From Magnetococcales bacterium (GTDB lineage: Bacteria; Pseudomonadota; Magnetococcia; Magnetococcales; JADFYX01): a stretch of DNA of 64,000 bases. The notes under the pieces were generated by a model. It was not told where the DNA came from, searched no databases, and saw nothing but the letters and a program-made list of their open reading frames with translations. Below are positions 1 through 64,000 of this stretch, piece by piece. The first letter of the stretch is position 1. Each line of letters begins with the position of its first letter. The stretch is from assembly GCA_015232365.1 (NCBI GenBank), contig JADFZU010000006.1, positions 21,456 through 85,455 of the forward strand, in the 5' to 3' direction. A program made the position numbers and the translations under genes.

Positions 1-4
1 TCTT

Positions 5-436
5 TTGGTTCGGGATATTGTGCCAGACTGTTTTATAGTTGCCTGTGGTGCAACAAGAGCTTCAGAGCCAAGGTTGCGCAGGGTTGGGGCCGACCGGGTT
101 GTTGCACCAGCACAGATTGGTGGAGCTCAGATGGCTAATATTGTCCTCAGGCCATCAGCCACGGAATTTTTTGATATGGCCTTCAGGTCAGATAGTGATG
201 AGGTTGAGATGCAGGAGATGCATATTCCGGCACAATCACAGCTAGACGGCTCCAAACTTGGAGAACTGTATGGTCACTCTGAATTTGACGATGTAATTGT
301 TGTTGGTTATATAGCTAAGGATTCCAAGGATATCCGTTTTAACCCAAAAGGAGATGTGCAGTTAAATGCCGGTGATGTTTTGATCTGTTTTGGTCAGCTA
401 GATGATCTAGCCCGTTTTGAAAATGCACTGAAATAG
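5..436 (+). CDS. Potassium channel / TrkA-type NAD-binding and TrkA-C domain protein, C-terminal part (truncated by window start)
   Basis: Translation ADRVVAPAQIGGAQMANIVLRPSATEFFD followed by a TrkA-C-like tail (GSKLGELYGHSEFDDVIVVGYIAKD...LNAGDVLICFGQLDDLARFE). Confidence 0.75.
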   Translation: MVRDIVPDCFIVACGATRASEPRLRRVGADRVVAPAQIGGAQMANIVLRPSATEFFDMAFRSDSDEVEMQEMHIPAQSQLDGSKLGELYGHSEFDDVIVVGYIAKDSKDIRFNPKGDVQLNAGDVLICFGQLDDLARFENALK

Positions 437-468
437 TGGAATAGCGTATATTAATAGTAGCACAGTGG

Positions 469-515
469 AGTGAGCCTTTCTGCCGGGTTTGGGGAGTGCT
501 CAAGATCATATTTTA
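469..515. repeat. GC-rich dispersed repeat family B, degenerate copy
   Basis: gagtgagcctttctgccgggtttggggagtgctcaag resembles the adjacent copy at 547-605. Confidence 0.4.
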
Positions 516-546
516 ATAGTTAAATCTGTTTCTTTGTAGTCATAGG

Positions 547-605
547 GGCGCAGGTGGGCTTGCCTCCCTGCCGGATTTGGGCAGGGCCCAAGGTTTTGCT
601 TTTAA
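547..605. repeat. GC-rich dispersed repeat family B
   Basis: gggcgcaggtgggcttgcctccctgccggatttgggcagggcccaaggttttgctttt; near-identical blocks at 45165-45225. Confidence 0.6.
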
Positions 606-665
606 TTAAAGTCGATTGAGTAGTAAGCCATAAGAAGATTTTAGCTTTTAAAGCGACTAAAAAAA

Positions 666-1550
666 TCAGAGAAAATAGGTTCCAATTCCTTGGTCGGTAA
701 ACACCTCTAGCAGTAGGGCGTGTTCGATACGGCCATCAATAATATGGGCAGAGTTTACGCCACTTGCACGTGCATTAATACAGGTCTGCACCTTGGGGAT
801 CATTCCGCCAGCAATGGTTCCATTGCTAATTAATTCGCCAACCTCTTCTGAAGAAATCTTACTGATTAAACGGCCGTTTTTGTGTTTAACCCCTAGAACA
901 TCGGTGAGAAGAATCAACTTTTCAGCATTAAGGGCCATGGCAATATGTCCTGCAACTGAGTCGGCGTTGATATTATAGGTCTCACCATTTTCGCCGACTC
1001 CTACTGGGGCTATCACCGGAATAATGTCTGTTTGCTTAAACAGGCCTAAAAGCTGAGTGTTTATACGCTCTACATCGCCAACCCAACCCAGATCAATAAT
1101 TTCAGGAGTTTTCATGTCAGGTGAATTGCGAGTGTGTTTACGTTTTTTTGCAATGATAGTCCTGCCATCCTTGCCTGACATACCTGCTGCTTGACCGCCA
1201 TTAAGGTTGATCAGGTTGACAATATCTTTGTTGACCTTACCGGCCAAGACCATCTCGACAACATTGACCGTCTCCTGGTCAGTAACCCTTAAACCATCAA
1301 TGAAAAGTGGTTTAAGCCCCATCTGCTCCATGATTTTGCCAATTTGCGGCCCGCCGCCGTGAACCACAACAGGATTGATTCCAACTTGACGCAAGAGAAT
1401 AATATTCTGGGCAAAAGCTGTTTTTAGAGCTTCGTCGACCATGGCGTTGCCACCATATTTGATTACGAAGGTTTTCCCCTCAAAACGGCGCATATAAGGG
1501 AGTGCTTCAATTAGTATGCGAGCTTTTTCTACCCGGTTATTGATGGTCAT
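666..1550 (-). CDS. argB: Acetylglutamate kinase
   Basis: [62 protein letters not shown]. Confidence 0.96.
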
Positions 1551-1613
1551 AACACTTTTCCAGAATTCTGTTCTGCTAATTTATGTGGAGTATAATTTGT
1601 TTTTTATGTAACG

Positions 1614-1845
1614 CTAGATTTGGCAGTTGTTCCTGCTTAACAGGCACAACCAGTTGATGCACCAATCATGCTTTAGCAAAATCTTGTCAGTAACAATATG
1701 CAGCGATTTCATCATGGGCAAATGGCCTTAGCCCGGTTGTGCGAAGAGTACCCATTATGTGGGCTGTAACGCCATTCCAGGCAAAATTCGCACAACATCC
1801 AGACTGGATTACAGCATGCATGTATTTACAACTGCCGAATGTAGG
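1614..1845. repeat. Dispersed inverted-repeat element family A (MITE-like), long/diverged copy
   Basis: Starts CTAGATTTGGCAGTTGTTC and ends ACAACTGCCGAATGTAGG: terminal inverted repeats shared with 12852-12954. Confidence 0.65.
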
Positions 1846-1887
1846 ATAATTGCTATAGTATGTACAGTTTTGTGCTGAAACTACAAT

Positions 1888-1918
1888 AAAAAAACCCCGC
1901 AATTTGCGGGGTTTTTTT
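1888..1918 (-). terminator. Rho-independent terminator of petABC (could act on both strands)
   Basis: aaaaaaaccccgcaatttgcggggttttttt immediately after the petC stop. Confidence 0.9.
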
Positions 1919-1919
1919 A

Positions 1920-2747
1920 TTAATGTACCTTGGCCCAAATCCTTCGTTTAACCGCATAAAGCATTATTGTAAATATGACCAGGTAGAGCAGAACCTTAAA
2001 CCCTAAAGCTTTTCGCTCCATTAAGGTCGGCTCAGCAGTCCAGGCCATAAAGGCTGTCACATCATGGGACAACTGCTTAAGAGAGCTTTCAGTACCATCT
2101 GCATACTCAACAGCACCATCTGCTAGTGGGGCCGGCATGGCGAAGAATTGACCAGGGAAATATTTATTGAAAGTATCTCCGTTGCCAATACGCTCCAATA
2201 CATGCTTTATATGCTCTGGATGCTGGGCATCAAGATGAAGAACTGGGGCCAACTCCAACGCTTCCGCAGAAGATACCTCTTCATCTTCCATTACTTTCTC
2301 GACCAACGCAGCCTCATTTTCGTTAAGATAGCCGGTTAAAATTCCATAGACATAATCTTCATAACCCTTTCGAGCCTTGGTCATCAAAGATAGGTCAGGT
2401 GGAATAAGGCCAAATGACTCTTTGGCGGAAACCGGGTCCATAGTCGATATCATCTTCTCTTTTTTAGTCCGGCCTTGAGTTTCTGCAAGAGCTTCAATTT
2501 CACTCTCAGTAAAACCAAACTGCTCCAGAGAGCTGAACTGGATGTATTTAAACGAGTGGCAGCCCATACATACTTCAACAGCAACCTGGGCACCACGTTT
2601 GATAGAGGCGTTGTCAAACTTACCAAAAGCCCCTTTAAAGCCCCAATCCTGAGGAGGAGGTTTTGCCGCCCCGCTAGAAGCTAGAACCACCTGGGGAAGA
2701 AAAGCGGCTGCCAACACCACAACTTGGACAATTTTTAAAAATTTCAT
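1920..2747 (-). CDS. petC: Cytochrome c1
   Basis: Signal peptide, heme site CMGCHSFKYIQ, PPDLSLMTKARKGYEDYVYGILTGY, C-terminal TM helix. Confidence 0.95.
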   Translation of the reverse strand: MKFLKIVQVVVLAAAFLPQVVLASSGAAKPPPQDWGFKGAFGKFDNASIKRGAQVAVEVCMGCHSFKYIQFSSLEQFGFTESEIEALAETQGRTKKEKMISTMDPVSAKESFGLIPPDLSLMTKARKGYEDYVYGILTGYLNENEAALVEKVMEDEEVSSAEALELAPVLHLDAQHPEHIKHVLERIGNGDTFNKYFPGQFFAMPAPLADGAVEYADGTESSLKQLSHDVTAFMAWTAEPTLMERKALGFKVLLYLVIFTIMLYAVKRRIWAKVH

Positions 2748-2761
2748 AGTCTAAACTCCCC

Positions 2762-3976
2762 TTACAGACTTTTTGGCAGCGGTAGTGGCTTCTCAATGTT
2801 AAAAGCTGTAACTACAAATAACATCGCAAAATAGCCGAAGTAGATTGCTGTTCCTGTGCGACCCAGTATGATCAGCGGCAATGCCCCATCAAAGGCTGTT
2901 GCATCTGCAGGGTTGTAACCGATCCAGCCCAACATTATGCAGTTGGCTACAAAAATCCAGAAGAGAGATTTGCTTAATGGGCGGTAGCGGAATGAGCGAA
3001 CTGGAGAGCGGTCCAAAAACGGCAGGACAAATAGAACACAGATAGCTCCAACCATGGCGATTACGCCAGCCAGCTTACTGAATGAACCCAGGAAGTCGAT
3101 AGAGCGTAGAATGGCATAGAACGGTAGGAAATACCACTCAGGAACAATATGTGGAGGTGTCTGCATCGGGTTGGCAGGAATGTAGTTATCCGGCTCCAAG
3201 AAAGCGTTTGGTGCATAGAAGACAAACCAGCAGTAGATAATCAGCAGTACACCCATTCCATAGAGATCTTTAATTGTGAAATATGGGTGGAACGGCAGGG
3301 TATCTTTCTCTTCGTCAACAATATCAATTCCGGTTGGATTGTTGGAGTGGACCGCATGAAGTGCCCACATATGGACAATTACCAGAGCGAAGATGACCAG
3401 TGGCAGCAGAAAATGCAGTACGTAGAAACGGTTCAAAGTGGCATCGCCAACTGAGAACCCGCCCCAGACCCAGACAACCAGTTCGTCTCCAACCACCGGA
3501 ACAGCAGTTATAAGATTGGTGATAACGGCAGCTCCCCAGTAGGACATCTGACCCCATGGAAGAACATAACCCAAAAAGCCGGTTCCCATCATCATGAAGA
3601 AGATGATAACACCGATCCACCAGAGAATCTCTCTAGGGGCACGGTAGGAGCCGTAATACATACCCCTAAGGATATGGACATAGATAATAATGAAGAAGAA
3701 TGTAGCACCGTTGGCGTGTAGATAACGCAGTAGCCAGCCGTAGTTAACGTCACGCATGATATGTTCGACAATATCAAATGCATGTTTAGCATCTGGCTTG
3801 TAGTGCATCGCCAAAAACAGGCCGGTTGCAATCATGACAATCAGCATGAACAGTGCTAGAGAACCAAAGTTCCACCAGTAGTTCAGATTTTTTGGGGTTG
3901 GATACTCAGTTGCCTGACTTTTGATCATCTCTGTAATCGGAAGCCGGGCATCAACCCATTCCATTAATTTAGACAC
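2762..3976 (-). CDS. petB: Ubiquinol-cytochrome c reductase cytochrome b
   Basis: [61 protein letters not shown]. Confidence 0.97.
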
Positions 3977-4037
3977 GTTCTCTCCTCCTACTCATCAATT
4001 CGACAAAAGATGAAGTGTTTGAGCGGTTGATGGCCGG

Positions 4038-4562
4038 TTATACCGGTTTACCAATGACTAAGGTTTGGTCATCTTTAAAAGCATAATAAGGTACAGCTAG
4101 GTTGGCTGGAGCCGGTCCTTTTCTGATACGGCCAGAGGTATCGTAGTGGGAGCCGTGACATGGACAGAGAAAACCACCAAAGTCACCAGTACCAATTGGT
4201 TGTGGAACACACCCAAGGTGGGTGCAGAGTGCCAGCAGAACCAAATATTGCTTTTTTTGTACCCTGGTCTCATCCTTGGCAAAATCAGGTAATTTTTCAA
4301 AATCACCATCTTTAGCCTGTTCAATCTGCTCCGGGGTACGGTGGAGAACGAAAACCGGCTTGCCCTGCCAGGGTATGGTAATCATCTGGCCTTCAGCCAG
4401 TGCACCGATATTTACCTCAGTCGTTGCTTGTGCGAGGACATCGGCAGATGGACTCCACGATCTGATAAAAGGCCAAGCCGCACCTGCTGTTCCTGCGACA
4501 CCCACGGCACTTGTTGCCAGGATGAGAAAATCCCGACGATTCTCTTCTGTCTCAATAACCAT
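4038..4562 (-). CDS. petA: Ubiquinol-cytochrome c reductase Rieske iron-sulfur subunit
   Basis: CTHLGCVPQPIGTGDFGGFLCPCHGSHYDTSGRIRKGPAPANL. Confidence 0.97.
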   Translation of the reverse strand: MVIETEENRRDFLILATSAVGVAGTAGAAWPFIRSWSPSADVLAQATTEVNIGALAEGQMITIPWQGKPVFVLHRTPEQIEQAKDGDFEKLPDFAKDETRVQKKQYLVLLALCTHLGCVPQPIGTGDFGGFLCPCHGSHYDTSGRIRKGPAPANLAVPYYAFKDDQTLVIGKPV

Positions 4563-4824
4563 AAAGACTCCTAACCTCCTAATGAGCTTGTTTGGAAGTT
4601 ACAAAATAAAAAATTGTACAAAGATTCCAGGAAAATAAGACCGGTTACGCATATTATGATCTAAAGAATCCACATTATCCACAAAATCTAACTTGAACCT
4701 GAACTAAAAGAGGCTATTATCAGCAATCTCTACCTCGACCTTCTATAAGTACACTCTAATATTTCAAAATTACCGTGGCTGAGTCAACCATATTTCCATC
4801 AAAAGGGGAAAATAAATGCTAAAC

Positions 4825-4853
4825 TTGACCAAAATCAAGTTCATATTGATCAA
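4825..4853. promoter_or_regulatory. Two adjacent FNR/CRP-family-like boxes in the petA/trmL divergent intergenic region
   Basis: TTGACcaaaATCAA (4825-4838) and TTCATattgATCAA (4840-4853), each one mismatch from TTGAT-N4-ATCAA. Confidence 0.4.
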
Positions 4854-4887
4854 TATCGGCAGTAACGTAAGTTTGAGGTGACAAAGT

Positions 4888-5358
4888 ATGTTCCATGTAG
4901 TGCTGTTTCAACCGGAGATACCCCCCAACACCGGAACCATTATGCGTCTATGTGCTGCCAGCAACACCAGGTTGCACCTTGTTGGCCCTTTAGGGTTCCG
5001 TTTAGACGCCGCCTCTCTAAGGCGGGCAGGTATGGACTACCAGGAGCTGGCAGATGTGCAGCGATGGTCTGACTGGTCTGCATATCAAGAAGAGTCGCCT
5101 GATAACAGCCGCACCTTCGCTATTTCAACACATGGTAAACAGATCTATAGTAAATCTGAGTTTCGCCCCGGTGACCGGTTTCTCTTCGGCTCAGAAGGGT
5201 CTGGCCTACCAGTGCCTGTTTTGGAATCTTTTGGTGACCGTGTTCTGCGTATCCCCATGGCCCCTGAGGCCAGAAGCCTGAATTTGGCAATAAGTGTCAG
5301 TATTGTCCTCTATGAGGCCCTGCGGCAAAACGGATTTGCCAACCCGGATATTTCATGA
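4888..5358 (+). CDS. trmL: tRNA (cytidine(34)-2'-O)-methyltransferase (SPOUT)
   Basis: MFHVVLFQPEIPPNTGTIMRLCAA...LFGSEGSGLP...RIPMAPEARSLNLAISVSIVLYEALRQ. Confidence 0.95.
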   Translation: MFHVVLFQPEIPPNTGTIMRLCAASNTRLHLVGPLGFRLDAASLRRAGMDYQELADVQRWSDWSAYQEESPDNSRTFAISTHGKQIYSKSEFRPGDRFLFGSEGSGLPVPVLESFGDRVLRIPMAPEARSLNLAISVSIVLYEALRQNGFANPDIS

Positions 5359-5368
5359 AATATCCGGG
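5343..5368. repeat. Perfect 26-bp palindrome spanning the trmL stop codon
   Basis: CCCGGATATTTCATGAAATATCCGGG is its own reverse complement; the TGA stop lies at 5356-5358. Confidence 0.9.
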
Positions 5369-5376
5369 ATAAAATT

Positions 5377-6339
5377 CTACTTAGCCAACTCCTGGTTGAT
5401 TACCTCTGTAAAATCGGTGAAAGGAACTGCCCCTACTAGCTTGATGCCGTTGATAAAAAATGTTGGAGTTCCGGTAATCCCCAAGCTTTTTCCGTCCTTG
5501 CTGTCTGCCGCAACCCGGCTGGCATAACTACCGCTATCCAGACAGTGATCAAACTGCTTGCTGTTTAGTTTTAGTTTTTTTGCCAACTTTTTATACTCAG
5601 AAATTTCTAGCTTGGAGCCTTTGGCAAACAGAGCATCATGGAAGGGCCAGAATGCCCCCTGATCTTTTGCACACTGTGCCGCTTCTGAGGCTTTTGGAGC
5701 CTTTTTATGGAATGGCAGTGGGTAGTGGCGAAAAACAAAACGGACTTTATCTCCATACTTTTTTTCAACTTTGTTTATGGTCTCTTGGGCACGACGGCAG
5801 TATGGGCACTCAAAGTCAGAAAACTCAATAATGGTGATCGGAGCCGTTGCCGGCCCTTTGGAGAGGTCTTGAGGTCCAGGGACTGTATAACGTGGTGGCT
5901 TCAAGAGAAATGCAACCTGATATTTATTGGTCAAGCTACGGAGATACATCCCCTGTAGATTCTCTTCAAGCTGATTTTGCAGGTAGGAGCGGATTTTAGC
6001 GTCCATCCCCTTACCACCTTCTGGTAGCTGGCCTTTGTTCGCCTCAATGAAGGCAGTAACATCGGCATCGGTAAGAGGCGGTATTTTTTTATTTACCATC
6101 TCATCCATGACTTGATTCACTGCAATTCCGTTGGCTTTGGCCTCCAACTCCAATAGATGGTCGATAACCATCTCCTGGACTTTTGCCTCCCGGAGTTCGT
6201 AAATTTTATGGGTGATCTGTTTATCAACATCAGCAACATCCAGCTTCCAACTCCCTACCGAAGCAGCCGGTTCTGCCGATACAGTAGTTGGTATGATAAC
6301 AGCGAGCAGAGCAAGCAGAGCAAAAGTTGGTCGAAGCAT
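5377..6339 (-). CDS. Periplasmic DsbA-family thiol oxidoreductase with N-terminal SurA-like helical region
   Basis: Signal peptide; FSDFECPYCRRAQETI; GITGTPTFFINGIKLVGAVP; helical N-terminal half. Confidence 0.88.
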   Translation of the reverse strand: MLRPTFALLALLAVIIPTTVSAEPAASVGSWKLDVADVDKQITHKIYELREAKVQEMVIDHLLELEAKANGIAVNQVMDEMVNKKIPPLTDADVTAFIEANKGQLPEGGKGMDAKIRSYLQNQLEENLQGMYLRSLTNKYQVAFLLKPPRYTVPGPQDLSKGPATAPITIIEFSDFECPYCRRAQETINKVEKKYGDKVRFVFRHYPLPFHKKAPKASEAAQCAKDQGAFWPFHDALFAKGSKLEISEYKKLAKKLKLNSKQFDHCLDSGSYASRVAADSKDGKSLGITGTPTFFINGIKLVGAVPFTDFTEVINQELAK

Positions 6340-6382
6340 GTTGTGATCCTTTTATTTATGATTTGGAACAGCTTTTATTAGG

Positions 6383-6817
6383 TTAATTAGAGTAAATCTC
6401 AGCGGCTCTATTTTTGAAGGCTTCTACCATCCGTTTTGAGGCTTCACCAAATACCGGCCCTAAGGCTAACTCAATAAGACGACTTTTAAAACGGAAATCA
6501 ATAAAAAAGTCTATAGTACAACCCCCGGATGGTGAGTCGGTAAACCTCCATTCGCTCTCTAGGTGTTTAAAAGGGCCGTCAATATTGGCAATGGTGATTT
6601 TTTTTCCTGGAACAACAGTATCTTTAGTTATGAAAGTCTCTCGCATCCCTTTAAAAGAGATTGTCATCTCTGACATAAATGTATCACCCTGCTCATCATA
6701 TTTCCGAGTTTTAGCCAGCCATGGAATAAATTCTGAATAACTGTCCATATCGACAACTAGATCATACATCTGTTCGGCACTATAGGGGACATGGGTGGAA
6801 GAGGTGCATTTACTCAT
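6383..6817 (-). CDS. COQ10/RatA-family START-like (polyketide cyclase) protein
   Basis: YSAEQMYDLVVDMDSYSEFIPW...SFKGMRETF...FIDFRFKSRLIELALGPVF. Confidence 0.85.
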   Translation of the reverse strand: MSKCTSSTHVPYSAEQMYDLVVDMDSYSEFIPWLAKTRKYDEQGDTFMSEMTISFKGMRETFITKDTVVPGKKITIANIDGPFKHLESEWRFTDSPSGGCTIDFFIDFRFKSRLIELALGPVFGEASKRMVEAFKNRAAEIYSN

Positions 6818-6845
6818 TTTGTCTAGAGGCTCCTAGTAAGGCACG

Positions 6846-7280
6846 TTAATTACGGTGCAGATATATTGCCCTTTTTCTAAAGGCACTGATCATCTGTTTG
6901 GATACCTGGGTAAAGACCGGCCCCATGATCATCTCTTTCATTTTACTTGAAAAACGAAAGTCGATAAAAAATTCCACTTTGGTCCGGTCTTCACCGATGG
7001 GGTGAAAGTGCCAGGTACTTACCAGATATTGGAAAGGGCCAGATTTAAGGTTGATCTCAATTTTTTTGTTTGGTTCGACAATGTCCAGGGTTTGGAATGT
7101 CTCTCTAATGCCTTTGAAAGAGACAGACATTTCAGCCATAAACTGGTTATCCTTATGGTCCCAGACCCTGGCTTTGCCACACCAAGGTAGAAATTTTGGA
7201 TAACTTTCCACGTCCACAACGATGTCGTACATCTGGGCTGTGGTAAAGGGAAGCAGCTCGCTGACTCTTATTGTAGGCAT
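6846..7280 (-). CDS. COQ10/RatA-family START-like protein, tandem paralogue
   Basis: FTTAQMYDIVVDVESYPKFLPWCGKARV...SFKGIRETF...FFIDFRFSSKMKEMIMGPVF. Confidence 0.88.
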   Translation of the reverse strand: MPTIRVSELLPFTTAQMYDIVVDVESYPKFLPWCGKARVWDHKDNQFMAEMSVSFKGIRETFQTLDIVEPNKKIEINLKSGPFQYLVSTWHFHPIGEDRTKVEFFIDFRFSSKMKEMIMGPVFTQVSKQMISAFRKRAIYLHRN

Positions 7281-7399
7281 CGGAAATCTTAGTGAGTTAT
7301 GTGTGTATTATGTTATGGTCAGGCAGTTAACTATCACTATGTATATATAACCATATAGCATTGAGAGCAAGAGGTCATCAGAGACTGGAAACAATTTAA

Positions 7400-10300
7400 A
7401 TGGCTACTATAACCCAGAATAACAATAAAATTCCGACCAAATCAGATGCTTTACGTGCCAATTTGCGTGAGACCGCCGTTGAGTCAATAAACATTGATCC
7501 ACGTTATGAACCGTTGCGAGAGGTGGTTGCAAATTATGCTGGTATTTTAAAAAATCTCGACCGTCTGCTTAGGGAGTTGAGCCATCCATTTCGCAACTGG
7601 ACTCTGGTTCTGCCCGAGCTTAGGGGTTTTGTTTTAAAAAACTGCTCACGTTTTGTCCGTAGCCCCAAAGGGGCCGAATGTTTTTTACTGTTAAGCGATT
7701 TTTTTCTGGTGGCACTGGAGGAGGTTCGTAACGAAGATAACCTCAGGGCGGTTTTAGAGGGGCTGACCGCATACATGGAGAAGCAGGTCCAGGTTTTAAA
7801 AGGTGAGGAGCTTGCTGAATATGCTGCAGCTTTTGACTCAATATTTTTCTCACTCTCCAAGCTTCATGATTCAAAACTGCTTCTTCTCTCCCAGAGCCAC
7901 CACCCTCTAAAACGGACTGTGGCTCTAATGATGAAAAAGGCTAAATCTTCCGGTCAGCCCTTTCCCTTCTCAACTGAGATCATCCAGCAGTTGGCGATAC
8001 GCTCCCTCAAGGCAACTTACGAATATTGGTTGAAGCAGTCTGACCCGGAATGGTATGCGGTCTTGGGGACCGATCCTTGTGAGAATATCAGCCACCGTTT
8101 TTTAAAAAAAGCTTTGGCCGACCTAGAGCAGCTCTCCTCTGAAGAGGCTAGCCATGTAGTGGCCTTGAAGTTGACCAAAATGCCTTCGTTCCTGGATATT
8201 ATTCGCCACTACCGGCAAGCTGCTGATCTGTTGGGGCAGAGTCCTGTTGGGGAGGTAAGCTCGCCTGACCACCTTATAGAGGGGCGTAAGTTAAGGTTTT
8301 TATTTCATATTATGGAGATTAAAGGGCTCTCGATGATCCATGAAGAGTCCCTTAGGGAGATTAACCGTTCTCTGGTCAAATTGATTCGTCTGCAACAAAA
8401 CTATAACGAAATCCATTATGCATTTATTACTACATTCTCATTTTTAAAGGCCAATGTGGTCACCTATCCTCATACCGCCTTACAGTGTATTGAAGTTTTG
8501 GGGGTTGAGGTATTTCGCCACAATAACAATAGGCTTGTGGAGTCATTTTTAGAGCAGACGGTCCGTTTTGGTTTTCAATTTAGTTCGGTAACAGGGGTGG
8601 ATAACGACTGGCAGCCAATCTGCAACCCTGCCCATCTTTATAATATCCGGGTCTGGCTTAGTTTGATTACCCAAAACCCTACCTGGAGTCCCATGCTGTT
8701 TTCAGCACTTATAATCAACCTGAAACTATCTGGTGCGCTGATTCGGGATACCGATCTTTTCCAAAAAGAGATATCCAAGCTTTTAAATAGCGGTATCAAG
8801 CCGGTCTATAACCTTGCTAAACAGTTTTGCCGGCAGTTACCGGTATATTATAATGAGATTGGTGCTGAAGGTGAACTGCGTACCGTCTCCACTGAGCTTG
8901 ATGAGATTAGCCGCCGCAAGGACCGCCTAATCCATTTTTTACGTAAACAGTGCCATGTAGAGAGTACCAACCGGATAGTCGACCTTGCGTTTAATATATT
9001 CAAATTCTGGCAGACCGGGGATAAGAGTGTTCTAAGCGGTCTGGTCTCCGACTCTATTTTGGAAGAAATTGTCCCTAGCGGCCCCTATTTCGACCATGTG
9101 CATAAGATAGTTGCCTCTATATCCAAGGATAAGGATCTGGAGTTTGACCCCATAAGACAGTCGTTGGCCAAGGTTGAGGCGAAGGTAAAGGCTTTTACCC
9201 AGCTACCAGAGAGCGAAGGTCGGCGGGTGGTTCTATTGATCCGCCTCTGCCATCAGCTAGAGTTGAAATATAATCTAGGCTTTAGGGGGCTTGGTCAGCC
9301 CCTGCGACGGGCGGCAGAGGACGGTATTCCGGGTATGGATGCTCTTTTGAGTATTCTTGAGAGCGGTGCGGTGGGGTATGAGCGTCTGCTGGGGCTGTTG
9401 GATGCCATGGAGTGCTTGAAAGAGACTATTTTAAGTGATGAGGTTTTTCCGGCCCGTGAGGAGATCTATCAAAAGAGACATATAGCTGTGGATATTCCAT
9501 CGGTTTATGGCTGTTATGAGGAGCGTAAATTTGATGCTCTCTCACTAAGTTTTCGTCTTGAGAATCTCGCCAACGTTGATCTTGAAGGGCTGGTGGATCG
9601 GATACCGGAAGATTTTATCACTCGTGCAGCATTTTTCCGGGTTGGCAAATATTTGCGTGTTTTTATTCGGGCGTTGGATGTGGACGGAATTACATCAAGG
9701 AAACTGAGCCACATGCGGGAGGTTCTGGAGCGGTTTTTGGAGTTGAACCACTTCTCATACCACCAATACCTGGATATTTTTCGCAGTTTTTCCGAAGCGG
9801 TTAAGGATATAATTCTCACCTATTATACCACCAACCACCGGGATAATCTGGCGATTATTGTTCCGATGATCCCCAAGTCGGCACTGCTTGGTAAATTTGC
9901 CCCATTAAAAGACCAGGATGATGTTATCTCGGTGGAGAGAATAGGTGAGTCATTTCTTAGGGATCTAATTGCCGAGACTTTTGGTTTGCAGTCCTTTGAT
10001 CGTTTTATTAGCCGGATTTTGCAAATTTTGGCAAGACAGCAAGAGGTGTTGGCTCCCCACCGTTTAGATCAACTTATGACCTACGATCCAGCCAATCTTT
10101 TCTGCTCTCTATATGAGCCGGATGCCAGGGTGCGAAATTTAATCCATCTAGGTAATAAGGGGTTTAATCTGGTGGAGTTGGTGGAGAACAAAATCCCGGT
10201 TCCGGCTGGAGTGGTATTGACCACCGAATTTTTCCGCTGTAGGTCGGTAATCAGCGACTATCCCCCTGCTAGCAAAGATTATATTGCCCGTCTTCGGAAG

Positions 10301-11626
10301 CAGGTAACTAAAATAGAGCAACAGACCGGGCAGATATTTGGCTCTAAACATAGACCTCTGCTGTTATCGGTTCGTAGTGGGGCTTTAATTTCCATGCCGG
10401 GTATGATGCAGACCATTCACAATGTGGGGCTTAATGAAAAGATTGTTGAAGGTATGGCTCTTGAGTCTGGTAACTCCTTTTTTGCCTGGGACAACTATCG
10501 CCGCTTTATTCAATCCTGGTGTATGACTTTTGAGATGGACCGGGGGATTTTTACAGATTTGATGCATAGTGCCAAGCGGCGTTATGGAGTAAAGAAAAAG
10601 CGTGATCTTAGTGCAGAGCAGATGGAAGCTTTAGCCAGGCAATACCGGAAAGTTGCCGATGAACACGGTCTGACAATTCCAGATGACCCCTGGTGGCAGC
10701 TACTTGCCGCTATTAATCAGGTGGTTGAGTCATGGGAGTCAAAAAAGGCTAAAGAGTATCGGGGTATCATGAATATATCCGATGATTGGGGAACCGCAGT
10801 GGTTCTACAACGCATGGTCTATGGCAACCTGCATCATCAAGCCGGATCAGGGGTGTTTTTTACCGCCCATCCCCACCGCAAACTGGATCGGGTGCTGTTG
10901 TGGGGTGACTACACTCCTGGAAACCAGGGTGAGGATATTGTTGGTGGCCTGGTTTCTACCAGCCCCATCTCTCTGGAGCAGTGTGAATATGACGGCCGAG
11001 ATCCAGATACGAGTTTGGAGCGTTGTTATCCACAGATCTATAAAGTTCTTCTCGAGCAGTCCTATCAACTTATTGATGTCTGCAACTGGAACTCGCAAGA
11101 GATTGAGTTTACCTTTGATGGACCAACTGAGGAGAATCTGTTTTTTCTCCAGAGCCGGGACATGGTGACCAGTAAAAACCGTCAATCCATCTTCCACAGT
11201 TTTGTTGATACTCCCCAGTTAAGGCAGTCTAAGTTGATTCAGGGTATCGGTGTGAGCGGTGGGGCGTTGTCTGGTCTGGCGGTATTTAACCTTGAGCAGG
11301 TAGAGGAGTTGCGGCGAGAGGATGCCAAGACTCCTCTCATTTTAATTCGTTATGATACGGTTCCTGATGATATCCGGGAAATATCACTGGCTGACGGCCT
11401 GTTAACCGCCCGTGGTGGCCAGACTTCTCATGCTGCAATTGTCGCTGCGAGGCTGGAAAAAACCTGTGTAGTAGGCTGTGAAGATCTAGCTATTTACGAG
11501 GAAGATGGGGTGTGTAAAATAAACGGCAATACCATAAGATGCGGTGACAAAATCAGTATAGATGGTTTTCGAGGGTTGATGTTTAACGGCTGGCATGAGA
11601 TAGAGACAACTCTGCTGCCGCATTAA
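7400..11626 (+). CDS. Large PEP synthase/PPDK-like phosphotransferase (unrecognised N-terminal region, ATP-grasp PPDK_N, phosphohistidine domain)
   Basis: HLGNKGFNLVELVENKIPVPAGVVLTTEFF (from about aa 916) and LLTARGGQTSHAAIVAARLEKTCVVGCEDL (His about aa 1344); ORF ends soon after, with no PEP-binding TIM barrel. Confidence 0.85.
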   Translation: MATITQNNNKIPTKSDALRANLRETAVESINIDPRYEPLREVVANYAGILKNLDRLLRELSHPFRNWTLVLPELRGFVLKNCSRFVRSPKGAECFLLLSDFFLVALEEVRNEDNLRAVLEGLTAYMEKQVQVLKGEELAEYAAAFDSIFFSLSKLHDSKLLLLSQSHHPLKRTVALMMKKAKSSGQPFPFSTEIIQQLAIRSLKATYEYWLKQSDPEWYAVLGTDPCENISHRFLKKALADLEQLSSEEASHVVALKLTKMPSFLDIIRHYRQAADLLGQSPVGEVSSPDHLIEGRKLRFLFHIMEIKGLSMIHEESLREINRSLVKLIRLQQNYNEIHYAFITTFSFLKANVVTYPHTALQCIEVLGVEVFRHNNNRLVESFLEQTVRFGFQFSSVTGVDNDWQPICNPAHLYNIRVWLSLITQNPTWSPMLFSALIINLKLSGALIRDTDLFQKEISKLLNSGIKPVYNLAKQFCRQLPVYYNEIGAEGELRTVSTELDEISRRKDRLIHFLRKQCHVESTNRIVDLAFNIFKFWQTGDKSVLSGLVSDSILEEIVPSGPYFDHVHKIVASISKDKDLEFDPIRQSLAKVEAKVKAFTQLPESEGRRVVLLIRLCHQLELKYNLGFRGLGQPLRRAAEDGIPGMDALLSILESGAVGYERLLGLLDAMECLKETILSDEVFPAREEIYQKRHIAVDIPSVYGCYEERKFDALSLSFRLENLANVDLEGLVDRIPEDFITRAAFFRVGKYLRVFIRALDVDGITSRKLSHMREVLERFLELNHFSYHQYLDIFRSFSEAVKDIILTYYTTNHRDNLAIIVPMIPKSALLGKFAPLKDQDDVISVERIGESFLRDLIAETFGLQSFDRFISRILQILARQQEVLAPHRLDQLMTYDPANLFCSLYEPDARVRNLIHLGNKGFNLVELVENKIPVPAGVVLTTEFFRCRSVISDYPPASKDYIARLRKQVTKIEQQTGQIFGSKHRPLLLSVRSGALISMPGMMQTIHNVGLNEKIVEGMALESGNSFFAWDNYRRFIQSWCMTFEMDRGIFTDLMHSAKRRYGVKKKRDLSAEQMEALARQYRKVADEHGLTIPDDPWWQLLAAINQVVESWESKKAKEYRGIMNISDDWGTAVVLQRMVYGNLHHQAGSGVFFTAHPHRKLDRVLLWGDYTPGNQGEDIVGGLVSTSPISLEQCEYDGRDPDTSLERCYPQIYKVLLEQSYQLIDVCNWNSQEIEFTFDGPTEENLFFLQSRDMVTSKNRQSIFHSFVDTPQLRQSKLIQGIGVSGGALSGLAVFNLEQVEELRREDAKTPLILIRYDTVPDDIREISLADGLLTARGGQTSHAAIVAARLEKTCVVGCEDLAIYEEDGVCKINGNTIRCGDKISIDGFRGLMFNGWHEIETTLLPH

Positions 11627-11646
11627 AGGTCAAAGTATCCTTCTTG

Positions 11647-12012
11647 TTATTTGTCCTGTTTATCTATCAACAGATCCGCTTTTTTTCCACCATTATCAAA
11701 ATATAGTTGGAATATTTTTGGGCATCTGCCGCGGCCAGACCATTTTACTCCCTGGTATTCATACTTTGCTTTTAATTTTGCTTTGTATGGTTGTTTTTGT
11801 GCATGGAAGGGGGTCTCGAAATACTCTTTTAGATCGATCCCTAAAGAAGAGGCTTTTTTATCTAGCTTCTGTTTAAACTCGTTTTTGTGTTGGATCTGCC
11901 GCAGTTTTATCAACGCCTCTATTTTGATCTTTATGGCGGTAAGCGTTTTAAGATCAAGTGATTCAACATCTATATTCTCAAAAGGTATGGATTTATTTTT
12001 TAGATGTGCCAT
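11647..12012 (-). CDS. H-NS family nucleoid-associated protein
   Basis: C-terminal KYEYQGVKWSGRGRCPKIFQLYFDNGG matches the H-NS DNA-binding motif; ATG at 12012 preferred to TTG at 12024. Confidence 0.82.
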   Translation of the reverse strand: MAHLKNKSIPFENIDVESLDLKTLTAIKIKIEALIKLRQIQHKNEFKQKLDKKASSLGIDLKEYFETPFHAQKQPYKAKLKAKYEYQGVKWSGRGRCPKIFQLYFDNGGKKADLLIDKQDK

Positions 12013-12250
12013 ATTTTTCGCCAATTTTTACCATAGTGACTAATCCGCCCAGCAGAACCGCCAAGCCAACAATAGGGGCAATTGCAGAGGAGAGAGTTCC
12101 AGCAGCGGCAGCAGAAGTTATGATTGCTCCTGTTTTAACTGTAGATATCACAACAGACTTGCTAGCGACTATTTTAACTGCACCAGGCCCGCTAAGTTGC
12201 ATAATCTCATTTTTAGTTAATGCTGTGGAAATTACCTGTTCCATTTTCAA
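11993..12250 (-). CDS. Small hydrophobic Ala/Gly-rich protein of unknown function
   Basis: 85 aa, C-terminal hydrophobic stretch GAIITSAAAAGTLSSAIAPIVGLAVLLGGLVTMVKIG; TTG at 12250 or ATG at 12244; overlaps the H-NS gene start by about 20 nt. Confidence 0.55.
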   Translation of the reverse strand: MKMEQVISTALTKNEIMQLSGPGAVKIVASKSVVISTVKTGAIITSAAAAGTLSSAIAPIVGLAVLLGGLVTMVKIGEKYGTSKK

Positions 12251-12350
12251 GTCTATCCCTAAGTAGTGACTAAATTAAAAGTCAGAAACTGTAAATTCCG
12301 CAATCCAGTCCCAAGCTTATATTTTATTTATTATCAAGCATTAATGTTTG

Positions 12351-12396
12351 TGCTAACTAACTTAGAATCTTCTTTTTTTTTTTTGCCTAGTTAGCA
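12351..12396. repeat. 9-bp perfect inverted repeat flanking a T-tract (candidate operator or hairpin)
   Basis: TGCTAACTA (12351-12359) ... TAGTTAGCA (12388-12396), with a run of 12 T in the loop. Confidence 0.5.
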
Positions 12397-12503
12397 TACA
12401 TTTTAATTATTTTGAAAACAATAAAATTCCATAGTTTTTCTGTAGTAATTTGATAGTCCCGAAGGCGGATGGCACTTCCAACGGTAGAGTCCAGGTTTAA
12501 GGT

Positions 12504-13031
12504 TCAATCAGTGGTTTTGCAGGGGAATGCTTGGGACATTGCGTAATAGAAACATAATGATGCCCCTTTTTGCAGATTTTCAGGATGTTGTGCGGTATAT
12601 TTTAAAAAAGCTTTTTTGAGTCTGCCAGTAGTAACTTTTTTGGGAAAGCAGATGATTTCATGATTTTCTGAGTTGGACTGGAGAAAAATTTCCCAGCTAC
12701 TCATTCCGGCAAAATATCCCAGACATGAGCCGTACTCAATATTGTTCTCACTTTGACAATAATTAACTATCTTTTGGCAGGTGTAGGAGTTACTAACTGC
12801 ATTTTTTGGAGTGATAAGGAGAACAAGCAGAGCAAAAAAGAAGATTTTAATCCTAGATTCGGCAGTTGGGTGGGCATTAATGGTACAACCTCTGGATTTA
12901 CCAGGTGAATCTAGAGGTTGTGTCAGTGATGTGCGAACAACTGCCGAATCTAGGTTAATATAGTTACACACGGTTTTTTGTCCAAAATTAATGGGATGGG
13001 TCCGGGAAGGGGGGATGCCTCTTCCCAGCAT
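12504..13031 (-). CDS. Rap1a/Tai-like immunity-domain secreted protein; N-terminal extent uncertain because of a repeat insertion
   Basis: GSCLGYFAGMSSW...EIICFPKKVTTGRLKKAFLKYTAQHPENLQKGASLCFYYAMSQAFPC; hydrophobic signal-like IKIFFFALLVLLITPKNAVS; first ~60 aa derive from repeat DNA. Confidence 0.65.
   Translation of the reverse strand: MLGRGIPPSRTHPINFGQKTVCNYINLDSAVVRTSLTQPLDSPGKSRGCTINAHPTAESRIKIFFFALLVLLITPKNAVSNSYTCQKIVNYCQSENNIEYGSCLGYFAGMSSWEIFLQSNSENHEIICFPKKVTTGRLKKAFLKYTAQHPENLQKGASLCFYYAMSQAFPCKTTD
12852..12954. repeat. Dispersed inverted-repeat element family A (MITE-like), best-preserved copy
   Basis: Perfect 17-bp TIRs CCTAGATTCGGCAGTTG / CAACTGCCGAATCTAGG; nested hairpin ACAACCTCTGGATT / AATCTAGAGGTTGT; flanked on both sides by TTAAT. 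Confidence 0.85.
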
Positions 13032-13049
13032 GGTTTTGGGGTCGCTCCC
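12990..13049. repeat. GC-rich dispersed repeat family B
   Basis: gggatgggtccgggaaggggggatgcctcttcccagcatggttttggggtcgctcccc. Confidence 0.45.
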
Positions 13050-14135
13050 CTATTGATTACCAAGTTGAGCCAGTTGATCCGCCTGATTCTGCGTAGTAAG
13101 AGCAGCGATCATTTCATCCAGATCACCTTGAATAATTGAGTCCAATTTGTGCAGTGTTAAATTAATCCGGTGGTCGGTAACCCTATTTTGTGGAAAATTA
13201 TAGGTACGAATTCGTTCAGAGCGGTCACCAGACCCAACCTGACCACGACGCTCCTGGGACCGTTCATCATCTGCTGCCTGCTGTTCTTGATCATAAAGCC
13301 TGGCTTTTAGAACTTTAAGAGCCTGTGCTTTATTTTTAAGCTGGGATTTTTCATCCTGACATATTACCACCAGACCGCTAGGAATATGGGTAATTCTAAT
13401 GGCAGAGTCGGTAGTATTAACGCTCTGTCCACCCGGTCCTGAAGCCCGGAAAACATCAATACGCAGATCCTCCTTTTCGTTGATTTTTATATCAACTTCA
13501 TCTGCTTCAGGAAGAATCGCCACAGTACATGCCGAGGTGTGAATACGGCCACCGGCCTCTGTGGTTGGTACTCGCTGTACCCGGTGGACTCCCGACTCAA
13601 ACTTTAGAGCGGCAAAAGCCCCTTTGCCGGTCACCATTGCCACCACCTCTTTAAAACCGCCAAGAGCTGTTGGTGAGCTGGAGAGGATTTCAACTTTCCA
13701 GTTTTGGGTCTCCGCATACCGGTTGTACATACGGAAGAGATCGCCGGAAAATAGACCGGCCTCATCGCCACCGGTTCCAGCTCTTATCTCCAAGATGACA
13801 TTTTTATTCTCATTGGGATCTTTGGGTAGCAACATGATCTGTAGGTGATGCCAGGATTTGGCTACTTGGTCTTTTATAGATTCTAGCTCCTCCTTAGCCA
13901 TCTGCCGCATCTCCTGGTCAGAATCAGGATCGCTAGCCATCAGTTCAGCCTCAGCTTTTTCTGCCTCCATTTTTTGAAAAGCATCAAAGGCTTCAACAAC
14001 AGGATCAAGGTCTGAGTACTCTTTGCTTAAGCGGGTGAACTGCTCTGAGTCGGCCATGGTTTCTGGCTGACCGAGCAGGGCACTAAGCTCCGCATGTCTG
14101 GATTTGAGGGTTTTCAACTTATCTAGAAAAGACAT
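13050..14135 (-). CDS. prfA: Peptide chain release factor 1
   Basis: GGQ motif in [47 protein letters not shown]. Confidence 0.97.
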
Positions 14136-14140
14136 TATAA

Positions 14141-15406
14141 TTATTTCCTCGGCCCTAGTTCAAACAGTTTTCGTACTGCATCTATATATAACCAGCTATC
14201 ATCTTCATTAGCAATATCATGCAGATGTTTAAGTGGTTTATGTAAAATTTTATTGACCAGCAGCCGGGCAAACTGCTCTAACTTTTCCTGCTCTTCAGAA
14301 GATAAATCCGGCCAGTTTTTATGCAATTTTGCCAACTCCTGATCCCGGATAATCTCTAACTGCTCACGAAGTGCAACAACTGTAGGGACTACAGCCAGAG
14401 AGTTGAGCCACTGCAAAAAAACCGGAGTCTCCTCTTGAATAATCAACTCTGCTGCCCCAACCTCCCGGCCCCGATCGCCTTTGTTATCCTCTACTATCTG
14501 CTTTAAATCGTCAATATCATAGAGAAAAGCATTGTCTACCTTGGAAATTTTCGGGTCTAGATCTCTAGGTACGGCAATATCAATATAAAACTGTGGTCGC
14601 TGCCTGCGGTTTTTAAGGGCAGTTTTAACCATATCGGCCTGCACAATCAGTTGTGCCGCACCGGTAGAGGAGATGATAATATCTGCCCTTGGTAGTTGTT
14701 GTGCTAACTGGTTAAGGGCAAAGCCCTCTCCGGAAAACTGACTGGCAAGAGTCTGGGCCTTCTCAAGGGTTCGGTTGGCCACCAGTATTTTAACCCCTTG
14801 TGAGTGTAGATGCTGGGCGGCAAGCTCACACATCTCACCAGCACCTATCAAAAGGCAGGTATGATCTTGTAGTTTACCGAAAATACGCCGGGCTAAGGTG
14901 ACAGCTACGGAAGCTATGGAGACCGGATTCTTGGCTATTTCGGTCTGGGTTCTGATCTTTTTAGCCACCTGAAACAGGCGGTGGAATAGCTTATTGAGAA
15001 TTGTTCCTGTAGTCTTACAATCAGTTGCAGCTTGAAAGGCATCCTTTAGCTGGCCTAGAATCTGTGCCTCACCAACTACTAGAGAGTCCAGGCTGGCAGC
15101 AACCCTAAAACCGTGTTTGATCGCCTCCTCGTCCCTGTAGGTGTAGAGATGGGGGGTAAGTTCTGCGAGGTCTACGTTGCTGCTTTGGGCAATCCAGCTC
15201 TGAACCGCAACACTACCGGTTATCTGCTCTTCACAGGAAAAATAGACCTCAAAGCGGTTACAGGTTGATAAAAGAACTGCCTCAGCAACACTCTCTAAAG
15301 CAACTAACTCATGTAGTTGCAGCTCTAACTGACTCCTGGCGGCTACTTTCTCACGCAAGGAGACTGGAGCGGTCTTATGGCTCAAGCCAACAATGATGAT
15401 CTGCAT
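14141..15406 (-). CDS. hemA: Glutamyl-tRNA reductase
   Basis: [48 protein letters not shown] at 15406 preferred. Confidence 0.96.
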
Positions 15407-15410
15407 GGTT

Positions 15411-15761
15411 TTAGGAGAGGATATCAATTTCCATCTGTCTGAGAACCGCATCGACAATCAACAAGATGACTGAGACAATGTTAGCTACAAACGCACCCCA
15501 GGCCAAGCCAGTTGCCAACTCTGGGTTGTTAAAATAGTAGAAGGCCCATAAAGCCGGTACCAGGTGGAAATCAGCAGCCATGCTGGCGGCCATGGTCATT
15601 GCTCCGGTAGTGCGTCTTGCTCCAATTTTTAGTGTTGTTGCGATAATATTCATACTGACGGCAAAGATTAACTCATAGCCGTGAGGGTGGGAGAGAAAGC
15701 TGACCGTTGTGGTCAATGCCATCATCAGAAAAAATGTGGTCCAAACCGTGCGCCATTCCAT
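15411..15761 (-). CDS. Uncharacterised small membrane protein (several TM helices)
   Basis: Hydrophobic 116-aa ORF between hemA and the K+ channel gene. Confidence 0.7.
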   Translation of the reverse strand: MEWRTVWTTFFLMMALTTTVSFLSHPHGYELIFAVSMNIIATTLKIGARRTTGAMTMAASMAADFHLVPALWAFYYFNNPELATGLAWGAFVANIVSVILLIVDAVLRQMEIDILS

Positions 15762-15807
15762 AGGACACCTCTAAGCAAATTGTCTAAGAGTTTGTAAAAC
15801 TAACCCT

Positions 15808-16869
15808 TTAGTGTTGTATAACTGAATCAATCTCAGGCTCTCGTTCGTCTGGCTCTTCCTCATCAACTTCTTCTTGTTCTCTGTCCAGTTCTGGATGTAG
15901 ATATTTAGGTAGTTTGTGCAGTTGGGCCAGAGTTCCCATAATCAATACCCGGTCACCAGTGTGGATATGCATGTCTGGGTTGGGCATTAATATCAATCGT
16001 CGCTGATTACGGCGTTGAATCCCTAGAATATGTGCACCTAGATCTCGGCGTATATTGGTCTCACGAATTGTCAGCCCGGAAATTGTTGAGCCTTTTTTAA
16101 CGGTAATATCACGAATATCCAAATTTAAAAATTCACCAAAGGCGATACGGTCCAAAAAGCTGCTCTCTCCGTTACCGGATGGATGGATTGCCATGGCAGA
16201 AATTCGTTGACCAATTAGCTCATTGGGAAGAATTACCGTTGTTGCTCCAACTTTTTGCAGCTTTTCTCTCGACTCTTGATGGCCAGCAACAGTGATGATG
16301 GTTATTGGCCTTTTAATCTCTTCTTCAAGAATTTTTCCGGTAACTACCACGGTGATATTGTCTGAATCATCATGAAAAGCAGCAACAATTCCACGTGCTT
16401 GGAGAATATTGGCACGTCGAAAGCTGTCATTCAAAAAGGGGTTTAGAGGGAGAATTTCAACAATTCCATCCTCATCGGCTTGATTTACCCTGCTCGTATC
16501 ATCGTCAAGCACCACATATGGAATTCCCTGGCGCAGCAGGCTTCTCACCACCTGGCGGGTTATATCGGTATAACCTGCAATTATGAAATGATTTTTAAAT
16601 TTTCTAGCTCTACTCTCCATAAAGGTATCTCGAATTTTTCCCAGTAAATCATGAGTTACAACAACGTTGATAGAGACGGCAATTGCGTAAGACCATACAC
16701 CGACACCGCCTAAAATCAGCACTATAACAAAAAGACGCCCCTGTTGGGATATTGGGTGGGTCTCTTGATAGCCAACTGTTGTCAGGGTAAACACTGTCTG
16801 GTACACAGCATCCAAAAAGGGATAATCATCAATGATCATAAATCCCAGAATGCCGATAGTATTGACCAA
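15808..16869 (-). CDS. Potassium channel family protein (pore, TrkA-N, TrkA-C)
   Basis: Selectivity-filter-like FTLTTVGYQE; RKFKNHFIIAGYTDITRQVV; open frame continues upstream to about 16955 with TM1-like residues, so the start is probably upstream of the TTG used in the ORF track. Confidence 0.87.
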   Translation of the reverse strand: MVNTIGILGFMIIDDYPFLDAVYQTVFTLTTVGYQETHPISQQGRLFVIVLILGGVGVWSYAIAVSINVVVTHDLLGKIRDTFMESRARKFKNHFIIAGYTDITRQVVRSLLRQGIPYVVLDDDTSRVNQADEDGIVEILPLNPFLNDSFRRANILQARGIVAAFHDDSDNITVVVTGKILEEEIKRPITIITVAGHQESREKLQKVGATTVILPNELIGQRISAMAIHPSGNGESSFLDRIAFGEFLNLDIRDITVKKGSTISGLTIRETNIRRDLGAHILGIQRRNQRRLILMPNPDMHIHTGDRVLIMGTLAQLHKLPKYLHPELDREQEEVDEEEPDEREPEIDSVIQH

Positions 16870-16982
16870 AATCAGAGCAATAATTGGAGCCTGAAACCGC
16901 TCCAGGATATCACTGAGATCGTGGCGACGTTTTAAAAAACGGTTTCGCAGGGTTTAACTCCTTTTTTGCACATAATCAAAAT

Positions 16983-18587
16983 TTATAGCTGTGGTCCCGC
17001 AGCAACTAGAGCCTCTCCCTCTTCATTATCGGTATATTGAGCAAAGTTCTCGATAAACATTTTTGCCAGCTTGACGGCTTTGGTATTCCACTCATCCTGG
17101 TTGCTGTAGGTATCTCGAGGATCAAGGATTCCACTATCGACTCCTGGTAGTGCTGTGGGAACAGATAGATTAAAAAGAGGAATATTTTTGCTCTCTGCTT
17201 TGTCGATAGAGCCGTCTAGAATACAGTCGATAATGTTCCGGGTATCTTGGATTGAGATCCTTTTACCAGTACCGTTCCAGCCGGTATTGACCAGATAGGC
17301 CGTTGCACCTGATGCCTCCATCCGTTTTACCAGCTCCACACCATATTTGGTTGGGTGGAGGGTTAAAAATGCAGCACCAAAGCAGGCTGAGAAGGTTGGT
17401 GTCGGCTCGGTAACTCCCCGTTCGGTTCCTGCAAGTTTTGCCGTAAATCCAGAGAGGAAATGGTATTTGGTTTGATCAGGGGTAAGTTTTGAAACTGGAG
17501 GCAGAACCCCATAGGCGTCAGCGGTAAGGAAAATAACTTTGGTAGCGTGGCCGGCTTTAGATGGTGAGGGGACGCTATTGTCAATGTGGTGGATCGGGTA
17601 AGAGACCCGGGTGTTTTGAGTTACCGAGGCATCGGTGTAGTCAATTTTTCCGTTAGCGTCTACAGTCACATTTTCCAGGAGTGCATCCCGGCGAATGGCT
17701 TTGTAGATATCCGGCTCGGCAACAGGGTCCATGTTGATGGTCTTTGCGTAACAGCCACCTTCAAAGTTGAAAATACCGTCATCATCCCAGCCGTGTTCAT
17801 CATCACCAATCAATTTCCGTTTTGGATCGGTGGAGAGGGTAGTCTTACCGGTCCCGGATAGACCGAAGAAAATGGCTGTATCACCGTCTTGACCAACGTT
17901 AGCCGAACAGTGCATAGCCGCAATGCCACGAAGAGGCAGGTAGTAGTTCATCAGGGAGAATAGTCCCTTCTTCATCTCACCACCATACCAGGTGCCGCCA
18001 ATAATCTGTATCTTCTCCTCTAGATTAAAAGCCGAGAAGTTTTCTGAATGCAAGCCTAGCTCTTTGTAATCCTTATTGCTGGTTTTGGAACCGTTCATCA
18101 CCACAAAGTCAGGCTCGCCAAAATCGGCCAACTGCTCTGGAGTTGGTTTGATAAACATATTGGTAACAAAATGGGCCTGCCATGCCACTTCAACAATAAA
18201 GCGTACTTTCAATCGGCTGGTAGCATTGGCCCCACAAAAAGCATCAACAACAAAAAGCCGTTTATTAGATAGTTGATTTACCACTAGGTTTTTACAGTGT
18301 TGCCACTGTTTTTGGTTCATTGGCTTATTGTCGGAGCGATTCTCGGCAGTCCACCACCAAACAGTATCTTTAGTAACTGCATCTTCGACTATATATTTAT
18401 CCTTTGGCGAACGGCCGGTAAATATACCGGTCATAACATTAACTGCACCACTTTCAGTTAAAACCCCTTTTTCATACCCCTCTAATCCCGGCTTGGTCTC
18501 TTCTGCAAACAGCACTTCATAAGATGGATTGTGGACAACTTCACTAACGCCGGTAATGTTGTATTTTTCAAGATATGTTGGGTCCAT
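16983..18587 (-). CDS. pckA: Phosphoenolpyruvate carboxykinase (ATP)
   Basis: [44 protein letters not shown]. Confidence 0.97.
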
Positions 18588-18643
18588 GGATTTTTCCTGT
18601 TTAAAAATATATTATCATGGTGCTACATGAAACATCTGTTATT

Positions 18644-19921
18644 TCAATCCTTTTTGCTGTTTTGGGTCAAATAGGCTCTGGCTCTTACCTTGCTATCTTC
18701 TACGGCAGGCTGGTCATAAGCATCAATATTGAAGAACTCTGCCATGATGACCGTCTCTGATTCTAACAGGATGATCATCTCACCGAAAGCACTTGAGTCA
18801 CCTGTTGCTACATTTAATGTTCTTACCGGAAGTTGGCGGTTGGTTAACGCATCTCTGGTTCCGAAAAATTCAGCGGCAAAGAGGTCGCCTATTGTCCGCC
18901 CTGCTAAGGGTTGTATTGATTTCAACTGCTTGTATTTTTTACTTATCTTCTTGCCCTTGCTGGCAGATTTCGGATCATAAAATAGAGTGAATTGTTTATC
19001 CCCAGGCCCATCGAGATATAGTTGGAGTTGAGAGTGTTGATCTGTTACCCCTCGGGCTGCAACTGGAGTTAAACCGTGGTGATTACCGTTTTTATCGGTT
19101 TTACCAAGACTTTCAGCCAAAAGTTGGCTCTGCCAAGCCGCCACATAATCCAGCCTCTGGCCATAGCTCATATAGATGCTGATATTTTTTCCAGATTGGG
19201 CCATGAGGTATTGGTTGGCTGCTCCTTGCAGAGCTGGATTTAGTTTTATGTAGGGTAGCAGGCAGTTGCTCCGCATAGTCCTGGCTCCATCAAGAACCTT
19301 TGCCACGTCAACCCCAGCTACTGCAGCCGGGAGCAGACCAACAATTGATAGGGCTGAAAAGCGACCGCCTACCGCTGGGTGGTTGATTATGGGCAGATTA
19401 AGACTTTGGGCAATTTTTCCCAGATCACTCTGAATATTTTCAGTGATAATGGCAACATGCTGGTTGAGCTTAGCACCTAAACGTTTCTGTAGGGATGGTA
19501 GGGTGGTTAAAAACTGGCTTAATGTTTCGGCGGTGCTGCCGGACTTGCTAACCACCAATAAAAAGCTTTTTTTCCAATCTATCCGGCTAAGGCTGGAGAG
19601 GGAGTACGGGTCTACATTATCGTAAAACTCTACCGGCAGCCCTTTTTTGCTCTTTAAGCCGTTAACCAGCATATCAGCCCCCAAGGAGCTGCCGCCAATA
19701 CCAAAAACAATTAACCGCTCTGCCCGCTTAGAGATTTTCTTCCGCCATTTTTTTGTGGTTTTCAGAACAGAATTATCATCTAGTAGAGCCATAAAAGGCG
19801 GCAAATTTCCTTTCTGCCAACCCCGAATATGTTGCTGTACCCGAGACAACAGTTCCGACTCCTTCTCGGCGGTTGCCTGGCAAAAGCTGTTATCTTCTAT
19901 TTTCAGTCCTATATAGCTCAT
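18644..19921 (-). CDS. pgi: Glucose-6-phosphate isomerase
   Basis: IGGSSLGADMLVNGL, VVSKSGSTAETLSQF, GGRFSALSIVGLLPAAVAGVD. Confidence 0.9.
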   Translation of the reverse strand: MSYIGLKIEDNSFCQATAEKESELLSRVQQHIRGWQKGNLPPFMALLDDNSVLKTTKKWRKKISKRAERLIVFGIGGSSLGADMLVNGLKSKKGLPVEFYDNVDPYSLSSLSRIDWKKSFLLVVSKSGSTAETLSQFLTTLPSLQKRLGAKLNQHVAIITENIQSDLGKIAQSLNLPIINHPAVGGRFSALSIVGLLPAAVAGVDVAKVLDGARTMRSNCLLPYIKLNPALQGAANQYLMAQSGKNISIYMSYGQRLDYVAAWQSQLLAESLGKTDKNGNHHGLTPVAARGVTDQHSQLQLYLDGPGDKQFTLFYDPKSASKGKKISKKYKQLKSIQPLAGRTIGDLFAAEFFGTRDALTNRQLPVRTLNVATGDSSAFGEMIILLESETVIMAEFFNIDAYDQPAVEDSKVRARAYLTQNSKKD

Positions 19922-19933
19922 AATCTAGAAGCT

Positions 19934-20902
19934 CTATTTTCGTTTTGGGAGGCGGTGTAGTGGGTTGAGAGGTTTAACCCGGTGTCTGATTTCAAAATGG
20001 AGACGTGGGGTCTGGGCATGTCCTGATTGACCGGCTAAAGCAATTCTCTCCCCAGATTTAACTGGTTGGCCGCGCCGAACCAGGATCTGGTTTACATAAC
20101 CATAGGCGGTCATAAAAGATCCGCCATGGCGGAGTAGAATCATCTTCCCGTAACCAGGAAGACCGCTATCGGCATAGGCAACTATACCGTCAGCAGCGGC
20201 TCGAACCGGATCACCGACTCGAACTGCGATATCTATACCATTGTTTCTCTGCTGCCCTCGGCGGCCAAAACGGTTGATTATCTTCCCTGAATGGGGCCAT
20301 AACCATGAACTTGGTGCACTTTTTGGCAGCTTCCAAATTTTAAATTTGCTCTGGAGCGTTCTCTTTTCAGTTTTTTTGCGTAGCTTTGGGCTGGCTGCGG
20401 CTATTAAAGCCGCTTTTTTTGGCTCTAAGTTATCTGGCCCTAACTTCTTTTGCTCTAACTTTTCTGGCTCTGTATTTTTTGCCAGGGGCAGTGTTTTTTG
20501 TGGGGCTATGGTCTCTTCTTGCAGTTTTGGCTTGCTGATAGTAGCAGGAGACCTCTCTTCAGGAGGCTCTGCCCCGCTGCTGGTTGGAGGGATCAAGCGC
20601 AACTCCTGCCCAACCCTTAGCTGGCTGGTATTTTCAAAATTATTCCATTTGGCAAGATTTTCCAGCTCAATACCGTGGACTGCAGCAATAGCCCATAGAG
20701 TGTCGCCAGGGTGGACCAGATATGTGCTACTTACCGATTTATCAATATATTCTGCCGCGTCACCACCCCAAGCCAGTGGAGGGCCGCTGGCGATGCGTAC
20801 CTTGGCAGGAGTTGTTACCGGTCCAAAACAGCCAGAAAGTCCAGCCATGAGGAGTATCAGTAGAGATATCTGACGTATTTGGAAGCTTGACAAAATAATC
20901 AC
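19934..20902 (-). CDS. LysM and M23 peptidase domain lipoprotein (NlpD-like)
   Basis: Lipobox LSGC; LysM YLVHPGDTLWAIAAVHGIELENLAKWN; LytM GIDIAVRVGDPVRAAADGIVAYAD...LHFEIRH. Confidence 0.9.
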   Translation of the reverse strand: MIILSSFQIRQISLLILLMAGLSGCFGPVTTPAKVRIASGPPLAWGGDAAEYIDKSVSSTYLVHPGDTLWAIAAVHGIELENLAKWNNFENTSQLRVGQELRLIPPTSSGAEPPEERSPATISKPKLQEETIAPQKTLPLAKNTEPEKLEQKKLGPDNLEPKKAALIAAASPKLRKKTEKRTLQSKFKIWKLPKSAPSSWLWPHSGKIINRFGRRGQQRNNGIDIAVRVGDPVRAAADGIVAYADSGLPGYGKMILLRHGGSFMTAYGYVNQILVRRGQPVKSGERIALAGQSGHAQTPRLHFEIRHRVKPLNPLHRLPKRK

Positions 20903-21481
20903 TTAAAGCAGTTTTATTAATATAAACGTACTGATAACCAGCAATAAAATTATTACCGTTAAAAGCTCCAGATGTTTCTCGACCAGCAGCCGTAATCTAT
21001 CTCCCCCCCACCGTAACAGAGCAGCTACTAGAAAAAAACGTGCGCCTCTGGAGAGTATGGAGACCAGGAAAAAAATAGCAAAGTTGGAACCAAAAGCTCC
21101 AGCGGATATTGTAAATAGTTTGTATGGTATAGGAGAGAACCCGGCAATAGCAATAATCCATACATCATACTGACGAAAAAGTTCTCCTAGATGCTCATAA
21201 CGGTCTGCTGCTCCATAAAATTGAATTATTGGTTCACCAATTATATGCATAAACTCCTGGCCAATCAAATAGCCAAATGCACCACCAATTGCAGAGCCTA
21301 TTGTACAAACAGTAGCAAACCAAAAGCCTTTTTTTGGTTGGGCCAAGACCATGGGCAGAAGCAAGACATCCGGTGGGATGGGAAAAAATGATGACTCCGC
21401 CAACGCGACCAGAAAGAGTGCTATTACGGCGTTTGGTGAAGCAGCCAGCCCCATGGTCCACTGGTATAACCTTCTGATCAT
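20903..21481 (-). CDS. YqaA/DedA-family (SNARE-associated/VTT) membrane protein
   Basis: ESSFFPIPPDVLLLPMVLAQP, GYLIGQ, GFSPIPYKLFTISAGAF. Confidence 0.85.
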   Translation of the reverse strand: MIRRLYQWTMGLAASPNAVIALFLVALAESSFFPIPPDVLLLPMVLAQPKKGFWFATVCTIGSAIGGAFGYLIGQEFMHIIGEPIIQFYGAADRYEHLGELFRQYDVWIIAIAGFSPIPYKLFTISAGAFGSNFAIFFLVSILSRGARFFLVAALLRWGGDRLRLLVEKHLELLTVIILLLVISTFILIKLL

Positions 21482-22155
21482 TCCTTTTCAGCCCACCCCT
21501 TGGCCCCGACCAGGGGGACAAAACGGCAAAGCTCCAAAATTTCTCTCTTTATGGAGCCATCTTTCTGTTTAATCAACCGGACCAACTCCTGGGATTCGGC
21601 ACCGCCCTCTGGAATCAGTAAAAATCCGTCAACTGCCAGTTGGTCAATAAGGTTTTCCGGTACTACCGGTGCACCTGCAGTAACCAGAATCCGGTCAAAC
21701 AGCCTCGGTTCCGGCCAGCCCAGAGTGCCATCACCTGTGCGGTAGATCACATTATGAATATTTAGGTTGCGGAGTTTACGTCGGGCTTTTTCAGCCAACT
21801 TCTGGTGGCGTTCAATGGTGTAGACTTTTCTGCAGAGACCGGCCAGTACAGATGTCTGATAACCTGAACCGGTTCCAATTTCCAGAACCTCTTCATCACC
21901 TAAAAGCTGGAGAGATTCGGTCATTCTTGCAACTATAAATGGTTGGGATATGGTTTGACCCTCACCTATGGGCAGGGACATGTCACTGTATGCTCTGCCA
22001 GCCAAGGCTTCATCAACAAAAAGATGACGCAGTACAGAGCGCATAACCGTTAAAACACGAGGATCGATTATCCCCCGTTCAACCAGTTGTTTACGCACCA
22101 TTCTCTCTCTGGCTCTGGAAGAGATCATACCATGCTCAACATTATTTATCGGCAT
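21478..22155 (-). CDS. pcm: Protein-L-isoaspartate O-methyltransferase
   Basis: DMSLPIGEGQTISQPFIVARM, VLEIGTGSGYQTSVLAGL, VTAGAPVVPENLIDQL. Confidence 0.96.
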   Translation of the reverse strand: MPINNVEHGMISSRARERMVRKQLVERGIIDPRVLTVMRSVLRHLFVDEALAGRAYSDMSLPIGEGQTISQPFIVARMTESLQLLGDEEVLEIGTGSGYQTSVLAGLCRKVYTIERHQKLAEKARRKLRNLNIHNVIYRTGDGTLGWPEPRLFDRILVTAGAPVVPENLIDQLAVDGFLLIPEGGAESQELVRLIKQKDGSIKREILELCRFVPLVGAKGWAEKE

Positions 22156-22163
22156 GAGTATGT

Positions 22164-22442
22164 TTAACTATTATTGACCCGGTCTCTTAGAATTTGACTT
22201 GGTTTAAACGTCAAAACCTTACGAGCGGTAATTTCAATCTCTTCACCAGTTTTAGGGTTGCGGCCACGGCGGGGTACTTTACTGCGAATTGTAAAATTTC
22301 CAAAACGAGGGATTTTTACAGACTCTCCGTTTTCCAATTGAGTACGGATCATCTCAAAGACCGAATCGACAAGGTCTGCAGACTCTTTTTTTGATAAATC
22401 AACTTGCTGGTACACAGCTTCCACAATATCAGCTTTTGTCAT
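22164..22442 (-). CDS. ihfA: Integration host factor subunit alpha
   Basis: MTKADIVEAVYQQVDLSKKESADLVDSVFEMI...GNFTIRSKVPRRGRNPKTGEEIEITARKVLTFKPSQ. Confidence 0.95.
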   Translation of the reverse strand: MTKADIVEAVYQQVDLSKKESADLVDSVFEMIRTQLENGESVKIPRFGNFTIRSKVPRRGRNPKTGEEIEITARKVLTFKPSQILRDRVNNS

Positions 22443-22613
22443 GAAACGACTCCATCTATCAAGCAATTGATCCGGTTTAAAAATTTCCTTTATACTATTT
22501 ACAATACCAGAGCTGCTAAGAAGATAATTTATCTCTAATCATAGCTCCGAATAATAGAATAGTGCTGTTTGATTAAAGTGTCAAGATGATTGACTTTTTT
22601 TGAAAAAAAACTT

Positions 22614-24989
22614 TTAACGTTGAGTTGCGTTAAATTTTTCTTTTGCTAAATTTATAATCTGTTCCGAGAGCTTTTGGCTCTCAGTTTCAGTCAAAGTACG
22701 GTCATCTGCTTGCATGGTTACCTTTAAAGCCAAACTTTTTTCTCCCGGCTGCATATGCTGTCCGGTATAGAGGTCAAACAGCGTAACATCCTTGATTAAT
22801 TGACTATCTACCCCTTTTATAGCAGTTAAAAACTGTCCTGCCGGAACTGTGTCAGCTAGTAAAAAGGCAAAATCTCGCTCTACAGAAGGATATCGGCTGA
22901 TGGTCTCATGAGCTTTTTTACTGGACTGTTTATCAGTTTGGGTATGCAGGTGTTTACTTGCTATCTCAAAGATAAAAATTGGTTGGGCAGGGTCCAGTGT
23001 CTCACTAATTGCCGGGTGTAGTTCGCCAACCCAGCCGATCAACTCTCTCTCTCGCCCGGTATAGACCAAGGCTTTGCGTCCAGGGTGGAGAAACTCCGGC
23101 CCCCCAGGTTCAAAGAGCAGCTTTTTATCAATCAGTCCAGAGATTAGAGCGGTCAAATCCCCTTTAATATCAAAAAAGTCTACCTGGCGATCCTTGCTGT
23201 ACCAGTTTTTATTGGTTTTGTTGCCTGAGAGCAGTGCTCCAACCCGGTCTTCCTCAACTAGCACATCATTGTCGCCGGAACAGAAGACACGGCCTACCTC
23301 AAACAGCTTTAAAATCAGGTTACCCTGGCTAAGGTTGCGTCTGGCACTCTCCATTAAACCACAGATCAGGGTGGAACGCATAACAGCCTGATCTTCTGAT
23401 ATTGGATTGAGCAGGGCAGTGGTTTTTGCTCCAGGGTCAAATTGATCCTGCAGAGCCTGACTGACAAAGGCGTAGTTTATTGTCTCATAATAACCAATTC
23501 CTGTTAGTATTTTTCTAACTTTTCTGGCAGTAGAGACGCCTGGGTTGCTTTCAGGAACATCAACCTCAATCCTGGGCAGGGAGGAGGGAACTCTATCATA
23601 GCCATAGAGACGGACGACCTCCTCCAAGAGATCCTCCTCGATTACCAGATCATGGCGATGGCTTGGTGGTTGGAACTCACCTGCTGGAGTTTTTTTACAG
23701 CCTATGCCCAATAACATTGTCTCCATCTCAGCAATAGGCAGCTTTATACCCCCTAGCTGGTTTATCCGTTCTGGACGGAATGGGATAGGAGCATTTGGCT
23801 GCCAGACTCCGGTATCGACAATATTGTTAGGACCGGCACTGCCTCCTGCCAGTTCAAGTATAAGCTCAGTGGCTCTATCAAGTGCCAACTCCAGGCCCAT
23901 TGGGTCCACACCTCGTTCAAAACGGTGTCGGGAGTCACTTTGAATTGCCAGCTTGCGTCCGGTATGGGCGGTACGTATGGGGTTGAAATAGGCAGCTTCA
24001 AGAAAAATATCCCTGGTTACCTCGGTAACACCGCTATCTTCTCCACCCATGATCCCTGCTAAAGCCAGGGGCCGGGTCTGGTCGGCAATCACTGTCATTT
24101 CGGTGCTAAGCTGACGTTTTACCTCATCCAGTGTGGTTAATACTTCACCAGCATTGGCTTGCCTTACCTGTAGTGGCAGAGATATTTTTGCCAGATCAAA
24201 GGCGTGAAGGGGGTGGTTTAAGTCTAATAGTATGAAGTTTGTTACATCAACAACATTGTTTATAGATCTAAGCCCAACAGACTCAAGGCGGTCTCTTAAC
24301 CAGCCGGGGCTGGGTGCGATGGTCACTCCACGGATGATCCGCCCACCATAACGGGGGCAACCTTGAATATCTTTTATTTCGATGGATGCCTGACTATCGT
24401 TGCTAACTTGAACCTTGGCCGCCAACGGTTTTAGCGGTTTATTGGTAAGCACTCCAAGTTCACGGGCAATACCGCGGACACCAAGGCAGTCGCCACGGTT
24501 TGGGGTTAAGTCAAGTTCAAACAGTGATCCGCTACGACCGAGAATCTCTGCAACTGCTGCCCCTGATTCAGCAGAATCTGGTAATATAATAATTCCGTCA
24601 GCACTATCCGCCATGCCAAGTTCAGCAAGCGAGCAGAGCATCCCCTCTGATAGCTCGTTACGGATTTTGCCTTTTTTGATTTTCAAACCATTGGGAAGGT
24701 TGGCTCCAACTCTGGCAACTGCTACTTTATCCCCTGTTTTATGGTTTTTTGCTCCACAGACTATGGATAGTTCCTCTTCGCCAACCATGACTTTGCAGCA
24801 GGTAAGGCGGTCGGCATTGGGGTGCTGCTCTACGGATATAAGCTCACCAACCTGTACCAGTTCAAGTCCGGCTCCCAGATCGGTAAGGCCATCTAGCTCT
24901 AGGCCAGCCATGGTCAGTTTTTCACCAATAATATTGGCGGCCAGGTCGGTATCGATATGCTCTTTTAGCCACTGTAGGGTAAATTTCAT
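22614..24989 (-). CDS. pheT: Phenylalanyl-tRNA synthetase beta subunit
   Basis: MKFTLQWLKEHID, LTPNRGDCLGVRGIARELGVLT, adjacent to pheS. Confidence 0.97.
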   Translation of the reverse strand: MKFTLQWLKEHIDTDLAANIIGEKLTMAGLELDGLTDLGAGLELVQVGELISVEQHPNADRLTCCKVMVGEEELSIVCGAKNHKTGDKVAVARVGANLPNGLKIKKGKIRNELSEGMLCSLAELGMADSADGIIILPDSAESGAAVAEILGRSGSLFELDLTPNRGDCLGVRGIARELGVLTNKPLKPLAAKVQVSNDSQASIEIKDIQGCPRYGGRIIRGVTIAPSPGWLRDRLESVGLRSINNVVDVTNFILLDLNHPLHAFDLAKISLPLQVRQANAGEVLTTLDEVKRQLSTEMTVIADQTRPLALAGIMGGEDSGVTEVTRDIFLEAAYFNPIRTAHTGRKLAIQSDSRHRFERGVDPMGLELALDRATELILELAGGSAGPNNIVDTGVWQPNAPIPFRPERINQLGGIKLPIAEMETMLLGIGCKKTPAGEFQPPSHRHDLVIEEDLLEEVVRLYGYDRVPSSLPRIEVDVPESNPGVSTARKVRKILTGIGYYETINYAFVSQALQDQFDPGAKTTALLNPISEDQAVMRSTLICGLMESARRNLSQGNLILKLFEVGRVFCSGDNDVLVEEDRVGALLSGNKTNKNWYSKDRQVDFFDIKGDLTALISGLIDKKLLFEPGGPEFLHPGRKALVYTGRERELIGWVGELHPAISETLDPAQPIFIFEIASKHLHTQTDKQSSKKAHETISRYPSVERDFAFLLADTVPAGQFLTAIKGVDSQLIKDVTLFDLYTGQHMQPGEKSLALKVTMQADDRTLTETESQKLSEQIINLAKEKFNATQR

Positions 24990-24990
24990 C

Positions 24991-26055
<1,065 letters not shown>

Positions 26056-26093
26056 TTAATGATATGGGTTTGGGGTAACGCCCCAAGGATATC

Positions 26094-26132
26094 TAAAAAA
26101 GAAAAGGCCCGGAAAATAAACTCCCCAGGCCC
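26094..26132 (-). terminator. Terminator/attenuator-like hairpin between rplT and pheS
   Basis: Minus strand AGGCCTGGGGA gtttat TTTCCGGGCCT followed by TTTCTTTTTT; second hairpin TTGGGG-cgtta-CCCCAA closer to pheS. Confidence 0.75.
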
Positions 26133-26161
26133 TGCCTTATTAAATTTCTATGACGACAACT

Positions 26162-26515
26162 TTATAACGCAGCTTTTGCGGTATCCGCTAATTTTGCAAA
26201 GTCAGTCGGATTGGATACTGCAAGTTCTGCCAAAATCTTCCGGTCTACCTCAACACCAGCCTTTACCAGGCCGTTCATGAAGCGACTATAAGATAGTCCG
26301 CAAATCCGAGCTGCAGCATTGATACGGGTAATCCAGAGACGGCGGAATTCACGTTTACGGTTTTTCCGGTCCCGGTAGGCGTATTGCAGGCCTTTCTCTA
26401 CCTTCTCGGTAGCGATACGATAACATGAGGAGTTGCGTCCTTGGTATCCTTTGGCCCGTTTTAGTACTTTTTTATGACGTGCGTGTGCTACTACACCCCG
26501 TTTAATTCTCGGCAT
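26162..26515 (-). CDS. rplT: 50S ribosomal protein L20
   Basis: [35 protein letters not shown]. Confidence 0.98.
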
Positions 26516-26624
26516 TGCCGTTACTCCTAATAAACTTGATTGTTTAGCAGCCTTTATTTGTATATCAGGCCACTCACTTGCGGGACTATCCTCGGTGTCA
26601 GGTCATCCACACATTTTTGCTTGC

Positions 26625-26822
26625 CTACATTCCTGGCAGCATCTTACGAACTGCAGCAATATCAGCATCACATACCAAACTAGCACCACGCATGTTTCTT
26701 TTACGCTTGGTGGTTTTTTTGGTTAGAATATGCTGTTTAAAGGCGTTGGTCCGTTTAATTTTCCCCTTACCAGTGACCTTGAACCGTTTTGCGGCCCCAC
26801 GGTGGGTTTTAATCTTGGGCAT
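26625..26822 (-). CDS. rpmI: 50S ribosomal protein L35
   Basis: [36 protein letters not shown]. Confidence 0.97.
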
Positions 26823-27014
26823 CGTACTTCCACTTTAATGTTAGAGGTTAAATAAAACCTGCTATGAAACAACACCCGGAAACTGCATTAATTAAAGATA
26901 TTATCGCCAAAGCATTGGTCTACAAAGGCATTTTAAGACGATAACATCCATAATTCATGGAATACCCGGGAATAGAACGGAGCAGAATATAAAAATTTAA
27001 TCTGAATATCAAGA

Positions 27015-27590
27015 CTAAACAGTTGATTTTTTCTCTTTTGCCGTCAGGCTGGGAGCAACCACCATGGTCATCTGCCGCCCCATCATTTTCGGAAACTGCT
27101 CAACCTTGGCTACCTCAATCAGATCTTTCTCTACCCTTTTGAGTAGTTGCAGACCAATGCTCTGATGAGCCATCTCTCGGCCACGAAATCGTAGCGTACA
27201 CTTGACTTTGTTTCCAGCAGCAATAAATTTACGCATATTCCGCAGTTTTACTTCATAGTCATGGACATCGGTTCCAGGTCGGAATTTGATCTCTTTGATC
27301 TCAACCCGAGTCTGTTTTTTCCTGGCCTGGCGTTCTCGTATCGACTGTTGATACTTGAACTTGGTGTAGTCCATAATTTTGCAGACCGGTGGTTTGGCTG
27401 CAGGAGATACCTCAACAAGATCTAGTCCGGCCTCCATAGAGCGACTTAGAGCTTTATAGCGTTCAACTACCCCAACCTGCTGGCCGTTTTCGTCAATTAA
27501 ACGCACTTCCGGCACCCTAATCATTTCGTTGATACGGGTACTATCCTGGCTCTGAGGTGGAGCCTTCTCTTTAATTGGTGGTCTGGCGAT
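27015..27590 (-). CDS. infC: Translation initiation factor IF-3, likely AUC start codon at 27590
   Basis: RINEMIRVPEVRLIDENGQQVG...; upstream in-frame IARPPIKEKAPPQSQDST after SD AAAGAGGAG, 8-nt spacer, ATC. Confidence 0.9.
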   Translation of the reverse strand: MARPPIKEKAPPQSQDSTRINEMIRVPEVRLIDENGQQVGVVERYKALSRSMEAGLDLVEVSPAAKPPVCKIMDYTKFKYQQSIRERQARKKQTRVEIKEIKFRPGTDVHDYEVKLRNMRKFIAAGNKVKCTLRFRGREMAHQSIGLQLLKRVEKDLIEVAKVEQFPKMMGRQMTMVVAPSLTAKEKKSTV

Positions 27591-27690
27591 GAGTTATACT
27601 CCTCTTTATAATACGGTTATTTTAGTTACCATGACTTGGTTGTAACACAAAGATCAACAATATATAAAATATTTTTACTCGTATGGTCAA

Positions 27691-29604
27691 TTAGGTCCTG
27701 TCGGTAATCTCTTTGACCAAACTTGTTATTACATCGTCTATGGGGGTAATGCCAAGGTTTTTCCCAGATTTATCTCTTGGGCTAACCGCTTTTTGTGCCT
27801 GCTCCTGCTCCCCGACAATAAACATCCACGGCACTTTCTTCATAGAGTGGTTGCGAATTTTGTAGCCTATTTTCTCATTTCTCAGGTCTACTTCAGCCCT
27901 AACCCCTGCCGCTCTCAGACGGTCCCGAACCTCGGTTGCCCACTCTGAGTGCGACTCGGTAATGGTCAAAACAACTGCTTGTACCGGGGCAAGCCAGACC
28001 GGAAAACGGCCTGCATAATGTTCGATGAGAATGCCAAAGAACCGCTCTAAAGAGCCAAGCAACGCCCGATGAATCATGATTGGCTGGTGCTTGCCTCCAT
28101 CCTCCCCTACGTAGGTTATATCAAAACGCTCAGGAAGATTGAAGTCTAATTGTATCGTTGAGCACTGCCACTTCCTGCCTATGGTATCGGTTATCTTAAC
28201 ATCAATCTTTGGCCCATAAAAAGCTCCGCCGCCAATATCTTCAACATAATCAAGCCCTTTATGGGTGATTGCACTGGCTAGAGCGTTTGTCGCTTTCTCC
28301 CAAATTGCTTCTGATCCAACCGATTTTTTCGGTTTGGTCGAGAGAAAAATTTCAAAATCAGAAAAACCAAACGCCTTTAGCGTGTCAAGTGTTAACTCTA
28401 AAATACCCCGGATTTCCGACTCTATCTGATCTTCACGGCAGAAAACATGGGCATCGTCCTGGGTAAAGCCCCGAACCCTGAACAGGCCATGAAGTGCACC
28501 TGACATCTCATAGCGGTAGACCGTACCAAGCTCTGCCCAGCGTATGGGAAAATCCCGGTGCGAGTGGAGCTGGGATTGATAGATCAGGATGTGAAACGGA
28601 CAGTTCATGGGCCGGATCTGATACTCCTGCTCATCAACTTTTAGTGGTTGAAACATGGATTCGCCATAAAAATCCAGATGGCCGGAGGTTTTCCATAGAT
28701 CAATGTTGGCAATATGCGGGGTGTAGAGAAATTCATAACCGGCTTTTGCGTGTGACTCTTTCCAGTAATCTTCAATGGTCTGGCGCATTCTTGCTCCCAT
28801 GGGATGCCAGAAAACCAGTCCGCCACCAGCATCATCCTGGATGGAGAAGAGTTCCAAATCCTTACCAATTTTCCTATGGTCACGCTTCTCAGCCTCTGCC
28901 ATCATGTAGAGATAGGCTTTTAGAGCTTTTTTGTCGGCAAATGCTGTACCGTAGATTCTTTGAAGCTGTTTATTATTAGAGTCGCCACGCCAATAAGCTC
29001 CAGCCACCCTGAGCAGCTTAAAGGTTTTTAGATGGCCGGTCGATGGCAGGTGGGGACCACGGCATAAGTCAATAAAATCTCCCTGTGAGTAGAGTGAGAT
29101 AGACTCCCCCTGGGGAATTTCAGCAATTATTTCTGCCTTATAATCTTCATCCATTTCTTTGAACAAACTGATGGCCTCATCACGGTCCATAACTTTTCTG
29201 GTGATGGGAATATCTTCTGCTGCCAAGGACTCCATCTTTTTTTCAATAGTGGCTAGATCGTCAAGGGTAAATGGACGCTCATAGTCAAAATCGTAATAAA
29301 AACCATTCTCTACTGAGGGGCCGATAGTTACTTGTGCCGTAGGAAATAGCGATTTAACCGCCTGGGCCATGAGATGGCTGGCAGAGTGACGAATAATATC
29401 TAAAGCTTCTGGCGATTTATTGGTAATCAAGGATATTGTCGAATCTTTCTCCATTACCGTACTGAGATCAGCCAGCTCGCCGTCAATAACTCCAGCTAGA
29501 GAGGCTTTGGCCAAGCCTGGGCCTATTGCTGCTGCTACCTCTGCTAATGAGACAGGTGAGTCAAACTCTTTGCCGGTTCCGTCCGGCAGTGTGATGCAGA
29601 TCAT
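27691..29604 (-). CDS. thrS: Threonyl-tRNA synthetase
   Basis: [51 protein letters not shown]-type motif. Confidence 0.97.
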
Positions 29605-29608
29605 TTTC

Positions 29609-30988
29609 CTATACCCCAGATGCTTTTTTTATTGTCTGACATAAATCACTAACTATTTCCGTAATTTCTGTCAAGGAGTCACCCTCAACCATAACCCTGA
29701 CTTTTGGTTCAGTGCCTGATTTTCTGACTAGAACCCGGCCCCGGTCTTTTAATTTTTCTGAAGTGGAGTTGATTGCCTTCTGGACGGCTTTGTTGCTAAG
29801 TGGATCGCTACCTGGCTCTATCACAACATTTTTTAAAATTTGGGGGACCACCTCCATCTTCGAGCCAAGCTCGGAGAGGGGTTTGTCACCATCGGCTATC
29901 AGTTCCAAGATTTTCAACGCCGAAACCAGACCGTCTCCAGTGGTGTTATGATCCATAAAGAGCAGGTGTCCCGACTGTTCGCCGCCTAGGTTAAAGCCGT
30001 TAGCCAACATATGCTCCAAGACATAACGGTCTCCCACCTGGGTTCGAACCAGATTCAGACTGTTTTTAGCCAGATACCGCTCCAGTCCCAGGTTTGACAT
30101 AACAGTAGCAACAACACCGCCGCCACTCAGGGTTTTTTTCCGTTTCATGGCTATTGCACTCATAGCCAGCAGATGGTCACCATCTAAAATGTTGCCTTTT
30201 TCATCGCATATCAACAGGCGGTCAGCATCACCGTCTAAGGCGATACCTATATCTGCCCTTACCTCCAACACCTTTTTTTTGATCTGATTCGGGTGGAGGG
30301 AGCCAAAGCCATCGTTGATGTTCAGGCCGTTGGGGTTGTTGCCAATAGCAATAACCTCGGCGCCAAGCTCCCAAAAAATTGCCGGGGCAACTTTATAAGC
30401 GGCGCCATTGGCACAGTCAACCACAACTCTTAGGCCGGTAAGACGCAGGTTTTTTGGAAAGCTGTTTTTACAGAATTCAATGTAGCGACCACCTGCATCA
30501 GCAATTAAGGTGGCCCGGCCGATATGGGCATCTTCTGGTGGATAATGATCCATCTCTCCAGATAAGAGCACCCTTTCGATCTCAGCCTCCATAGCATCAG
30601 GTAGTTTCATGCCGTTGGTGTCGAAAAATTTAATGCCGTTATCACAGAAGGAGTTGTGCGAAGCAGATATAACCACACCGGCATCTGCCCTGAGAGCACG
30701 GGTCATGTAGGCAACGGCTGGTGTGGGTAGAGTTCCCAACTGTAGGCAGTGGATACCCATGGATGTGAAACCTGCCCTGAGAGCAGACTCAAACATATAA
30801 CCCGATAGCCGGGTATCTTTGCCTATGACTACAGTGTGTCGACGATCATTTTTACGAAAGACATACCCTGCAGCCCTGCCCAGTTTCAGCACCTGTTCTG
30901 CTGTCATGGGGCTTACATTGGCCCGGCTACGAATTCCATCGGTACCAAAAAATTTCCGGTCCGATATTTTACCTGAACTTTTTACCAT
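29609..30988 (-). CDS. glmM: Phosphoglucosamine mutase
   Basis: [48 protein letters not shown]. Confidence 0.96.
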
Positions 30989-31030
30989 TGTTATAGGGTG
31001 CTCTCCAATTAATCCTTCTAACTGCCGTCT

Positions 31031-32185
31031 CTAGTGTTTATGCCACCAACCTCTGGTAACTTTCAGAGCTTCACAGGCTCCCTTTACATCATGGACTCGA
31101 AAAATATCTGCCCCAGCCAGACAACCAAATGCTGCAAGTAGATTACTGGCCCGGTCACGCTGTTCCGGCCTATCTTCTCCACTCAATTTACCAACAATTC
31201 TCTTCCGGGAAAGTCCCAATAAAATTGGTACCCCCAAACCACGAAAGGTTCGTTGTCGACGCATTAGCTCAAGGTTATGCTCTGCCGTCTTGCCAAAACC
31301 GATGCCTGGATCGACAATAATCCGCTCTTTTTTTATGCCGTTAGCCAGACAAAAAGTGATCCGCTCTGCCAGAAATCCGTACACCTCTGCCATAACATGG
31401 TGGTAGTGGGGTGCTCTCTGCATAGTGGCTGGTTCCCCTTGCATATGCATTAATATGATGGGGCAGTCGCTCTTGGCTAACAGATCCAGCGTCTCTTTTG
31501 CTTTATGTTTATCACCTAAACCTTGCAGAGCAGTAACATCGTTGATAATCGCTGCCCCAGCCTCAATACTGGCTGCCATAACCTCTGGTTTAGAGCTATC
31601 TATACTTATGGGAATTGATAGCTGGCTGGCAAGGGCTTTGACCACCGGTACAACAAGGTTTAATTCTTGTTCAGCAGTTACCTCGGTAGCTCCGGGCCGG
31701 GTTGATTCACCACCGATATCCAGTATAGCAGCTCCCTGTTCTGCCATCGCCAGACCCTGGTCTATGGCCTGTTCTACCGTGGTTCCGTCACCTGAAAATG
31801 AGTCTTTGCTAACATTTATAATCCCCATTACATGAGACTGGCTAAAGTCCAGTCGCCACTGCCGTTTGCTGGACTTGGTTCTCCACAACATCGTACTGTC
31901 TTTCGCAGTGTGGCCCTGTAGACTACTAGCCAGGGTTCCGGCTGGTTGTTTATGACCAGCCTGATCCAGTCTCTCTATCCATCCGTCAAGTCGAATACGG
32001 GATATTCGGCCTACACAGTGGATTGTCTTGTTAATAGAGACCAACTCCATCCCGGAAGGTGGATGTCCCCAACACTCCTGCCAGTGGTTTAGCCGCACCA
32101 TCCACATGGTGTCTGCTGCCGCCAAATTGGGCAGGATTGGTTCTGCAAGACCCAGGACAGGCTCAAGCAGGGCACATAGAGTCAC
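31031..32185 (-). CDS. folP: Dihydropteroate synthase with ~115-aa N-terminal extension
   Basis: VMGIINVSKDSFSGDG, DIGGESTRPGATEV, GLSRKRIVGKLSG; GTG start overlaps the ftsH stop. Confidence 0.94.
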   Translation of the reverse strand: MTLCALLEPVLGLAEPILPNLAAADTMWMVRLNHWQECWGHPPSGMELVSINKTIHCVGRISRIRLDGWIERLDQAGHKQPAGTLASSLQGHTAKDSTMLWRTKSSKRQWRLDFSQSHVMGIINVSKDSFSGDGTTVEQAIDQGLAMAEQGAAILDIGGESTRPGATEVTAEQELNLVVPVVKALASQLSIPISIDSSKPEVMAASIEAGAAIINDVTALQGLGDKHKAKETLDLLAKSDCPIILMHMQGEPATMQRAPHYHHVMAEVYGFLAERITFCLANGIKKERIIVDPGIGFGKTAEHNLELMRRQRTFRGLGVPILLGLSRKRIVGKLSGEDRPEQRDRASNLLAAFGCLAGADIFRVHDVKGACEALKVTRGWWHKH

Positions 32186-34110
32186 TAGTTATCGCTGCTC
32201 TCTTTATCATCATTTTTAGCCGTAAAATCTGGCTTTTTTTCCTGCTCTGCCTCAGGTTTTCCCTCATTAAGGTTTAATTTTGGTTTTGGTTTTGGTTTAA
32301 GAGCTTCGCCTAAAGGTATACCCTCCATCAATTTTATAACCTCTTCCGCATCGATGGTCTCCCGGTCGAGGAGGGCTTGAGCCATGTTCTCTAAAATCTC
32401 TGCTTTTTCAGTCAAGATATCTCTGGCCCGTTTGTCGTGGGAATCAATGATAGACCGGATCTCTTTATCAATGCTGCGTGAAGTCTCCTCAGATACACTC
32501 TTGTGCTGGGTGATCTCCCGGCCTAAAAAGATCTCCTCTTCATTCTCGCCGTATGAAATTGGCCCCATGCTTTCACTCATGCCAAAATCACATACCATCT
32601 TCCGGGCCAGATCCGTCGCCCGTTTAATGTCGTTGCTGGCTCCTGTGGTCATCTGATTCAGGCAGACCTGTTCTGCTATGCGTCCGCCCATCAAAACTGC
32701 AATGTTGTTCTCCAACTGCTGTTTGGTATAGGTGTAGCGATCTTCGGTTGGAAGCTGCATGGTCAACCCCAAAGCCCGACCTCGTGGAATGATGGTCACT
32801 TTATGTACTGGGTCGGTGTTGGGCAGTGCAGCAGCAACAATTGCATGTCCTGCTTCATGGTAGGCAGTGGTTCTCCGCTCTTTATCAGAGATGATTGCAG
32901 AGTTGCGGGGCTTGCCCATCATTATTTTATCTTTGGCAGCTTCAAGATCATCCATATCTACCAATTTTTTGTCGTATCTGGCAGCCCCAAGAGCAGCTTC
33001 GTTGACCAGGTTTGCCAAATCAGCACCTGAGAATCCTGGAGTACCACGGGCGATAACCTCAACATCAATTTTATCGTCAACCGGGACTTTATTCATATGA
33101 ACCAGCAAAATTTGTGTGCGACCATTAATATCTGGGTTTGGCACATCAACCTGACGGTCAAAACGGCCAGGGCGAAGCAGTGCCGGATCTAGAACGTCTG
33201 GTCGGTTGGTGGCAGCGATTAAAATCACCCCTTCCGCCGACTCAAAGCCGTCCATCTCCACCAAAAGCTGGTTTAGGGTCTGCTCTCTCTCGTCATGTCC
33301 ACCGCCTAGTCCGGCTCCACGATGGCGGCCAACAGCATCAATTTCGTCGATAAAGATAATGCAAGGGGCATTTTTCCGACCCTGTTCAAACATATCCCTA
33401 ACCCTGGCAGCACCAACACCGACAAACATCTCAACAAAGTCGGAGCCAGAGAGGTTGAAAAACGGTACGTTGGCCTCACCGGCAATAGCACGAGCCAGCA
33501 GGGTTTTACCGGTTCCAGGAGGGCCGACCAGAAGAACGCCCTTTGGAAGTTTTCCTCCAAGGCGTTGAAATTTTTGTGGGTTTCTTAAGAAGGCGATAAC
33601 CTCCTCAAGTTCCTCTTTGGCCTCTTCGATACCAGCAACATCAACAAATGTTACTTTGTTCTGCTTATCATCGTTGAGCATCTTGGCTTTGGATTTGCCA
33701 AATGACATAGGTCCACGACCGCTGCCGCCTCCCTGCATCTGGCGCATGAAGAAGATCCAAACACCGATCAGAAGCAACATTGGGAACCAGCTAATCAGGA
33801 GGGTCAGCATCAATGATGCCTCTTCAGGAGGCCGGGCGTTGATGTTGACCTTCTTCTCTCTGAGCAGACGTACCAGATCGGGATCTTCAGGAGTATAGGT
33901 GCTAAAGGTTCCTCCATCGGACAGAACGCCGTTTAGGGTCCTGCCCTGGATGGTAACGTCGGTTACCCGTCCTTGCTCAAGCTGGTAGTTAAATTCCGAA
34001 AATGGAATTTGATGACCTTGTCCAACTGGCTGGTTGAACAGGTTGAAAAGCATGATCATCAACATACCGATGACCAGCCACAAAGCGATGTTTTTATAGA
34101 AGCTGTTCAA
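32185..34110 (-). CDS. ftsH: ATP-dependent zinc metalloprotease FtsH
   Basis: [28 protein letters not shown], two N-terminal TM helices. Confidence 0.98.
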
Positions 34111-34354
34111 AAAAAACTCTCCCGGACGCTTTTTGCACCCACGACATTGAATAAAAAGTAATCTAAGATAGGGTATTTAATACACTTCATCAACCAATTA
34201 AGATATTTTTTCCGTGATTATTGGCGATTTATAGCCAGTATAATTCAGCAATTAATAATTTAATCCCTTAAAAACTGCTGCAAAAAGCTATTTTTTTTGG
34301 TTATGCCGTGGTTGTTATCCTGATATTTGTCCAGTCAGATAGTCTGGCATAGTG

Positions 34355-35335
34355 TTACATATTTTGTCTTGGTGAAGTTCTCTCACCGCAAAAAACAAGC
34401 CGTTTATCTCCTTTGCTGATTTTTAGGCCACGAATTCTAATTTCTCCCTGCTTTTGTTTGGATCTGACCAGGGTAATAAACTCCTGACCGGCTTTTTCAC
34501 TTGGTGGATGGTCAGATTTTGTAACGGTTTTCTGACAGCGACGCAGGGCGAGAATTACCAGTTCATCCGGCATGGTAATCATGGCAGCCTGATTTATGGT
34601 CAAGCCCTGCTCTGTCACTCTCTCTTCCATATCAGGCCACCGCTGTTCAAGTGACCACTCAAGAGCCTCCTGGGCCTGGGCGATCCGCTGGGTTGTCGCG
34701 GCAATTCGCTCCATGGTATTCGGCTCTAGACTGGAGAGCAGGGGGAGAACCTTGTGGCGTAAATATGCTCGGCGGTAGTCGGTATTCTGGTTGCTTGGAT
34801 CTTCTCGCCACTCAATGTTTTGTATACGCAGCCAATTTTGAATCGTCACCCGGTCCATTGTCAGCAGTGGGCGTATCAACTTAATGGCTGTGGCGTTTTC
34901 CAAGCTTCGCACCGCTGCCATGGCTCTAAGACCTGTCAAACCGCTGCCTCTGATCAGTCGGTCCATAAAAGTTTCGACCTGATCATCCTGATGATGCCCG
35001 GTTGTTAGACAGTTGGCAGAAAATTCAGTTGCAGTTTTAATTAAAAAATTATATCTAGCTTGCCGGGCCTGGGCGGGCAAGTTGCCATTTGCAGGGGTGG
35101 CGGCCCAGAGTTCAACAACAGACTCAAGGCCCAGATCTCTGGCTGCATTTTCGACAAAACGACGATCTTCGGCAGAATCACTTCGAAGGTTATGGTCAAA
35201 ATGGGCCACCAGCAAACGGTTTTTTCCTGCTCCGGTAAATAGTTCACACCGGGATAAAAAGTGCATCAGAGCTACGGAGTCAGCACCTCCAGAGACCGCA
35301 ACTACAACTCTTGATCCGGCAGGAAAAAGCTGCAA
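34355..35335 (-). CDS. tilS: tRNA(Ile)-lysidine synthase
   Basis: VVVAVSGGADSVALMHFL, LLVAHFDHNLRSDSAEDRRFVE, GHHQDDQVETFMDRLIRGSGLTGL. Confidence 0.96.
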   Translation of the reverse strand: MQLFPAGSRVVVAVSGGADSVALMHFLSRCELFTGAGKNRLLVAHFDHNLRSDSAEDRRFVENAARDLGLESVVELWAATPANGNLPAQARQARYNFLIKTATEFSANCLTTGHHQDDQVETFMDRLIRGSGLTGLRAMAAVRSLENATAIKLIRPLLTMDRVTIQNWLRIQNIEWREDPSNQNTDYRRAYLRHKVLPLLSSLEPNTMERIAATTQRIAQAQEALEWSLEQRWPDMEERVTEQGLTINQAAMITMPDELVILALRRCQKTVTKSDHPPSEKAGQEFITLVRSKQKQGEIRIRGLKISKGDKRLVFCGERTSPRQNM

Positions 35336-35392
35336 GGCATTTTTATTGAACTGACGCTGTAGGGCGGTAGCTGTTTTGCTTTGTTTAAGAAT

Positions 35393-36274
35393 TTACTGCT
35401 CTCCTGCCCGTTCTTTGATTTTCTCAAGCCGTTGCTTGGCTAATGGTACAGCGGTTGATGTTGGGTAGTCGTTAACAAGCCGGGTGAGGCTGATCCGGGC
35501 GTTCTCCATGTCTCCAAGCTCGTAAAAAGAGAAACCAATTTTTAGAAGGCAAGGTGGAACCTTGGTGCTGTTGGGCCAGCGTACCAGGACGTTGTTAAAC
35601 GCTTGCAGAGCTTCCGGGAACTGTTTCTGCACATAGTGTAGCTCGCCGATCCAATACTGGGCATTGTCGGCAAGATTATCGTTGGGAAACCAGGTTAAAA
35701 ATTGGTTGAACTCCTGTAGTGATTCAGGAAAATGTCTCGCCAGAAGTTTTTGATAGGCACTGTCATAGGTCTCCCGTGATGAGGCGGGGGTGGTGTCCTT
35801 AATGGTAACTTCTGCCGGTGTGGTTTTAAGCTCTGGAATTGGTGAGCTGACCACTGGCGTTGGCTGTTGCTGCTGTTTTGCTGTTGTGGCTACGGCAAGT
35901 TGAGTCTGGGGAGTTGAGGTAACAGGAGTGCTGCCCATATCGGTGGTTTCGAAAGATGAGAGACGGTTGTTTAGCTGTTGGTTTGCATGTTGAGCCATCT
36001 CAAGACTGCCACGGAGTTCATTGACCTCACTTTCCAGTAGGGCAAGACGGTTCTCAAAACCGGAAATTGCTTTGCTTTGGATGCTGTCAGCTTTTTTTAC
36101 CTGCTTCTGTATATCTGCAATCGCCCCCTTCCAGGAGGCGGTAGATGAGCTATAGCTGGAGGTTCCGCCACCAGTCGCTGGTTTTGGCTGGACGCCTATT
36201 GTACAGCCACCGAGAACAAAAAATGTCCCTAGGAACAGGATATGCCATTTTTTAGAAAATGTCGGCATGGTCAT
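35393..36274 (-). CDS. cpoB: Tol-Pal system coordinator CpoB (YbgF)
   Basis: Coiled-coil N-terminus plus TPR region YDSAYQKLLARHFPESLQEFNQFLTWFPNDNLADNAQYWIGE; adjacent to pal. Confidence 0.93.
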   Translation of the reverse strand: MTMPTFSKKWHILFLGTFFVLGGCTIGVQPKPATGGGTSSYSSSTASWKGAIADIQKQVKKADSIQSKAISGFENRLALLESEVNELRGSLEMAQHANQQLNNRLSSFETTDMGSTPVTSTPQTQLAVATTAKQQQQPTPVVSSPIPELKTTPAEVTIKDTTPASSRETYDSAYQKLLARHFPESLQEFNQFLTWFPNDNLADNAQYWIGELHYVQKQFPEALQAFNNVLVRWPNSTKVPPCLLKIGFSFYELGDMENARISLTRLVNDYPTSTAVPLAKQRLEKIKERAGEQ

Positions 36275-36290
36275 GAAAAAACTCCCAAAA

Positions 36291-36854
36291 CTATCTTATG
36301 TTGATCTCAGCCCGGCGGTTTTTTGCCCATGAGTATGAGTTGTGACCTCTAATCATTGGCCGCTCTTTACCGTAGGATATCGCCTGAATCCGGTCTGGGT
36401 CTACTCCGCGAGCAGTTAAAAATCGTACAACAGCTTCAGCTCTCTGCTGCCCGAGTGCCAGGTTATACTCTCTGGTTCCCCGTTCATCACAGTGGCCTTC
36501 AACTATAATGTCTCTATGTTGCCTGCTGAGCCAGCCAACATTTTTTTCAAGTAGTTCAGTGGCCTCAGCATTAAGTATGGCAGAGTTCAGGGCAAAGTGG
36601 ACTCGCCGTTCAGTTGTAACTGTGTCCCAGTTTCCCCTATTGGCCATCCCTTGATGGTCTAGATCATCACTGCCTCCACCTGGTCGGTTTAGGGCAGTTC
36701 CTGATTCATTTGGCTGCAGACCGCTGCCTGTACCATTTGCATCCTCTGATGCCGATTGGTCTTGGTCAGATTGTGGGGCTTTTGGGGTTGATGAACAACC
36801 AGCTACGAGTCCCATCAATAGAGCTGCACAAATCAAAGAGTTTAAGGATTTCAT
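36291..36854 (-). CDS. pal: Peptidoglycan-associated lipoprotein
   Basis: Lipobox LVAGCSS; OmpA-like IIVEGHCDERGTREYNLALGQQRAEAVVRFL. Confidence 0.96.
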   Translation of the reverse strand: MKSLNSLICAALLMGLVAGCSSTPKAPQSDQDQSASEDANGTGSGLQPNESGTALNRPGGGSDDLDHQGMANRGNWDTVTTERRVHFALNSAILNAEATELLEKNVGWLSRQHRDIIVEGHCDERGTREYNLALGQQRAEAVVRFLTARGVDPDRIQAISYGKERPMIRGHNSYSWAKNRRAEINIR

Positions 36855-36918
36855 GCTATTTCCTTCGTTATATAAAGTTACCAGCGAATGAGACGTAATT
36901 TTTTTGTTAAGCCAATAG

Positions 36919-38292
36919 CTACTGAATAAGTGGTGACCATGATGGGTCAGAGCCGTCCAACTTTTTTTCCAGTTTCATTAATCGCTCATTATGACCTGTT
37001 AAATCAATCGTGTAAAGCCGTGTCTGATTGCTTATCTGTCTGGAAAAGAGAATTACCCGACCATTTGGTGCCCAACTTGGTGATTCGTCCATCCAGGAGT
37101 CAGTTAAAATACGGCTTTTTTTACCTTCTGGGTCTATGACTGCAATTCTAAACTGCCGGTCACCACCACGAACATAAGCTATATAATCTCCTCTAGGCGA
37201 CCAGGCCGGGGCAGCGTTATAAGGGCCGTCAAAGGTGATGCGACGGACATTTTTACCGTTTATGTCCATAATATAGAGCTGTGGGGTCCCTGAACGGTCG
37301 GAGTTGAATACCAGCTTTTTGCCGTCTGGAGACCAAGAGGGTGAGGTATCAATACCGCTACTTCTGGTGATACGGGTTAATTTATTTGATTTTAAATCTT
37401 TTAAATAAATCTCAGCATTTCCGTCTTTAGTTAGAGTTAAAGCCATTTTTTTGCCGTCTGGAGACCAGGCAGGAGCGCTATTCAAACCAGGATAGTTCCC
37501 TTGTGGTTCTCTTTTGCCGGTGTAGAGGTCCCAGCGGAAGATTCTCGGCGGACCCTGTTCATAGGAGACAAAAAACAGATGTTCCCCGTCTGGTGAGAAG
37601 CGGGGGGTCAATACCAGATTACGGCCTTTGGTTAGATCCACACGGTTTTCACCATCTTGGTCCATTAAAGCCAGCCATTTTTGATCACCTTTTTGGGCAA
37701 CAAAAGCTATACGGGAGGTGAAATAGCCCGACTCTCCAGTTAAACGGGTGTAGATCTCATCTGCTACCCGGTGGGCCATATGCCGCCAATCACGAAGCGG
37801 AGCGGTAAACCGTTTGCCTTTTCCAACAGTCGAGCCGCTATAGACATCGTAGAGATAAAAATCTACCAGCAGATGTCCGCTTTTCTCCATCACTGCACCA
37901 GAAATCAACGCTTCAGCTCCAATTAATCGCCAATTTCTGTAGTGGGGTCTGTATTTCCATAAATTTGTGCTAGATTGCAGATAAGATTTTTCGTCTAAGG
38001 GTTGGAAGAGGCCAGAACGTTCCAGGTCGGCAGTTACCACAGCAGTGATCCGGCGGCCAATATCATCAGAACTGCTGACACTCTCTTTTATTTTTCCCTG
38101 GGAGGTGAGATTGACAAAGGTTGGAATAGCTATAGGCAGAGGCTCCTGTCCACCTTTGGTAATATCAATTACCATTCCTGCCCGTGCATGATTAATGGTA
38201 AATATAGTAGTCAGTAAAAACAAGAGTATAACTACATAAGCATCGATACGGTTTTGCTGGATGCTTTGAGCAAAGAAACATTTTTTTGCCAT
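36919..38292 (-). CDS. tolB: Tol-Pal system beta-propeller protein TolB
   Basis: Repeated PxWSPDGKK...Y motifs; ATG at 38292 gives a signal-peptide-like N-terminus. Confidence 0.95.
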   Translation of the reverse strand: MAKKCFFAQSIQQNRIDAYVVILLFLLTTIFTINHARAGMVIDITKGGQEPLPIAIPTFVNLTSQGKIKESVSSSDDIGRRITAVVTADLERSGLFQPLDEKSYLQSSTNLWKYRPHYRNWRLIGAEALISGAVMEKSGHLLVDFYLYDVYSGSTVGKGKRFTAPLRDWRHMAHRVADEIYTRLTGESGYFTSRIAFVAQKGDQKWLALMDQDGENRVDLTKGRNLVLTPRFSPDGEHLFFVSYEQGPPRIFRWDLYTGKREPQGNYPGLNSAPAWSPDGKKMALTLTKDGNAEIYLKDLKSNKLTRITRSSGIDTSPSWSPDGKKLVFNSDRSGTPQLYIMDINGKNVRRITFDGPYNAAPAWSPRGDYIAYVRGGDRQFRIAVIDPEGKKSRILTDSWMDESPSWAPNGRVILFSRQISNQTRLYTIDLTGHNERLMKLEKKLDGSDPSWSPLIQ

Positions 38293-38541
38293 GGATACAA
38301 TATCACCTGTATTTATTCTGCTAATACTATCTAATCTATTAAAATTTTTAGTTAACGTAATGTAGCACACTGTTTAACCAAACCGATAGGTTAACTAGCT
38401 GAAAATTTATTTTTTTTGATTAAGATCGGGGGCTTTGCTTCCAAATTCTAGACTAACGCACTATTTTTTTAATTAATGCCATTGGTTTGCAGTAGAGTGC
38501 CTATAAGAGTTCAGCATTAATTTTATCGGATATTTTTTGGT

Positions 38542-39990
38542 ATGTTGTTTAATTCAAGCGTATTTTTTATATTCATCGCCATTTTTTTTCTATTTTGGCC
38601 CTTAGCCAAACAGAAGAAAAATCTCCGTTTTGCCTATCTTATAACCGCATCTTTCTTTTTTTATGGCTGGTGGGATTACCGCTTCCTGTTTTTGATTATA
38701 GCTAGTGGTCTTCTCGATTACCTGTTGGCTTTTAGGATAGCTAAAAGCAGTAGTCTGCCAAAAAAACGTTTTTTTCTTTTTGCCTCACTGCTTGGCAATA
38801 TTGGCTCTTTAGCATGTTTTAAATATCTCGGATTTTTTGCCGAAAACCTTAGCCTGCTGCTGGCAGGAGTCGGCATTGAGGCATCTCTCCATGAGAACAT
38901 TCCAGCATTTATGTTGATACTGCCAATTGGTATAAGTTTTTATACCTTTCAATCAATGAGTTACACCATAGATGTCTATTTTGGCCGTATCAAGCCAACT
39001 GATAATATCCTGCACTTTTTTGCTTATCTGGCGATGTTCCCCCAACTGGTTGCTGGCCCTATTCTCAGAGCGAAAGATATTCTTCCCCAGCTTCTGGTCA
39101 ACCGGAGTATAAGCGAAGCCGAAAGATGGTCGGCTCTCCAGAGGGTGGTTTTCGGCTTTTTCAAAAAGGTGGTTATAGCAGATAATCTAGCACCAATTGT
39201 CGCCGCCGGTTTTGCTTCAGATCCTGACAGTGGTACCGGTCTTTACTGGTGGTTTATAGTTACTGCGTTTGCAGTGCAGATCTACTGTGATTTCAGCGGC
39301 TACAGTGATATTGCTATTGGGATTGCCAAATGGATGGGTTATGACTTCAAGACCAACTTCAACCATCCATACATAAGCAGGTCTTTACGTGAGTTCTGGA
39401 CCAGATGGCACATATCCCTCTCAAGCTGGTTTCGAGACTATCTCTACATTCCGTTAGGGGGAAGCAGCAGAGGCTCCTGGCACAGTTATATAAATCTATT
39501 TGTGGTTTTTATCATCTCCGGTTTTTGGCATGGAGCAGCATGGAACTTTATTGTCTGGGGTATGTTGCATGGCCTGTTTCTCTCATTAGAGCGTTTAAGT
39601 GGTTGGCCTGGAAGGATAAGTGGCTGGTGGGGTGGAGGTCTGCTGGCAACAATTCTGGTTATTATCCAGGTCTGGATCGGTTGGGTGTTTTTCAGGTCTG
39701 AAAGTTTTTCACAGGCCGTGGATATTCTAACCATGATGTTTACTCTTCAAGGCGGGCTGAGTTTTGGCGGCGTGGGTCTATCTATCTCTTGGCAACATCT
39801 CCAGGTTGGCGGGTTAACCATGGCCATCATATTTTTTCGTGAGTTATATGTGGGTTATAGTGAAAGGAGCGGTAAAAGCTGGACTATTTTGGAGAGCAGA
39901 GTGTTCGGCCCGCTTTTTCTAGCGGTTTTGATTGTGGTCTCTATTTTTTTTAGGGGGGCTGGCGATGAGTTTATCTATTTTCAATTTTAG
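38542..39990 (+). CDS. MBOAT-family O-acyltransferase (AlgI-like)
   Basis: MLFNSSVFFIFIAIFFLFWPL; YCDFSGYSDIAIGIAKWMGYDF; FWTRWHISLSSWFRDYLYIPLGGS; FWHGAAWNFIVWGMLHG. Confidence 0.95.
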   Translation: MLFNSSVFFIFIAIFFLFWPLAKQKKNLRFAYLITASFFFYGWWDYRFLFLIIASGLLDYLLAFRIAKSSSLPKKRFFLFASLLGNIGSLACFKYLGFFAENLSLLLAGVGIEASLHENIPAFMLILPIGISFYTFQSMSYTIDVYFGRIKPTDNILHFFAYLAMFPQLVAGPILRAKDILPQLLVNRSISEAERWSALQRVVFGFFKKVVIADNLAPIVAAGFASDPDSGTGLYWWFIVTAFAVQIYCDFSGYSDIAIGIAKWMGYDFKTNFNHPYISRSLREFWTRWHISLSSWFRDYLYIPLGGSSRGSWHSYINLFVVFIISGFWHGAAWNFIVWGMLHGLFLSLERLSGWPGRISGWWGGGLLATILVIIQVWIGWVFFRSESFSQAVDILTMMFTLQGGLSFGGVGLSISWQHLQVGGLTMAIIFFRELYVGYSERSGKSWTILESRVFGPLFLAVLIVVSIFFRGAGDEFIYFQF

Positions 39991-40010
39991 AAAGGCCAGG
40001 TCAATAAATA

Positions 40011-40940
40011 ATGATCATTTTTAAGGAGCGATTGATCCTGACCTTGCTACTGTTTACCGGTTTGATGTTTGTAACTGTTTACATTATCAAACCGCAGCCG
40101 GTATGGGGCAGCAAACACTATCTTTTTTATAAAAAGAAATTAAACGCCCCGCCCATACACAATATAGTAATTGCCGGTGACTCCAGGGTTCTGCGGGATC
40201 TATCTCCATTAGAACTTGGTAAAGAGGTAGGGTTAGATTATAAAATAACCAATTTTGGGTTCTCTTTTACCGGGCTCAACCCTTTAATGTATCCAGAAAT
40301 TGAGAAAAAACTTATTGGTGACGGCTCTTTTAGGATGATTTTAATTGGTGTTGGGCCAAGAATGTTTCTTGAATCCCTATCTGGAAATCCGGAGATGGTT
40401 AGCTACCGGGAGGCGTCCTGGTTTAAGGTGTTAACCGCCCAACTCGACAAATATCTAACACCTACCAGCTTTGACTTGGCTTTTAAAAACATAAAAAGTG
40501 CATGGTCTGGAACTCCTAGGCATGGGTTTTTTGAGGAGGAGCGTGAAAATGGCTGGCTGGCAGGTTGGCGGTATCCCCTTGATGAAAACCGGGCTGAGGA
40601 GTTCTATCTAAATACCTTTAAAAAGGAGAAGGTCTCCAATACAATAATAGATGCTACCTTCAGACAGTTAAGAGCATGGCGGCAAAAAGGGATTAGGGTG
40701 GTAGGCTTTCGCCCACCTGTAAGCCCAAGGATATATCAGATTGAGCAGCAGTTGAGTAATTTTGATGAGATGGATTTTGTCGCAAAGTGGCGGGCCAATG
40801 GCGGAGATTGGCTAGATATGCCTATGGCCGGCTACAAAACATATGATGGCAGCCACCTTGAAGTGGAGTCGGCTATTAAGTTTAGCAGAGCCATCGGGCT
40901 TCGTTTAAAACAGGAACAACTTCTAGGTCCCTGGTTTTGA
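40011..40940 (+). CDS. SGNH-like membrane-anchored/periplasmic protein, partner of the MBOAT
   Basis: N-terminal TM; IVIAGDSRVLRDLSP; C-terminal YDGSHLEVESAI (DxxH); directly downstream of the MBOAT gene. Confidence 0.7.
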   Translation: MIIFKERLILTLLLFTGLMFVTVYIIKPQPVWGSKHYLFYKKKLNAPPIHNIVIAGDSRVLRDLSPLELGKEVGLDYKITNFGFSFTGLNPLMYPEIEKKLIGDGSFRMILIGVGPRMFLESLSGNPEMVSYREASWFKVLTAQLDKYLTPTSFDLAFKNIKSAWSGTPRHGFFEEERENGWLAGWRYPLDENRAEEFYLNTFKKEKVSNTIIDATFRQLRAWRQKGIRVVGFRPPVSPRIYQIEQQLSNFDEMDFVAKWRANGGDWLDMPMAGYKTYDGSHLEVESAIKFSRAIGLRLKQEQLLGPWF

Positions 40941-41075
40941 AAAAGTCGCCGGTTTTATCTTTACGTGGTATAGTGTTGTCTATTGTTTAGATCTTGATCA
41001 ATAATTTAGATTAAGGCTGAGTATTATATAGTTTTTGAGAATTATTTATTGAGTTTAACTTTGGAGTGACTGGTA

Positions 41076-41492
41076 ATGGCAATTATTCGTATATTAGACG
41101 CTGCTCCGGGGATGGTTTTAGCTGCCGATGCTCAAGATATGAGCGGTCGTATGCTCCTTGGTGCTGGTAAGGAGATCACAGCCAAGCATTTAAAAACATT
41201 TAGAACCTGGGGTGTAACTGAGATTGATGTCCAGGATTCGGCAGAAGGGGAAAAGAGGGCTGCTGTTGATACAAAGGCTGATGAGAGTGTCACAAAACAG
41301 GCCCAAGAACATTTTTGCCAGAACGACCTCGGTAACCCGTTGATTGCAGAGCTGTTTAATAACTGTATTGTCCAAATGCAAAAACAGCCACAGAAAAAAT
41401 CTTCAGTAAAACCTGAGGCTGATAAAAAGCCTGCACGCCGCCAACTACCACAAAGCTCCAGAGGACAGGTATCTCGCTATGGCCGTCGTTGA
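41076..41492 (+). CDS. Small signalling-associated protein (DUF3391-like N-terminus)
   Basis: ILDAAPGMVLAADAQDMSGRMLLGAGKEITAKHLKTFRTWGVTEIDV; overlaps the following HDOD gene. Confidence 0.6.
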   Translation: MAIIRILDAAPGMVLAADAQDMSGRMLLGAGKEITAKHLKTFRTWGVTEIDVQDSAEGEKRAAVDTKADESVTKQAQEHFCQNDLGNPLIAELFNNCIVQMQKQPQKKSSVKPEADKKPARRQLPQSSRGQVSRYGRR

Positions 41493-42324
41493 TTTAGATA
41501 GTATAATTGATTCTGAAAGCCAGATAGCCTCATTTCCAGCTATCGTTCCCCGTATTCACAAAGCGGTTGATGACCCCCGTGGGTCTATGGATACTGTTGG
41601 TAGAATCATCACTGAAGATCCAGCACTATCGGCCCGCCTGCTTAAAGTAGCCAACAGTTCGTTTTATACCAGCCCTTTTCCGGTAAAGTCCATCTCCAGG
41701 GCGTTGACCATGATTGGCACCAAGCAGCTCAAGGATCTGGTGACAGCTATCTATACTGTTAAAATGTGCTCAAAATATGCAAGAAAACAGATAGATATGG
41801 ACTCCTTTTGGCGGCACAGCATAGCTTGTGGCGTTGCAGCAAGGGTAATCGCTACTGCAAAACGGATTATGAATACTGAGCGGTTCTATCTGGCTGGTCT
41901 GCTACATGATGTTGGCCATTTGATTATCTATACCAAGTTGGTAAAACATACTGAAGAGCTATCGAAAAGATGCAATCTTGGTAAAGAGCCTGTTTATAAA
42001 TTAGAGCGTGAGCTATTGGGTTTTGACCATGCAGAGGTTGGTGGACGACTGCTAAAAAAGTGGCAGCTACCTGATGAACTGGTTGGCCCGGTTATGTACC
42101 ACCACACCCCATCACAAGCTCCGGACTTTCAAATGGAGACAGCAATAATCCATGTTGCTGAAATTGTAGCATCTAGTATGCTTTATAGTAGTCGAATTGA
42201 AACCAAAGTACCACCACTAGACCCAGCAGCATGGGATCTGATAGGTACACCTCTAAGTGCAGTGCCAACTATTCTTGAACAGGTTAAGGTGCAGTTTGAG
42301 GATGCTGTGAAGATGTTTTCATAA
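41479..42324 (+). CDS. HDOD domain protein
   Basis: PALSARLLKVANSSFYTSPFPVKSISRALTMIGTKQLKDLV...FYLAGLLHDVGHLI...MYHHTPSQAPD. Confidence 0.93.
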   Translation: MAVVDLDSIIDSESQIASFPAIVPRIHKAVDDPRGSMDTVGRIITEDPALSARLLKVANSSFYTSPFPVKSISRALTMIGTKQLKDLVTAIYTVKMCSKYARKQIDMDSFWRHSIACGVAARVIATAKRIMNTERFYLAGLLHDVGHLIIYTKLVKHTEELSKRCNLGKEPVYKLERELLGFDHAEVGGRLLKKWQLPDELVGPVMYHHTPSQAPDFQMETAIIHVAEIVASSMLYSSRIETKVPPLDPAAWDLIGTPLSAVPTILEQVKVQFEDAVKMFS

Positions 42325-42332
42325 GGCAGCTC

Positions 42333-43961
42333 ATGAGCAGTGAAAATGTTGGTAAATCATCCAAGCTCGAAGAGCGGATTGAGTTTCTAGAGGTTGCCAA
42401 TCGGCAGCACGCGTTTACCATGGAGCTGGCTGCCTCCATGGTCCATTTTCATGGCAGGCTCAGCCACACCCGTGACATCAATTCCATACTTGAAGAGTCG
42501 CAAAAATTTCTAAGGCGGCTGCTCTTTGATTTTAAGGCAATGGCCTATTTCACTGTGGATGAAGAAGATGCCAGCTTCCACTTGGTAATGTGTTCCCCAG
42601 ATGATAAATCTGCAGAGATTCAAGGTCTGGGTGATATGTTAATTGATTCTGGTGAGTTTGCCTGGGCTTTAAATCAGCATCGTGGTTTGATAACCCAAAG
42701 TAAATTTTGGGGGCACTCGGTATTTCTACACCAATTAGCCACTGATGATCGTATTCGGGGGATGTTTGTGGGAGTTGTCAATCTTGGTGGCGAGGTAATT
42801 TCCAACTCATTTCTTGACCTTTTTTCCATTGTTTTTCGTAACACTGCCTATGCTCTAGAGAGTGCAGAGTTATACCGGATGCTAGACGATCACAACAAAA
42901 ATCTAGAGGCCCGTGTTGATCAACGCACCGCTGAGTTGAATGCTGCAAACAGTGATTTAGAGAAGGCCAACCTTTTTGTTCGCAATACTTTTGGCCGTTA
43001 TATGTCTGATGAGGTGGTTGCCTCAATTTTGGATACGCCAGAAGGTACAGCTCTTGGTGGAGAGCGTAAAGAGGTCACGGTTTTGATGAGTGATCTTAGG
43101 GGATTTACGGCACTTAGTGAAAAGCTGGACTCTCAAGAGGTTGTTACCATCTTGAACATGTATCTTGAAGTAATGACCGAGATAATTCTAAAATATTACG
43201 GCACAATCATTGAGTTTCTCGGTGATGGCATTCTGGTCATCTTTGGTGCACCAATCACCCGTAGCGAAGATGCTACAAATGCGGTGGCTTGTGCGCTGGA
43301 GATGCAGCTTGCCATGCCGATTGTAAACGCCAGAAACCGGCAAGGTGGCCACCCTGATCTTGCCATGGGCATCGGCATTAATACCGGGGCTGTTGTTGCT
43401 GGTAATATTGGTTCAGAAAAACGCAGCAAATACGGTGTAGTTGGCTCCGCAATCAACTTTGCCGCCCGGATAGAGTCATCAACTATTGGTGGTCAGCTTT
43501 TGATCTCAGAGAGCACCAAGCAAAAGTGTGGTTCAATGTTGAGGATTGATGATATTCTTGAAATTCAACCAAAGGGTATTTCCAATAGCGTAAATATCTA
43601 TAATATCGGAGCCATTGGCGGAGAGTATAATATTACCCTGCCGGAGCCGATTGCTGATGGTTTTCAATCCATACCATCAGGAGTGACAGTTGAATTTGTA
43701 ATTTTAAAAAATAAAAATGCTGGCTCCATGAATCTTACTGGTCAAATAGTTGGTTTGACAAAAAAATCGGCTAAAATCAAAAGTGATGCTAAATTAGAGA
43801 AGCTGCAAAACCTGAAACTGGCTCTATATAACAGTGGTACTGAAATTACTCGGGAGCTATTTGGCAAGGTAGTTGGTGTAGCAGACAAAGAGATTGTAGT
43901 TGCCTTAACAGCTATTCCAGATAGTGCAGCAAGGTTTTTCAAAGAGGTTCTCTCAAACTAG
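42333..43961 (+). CDS. Class III adenylate/guanylate cyclase with N-terminal GAF-like sensor and C-terminal PilZ-like domain
   Basis: EVTVLMSDLRGFTALSEKL...IIEFLGDGILVIFGAP...GSEKRSKYGVVGSAINFAARIES; C-terminal LTGQIVGLTKKSAKIKS...ARFFKEVL. Confidence 0.88.
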   Translation: MSSENVGKSSKLEERIEFLEVANRQHAFTMELAASMVHFHGRLSHTRDINSILEESQKFLRRLLFDFKAMAYFTVDEEDASFHLVMCSPDDKSAEIQGLGDMLIDSGEFAWALNQHRGLITQSKFWGHSVFLHQLATDDRIRGMFVGVVNLGGEVISNSFLDLFSIVFRNTAYALESAELYRMLDDHNKNLEARVDQRTAELNAANSDLEKANLFVRNTFGRYMSDEVVASILDTPEGTALGGERKEVTVLMSDLRGFTALSEKLDSQEVVTILNMYLEVMTEIILKYYGTIIEFLGDGILVIFGAPITRSEDATNAVACALEMQLAMPIVNARNRQGGHPDLAMGIGINTGAVVAGNIGSEKRSKYGVVGSAINFAARIESSTIGGQLLISESTKQKCGSMLRIDDILEIQPKGISNSVNIYNIGAIGGEYNITLPEPIADGFQSIPSGVTVEFVILKNKNAGSMNLTGQIVGLTKKSAKIKSDAKLEKLQNLKLALYNSGTEITRELFGKVVGVADKEIVVALTAIPDSAARFFKEVLSN

Positions 43962-43979
43962 TCAAAAGTCTTTTATTCA

Positions 43980-44042
43980 CGGAATGGGTTTGGGAAGGGT
44001 GCGTAGCTCTTGCCAATTTGGTGTGTGGGGCAAAGCCCCGCA
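43980..44042. repeat. GC-rich dispersed repeat family B
   Basis: ggaatgggtttgggaagggtgcgtagctcttgccaatttggtgtgtggggcaaagccccgc, between convergent gene ends. Confidence 0.5.
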
Positions 44043-44048
44043 AAAGCA

Positions 44049-45143
44049 TCAAAAAATACCACTACGACTACGGTGCTGGAGAAAATGGTCTGCCAAAACA
44101 ATAGCAGCCATGGCTTCAGCAACAGGAACCGCCCGTATTCCAACACAAGGATCGTGTCGGCCCTGGGTGGCAATCTCCTGGGCTTTCCCTTCAGTATCAA
44201 TAGTTTTCTTGGGAATATTTATTGAAGAGGTCGGTTTTACTCCAACCCTGACAATAAGATCTGCACCGCTGGAAATACCGCCTAGAATACCCCCGGAAAA
44301 GTTGTTTAAAAATTTAACTCCACCACTTTTTTTGGCGTCTGGGACCATCTCGTCAGCCATTGCTGAGCCGGTCCCCCTTCCTGCCGCCATGCCTGCACCA
44401 ATCTCAACCCCCTTTACCGCATTTATACTCATCATTGCTTTGGCTAAATCAGCGTCAAGGCGATCAATAACCGGTTCGCCCCATCCTGCTGGAACCCCTT
44501 TGGCGACAACCTCTAAAATAGCCCCTACAGAGTCCCTCTGTTTTAGAATTGAGTTCAGCAATTTTTCAAACCTGGGAATCGCTGCTGCATCAGGAGAGAA
44601 AAATGAGTTGTTGCCAACCTCAGACCAGTCCCAGTTATTTCTGTCTATCTCTTCCTCGCCAATACTGATAATAGCACCACGAACATATACACCTACGTGG
44701 TGCAGAAGTTTTTTGGCAACAGCACCTGCTGCCACACGCATAGCTGTCTCTCTGGCTGAAGAGCGGCCTCCACCACGATAATCTCGTACACCATATTTTT
44801 TGAAATATGTGTAATCAGCATGTCCTGGCCGGAAGGTGTTTTTGATTTTAGTATAATCTTTAGAGCGTTGGTCGGTATTTTCAATTAACATTCCGATGGG
44901 TGTGCCAGTTGTTACCCCTTCAAAAACACCGGATAAAATTTTAACTTTATCACTCTCTTGGCGTTGCGTAGTAAAACGGCTTGTTCCAGGACGGCGACGG
45001 TCCAAATCCTCTTGAATATCAGCCTCGCTCAAGGCCATTCCAGCAGGACAGCCATCAACAATAGCTCCAATTGCCGGGCCGTGGCTTTCGCCAAATGTTG
45101 AATAACAAAAAAGACGTCCAAAACTATTGGCCGACATAATCAA
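44049..45143 (-). CDS. aroC: Chorismate synthase
   Basis: [54 protein letters not shown]. Confidence 0.97.
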
Positions 45144-45164
45144 TATCCTTTCAAACTAATAGAT

Positions 45165-45225
45165 GGGCAGGGGAGGGCTTGCCTCACTGCTGGGTGTGGG
45201 CAAATCCCACGGTTTTGCCTTTTAT
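45165..45225. repeat. GC-rich dispersed repeat family B
   Basis: gggcaggggagggcttgcctcactgctgggtgtgggcaaatcccacggttttgcctttt. Confidence 0.6.
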
Positions 45226-45234
45226 CTTTCAAAC

Positions 45235-45394
45235 CAAATTCAGCAATTATTCATACATCACTGGTGCAAACTCTTGATTCACCAGGCATATCAGAAAAAA
45301 GTCTCATAACCAGAATGTGACATCGATTTTTCCTGATTCATCAGACAAAACTATATCTTATAACATTAATGCACGTCCAACTGCCGAATCTAGG
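45235..45394. repeat. Dispersed inverted-repeat element family A, longer diverged copy
   Basis: ATTCAGCAATTATTCATACATCACTGGTGCAAACTCTTGATTCACCAGG ... ATTAATGCACGTCCAACTGCCGAATCTAGG matches the reverse complement of 12852-12954. Confidence 0.75.
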
Positions 45395-45430
45395 CTTAAA
45401 AAAGGGTGTTCAGGTGCCTGCATGGCCTGC

Positions 45431-45473
45431 AAAAAAAATTGACCCGGACACTCTATAAATATCCGGGTCAATT
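45431..45473 (-). terminator. Rho-independent terminator downstream of fabI
   Basis: Minus strand aaattgacccggat..gtccgggtcaattttttt: stem followed by T-run. Confidence 0.88.
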
Positions 45474-45500
45474 TAAAAACCTGTTTAATCCGGTTGCTAG

Positions 45501-46286
45501 CTAATCTAGTTCAACAGCCTTCATGCCAACCACGTTATAGCCAGCATCAACATGCATAATCTCGCCAGTAATGCCAGAACCAAGATCCGATAGCAGCAGA
45601 AGTGCTGAATTGCCTACCTCATCTTGAGTTACATTCCGCCTAAGAGGGGAGTTGTCCCGGTTCCAGTTAAGGATCTCTTTAAAATCTCCTATGCCTGCTG
45701 CAGCAAGGGTTTTTATCGGTCCGGCAGAGATAGCATTTACCCGAACTCCTGATGGACCAAAATCAACAGCTAGATAACGGACACTTGCTTCCAAGGCAGC
45801 TTTTGCCACACCCATTACATTATAATGGGGAATGACCCGCTCTGCACCTAGGTAGGAGAGAGTAAGTATGCTGGCACCAGGATTAAGCAGAGGTGCTGCT
45901 CGCTGGCATACTGCTGTCAATGAGTATGCTGAAGCCTCAAGGGCAATACGAAAACCCTCTCTGGAGGTGTTATAAAAATGGCCGGTTAATTCAGCTTTAT
46001 TGGCAAAAGCTATTGAGTGGACAATAAAATCGATGCCTCCCCATCTCTCTTTTACCTGCTCAAATACTGCGTCAATCTGAGCATCATCATTTATATCACA
46101 AGGCATAACAAAGGTTGAATTAACCTGCTCTGCAAGAGGAATTACCCGTTTTTTAAGTGGCTCACCCAGGTAGGTGAAAGCCAGTTCAGCCCCCTCACGA
46201 TGACACGCTTGTGAAACCCCCCAGGCTATACTGCGATCGTTAGCCAGACCAAGAATCAAGCCTTTTTTTCCATCCAACAACCCCAT
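45501..46286 (-). CDS. fabI: Enoyl-[acyl-carrier-protein] reductase (NADH)
   Basis: MGLLDGKKGLILGLANDRSIAWGVSQACHREGAELAFTY; SYLGAERVIPHYNVMGVAKAALEASVRYLA. Confidence 0.96.
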   Translation of the reverse strand: MGLLDGKKGLILGLANDRSIAWGVSQACHREGAELAFTYLGEPLKKRVIPLAEQVNSTFVMPCDINDDAQIDAVFEQVKERWGGIDFIVHSIAFANKAELTGHFYNTSREGFRIALEASAYSLTAVCQRAAPLLNPGASILTLSYLGAERVIPHYNVMGVAKAALEASVRYLAVDFGPSGVRVNAISAGPIKTLAAAGIGDFKEILNWNRDNSPLRRNVTQDEVGNSALLLLSDLGSGITGEIMHVDAGYNVVGMKAVELD

Positions 46287-46444
46287 AATAAGATCCCTTG
46301 AATATGTTGGTATATTTATAAAAAAACTACACTGTACAGCATAACAAAATATAGCTGTTTTTAAAACATAGATCTATAACTCTTCTATATATTAGCTTAG
46401 AAACTGCGGATGGAGAAGTGTGCTTATGACTGCAGCTTCATGGA

Positions 46445-47581
46445 TCATAGTTTATCTCTCTGATCGTTAAGTCTAAAGCCGCTGAGTTTATGTTGAGATA
46501 TTTTTTTCCCAAGAGCCAACACCTTGAATGTCTCTCCCATGCCCTCAGGTAGTATCAACCTTAATACCGCCTCCTTTAGATTGCCAATATCCACCCCTTC
46601 TAAACTACGCAACATTTCTAAACGTTCTAAGATTCCCAAACTTTGGAGAAACCAGCCTTGGCTTGTATAACCAGCCAGCTCAAGTTCAGATGCTCTGCCA
46701 GCCTCTACAATTGCTGTAAAATCGACATGGGCTGTGATATCCATCTCACCCGGATTGGCTAAAGGGTCATCAATACGAACGTGCTTTAAATGGCCGGTTA
46801 AAGTACCATTTTCTCGTAGCGGGGTATAATAATCTTTTTGTGGGTGACCATAATCAATCAACAGAACCAGACCCTGCTGCAAAACCTCTCCAGCCTTTTT
46901 TATCCACTGTTGACCGGCAATTCCAACTTCTGTACGGCTCCCAGGGGTTAGAGTTATGTTGCGAGATGTGAAATAATCATCTGCTATCTCAGCCGATAAA
47001 GGTTGTAAAACGGTGGTAAAGTCACCATTTTCATTTACGCAAACCCCAACCTCAGACAAGCCGTCAGGGGTCTGCTCAAGCCAATGGACAGGGAGTGCAT
47101 CAAGAAATTCGTTTGCAAAAATTACCCCTACAATTGAATTATCAGCAATATTATTCAAATCTTTATGCCACTTGGCTTTGGCTATTACCCCTGATTCTTT
47201 TAGGGTTTTTTCCTGTCTGTCTTTGAAATCCTGGCTTATCTCAATAAGCTCATAACTAATTGTGCTGTAAAATTTGGGAAAACGTTTTGCTGTAAGTAGA
47301 ATATCCTGAGCTAAACGGCCACTACCCGGCCCCATCTCTATTAGTTGGAATTTTGTTGGTGAACCCATTAACTGCCACAGCTCAACCATCTGTAGTGTTA
47401 GTAGCTCGCCAAATAGTGAAGTTAATTCTGGTGAGGTAATAAAATCTCCTTCGACACCCAGTCGCTCACCTACTGTCATGTAGTAACCCTTTTGCGGGTG
47501 GTAGAGAGCATGTCTCATATACTGGGCGTATGAAATGGAGCCGCCAGCAGCTTGAATTATTTTTTTTAGCTCGGTTTTCAT
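46445..47581 (-). CDS. SAM-dependent methyltransferase, MidA/NDUFAF7 family
   Basis: ISYAQYMRHALYHPQKGYYM, DFITSPELTSLFGELLTLQMVELWQ, IEMGPGSGRLAQDIL, ANEFLDALPVHW; ATG at 47581 preferred because upstream ORF residues derive from repeat A. Confidence 0.92.
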   Translation of the reverse strand: MKTELKKIIQAAGGSISYAQYMRHALYHPQKGYYMTVGERLGVEGDFITSPELTSLFGELLTLQMVELWQLMGSPTKFQLIEMGPGSGRLAQDILLTAKRFPKFYSTISYELIEISQDFKDRQEKTLKESGVIAKAKWHKDLNNIADNSIVGVIFANEFLDALPVHWLEQTPDGLSEVGVCVNENGDFTTVLQPLSAEIADDYFTSRNITLTPGSRTEVGIAGQQWIKKAGEVLQQGLVLLIDYGHPQKDYYTPLRENGTLTGHLKHVRIDDPLANPGEMDITAHVDFTAIVEAGRASELELAGYTSQGWFLQSLGILERLEMLRSLEGVDIGNLKEAVLRLILPEGMGETFKVLALGKKISQHKLSGFRLNDQRDKL

Positions 47582-47654
47582 GAATATATCCGGTTTTGAG
47601 ATATTGCAGAGCTTAGCCCCCACACTCCATTGGGAATGGCAGGTCATCTTCAAT

Positions 47655-47720
47655 ATAGATTCGGCATTTTGGCGTGAATCAAGAGGCTGTGCCAATGATG
47701 TGCGAACAACTACCGAAGAG
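47655..47720. repeat. Dispersed inverted-repeat element family A, short internally deleted copy
   Basis: tagattcggca...GTGAATCaAGAGGcTGTGcCAaTGATGTGCGAACAACTaCCGAA, near-identical to 12906-12950. Confidence 0.75.
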
Positions 47721-47760
47721 CCAAGCAAATGAATAAAAACTATATTATGAGCACCTTAAA

Positions 47761-47796
47761 CGAAAAAAGCACGGATAACTCTCCGTGCTTTTTTCG
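47761..47796 (-). terminator. Rho-independent terminator of the nuo operon
   Basis: cgaaaaaagcacggataactctccgtgcttttttcg perfect stem with flanking A/T runs, just after the nuoN stop. Confidence 0.92.
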
Positions 47797-47823
47797 TTAT
47801 TTATAGTGTTGTAACTAAAAAAT

Positions 47824-49272
47824 CTACTGAAACATCCGAACCGTAGTCTCAGTCCAACTAAGTAGAGAGCCAGGAAATACACCCCAGACTAGCATGATCA
47901 CACCGCTCATCACAATTACGGCCTGGCTTGCAGAACTAACCGGCATGCTAAAATCTGACTTAGCTTCGTCAAAATACATATATTTAACAACACGAAGATA
48001 GTAAAAAGCACCAACAGCAGAGAACAGAACGCCAGCTATAGCGATTGATATCATGCCAGCTTTAATCGCAGCCATAAATATATAGAGCTTACCAATAAAC
48101 CCAGCGAGTGGTGGAATACCTCCCATGGAGAACATAAACGTTGCCATAAGAACCGCAAGAAAAGGCCGTTTTTTTGCTAAACCTTTAAAGTCGGTGAGTT
48201 CATCACCAATTCCGCCTCTGTTTAGTATCAATATCAGAGCGAAAGCACCGGTGTTCATGATGATATAGATGGTCAAATAGAGCAGCACGCTCTGGTAGCC
48301 GTCACTGGTGCCTGTGGATAGGCCAATAAGTAAAAATCCAACATGCCCTATTGATGAGTAAGCCAACATACGTTTAATGTTGGTCTGAGCTATAGCAGCA
48401 AAAGAGCCAACCGCTAGTGAGGCAATCGCCAAGAACTGCAGCAACGGCCCCCACTGCGAGTGTAGGGCAGGAAAGGTGATAATCAACACCCGGTAGAGAA
48501 CCGCAAAAGCTGCAACCTTAGGCATTGACGCCATAAATGCAGTAACCGATGTGGGAGCACCCTCATAGACGTCTGGTGCCCACATATGGAACGGAGCAGC
48601 AGCAACCTTAAAACTTAAACCACCGACTATCATCACCATGCCTAAACCAACAGCAGGAGTGACATGACCATGAGAGTTGGCCAAAGCCTCTGCTATACCA
48701 GTATATGATACAGTACCAAATGAGCCGTAGATCAGCGATATACCATAGAGCAGTATGCCGGAAGCCAAAGAGCCAAGGATGAAATATTTAAGACCAGCTT
48801 CACTGGATTTTTGATCATTGCGTTTAAATGCCGCAAGAACATAGATGGAGAGAGACATCAGCTCTAGACCTAGATAGAGCATGACAAAGTCACCGCTGGA
48901 TACCATGAACATGCCGCCAAGCATGGAGAATAGGGTAATTACATAATACTCTCCACCATCCATTTTGTTGTCATGTACATAGTTAAACGATATAAGCAGA
49001 GGCAGAACCGTTGCTATCAAAAGCAGCAGCTTCATGTAGCGAGCAAAGGTGTCATCGACAAACATGCCGCCAAAGGTCGTCTCTCCAGTGCCGCCACCGA
49101 TCATAATCGCAAGTGCAGCCAGGCCTATGCCAAAAATTGACATCCAACCAATGGTTCCACGTCCCTCTTTACCATACCAGGCACTCATCAACAGCAGGGC
49201 CATGGCAAGGAGAGCAACCAATATCTCTGGCAACATAAGGCCCAGGCTTATATCAGGCATTTGTACGGGCAT
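47824..49272 (-). CDS. nuoN: NADH-quinone oxidoreductase subunit N
   Basis: Proton-translocating antiporter-like family; YLGLELMSLSIYVLAAFKRND; last gene of the nuo order. Confidence 0.95.
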   Translation of the reverse strand: MPVQMPDISLGLMLPEILVALLAMALLLMSAWYGKEGRGTIGWMSIFGIGLAALAIMIGGGTGETTFGGMFVDDTFARYMKLLLLIATVLPLLISFNYVHDNKMDGGEYYVITLFSMLGGMFMVSSGDFVMLYLGLELMSLSIYVLAAFKRNDQKSSEAGLKYFILGSLASGILLYGISLIYGSFGTVSYTGIAEALANSHGHVTPAVGLGMVMIVGGLSFKVAAAPFHMWAPDVYEGAPTSVTAFMASMPKVAAFAVLYRVLIITFPALHSQWGPLLQFLAIASLAVGSFAAIAQTNIKRMLAYSSIGHVGFLLIGLSTGTSDGYQSVLLYLTIYIIMNTGAFALILILNRGGIGDELTDFKGLAKKRPFLAVLMATFMFSMGGIPPLAGFIGKLYIFMAAIKAGMISIAIAGVLFSAVGAFYYLRVVKYMYFDEAKSDFSMPVSSASQAVIVMSGVIMLVWGVFPGSLLSWTETTVRMFQ

Positions 49273-49346
49273 TTTTTCTCAGCACTCTCTAGAAAAATTA
49301 ATCATTATTCCCAACCAAACAAAATGTCTGGTCTTCATGTCCCACT

Positions 49347-50831
49347 TTAATACATCGATACTGCAGCAGTTCCGGCTTTAATTGTGTGTGCCTGAGCCAA
49401 TAGCTGCTCTACAGAGGTGTGCATAATCTCAAGAAACGGCCCAGGATAGAAACCGATCCAGAAAATTAGAATGATCAGAGGGGCAAAAATCGCCATCTCT
49501 CTTCTATCCATATCTTTTAATGCTTGTACCTCATCACTATGTATAACTCCAAAGAAAACTTTCTTATAGAGCCACAACATATACGCTGCACCCAATACCA
49601 AACCTGTGGTTGCAACAATTGCTACCCCTTTGTTGGCTAAAAATGCACCGAGGAGAATTAAAAACTCACCTACAAAACCGTTGGTTCCTGGCAATCCAAC
49701 CGCAGCCATGGTAAACAGCATGAAAATTACAGCATAGACCGGCATTACGTTAACAACACCGCCAAACTTGGCAATCTCTCTGGTATGCATTCGGTCATAA
49801 ATAACTCCAACCAGCAAGAAGAGACCGCCTGCAACAATACCATGGTTGATCATCTGTAAAATTCCACCTTCAAGACCCTGCTGGTTGAAGGAGAAAATAC
49901 CGATGGTTACAAAACCCATATGGGAGACTGATGAGTAGGCTATAAGCTTTTTAAGATCTTTCTGCATCAAAGCTACCAGTGCAGTATAGACAACCCCAAC
50001 CAACGACAGGCCAAAAATCAGCGGAACAAAATAACGGGCTGCATCCGGCAACATTGGTATGGAGAAACGGAGAAAACCGTATGCACCCATTTTCAGTAGA
50101 ATACCAGCAAGGATTACCGAGCCTCCTGTTGGTGCCTCAACATGGGCATCTGGTAGCCAGGTGTGGAAAGGCCACATTGGTACTTTTACCGCAAAGGAGA
50201 CAAAGAATCCCAAGAAGAGCCAGATCTGGAGGTTAAACCCCAATGGTGCATTCATCAAATCCGGTATGGAGAAAGTTCCTGCGGTATATTTCATTACGAT
50301 AATGGCGATCAGCATCAAAACTGAACCGGCCAAAGTATACAAGAAGAACTTTAGTGCGGCATAGACCCGGTTAGGACCGCCCCAGATCCCAATCAATAGG
50401 AACATTGGGATCAGCATCGCCTCCCAGAGAATATAGAAGAGGATAAAATCCAGAGCACAAAAGACACCGATCACAAAAGCTTCAAGTGCCAGGAAGGCAA
50501 TCATGTACTCTTGAACCATCTTCTGTACTGATTTCCAGGAAGATAGGATACATAACGGGGTCAAAAAGGTGGTCAGTAGAACAAATGGCAGACTTATGCC
50601 GTCAACACCCATACGGTAGGTGATGCCATATGCAGGCAGCCACTCAGACTCTTCAAGAAACTGAAAAGCTGCTGTGCTGCTGTCAAAATCGATCAAAAGT
50701 CTCAGGCTCAGAACAAAGGTCGCCAAAGAGACAATTAGAGCAATATAGCGGGCAGTGTTTGCGTTATTCCTGGCGGCAATAATAATCGCTAAAACACCGG
50801 CCAAAGGAAAAAATGTTACCAGACTCAACAT
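49347..50831 (-). CDS. nuoM: NADH-quinone oxidoreductase subunit M
   Basis: FYILWEAMLIPMFLLIGIWGG, WLPDAHVEAPTGGSVILAGILLKMGAYGFLRF. Confidence 0.97.
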   Translation of the reverse strand: MLSLVTFFPLAGVLAIIIAARNNANTARYIALIVSLATFVLSLRLLIDFDSSTAAFQFLEESEWLPAYGITYRMGVDGISLPFVLLTTFLTPLCILSSWKSVQKMVQEYMIAFLALEAFVIGVFCALDFILFYILWEAMLIPMFLLIGIWGGPNRVYAALKFFLYTLAGSVLMLIAIIVMKYTAGTFSIPDLMNAPLGFNLQIWLFLGFFVSFAVKVPMWPFHTWLPDAHVEAPTGGSVILAGILLKMGAYGFLRFSIPMLPDAARYFVPLIFGLSLVGVVYTALVALMQKDLKKLIAYSSVSHMGFVTIGIFSFNQQGLEGGILQMINHGIVAGGLFLLVGVIYDRMHTREIAKFGGVVNVMPVYAVIFMLFTMAAVGLPGTNGFVGEFLILLGAFLANKGVAIVATTGLVLGAAYMLWLYKKVFFGVIHSDEVQALKDMDRREMAIFAPLIILIFWIGFYPGPFLEIMHTSVEQLLAQAHTIKAGTAAVSMY

Positions 50832-50850
50832 TACCTATACGTCCCACCCA

Positions 50851-52767
50851 TTAAGAGTAAACGGTTACTAGAACCAAAAGACCAACAATCATAGCAAAAG
50901 CATAGTGGTATACGTAACCTGTCTGTACACCCTTAAACCATTGCGCCACGCGACCACAGGTTGCAGCAATACCGTTCACACCATAACCATCAATGATGGT
51001 TATATCACCGGTCTGCCATAACCCTCTGCCAATTGCTTTAGCCGGTTCTACAAATATCTTGTCGTACAGCTTATCAAAGTACCATGCATTCAAAAGGAAC
51101 TTATAGATACCCAAATATGTCTCAGCCAAAATTTTCGGCAGTGTAGTTACCTTTATATAGAGGAACCAGGCTAGAGTCAGTCCAACCAGGAATGCACCAA
51201 ACGGAAGCCACTTCACCCAGAGTGCTACATGGTGGGCGTTTGCCATGGCATCATGACCAGGAGCTAAGATAATAGCCTCTTTGAACCAACCTTCATGGAC
51301 CATTGGTGCTCCAAGCATTCCAGCGAATATCGCACCCACAGCCAAAACCAGAAGAGGAAAACGGATGGACCACGGAGCTTCATGGGCGTGGTCATATGCG
51401 TGTTGGTCACGGGGTTTGCCGTGGAAGGTCATAAAGATCAGGCGGAATGAGTAAAATGAGGTCAATACCGCAGCACTCATACCCATAACCCAGGCGATTG
51501 TACCTGAGGTGCTATGGGCAGCATAAGCTGCTTCTAGTATGGCATCTTTAGAGAAGAAGCCTGCTAGATATGGGAATCCAGTTAAGGCCAGGGTTCCAAT
51601 CATCATTACAGTATAGGTGATGGGAAGCTTTTTCCAGAGACCACCCATCTTGCGCATATCTTGCTCATGGTGCATAGCGTGGATTACCGCACCGGCACTC
51701 AAAAAGAGCAGGGCTTTGAAAAATGCGTGGGTCATAAGATGGAAAATTGCTGCTGAGTAGGCTGATACACCTGCGGCAAAAAACATATAACCAAGCTGAG
51801 AACAGGTAGAGTAGGCGATAACTTTTTTGATATCGTTCTGCACCAGACCAACAGTGGCAGCAAACAGTGCTGTTGTTGCTCCAACAAGCGTTACAACTGT
51901 AAGTGAAGTTTCAGACAGCTCAAACAGTGGCGAGGTTCTACAGACCATAAAGACACCAGCAGTAACCATGGTTGCAGCATGAATAAGAGCCGAAACCGGA
52001 GTTGGACCCTCCATAGCATCAGGCAGCCATGTATGGAGAATAAACTGTGCTGACTTGCCCATAGCACCAACAAAAAGCAGCAAAGTGATTACAGTTATAG
52101 TTGGAGAAGGACCAAAGAAGATAAAATCGATTGTTTTTGGATACTGATCCGTACCGGCCATCTGGAAAACCTGGGCATAATCCAGGGTACCAAAAACCAT
52201 GTATATAGCAAAAATACCGAGAGCAAAACCGAAATCGCCAACACGGTTGACCAGAAACGCCTTCATCGCGGCATTACAGGCAGACTCTTTTTGATACCAG
52301 AAGCCGATGAGGAGATATGAGGCCAGACCCACTCCTTCCCAGCCAAAGAATAGCTGAAGGAAGTTATCACCTGTTACCAGCATCAACATGGCAAAAGTGA
52401 AGAATGATAGATAGCTGAAGAACCTTGGCTGATGGGGATCTTCCGCCATGTAACCCACTGAGTAGATGTGGATCAGAGTGGATATACCGGAGACTACAAT
52501 CAACATGGTAGCAGTAATCCGGTCAATCAAGATACCAAAGTGCACCTTGAAATCACCTGCGATAATCCATGAGAAGATCTCCTTGCGGATCTCAGGGCCA
52601 TCACCAACGGCAACTTCAAAAAAGACAATAATAGCCAGTGCAGCAGAGACCGTCATTCCTAAGATGGTCACATTGCGAGCCATTGCTTTGCCAATATACC
52701 GTCCAAAGAGGCCAGCTATCATCGAGCCAATTAACGGGGCAACAATTATGAGAAGTTCTCTGCTCAT
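50851..52767 (-). CDS. nuoL: NADH-quinone oxidoreductase subunit L
   Basis: HIYSVGYMAEDPHQPRFFSYLSFFTFAMLMLV, WLPDAMEGPTPVSALIHAATMVTAGVFM. Confidence 0.97.
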   Translation of the reverse strand: MSRELLIIVAPLIGSMIAGLFGRYIGKAMARNVTILGMTVSAALAIIVFFEVAVGDGPEIRKEIFSWIIAGDFKVHFGILIDRITATMLIVVSGISTLIHIYSVGYMAEDPHQPRFFSYLSFFTFAMLMLVTGDNFLQLFFGWEGVGLASYLLIGFWYQKESACNAAMKAFLVNRVGDFGFALGIFAIYMVFGTLDYAQVFQMAGTDQYPKTIDFIFFGPSPTITVITLLLFVGAMGKSAQFILHTWLPDAMEGPTPVSALIHAATMVTAGVFMVCRTSPLFELSETSLTVVTLVGATTALFAATVGLVQNDIKKVIAYSTCSQLGYMFFAAGVSAYSAAIFHLMTHAFFKALLFLSAGAVIHAMHHEQDMRKMGGLWKKLPITYTVMMIGTLALTGFPYLAGFFSKDAILEAAYAAHSTSGTIAWVMGMSAAVLTSFYSFRLIFMTFHGKPRDQHAYDHAHEAPWSIRFPLLVLAVGAIFAGMLGAPMVHEGWFKEAIILAPGHDAMANAHHVALWVKWLPFGAFLVGLTLAWFLYIKVTTLPKILAETYLGIYKFLLNAWYFDKLYDKIFVEPAKAIGRGLWQTGDITIIDGYGVNGIAATCGRVAQWFKGVQTGYVYHYAFAMIVGLLVLVTVYS

Positions 52768-52797
52768 GTTTTTTAAAAATGCCGGATAGTCCGGTCC

Positions 52798-53100
52798 TTA
52801 TCCCTTCAAGGTGTCGATTTCTTCAACGTCAATTGTTGCTCTGTTCCTGAAAAATGTAACCAGGATAGCAAGACCAATAGCCGCTTCTGCTGCTGCAACA
52901 GTCAGCACAAAAAAGGTGATAATCTGCCCATCTATGTTGCCAAGGTAGCTGGAAAAGGCAACAAAGTTGATATTGACTGACAGAAGTATCAATTCAATAC
53001 TCATCATGATAATGATGACATTGCGTCGATTCATGAAAATGCCAAACACACCAATGGTAAAAAGTAGGGCACTTAGTATTAGATAGTTGTTTAAGCTCAT
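52798..53100 (-). CDS. nuoK: NADH-quinone oxidoreductase subunit K
   Basis: [50 protein letters not shown]; start corrected to the ATG at 53100. Confidence 0.96.
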
Positions 53101-53104
53101 TCTA

Positions 53105-53701
53105 TTACGATGCCCCCTCGCCAGATGCCACTTTTTTAAGTTCAACAGATTGCTCTGGTGTTCTTGCCATCTGTTTTTGGATGTTTTGCCGTTTAGGACG
53201 TTTACGCTCACGGTAGGTAAGAACAATAGCTCCCACCAAAGCCACCAACAAGATAACTGAGGCTATCTCAAAAGGCAGTAGATATTTTGTGTAGAGTAAG
53301 CGTCCCAACTCCAATGTATTTGGTACATCACTTGCCACAGCACCTGCTGCATCATGGTCGATATGGACCTGAGTGATTATAACTATCAACTCTATTAGGA
53401 TTATAACACCAACAGCAATGCCCATAGGCAGATACTGCATTGCCCGCTCTTTGAGTGCTGAAAACTCAACATCCAGCATCATAACCACAAAGAGGAACAA
53501 GATTGCCACTGCACCCATGTAGACCATAATAAGTATGGCCGCCAGGAACTCAGCACCCAACAGCACAAATAGTGCTGATGTGGTAAAAAATGTCAGGACC
53601 AAAAATAGGACTGAATGGACCTGATTTTTTACGCTGACTACACCGAGTGCTGCAATGACGGTGATCGTCGCAAAAAGGTAGAAAACTATATCCGCTACCA
53701 T
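53105..53701 (-). CDS. nuoJ: NADH-quinone oxidoreductase subunit J
   Basis: [49 protein letters not shown]. Confidence 0.96.
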
Positions 53702-53721
53702 GATTACCTCAAAACCCCTAA

Positions 53722-54219
53722 CTACCGATATTTACCGTCTGCTTCAATACAGGCATCCAACTCTTTTTTCCACTGCTCGCCGTTTGCCAACAGCTTCTGC
53801 TTGGAGAAATAGAGATCAGCCCGCGACTCTCCAACATATTCAAAATTTGGCCCTAGAACAATTGCCTCAACTGGGCATGCCTCTTGACAATAACCGCAAA
53901 AAATGCATTTTGTCTGGTCGATGTCATATACAGATGTTAAACGTTCGCTTGCTGTGCTGTTAACATCTATCTCAATGTAGATAGCCTCTGCTGGACACAC
54001 CGCCTCACATAGTTTACAAGCTACACAACGCTCACCACCATCGTCATGCTTTCTAAGGGCATGTTCACCGCGAAACCTTGGTGAGATAGGGGTTCGCTCT
54101 TCTGGATATTGGATGGTGATGTTGGGTTTGAAAAAATGCTTCAACGTCACCGCCATACCCTGAGCCAACTCCTTCAGGAGAAAACTGCCAAGCAACTGTT
54201 TGAAATCGATACTCATCAA
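53722..54219 (-). CDS. nuoI: NADH-quinone oxidoreductase subunit I
   Basis: Two 4Fe-4S motifs [16 protein letters not shown] and [16 protein letters not shown]. Confidence 0.97.
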
Positions 54220-54230
54220 CTACTCTCCTG

Positions 54231-55271
54231 TTACGCCTTGAATAGATGGATCATCAACCCGGTCAAGAAGATCCAGAATAGTGATACCGGGAGAAAAACC
54301 TTCCACCCCAACCGCATTAGTTGATCATAGCGGTATCTGGGGAACGTAGCGCGTAGCCATAAGAACACAAACATCAAGAAACCAGCCTTTATTCCCAACC
54401 ATACCAGACCGGGGATAAAGGAGAGCAGGCCAATTGGTGGCAGCCAGCCACCCAAAAACATCAAGGCACCTAAGAAAGAAACCATCACAATGTTGGCATA
54501 CTCTCCCATGAAGAATACACCAGAACTCATTGCTGAGTATTCAGTGATAAAACCGGCAACAAGTTCGGCTTCCGCCTCAGGTAGATCGAAAGGTGCTCGG
54601 TTTGTCTCAGCAACTACAGAGATGAAATAGATAACAAACAGTGGTAACAGAGGTACTATATTCCATACATCACTCTGGGCTTCAACCACATCAACAAGGT
54701 TCAGACTACCAGTTAACATAACAACTGGAATCAAAGTAAACCCCATGGATACCTCGTAGGATATCATCTGGGATGCTGAACGCATGGAGCCAAGAAAAGC
54801 GTACCTGGAGTTAGATGCCCAACCAGCCATCAACACACCGTATGCACCCAAGGAGGATATGGCCAAAATAAACAGCAATCCTATATTTATATCTGCCAAC
54901 ACCAGTTCAGGAGAGAACGGGACAACCGCCCAGACTACCAGAGCCGGAGCCAGGGTCAGGGTTGGAGCCAGAAAGAAAACCGGCAGGTCAGCATGTTTTG
55001 GTATAATTGTCTCTTTGGTTATCAGTTTAAGTGCATCTGCCAGCGGTAGTAAAACGCCAAATATTCCAGCCCGGTTTGGACCAGGACGCACTTGCATTGC
55101 ACCAATAATCTTCCGCTCAGCCAGAGTGATGTAGGTCACAATGAACAGCACAGGGGCCAAAAGCATTACCACCTTTGCCACCGTCCATACTAGTGGCCAG
55201 AGCAGGGTGCCGAATAGATCCTCACCGAATGTGTGAATTATCGGTAGGATAGTTTGCAGGATTTCAGACAT
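54231..55271 (-). CDS. nuoH: NADH-quinone oxidoreductase subunit H
   Basis: ERKIIGAMQVRPGPNRAGIFGVLLPLADALKL; AETNRAPFDLPEAEAELVAGFITEYS. Confidence 0.98.
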   Translation of the reverse strand: MSEILQTILPIIHTFGEDLFGTLLWPLVWTVAKVVMLLAPVLFIVTYITLAERKIIGAMQVRPGPNRAGIFGVLLPLADALKLITKETIIPKHADLPVFFLAPTLTLAPALVVWAVVPFSPELVLADINIGLLFILAISSLGAYGVLMAGWASNSRYAFLGSMRSASQMISYEVSMGFTLIPVVMLTGSLNLVDVVEAQSDVWNIVPLLPLFVIYFISVVAETNRAPFDLPEAEAELVAGFITEYSAMSSGVFFMGEYANIVMVSFLGALMFLGGWLPPIGLLSFIPGLVWLGIKAGFLMFVFLWLRATFPRYRYDQLMRLGWKVFLPVSLFWIFLTGLMIHLFKA

Positions 55272-55329
55272 TTATTCCCGATCCCAACCTTGTGGTCCTC
55301 TGATTAACAAAAGACAAAAAATTATTATA

Positions 55330-57717
55330 TTACAGCGCAACTATACTAATTTGTGGGAAGCCTTCTTCCCAGTTATACAGATCCTGAACCAAACCTTCTG
55401 TAGATCCAAACTGCCCAAAGATAACTCCCTTAGGCACTTTTTTATCAATTTTAGCTTTTATTTCAACGTTTTTCTCGCCACTTATCAATCTAACCTTTTG
55501 GCCGTCAGCTATACTCTGCAACGCTGCGTCCTCAGGATTGATCTGCACCGAGCTGCCATCCACAAGTAGAGCAAGGGTGCTAGAATTTTTAGCAACGCTG
55601 CTATCTTGATAGAAAGATGCCTCAACCACAAGGGTCATGCCACCTTTAGCTTTTTTGCCATTAGCAGCTTCAAGTCCTGTTGTTACAGGAGAGTGGTCAC
55701 AAGCAGGTGCAATTTCGTTTGCATATAGCTCAGAGAGATCATAACGGTGGTCAGCATTTGCCATCGCTAATCTTAAAGCTTCTATGTTGTTATAAGAGAG
55801 AGGCTGAGAAAAACGGTCACTTAACGCCCGCAGTATCCGCCACTGCTCTTTACTCTCAATCGGACCGTTTACCGCTTTCTGCCCTCTTTGAACCCGGCCT
55901 TCACAGTTGGTTATTGTGCTCTCTTTTTCACCAAGGGCCAGACCAGCAAGAATAACATCAGCATTTTTGCTGGATTGGTTGGTGTGGGTTCCAATATAGA
56001 TCACCTGAGCTTTATCAAGAGCTGTTTTTACCAACTGGCTATCTATTGCGTCTGTAGCTGGGTCTCCACCTAATAGAAGTAGAACTTTTATCTCACCAGA
56101 CGCTGCAGCTTTAAAAATTTCCAGTGAATTCTTGCCGCTGGAGTCTAAAGATTTATAGCCAGCTCCACGATGGGGTACAACGCCTAAATCTTGAGCTGCT
56201 GCTGAGTTGCCTCTGGAGGCTACACGGTTAAAGCCGTTCCATTTACCATTTAAAGCGGAGGCTTTTCCGGTTATGGCAACTGCCAAGCGACGAATTGACT
56301 CTGCGTCTGGATGGTAGTTGGCGTAATCTCCTAGCAGGATAACAGGACGCTCACTAGCTTTAAGGGCTGTGGCAATTTGACCTGCTTCACTTTTAGCATC
56401 AGCTTTATCAAAACCGGCCAAAACTGCATTTAAAAATTCAATCTCACCACCTGGATGAACAACAGACTGTTTCAGTCCCTCTAAGTTGGTATTTAGCTGC
56501 CGTGGATTCAGGGAGAACATTCTTGCTCCCTCCAGCGAAGCCTGCCGCAAACGAAGATTGAGCAGAGGAGTTTCAAAACGTGGGTCACAGCCGATAAGAA
56601 ATGCAGCATCTGCTGTTGCCATATCGGCAAGGCTGGTGTTCATCATCAGATCAGCACGGGTCAACTTAACCGTGTCGCCGCTAAAATCCTGGATACGGGT
56701 ACGGTGGTCAATATTACCTGTTCCCACAGCATTACGGAGAAAATCCTGGAAGGCATAAAGCTCTTCAGCACCATGCCCGGATGGATCAGCAATACCGGCA
56801 ACTTCATCAGGCTTAACACCTTTTATCAACTCAGCAGCTCTATCCATAGCTGACTGCCAGGAGATAGTGCCAGGCTCGTCTTTAACAGATGGTTGCTCCA
56901 GGCGGTTAGCTGTCAAACCGTCATAGGCAAAACGGCCTTTATTACATAGCCATGACAGATTGATCTCGTCACACTCACGAGACATAACCCTTTTGATTGT
57001 GTTATCCAGGTAGTCATTGCTAGTTTGGCAGCCAACTGAGCAGAGGTCACAGATCCCATCAGCATTTTTAAGCTCCCAGCCACGGGCCTGAAAATGGAAA
57101 GGTTTCAGGTTTAGTGCACCAACAGGGCATGATTCGGCGATGTTGCCAGCCATCTCAGATGTAAGGGTAAGCTTCTCTACATAAGGGCCGACCTTCATAT
57201 GGTCGCCACGGCCAACTGCTCCCATCTCCTCAACACCAGCCACTTCGGTGGAGAATCTGATGCAGCGGGTACACTGGATACAGCGGTTCATCTCGGTCTC
57301 AATTAACGGACCAAGGTCGTAGTTGGGAAATTGCCGTTTCTCCTCTCGGTAGCGACTTCGGTCTGGTCCGTATTTCATTGCCAGATCTTGAAGTGAACAC
57401 TCACCGCCCTGATCACATACCGGGCAGTCGAGAGGGTGGTTGATGAGAAGAAACTCCATCACACCCTTGCGTGCCTCAGTGACCATTTCAGAGTTGGTAC
57501 TGACTACCATACCGTCATTAACCGGCATAGCACAGGAGATGACAGGTCGTGGCATCTTCTCAACTTCGACCAAACACATCCGGCAGTTGCCAGATATGGC
57601 TAGTTTTGGGTGATAACAAAAGTGGGGGATGTAGACACCAAGCTGCTTAGCTGCCTCCATAATGGTGGCACCCGGCTTGACGCTAATCTCCTTCCCGTCG
57701 ATGATAAGAGTTGGCAT
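55330..57717 (-). CDS. nuoG: NADH-quinone oxidoreductase subunit G
   Basis: HFCYHPKLAISGNCRMCLVEVE, HPLDCPVCDQGGECSLQDLAMKYG, molybdopterin-oxidoreductase-like C-terminal region. Confidence 0.96.
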   Translation of the reverse strand: MPTLIIDGKEISVKPGATIMEAAKQLGVYIPHFCYHPKLAISGNCRMCLVEVEKMPRPVISCAMPVNDGMVVSTNSEMVTEARKGVMEFLLINHPLDCPVCDQGGECSLQDLAMKYGPDRSRYREEKRQFPNYDLGPLIETEMNRCIQCTRCIRFSTEVAGVEEMGAVGRGDHMKVGPYVEKLTLTSEMAGNIAESCPVGALNLKPFHFQARGWELKNADGICDLCSVGCQTSNDYLDNTIKRVMSRECDEINLSWLCNKGRFAYDGLTANRLEQPSVKDEPGTISWQSAMDRAAELIKGVKPDEVAGIADPSGHGAEELYAFQDFLRNAVGTGNIDHRTRIQDFSGDTVKLTRADLMMNTSLADMATADAAFLIGCDPRFETPLLNLRLRQASLEGARMFSLNPRQLNTNLEGLKQSVVHPGGEIEFLNAVLAGFDKADAKSEAGQIATALKASERPVILLGDYANYHPDAESIRRLAVAITGKASALNGKWNGFNRVASRGNSAAAQDLGVVPHRGAGYKSLDSSGKNSLEIFKAAASGEIKVLLLLGGDPATDAIDSQLVKTALDKAQVIYIGTHTNQSSKNADVILAGLALGEKESTITNCEGRVQRGQKAVNGPIESKEQWRILRALSDRFSQPLSYNNIEALRLAMANADHRYDLSELYANEIAPACDHSPVTTGLEAANGKKAKGGMTLVVEASFYQDSSVAKNSSTLALLVDGSSVQINPEDAALQSIADGQKVRLISGEKNVEIKAKIDKKVPKGVIFGQFGSTEGLVQDLYNWEEGFPQISIVAL

Positions 57718-57733
57718 CTTCTCGGTTTGCTCC

Positions 57734-59008
57734 TCAGCCTACCATGCAGCGGCCGTGTTCTACGTGATAAATATATTCGTCCCGGAACGCTTTGATTGAA
57801 CCAGCTACTGGTCCTACCGCTGCATCACCGAGGGCGCAGATTGTTTTTCCTGATATATTGTCGCCGATACTCAGCAACAGGTCGATGTCACCTTCAACAC
57901 CTTGACCGTTCTCTATTCTGGTCATTATCTGTGATATCCAGCCTGTTCCCTCCCGGCATGGAGTACACTGTCCACAAGATTCATGGCGATAAAAACGTGA
58001 CAACCGTTCAACTGCCTTTACGATGCAGACCGATTTGTCCAAAACGATCATTGCTCCAGAGCCAAGCATACTTCCAGCTTTGGCTATTGCGTCATAATCC
58101 ATGGTGACGGTATCACATACATCCTTTGGGAGAATTGCTGAAGATGAGCCTCCTGGAATTACCCCTTTTAGATTGTCCCAACCTCCCCTAACGCCACCAG
58201 CATACTCTTCGATCAGGGTCTTCATGGGAATACCAAGCTCTACCTCATAGTTGCCAGGTTTGTTAACATGGCCGGAGATAGAAAAAAGTTTGGTTCCACT
58301 AGATTTTTCCACGCCCAGATTGCCATACCATTCGCCACCATTCTCAATAATGGATGGTACGGAGGCCAGAGTCTCTACATTATTGATAACTGTTGGACCG
58401 CCCCACAAACCAATATTGGCTGGAAATGGTGGCTTAACCCGTGGTTGACCTTTTTTCCCTTCAAGGGATTCGATAAGCCCGGTCTCTTCGCCACAGACAT
58501 ATGCACCGCCACCACGGTGTATAGCAAGATCAAAACGGATTTTTTTGCCGTTAATATTTTTCCCGAGGCGACCATTATCGTAAGCCTCTTTAATGGCCTC
58601 TTCTAAAATCTCTGCTTCTCGAACAAACTCGCCACGAATGTAGATATAACCACGCTCTGCTCCTACTGCGTACGCGGCAATTACCATCCCTTCGATGAGC
58701 ATATGCGGGGTGTAGCGCATTATATCACGGTCTTTACAGGTCCCTGGCTCACCTTCGTCAGCATTACAAACCAGATATTTGTCCCTGGAGTTATCCTTGG
58801 GAATAAAAGACCATTTCAGCCCGGCTGGAAATCCTGCACCACCCCGACCACGAATACCCGCACGCTTCACCTCGTCAATCACATCCTCAGTGGACATGGA
58901 CATGGCACGCTCAGCCTGTTTATAGCCACCATCCTGACAATATACCTTGTAGGTGTGGCTATCTTTTTTATGGATATTCTTAAAAAGGATTTGTACTTTA
59001 CTGCTCAT
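57734..59008 (-). CDS. nuoF: NADH-quinone oxidoreductase subunit F
   Basis: GIRGRGGAGFPAGLKWSF, ADEGEPGTCKDRDIMRY, ESCGQCTPCREGTGW. Confidence 0.97.
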   Translation of the reverse strand: MSSKVQILFKNIHKKDSHTYKVYCQDGGYKQAERAMSMSTEDVIDEVKRAGIRGRGGAGFPAGLKWSFIPKDNSRDKYLVCNADEGEPGTCKDRDIMRYTPHMLIEGMVIAAYAVGAERGYIYIRGEFVREAEILEEAIKEAYDNGRLGKNINGKKIRFDLAIHRGGGAYVCGEETGLIESLEGKKGQPRVKPPFPANIGLWGGPTVINNVETLASVPSIIENGGEWYGNLGVEKSSGTKLFSISGHVNKPGNYEVELGIPMKTLIEEYAGGVRGGWDNLKGVIPGGSSSAILPKDVCDTVTMDYDAIAKAGSMLGSGAMIVLDKSVCIVKAVERLSRFYRHESCGQCTPCREGTGWISQIMTRIENGQGVEGDIDLLLSIGDNISGKTICALGDAAVGPVAGSIKAFRDEYIYHVEHGRCMVG

Positions 59009-59021
59009 GTTTTAATCCTGT

Positions 59022-59537
59022 TCAAGGTAGACGGTCGATAATCTCGGCAATTGTGTCTGCCGTTAGATTTTCGTGATAGTCATCATTAACCTGCATCATT
59101 GGTGCACGAATGCAGGCTCCAAGACACTCAACCTCCGAAAGGGTAAAGCGGTTGTCTTGAGTGGTTGCACCCATTTTGATCTGTAGCTTATCCTCCAAGA
59201 CCTTTACAACATTGTCCGAGTCACACAACCAACAGGCAATATTGGTGCAGACCTGCACATGATATTTCCCTACCGGTTTTAGATTATACATAGTATAGAA
59301 GGTCGCAACTTCGTAACAACGAATCGGTGCAACTCCTACAACTTCAGCCACATAATCAAGGGAAGCCTGTGAAAGCCAGCCTCCGAACTCCTTCTGGGCA
59401 AGATGGAGAACCGGCATCAGTGCCGACGCCCTCCGCTCCTCAGGGTAGCGGCTGAAAATTATCTCCACCTGTTTCATCGCGTCAGCGTTGAATTGTGGTT
59501 TTTCTAGTTGTGTATTTTCTTGCATCTCACTCATCAA
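59022..59537 (-). CDS. nuoE: NADH-quinone oxidoreductase subunit E
   Basis: VATFYTMYNLKPVGKYHVQVCTNIACWL, VECLGACIRAPMMQVND. Confidence 0.96.
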   Translation of the reverse strand: MMSEMQENTQLEKPQFNADAMKQVEIIFSRYPEERRASALMPVLHLAQKEFGGWLSQASLDYVAEVVGVAPIRCYEVATFYTMYNLKPVGKYHVQVCTNIACWLCDSDNVVKVLEDKLQIKMGATTQDNRFTLSEVECLGACIRAPMMQVNDDYHENLTADTIAEIIDRLP

Positions 59538-59600
59538 TTAAATGCCGAGTCAGGGGGCTTTTGATCTACGCCTCCTACTCGCTATTAACGGGTACCTACT

Positions 59601-60785
59601 TTACCGGTCAATCTCACCAAACACAATATCTATAGAGCCAATAATGGTCGTTACATCGGTCAGCATCAGCCCTGGCAACATCTCTTTTGCCGCCTGAAGA
59701 TGGTTGTAACCTGCCGGTCTGATTTTAACCCGGTAGGGCTTGCTGCCACCTTTGGAGACTATATAGACTCCAAACTCACCTTTAGGGCTCTCAGTGGCAA
59801 GATAAACTTCGCCCTCTGGTACTTCAAAACCTTGCGAAAAGTGTTTAAAGTGCAGAATAAGAGACTCCATCTTGTTCTCTTGATCTTCCTGCTTGGGAAC
59901 CGAAAGTTTGAAGTTTTCGTGTTTAACCGGTCCCGGTTCCATCTGCTCCAAACATTGCTGAATTATTCTGCAACTCTGGCGTAGCTCTTCAACTCGAACC
60001 AGATAACGGTCATAACTATCACCATTTTTGCCTACCGGAATATCAAAATCAATCTTGGCATAGGCGTCGTAAGGCTCGGCTTTTCTTAAATCGAAGGCAA
60101 CTCCTGAGCCACGCAACATCGGACCAACAAACCCCCAATCCAATGCTTGGGCTTCAGAGACAACTCCCACATCCACCAACCGCTGTTTCCAGATCCGGTT
60201 GTTGGTCAACAGAACTTCATACTCATCAATTTTTGATGGAAAATCGTCGATGAACGCCCGAATTTTTTCAGCGTGCCCCTCAGGGAAATCTTTACCAACT
60301 CCACCAGGACGGAAATATGCTGCGTGCATTCTTGCACCGCAAACCTCCTCATAGAGATCAAAAACAACCTCTCTCTCCCGGAAGGTGTAGATAAACATGG
60401 TCATAGCCCCAACATCCAGACCATGAGCACCTAAAAAGAGCAGATGGTTTAGAATGCGAGTCAACTCGGCATAAATAACCCGAATGTACTGTGCTCTTGG
60501 TGGAGCCTCAATGCCAAGGAGTTTTTCAACTGCCAACACCCAGGTGTGCTCCTCTGACATCATGGACATGTAGTCCAAGCGGTCAAAATAGGGGACACCC
60601 TGAAGATAGGTTTTGTGCTCTAGAAGCTTTTCTGTACCACGGTGCAGAAGACCAATATGAGGGTCTGCACGCTCCACTACCTCGCCATCCAACTCCAGCA
60701 ATAGGCGTAGCACGCCATGGGCCGCTGGATGTTGTGGTCCAAAGTTAATGGTATAGTTCTGAAACTCTTTAGGCTCTTCCATCAA
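59601..60785 (-). CDS. nuoD: NADH-quinone oxidoreductase subunit D
   Basis: [56 protein letters not shown]. Confidence 0.98.
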
Positions 60786-60836
60786 TCGCTATCCACCGCC
60801 AAAAAACTTCTAAGCTAGTAAAAAAACAGTATATTC

Positions 60837-61427
60837 TCAGTGGCTCTGTTGGTATGGTTCCCGTCTACTGCGTTTAAATGGTTCTCTTTTGCTCTTACTC
60901 ATATCAACCGGTACTCGAACTACACGGCGAAGCTTTTCGTCATACTTCATCTCAATCTTGCCGCTGAGAGGGAAATCCTTTCTCAGAGGATGGCCGTCAA
61001 ACTCATACTCATTGAGGATACGTCTAAGGTCTGGATGGTTGCTGAACATAATTCCCAACATGTCATAGGCTTCACGCTCGTACCAGTTTGCACAACTCCA
61101 TATTGAAGTTATGGACGGTACTGCCGCCCCTTCATCAACCGAAACCTTGACACGAATCCTCTGATTCTTTTTTACCGACAGAAGCTGGTAGACAACCTCT
61201 AGTGGTTTGTCCCGTTTAGGATAGTGGACTCCTGCTAAATCAATCATCAGGGTAAAGTTCAGGCCAGGGCCATCACGTAACTGGCTCATTGTCTCTATTA
61301 GCTGTTTTGGCTCTACACGAATCACCAGAGAGTCAATCTCACGCTCACGAGGCAGGTCGGGAAATTTTTCACTGACAAGCTTTTCCAGGTTTTCCAGCTT
61401 CTCTTCGGTCATGCCCGCTCTCCCCAA
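60837..61427 (-). CDS. nuoC: NADH-quinone oxidoreductase subunit C
   Basis: [40 protein letters not shown]; start likely the internal MTEEKLEN, overlapping nuoB. Confidence 0.95.
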
Positions 61428-61921
61428 CCACTGTAGATGGTGTGGGTACGGTGGATCTTCTTATGGAGTTGAAGTATGCCGTACAAAAATGCTTCTGCGG
61501 TTGGAGGGCAACCGGGTATATATATATCTACTGGGACAATTTGATCACAACCACGAACAGTTGAGTAGCCGTAATGATAATAACCGCCGCCATTGGCACA
61601 TGAGCCCATGGAGATAACCCAGCGTGGTTCAGCCATTTGATCGTAGAGCAGGCGAAGAGCGGGGGCCATTTTGTTGGTGAGGGTTCCTGCTACAATCATT
61701 ACATCAGACTGCCGTGGGCTACCACGAAAAGCACCCATGCCAAAACGGTCAAGGTCGTAACGGCTAGCACCGGCATGCATCATCTCTACGGCACAGCAAG
61801 CCAAACCAAAGGTCATGGGCCACATGGAGCAGGTTCTTGCCCAGTTTACCAGTTTGTCGGCAGAAGCGAGCATAAAGCCCCGCTCTGAGACATCTTTGTT
61901 GATCTCTTCTACTACTCCCAT
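61409..61921 (-). CDS. nuoB: NADH-quinone oxidoreductase subunit B
   Basis: [70 protein letters not shown]. Confidence 0.97.
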
Positions 61922-62271
61922 TCTAATGCACCTTTCTTCCAAGCGTAGATGTAGCCAACAAGAAGAACAAAGAGAAAGAGGACCATCTCAATGAAGCCAA
62001 TAATGCCAATATCATTGAAAGCCACTGCCCACGGGAACAAAAAGGCAGCCTCAATGTCAAAGATTATGAAAAGAATTGCGACAAGGTAGAACCGTACATC
62101 AAACTGCATGCGAATACGGTTGAATGGCTCAAATCCGCACTCGTACTGGCTCTGTTTGTCTGCATAGGGGTTTTTCGGGCCGACGATGTAGGACAGCCCT
62201 ATCATGCCGACGGCCATTGCCATACCAGCACCAAGAAGGACGAGAACCGGGAAATAACTTTCAAGCATTAT
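61912..62271 (-). CDS. nuoA: NADH-quinone oxidoreductase subunit A
   Basis: [50 protein letters not shown]; likely start MLESYFP. Confidence 0.96.
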
Positions 62272-62469
62272 TCTAAAACTCCAAATCGTCCCACTGTAGA
62301 GACAAATCACACATTAAAATAACCGGAGCAACAGTTCGCCTACATCAAATTTAAGGCTCCAAAAATTTACACCCCATACACTTCATAGTCAACGGTCTAA
62401 AGCCACTATATCATTAGCAAAAGCTAATAGTCCCAGGCGATTCCCTTAAATTTGCAGAGGTTACGTATA

Positions 62470-63423
62470 TTAATTTTCAGCAGTTTTTGTCTCATTATTT
62501 TTATCTGGAGCTGATTTTTTTGACTCAATCAGGTAAAAAAACAGACCAATTGGCAGAACGGTTACCCATTGCACTGCCCTGATCAGCAACATGATTTCTG
62601 CTCCATTATTTATCCCAACCTGTGCCATTAGTGTCTGGGCCGCAGCTTCTCCAACTCCTAATCCGCCAAATGAAACCGGCAAACTATTGGCAATTATCAC
62701 CAGGGGAGTGATCAGGAAAATTGCCAGCCAGCCTAACTGGGCGTGGAGAATGTCACTAGACAACTTAAAAGCCACAATCATCGTAATATTGGTCGCTATG
62801 GAGATAAAAAGAAGCTTGGAGAGCTGTTTTATACTCTGTTCACCTTGGGAAAAGAATCCACCTATCCGCTGTTGCCACAACTCCGGCAGATAGTTAATAA
62901 CCCAGTAGCGTAACTTGGGTTGGTAGAGTAGTACAAAAAAGCTGGAGATAGCAAAAAAGAGCAGGAGGGCGACCCAGCCCATCTGCTGCACCCCTAAAGG
63001 CTGGGGAGTTTGCCAGGAGAGAGTTAAAAAGGCTATAGAACCGAGGATGGTAAAAGTATACAACCCCAAAAGCCGGTCAATAAATGCTGTGGAGATAGCG
63101 GCAACTGTCCTCCCTCCTGAGTAGCGGCTGATATAGTAGGTTCGTGCCGCCTCTCCTCCAGCCATACCAAGGGTGGTCATGAAAAAAAACTGACCAATCC
63201 AGAAGATCCGCAAGACATCTCTTAACGGTATGGTTATCTGGTGCATTTTCATAACCGATGCCCAACGTAGTGCCTGACCGGCAAATCCCAGCAGCAAGGC
63301 TGTTGCCACCAGCAGTTGCCCAAGAGAGAAAAAACCGTCACTGACGGCAGAAAAATCCAACTGGTTGGAGTCTGCCAGCCAGTAGATTAGTAGAGCAGCG
63401 ATAATCAGTTTTAGAAAATTCAA
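62470..63423 (-). CDS. Lysylphosphatidylglycerol synthase TM region/flippase-like (AglD/YbhN-type) membrane protein
   Basis: QALRWASVMKMHQI, GMAGGEAARTYYISRYSGGRTVAAISTAFIDRLLGLY, SLPVSFGGLGVGEAAAQTL. Confidence 0.87.
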   Translation of the reverse strand: MNFLKLIIAALLIYWLADSNQLDFSAVSDGFFSLGQLLVATALLLGFAGQALRWASVMKMHQITIPLRDVLRIFWIGQFFFMTTLGMAGGEAARTYYISRYSGGRTVAAISTAFIDRLLGLYTFTILGSIAFLTLSWQTPQPLGVQQMGWVALLLFFAISSFFVLLYQPKLRYWVINYLPELWQQRIGGFFSQGEQSIKQLSKLLFISIATNITMIVAFKLSSDILHAQLGWLAIFLITPLVIIANSLPVSFGGLGVGEAAAQTLMAQVGINNGAEIMLLIRAVQWVTVLPIGLFFYLIESKKSAPDKNNETKTAEN

Positions 63424-63426
63424 TAT

Positions 63427-64000
63427 TTATCTCTTTTTGCCAATGCGGTATGGAGGCCAATACTCCATGACTATCTCGTGCCTGCCTTTTGTAAGCTCTA
63501 ACCCTCTAAAGAGATGGTAGACCGGGAAAATATCTGTCTCAACCCCATCCACCCAGGCCCGCCAGTATTTGTTGTAGTTATCGGTCAACACCAAAATAGC
63601 TGCAGCATCGCTCCAGCTATGAATAACAGCCCGGTCTGGTCGGGGGTATGAGATGGTGACATCACTCTCTTGCAAAGGTGATGGAAACTCTTTGGGGTTT
63701 CTTATATCTCCAGTTTGAACCAGAGCTGTTGACCTCAGTTGTGGGGCAGACTGACTGCCCAGGGCTTTTAGCAGGGAGTCTGAAGTGGTGAATTGGCTAA
63801 TGTTTCCTACCAAAAACGCTCTGGGCATAACCGATTTATTCTCATAAATATAGAGAGCATGGGGAGGAGGGGAGCCTTTTAAAACTCCCAAAACCATCTG
63901 CCACTCGCTATATTGTTCCCACTGCTTACGGACTACCAGCTCTTTGCTTGGATCGTTGACCAATTGCAGGTCAGGATGCTCAATGGGCCAGTGGGAGATG
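63427..64000 (-). CDS. YfhO-family-like membrane protein, C-terminal part (truncated by window end)
   Basis: LVLTDNYNKYWRAWVDGVETDIFPVYHLFRGLELTKGRHEIVMEYWPPYRIG; frame remains open to position 64000. Confidence 0.7.
   Translation of the reverse strand, partial: ISHWPIEHPDLQLVNDPSKELVVRKQWEQYSEWQMVLGVLKGSPPPHALYIYENKSVMPRAFLVGNISQFTTSDSLLKALGSQSAPQLRSTALVQTGDIRNPKEFPSPLQESDVTISYPRPDRAVIHSWSDAAAILVLTDNYNKYWRAWVDGVETDIFPVYHLFRGLELTKGRHEIVMEYWPPYRIGKKR

Follow-up and report, generated by a model that had tools for sequence, protein, structure and literature searches.

The 103-bp element at positions 12852 to 12954 of the window (the whole 64,000-nucleotide stretch of Magnetococcales DNA that was analyzed) is very probably a MITE that an IS1380-like DDE transposase mobilized in trans. 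This enzyme would recognize the 17-bp ends CCTARAWWCGGCAGTTG and insert the element at WTNAW sites, making a 5-bp duplication, and its autonomous partner would be an insertion sequence of 1.63-1.71 kb that is intact in other bacteria and fragmentary in other Magnetococcales families. The initial annotation had left the choice between a non-autonomous transposon and a structured-RNA repeat, and the former reading is upheld by the many copies, the 5-bp duplications, the orthologous empty sites and a transposase gene with the same ends.

The focal copy, CCTAGATTCGGCAGTTG...CAACTGCCGAATCTAGG, has perfect 17-bp inverted ends, the left one (CCTAGATTCGGCAGTTG) at 12852-12868 on the plus strand and the right one at 12938-12954 on the minus strand, and TTAAT lies directly outside both of them (12847-12851 and 12955-12959, plus strand), confirming both the coordinates and the sequence that had been reported for it. 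Its two 51-nt halves are 78% complementary to each other, and folding of the 103 nt gave a single hairpin on the plus strand (-70.2 kcal/mol, z -14.9) as well as on the minus strand (-46.9 kcal/mol, z -9.4). No Rfam family matched the element at the gathering score, and a plasmid search with the 103-bp element as the query returned zero matches. The element would be translated in frame near the N-terminus of a minus-strand ORF (12504-13031, predicted start) with a Rap1a-like domain (PF18602, residues 86-171), immediately upstream of a probable signal peptide (LDSAVVRTSLTQPLDSPGKSRGCTINAHPTAESR). Matches at L007 and L081 that ran beyond the MITE had raised the idea of a Rap1a paralogue; these alignments are weak and contain stops, and the idea was rejected. 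At this site the order of the genes after prfA varies, and relatives have a different gene adjacent to prfA. Elsewhere in the window, a 1408-aa ORF (7400-11626, plus strand) has the unusual architecture of phosphate-dikinase-like regions in its C-terminal third only.

Within the window, the end motif occurred 10 times at up to three mismatches, compared to 2.0 expected. The three related copies that had been pointed out are all real, although their ends are not uniformly kept as had been claimed. A 233-bp relative (1613-1845) retains both ends, with two mismatches on the left and one on the right, around a mostly unrelated interior, and its flanks, GTAAC and ATAAT, make no clean target duplication. 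A 160-bp copy of the main form (45235-45394) has a decayed left end and a perfect right end, while both ends are decayed in a 67-bp, internally deleted copy (47654-47720) that lies upstream of a Methyltransf_28 gene. The suggestion that the element is abundant genome-wide was borne out by a motif search: the 2.84-Mb genome (103 contigs, about 83% complete) contains 238 end motifs (17-mer, up to three mismatches) versus 6 for the reversed control. We catalogued 89 copies, 65 of them with both ends; most are intergenic, and copies of 162-164 bp and of 103 bp are the most frequent. The TTAAT repeats of the focal copy follow a genome-wide rule, since exact 5-bp duplications flank 24 of the 65 two-ended copies, whereas shuffled partners gave 4.0 (never more than 10 in 500 shuffles); duplications of other lengths did not stand out among these copies. 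The elements thus have the features of MITEs, being short, dispersed and without a transposase gene, with inverted ends and a duplication of constant length.

The main form is 163 bp long, and the focal copy, when aligned to 163-bp copies, is the same element minus about 60 inner bases. Since imperfect direct repeats of the TTTRYCWGGTGAATCA type are found at both sides of the stretch that is absent from the 103-bp form, slippage or recombination between these repeats is the likely origin of the short form.

Empty sites in relatives, which are expected of a mobile element, were found for several copies. The aroC-fabI interval, which holds the copy at 45235, contains no element of the MITE family in any of the four congeners (G001-G004); there is almost no spacer in G003, and a different, longer palindrome is present instead in G001, G002 and G004. 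G001 and G004 lack the copy at 47654 at the corresponding position, and for a kinase gene that carries a copy in the own genome, the most closely related genes of G001 and G002 are free of it. The longer palindrome of the aroC-fabI spacer (L278 in G002, L279 in G001, L281 in G004) is another repeat, roughly 400 bp long, whose ends resemble GGGGGTCCAGGGGAATCATTTCCCTGGTGGGTTTGGGCAAAGCCCAAGG; only a decayed remnant of it is seen in the window, at about 45160-45230. The end motif is also present at high copy in other Magnetococcales records. In a MAG labelled Nitrospinota (nPCRbin9; L138), a 163-bp MITE is nearly identical to the Magnetococcales copies, and this near-identity may reflect mislabelling or contamination of the bin, or a recent transfer.

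A scan of GTDB genomes recovered the exact 17-mer in at least 112 stretches from several phyla, with Burkholderiales, Geobacteraceae, Verrucomicrobia, Hydrogenedentota and Acidobacteria among the matches listed. An exact 17-mer end was also seen in a Poseidoniales archaeon MAG (L207), where it may be due to chance or contamination or may mark an archaeal copy. Where two ends are paired and their 5-bp flanks are identical, they delimit MITEs of 162-164, 199/200 and 233-235 bp, together with single examples of other lengths, and across phyla the interiors of these same-ended MITEs are otherwise unrelated. For 70 distinct elements from many genomes, the consensus of the target duplication is WTNAW, with T at position 2 and A at position 4 in 99%.

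A transposase gene lying between such ends, as the initial annotation had envisaged, is present in other bacteria, in complete insertion sequences of 1.63-1.71 kb that encode an IS1380-like transposase. In L127 (the same element as L218), the ends are 1634 bp apart (445-2078) and enclose a 513-aa transposase, and the duplication is ATGAT. Further complete insertion sequences with matching ends are flanked by ATTTA (L219), TTTAG (L222, Acidobacteria), ATTAT/ATAAT, with one mismatch (L220), and TTAAA (L217, on a Polaromonas plasmid). IS1380 was the best NCBIfam match for all six full-length transposases (best E 1.6e-45). The L127 transposase scored 63.2 bits against Pfam DDE_Tnp_1_4 (PF13701; cut-off 34.7) and 130.6 bits against the NCBI IS1380 model, which is below the cut-off of 180, and for this reason we keep the family assignment at 'IS1380-like'. 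The partner ends start with CC(T/C) and the 5-bp duplication is AT-rich, which fits the IS1380 criterion of CC(T/C) ends and an AT-rich duplication of 4-5 bp. The earlier remark that no named family with these ends was recognized can be refined, as they start with CCTAGATTC like those of ISEcp1, in the IS1380-like group. A PDB search with the transposase profile gave no match.

The insertion sequences and the MITEs also share an internal box, TCACC-N5-GGTGA. CACC-N5-GGTG was present at the transposase start in all nine of the insertion-sequence 5′ regions examined, with TCACC-N5-GGTGA as the rule. In several of these insertion sequences, the start codon of the transposase forms the last three bases of the N5 loop (AAATG, CGATG, CTGTG), and in the remaining ones the box is translated, giving HPxGE or HQxGE. 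The codons used there are CAC and GGT even though synonymous ones are available, which suggests that the DNA or RNA itself is constrained. We grouped the 65 MITEs of at least 110 bp into 13 clusters between whose interiors no similarity could be detected and took one random member of each; the box, at up to two mismatches, was found in 10 of the 13 unrelated clusters versus 0.54 expected (at most 3 clusters in 200 shuffles), and its usual place in MITEs is 75-78 bp from one end. Since MITEs need no start codon, the box probably works in cis. We tentatively suggest that the transposon may require it in cis, as an operator or a hairpin, for regulation or transposition, and that MITEs of unrelated bacteria might keep it at 75-78 bp for recognition of the ends plus the box or for titration of a repressor. 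Some MITEs, such as the 116-bp L182, may simply have arisen from the insertion sequence by internal deletion and would then carry the box by descent.

A profile built from three partner transposases found matches in 17 of the 39 named genomes carrying the ends. Other Magnetococcales families yielded decayed or contig-edge relatives of the transposase (L335, L336 and L340-L342); several of these adjoin the ends described here, and the internal box is usually present as well. No intact transposase of the partner subgroup was found in the own genome or in the four congeners; as the own genome is about 83% complete in 103 contigs, a copy could be missing from the assembly. We infer that a transposase of the partner type, or a close relative that has been lost, moved these copies.

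It is unlikely that the MITE was moved here by a different IS1380 subgroup, for example by the one that resides on contig C41. The own genome does contain pieces (L029, L030) of another IS1380 transposase, whose ends differ; this subgroup adjoins a MITE-like stretch and could in principle act instead, and an IS1380 element in G047 has the ends CCCAGATTGTCCAT and the 5-bp duplication ATGAA. However, the ends of this subgroup match the MITE over only about the first 8 bases, whereas the A1/A2 subgroup agrees with it over all 17 bp of the motif, apart from a few mismatches, and has the internal box as well. The IS1380 elements of contig C41 were rejected as the direct partner because their ends differ. 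At the end of this contig (L030), an IS1380-type transposase with CCTGGCTAGCCCGGATATTTCAT upstream starts directly beside a truncated right half of a MITE, and the G047 element (L091, 1425-2918) looks intact and belongs to a subgroup distinct from the MITE partner. A further rival reading is a fixed structured-RNA or regulatory repeat (a terminator, an RNA-stability hairpin or a protein-binding repeat). The intergenic position of most copies and the strong hairpins obtained on folding would suit such an immobile repeat, but the target duplications, the copies inside genes, the sites empty in congeners and the occurrence of the same ends on real insertion sequences make it extremely improbable. 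Because the hairpins fold as a by-product of the inverted repeats, the structured-RNA alternative of the initial annotation is not needed.

The copies inside genes bear on another explanation, in which a translated element, like the Rickettsia palindromic elements (RPE), is selected for in-frame insertion and a tolerated peptide. A Ser/Thr kinase carries a 163-bp copy that separates HRDIKPGNI from the DFG segment; when this kinase is aligned to PknB from the PDB, the alignment breaks exactly at the insert, and related kinases in G001 and G002 continue uninterrupted through its position. In an OGT-like (O-GlcNAc-transferase-like) protein, the TPR region is separated from the glycosyltransferase-41 region by a 139-bp copy that TTTAA flanks at either end, and an SGNH-type acyltransferase contains a 112-bp copy. 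All three are open in the same frame and orientation, one frame is open over 54 codons, and 163+5, 103+5, 139+5 and 112+5 are all divisible by three, which speaks in favor of such an element. Nonetheless, we consider this explanation very unlikely, since genic copies make up just a handful of the 89 and same-ended MITEs elsewhere are 200 or 234 bp long, which are not in-frame lengths. In addition, wobble-position changes were not in excess among the per-genome consensus sequences, and the versions in G003, G004 and G047 have stops in the open frame. Selection of a coding or RPE type was rejected on the basis of the wobble test and the 200- and 234-bp relatives; given the stops in several genomes and the lack of a wobble excess, we read the in-frame copies as tolerance rather than adaptation.

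Transposons and MITEs of this kind are already known, and what is new here is that several phyla share the ends, that there is an internal box, and that some copies lie in frame within genes. The open literature that we searched, a scope with subscription journals and ISfinder outside it, contained no earlier description of the element, and the end sequence appeared in one paper only (PMC8542531), whose title and abstract concern an unrelated subject. As judged from sequence comparison, an unnamed, abundant repeat of magnetotactic-group bacteria can probably be tied to a specific transposase group, and the same ends are demonstrated on MITEs of several phyla. The conserved internal box is newly exposed and open to direct testing. 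The in-frame copies provide a second case of palindromic repeats entering protein genes, a behavior best known from Rickettsia, and here the repeat appears assignable to a transposase.

Correia, ERIC and CIR elements are classical bacterial MITEs. Like these and others (PMC10969869), the present elements are short and non-coding, with inverted ends and many copies, but their ends and target are different, and the same ends occur on otherwise unrelated interiors in several phyla. They resemble the IS1380 family and ISEcp1 in a DDE transposase nearest to the same family profile, in ends that start with CCTAGATTC and in an AT-rich 5-bp duplication (PMC7864471; PMC10454011). ISEcp1 has the IRL CCTAGATTCTACGT and a 5-bp duplication (PMC7864471); unlike it, the end diverges after 9 bases (GGCAGTTG versus TACGT). 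The partner transposase of about 513 aa also differs from the IS1380 family, with L127 below the NCBI cut-off, and the TCACC-N5-GGTGA box at the transposase start is described from the elements studied here alone. The Rickettsia palindromic elements are palindromic repeats of about 100-160 bp, some of which lie in frame inside unrelated protein genes (PMC10969869). The present elements are palindromic repeats of similar length that likewise have a few copies in frame within protein genes; in contrast to those of Rickettsia, a conserved peptide was not seen, most copies are intergenic, and the ends and the target duplication have been identified together with a matching transposase.
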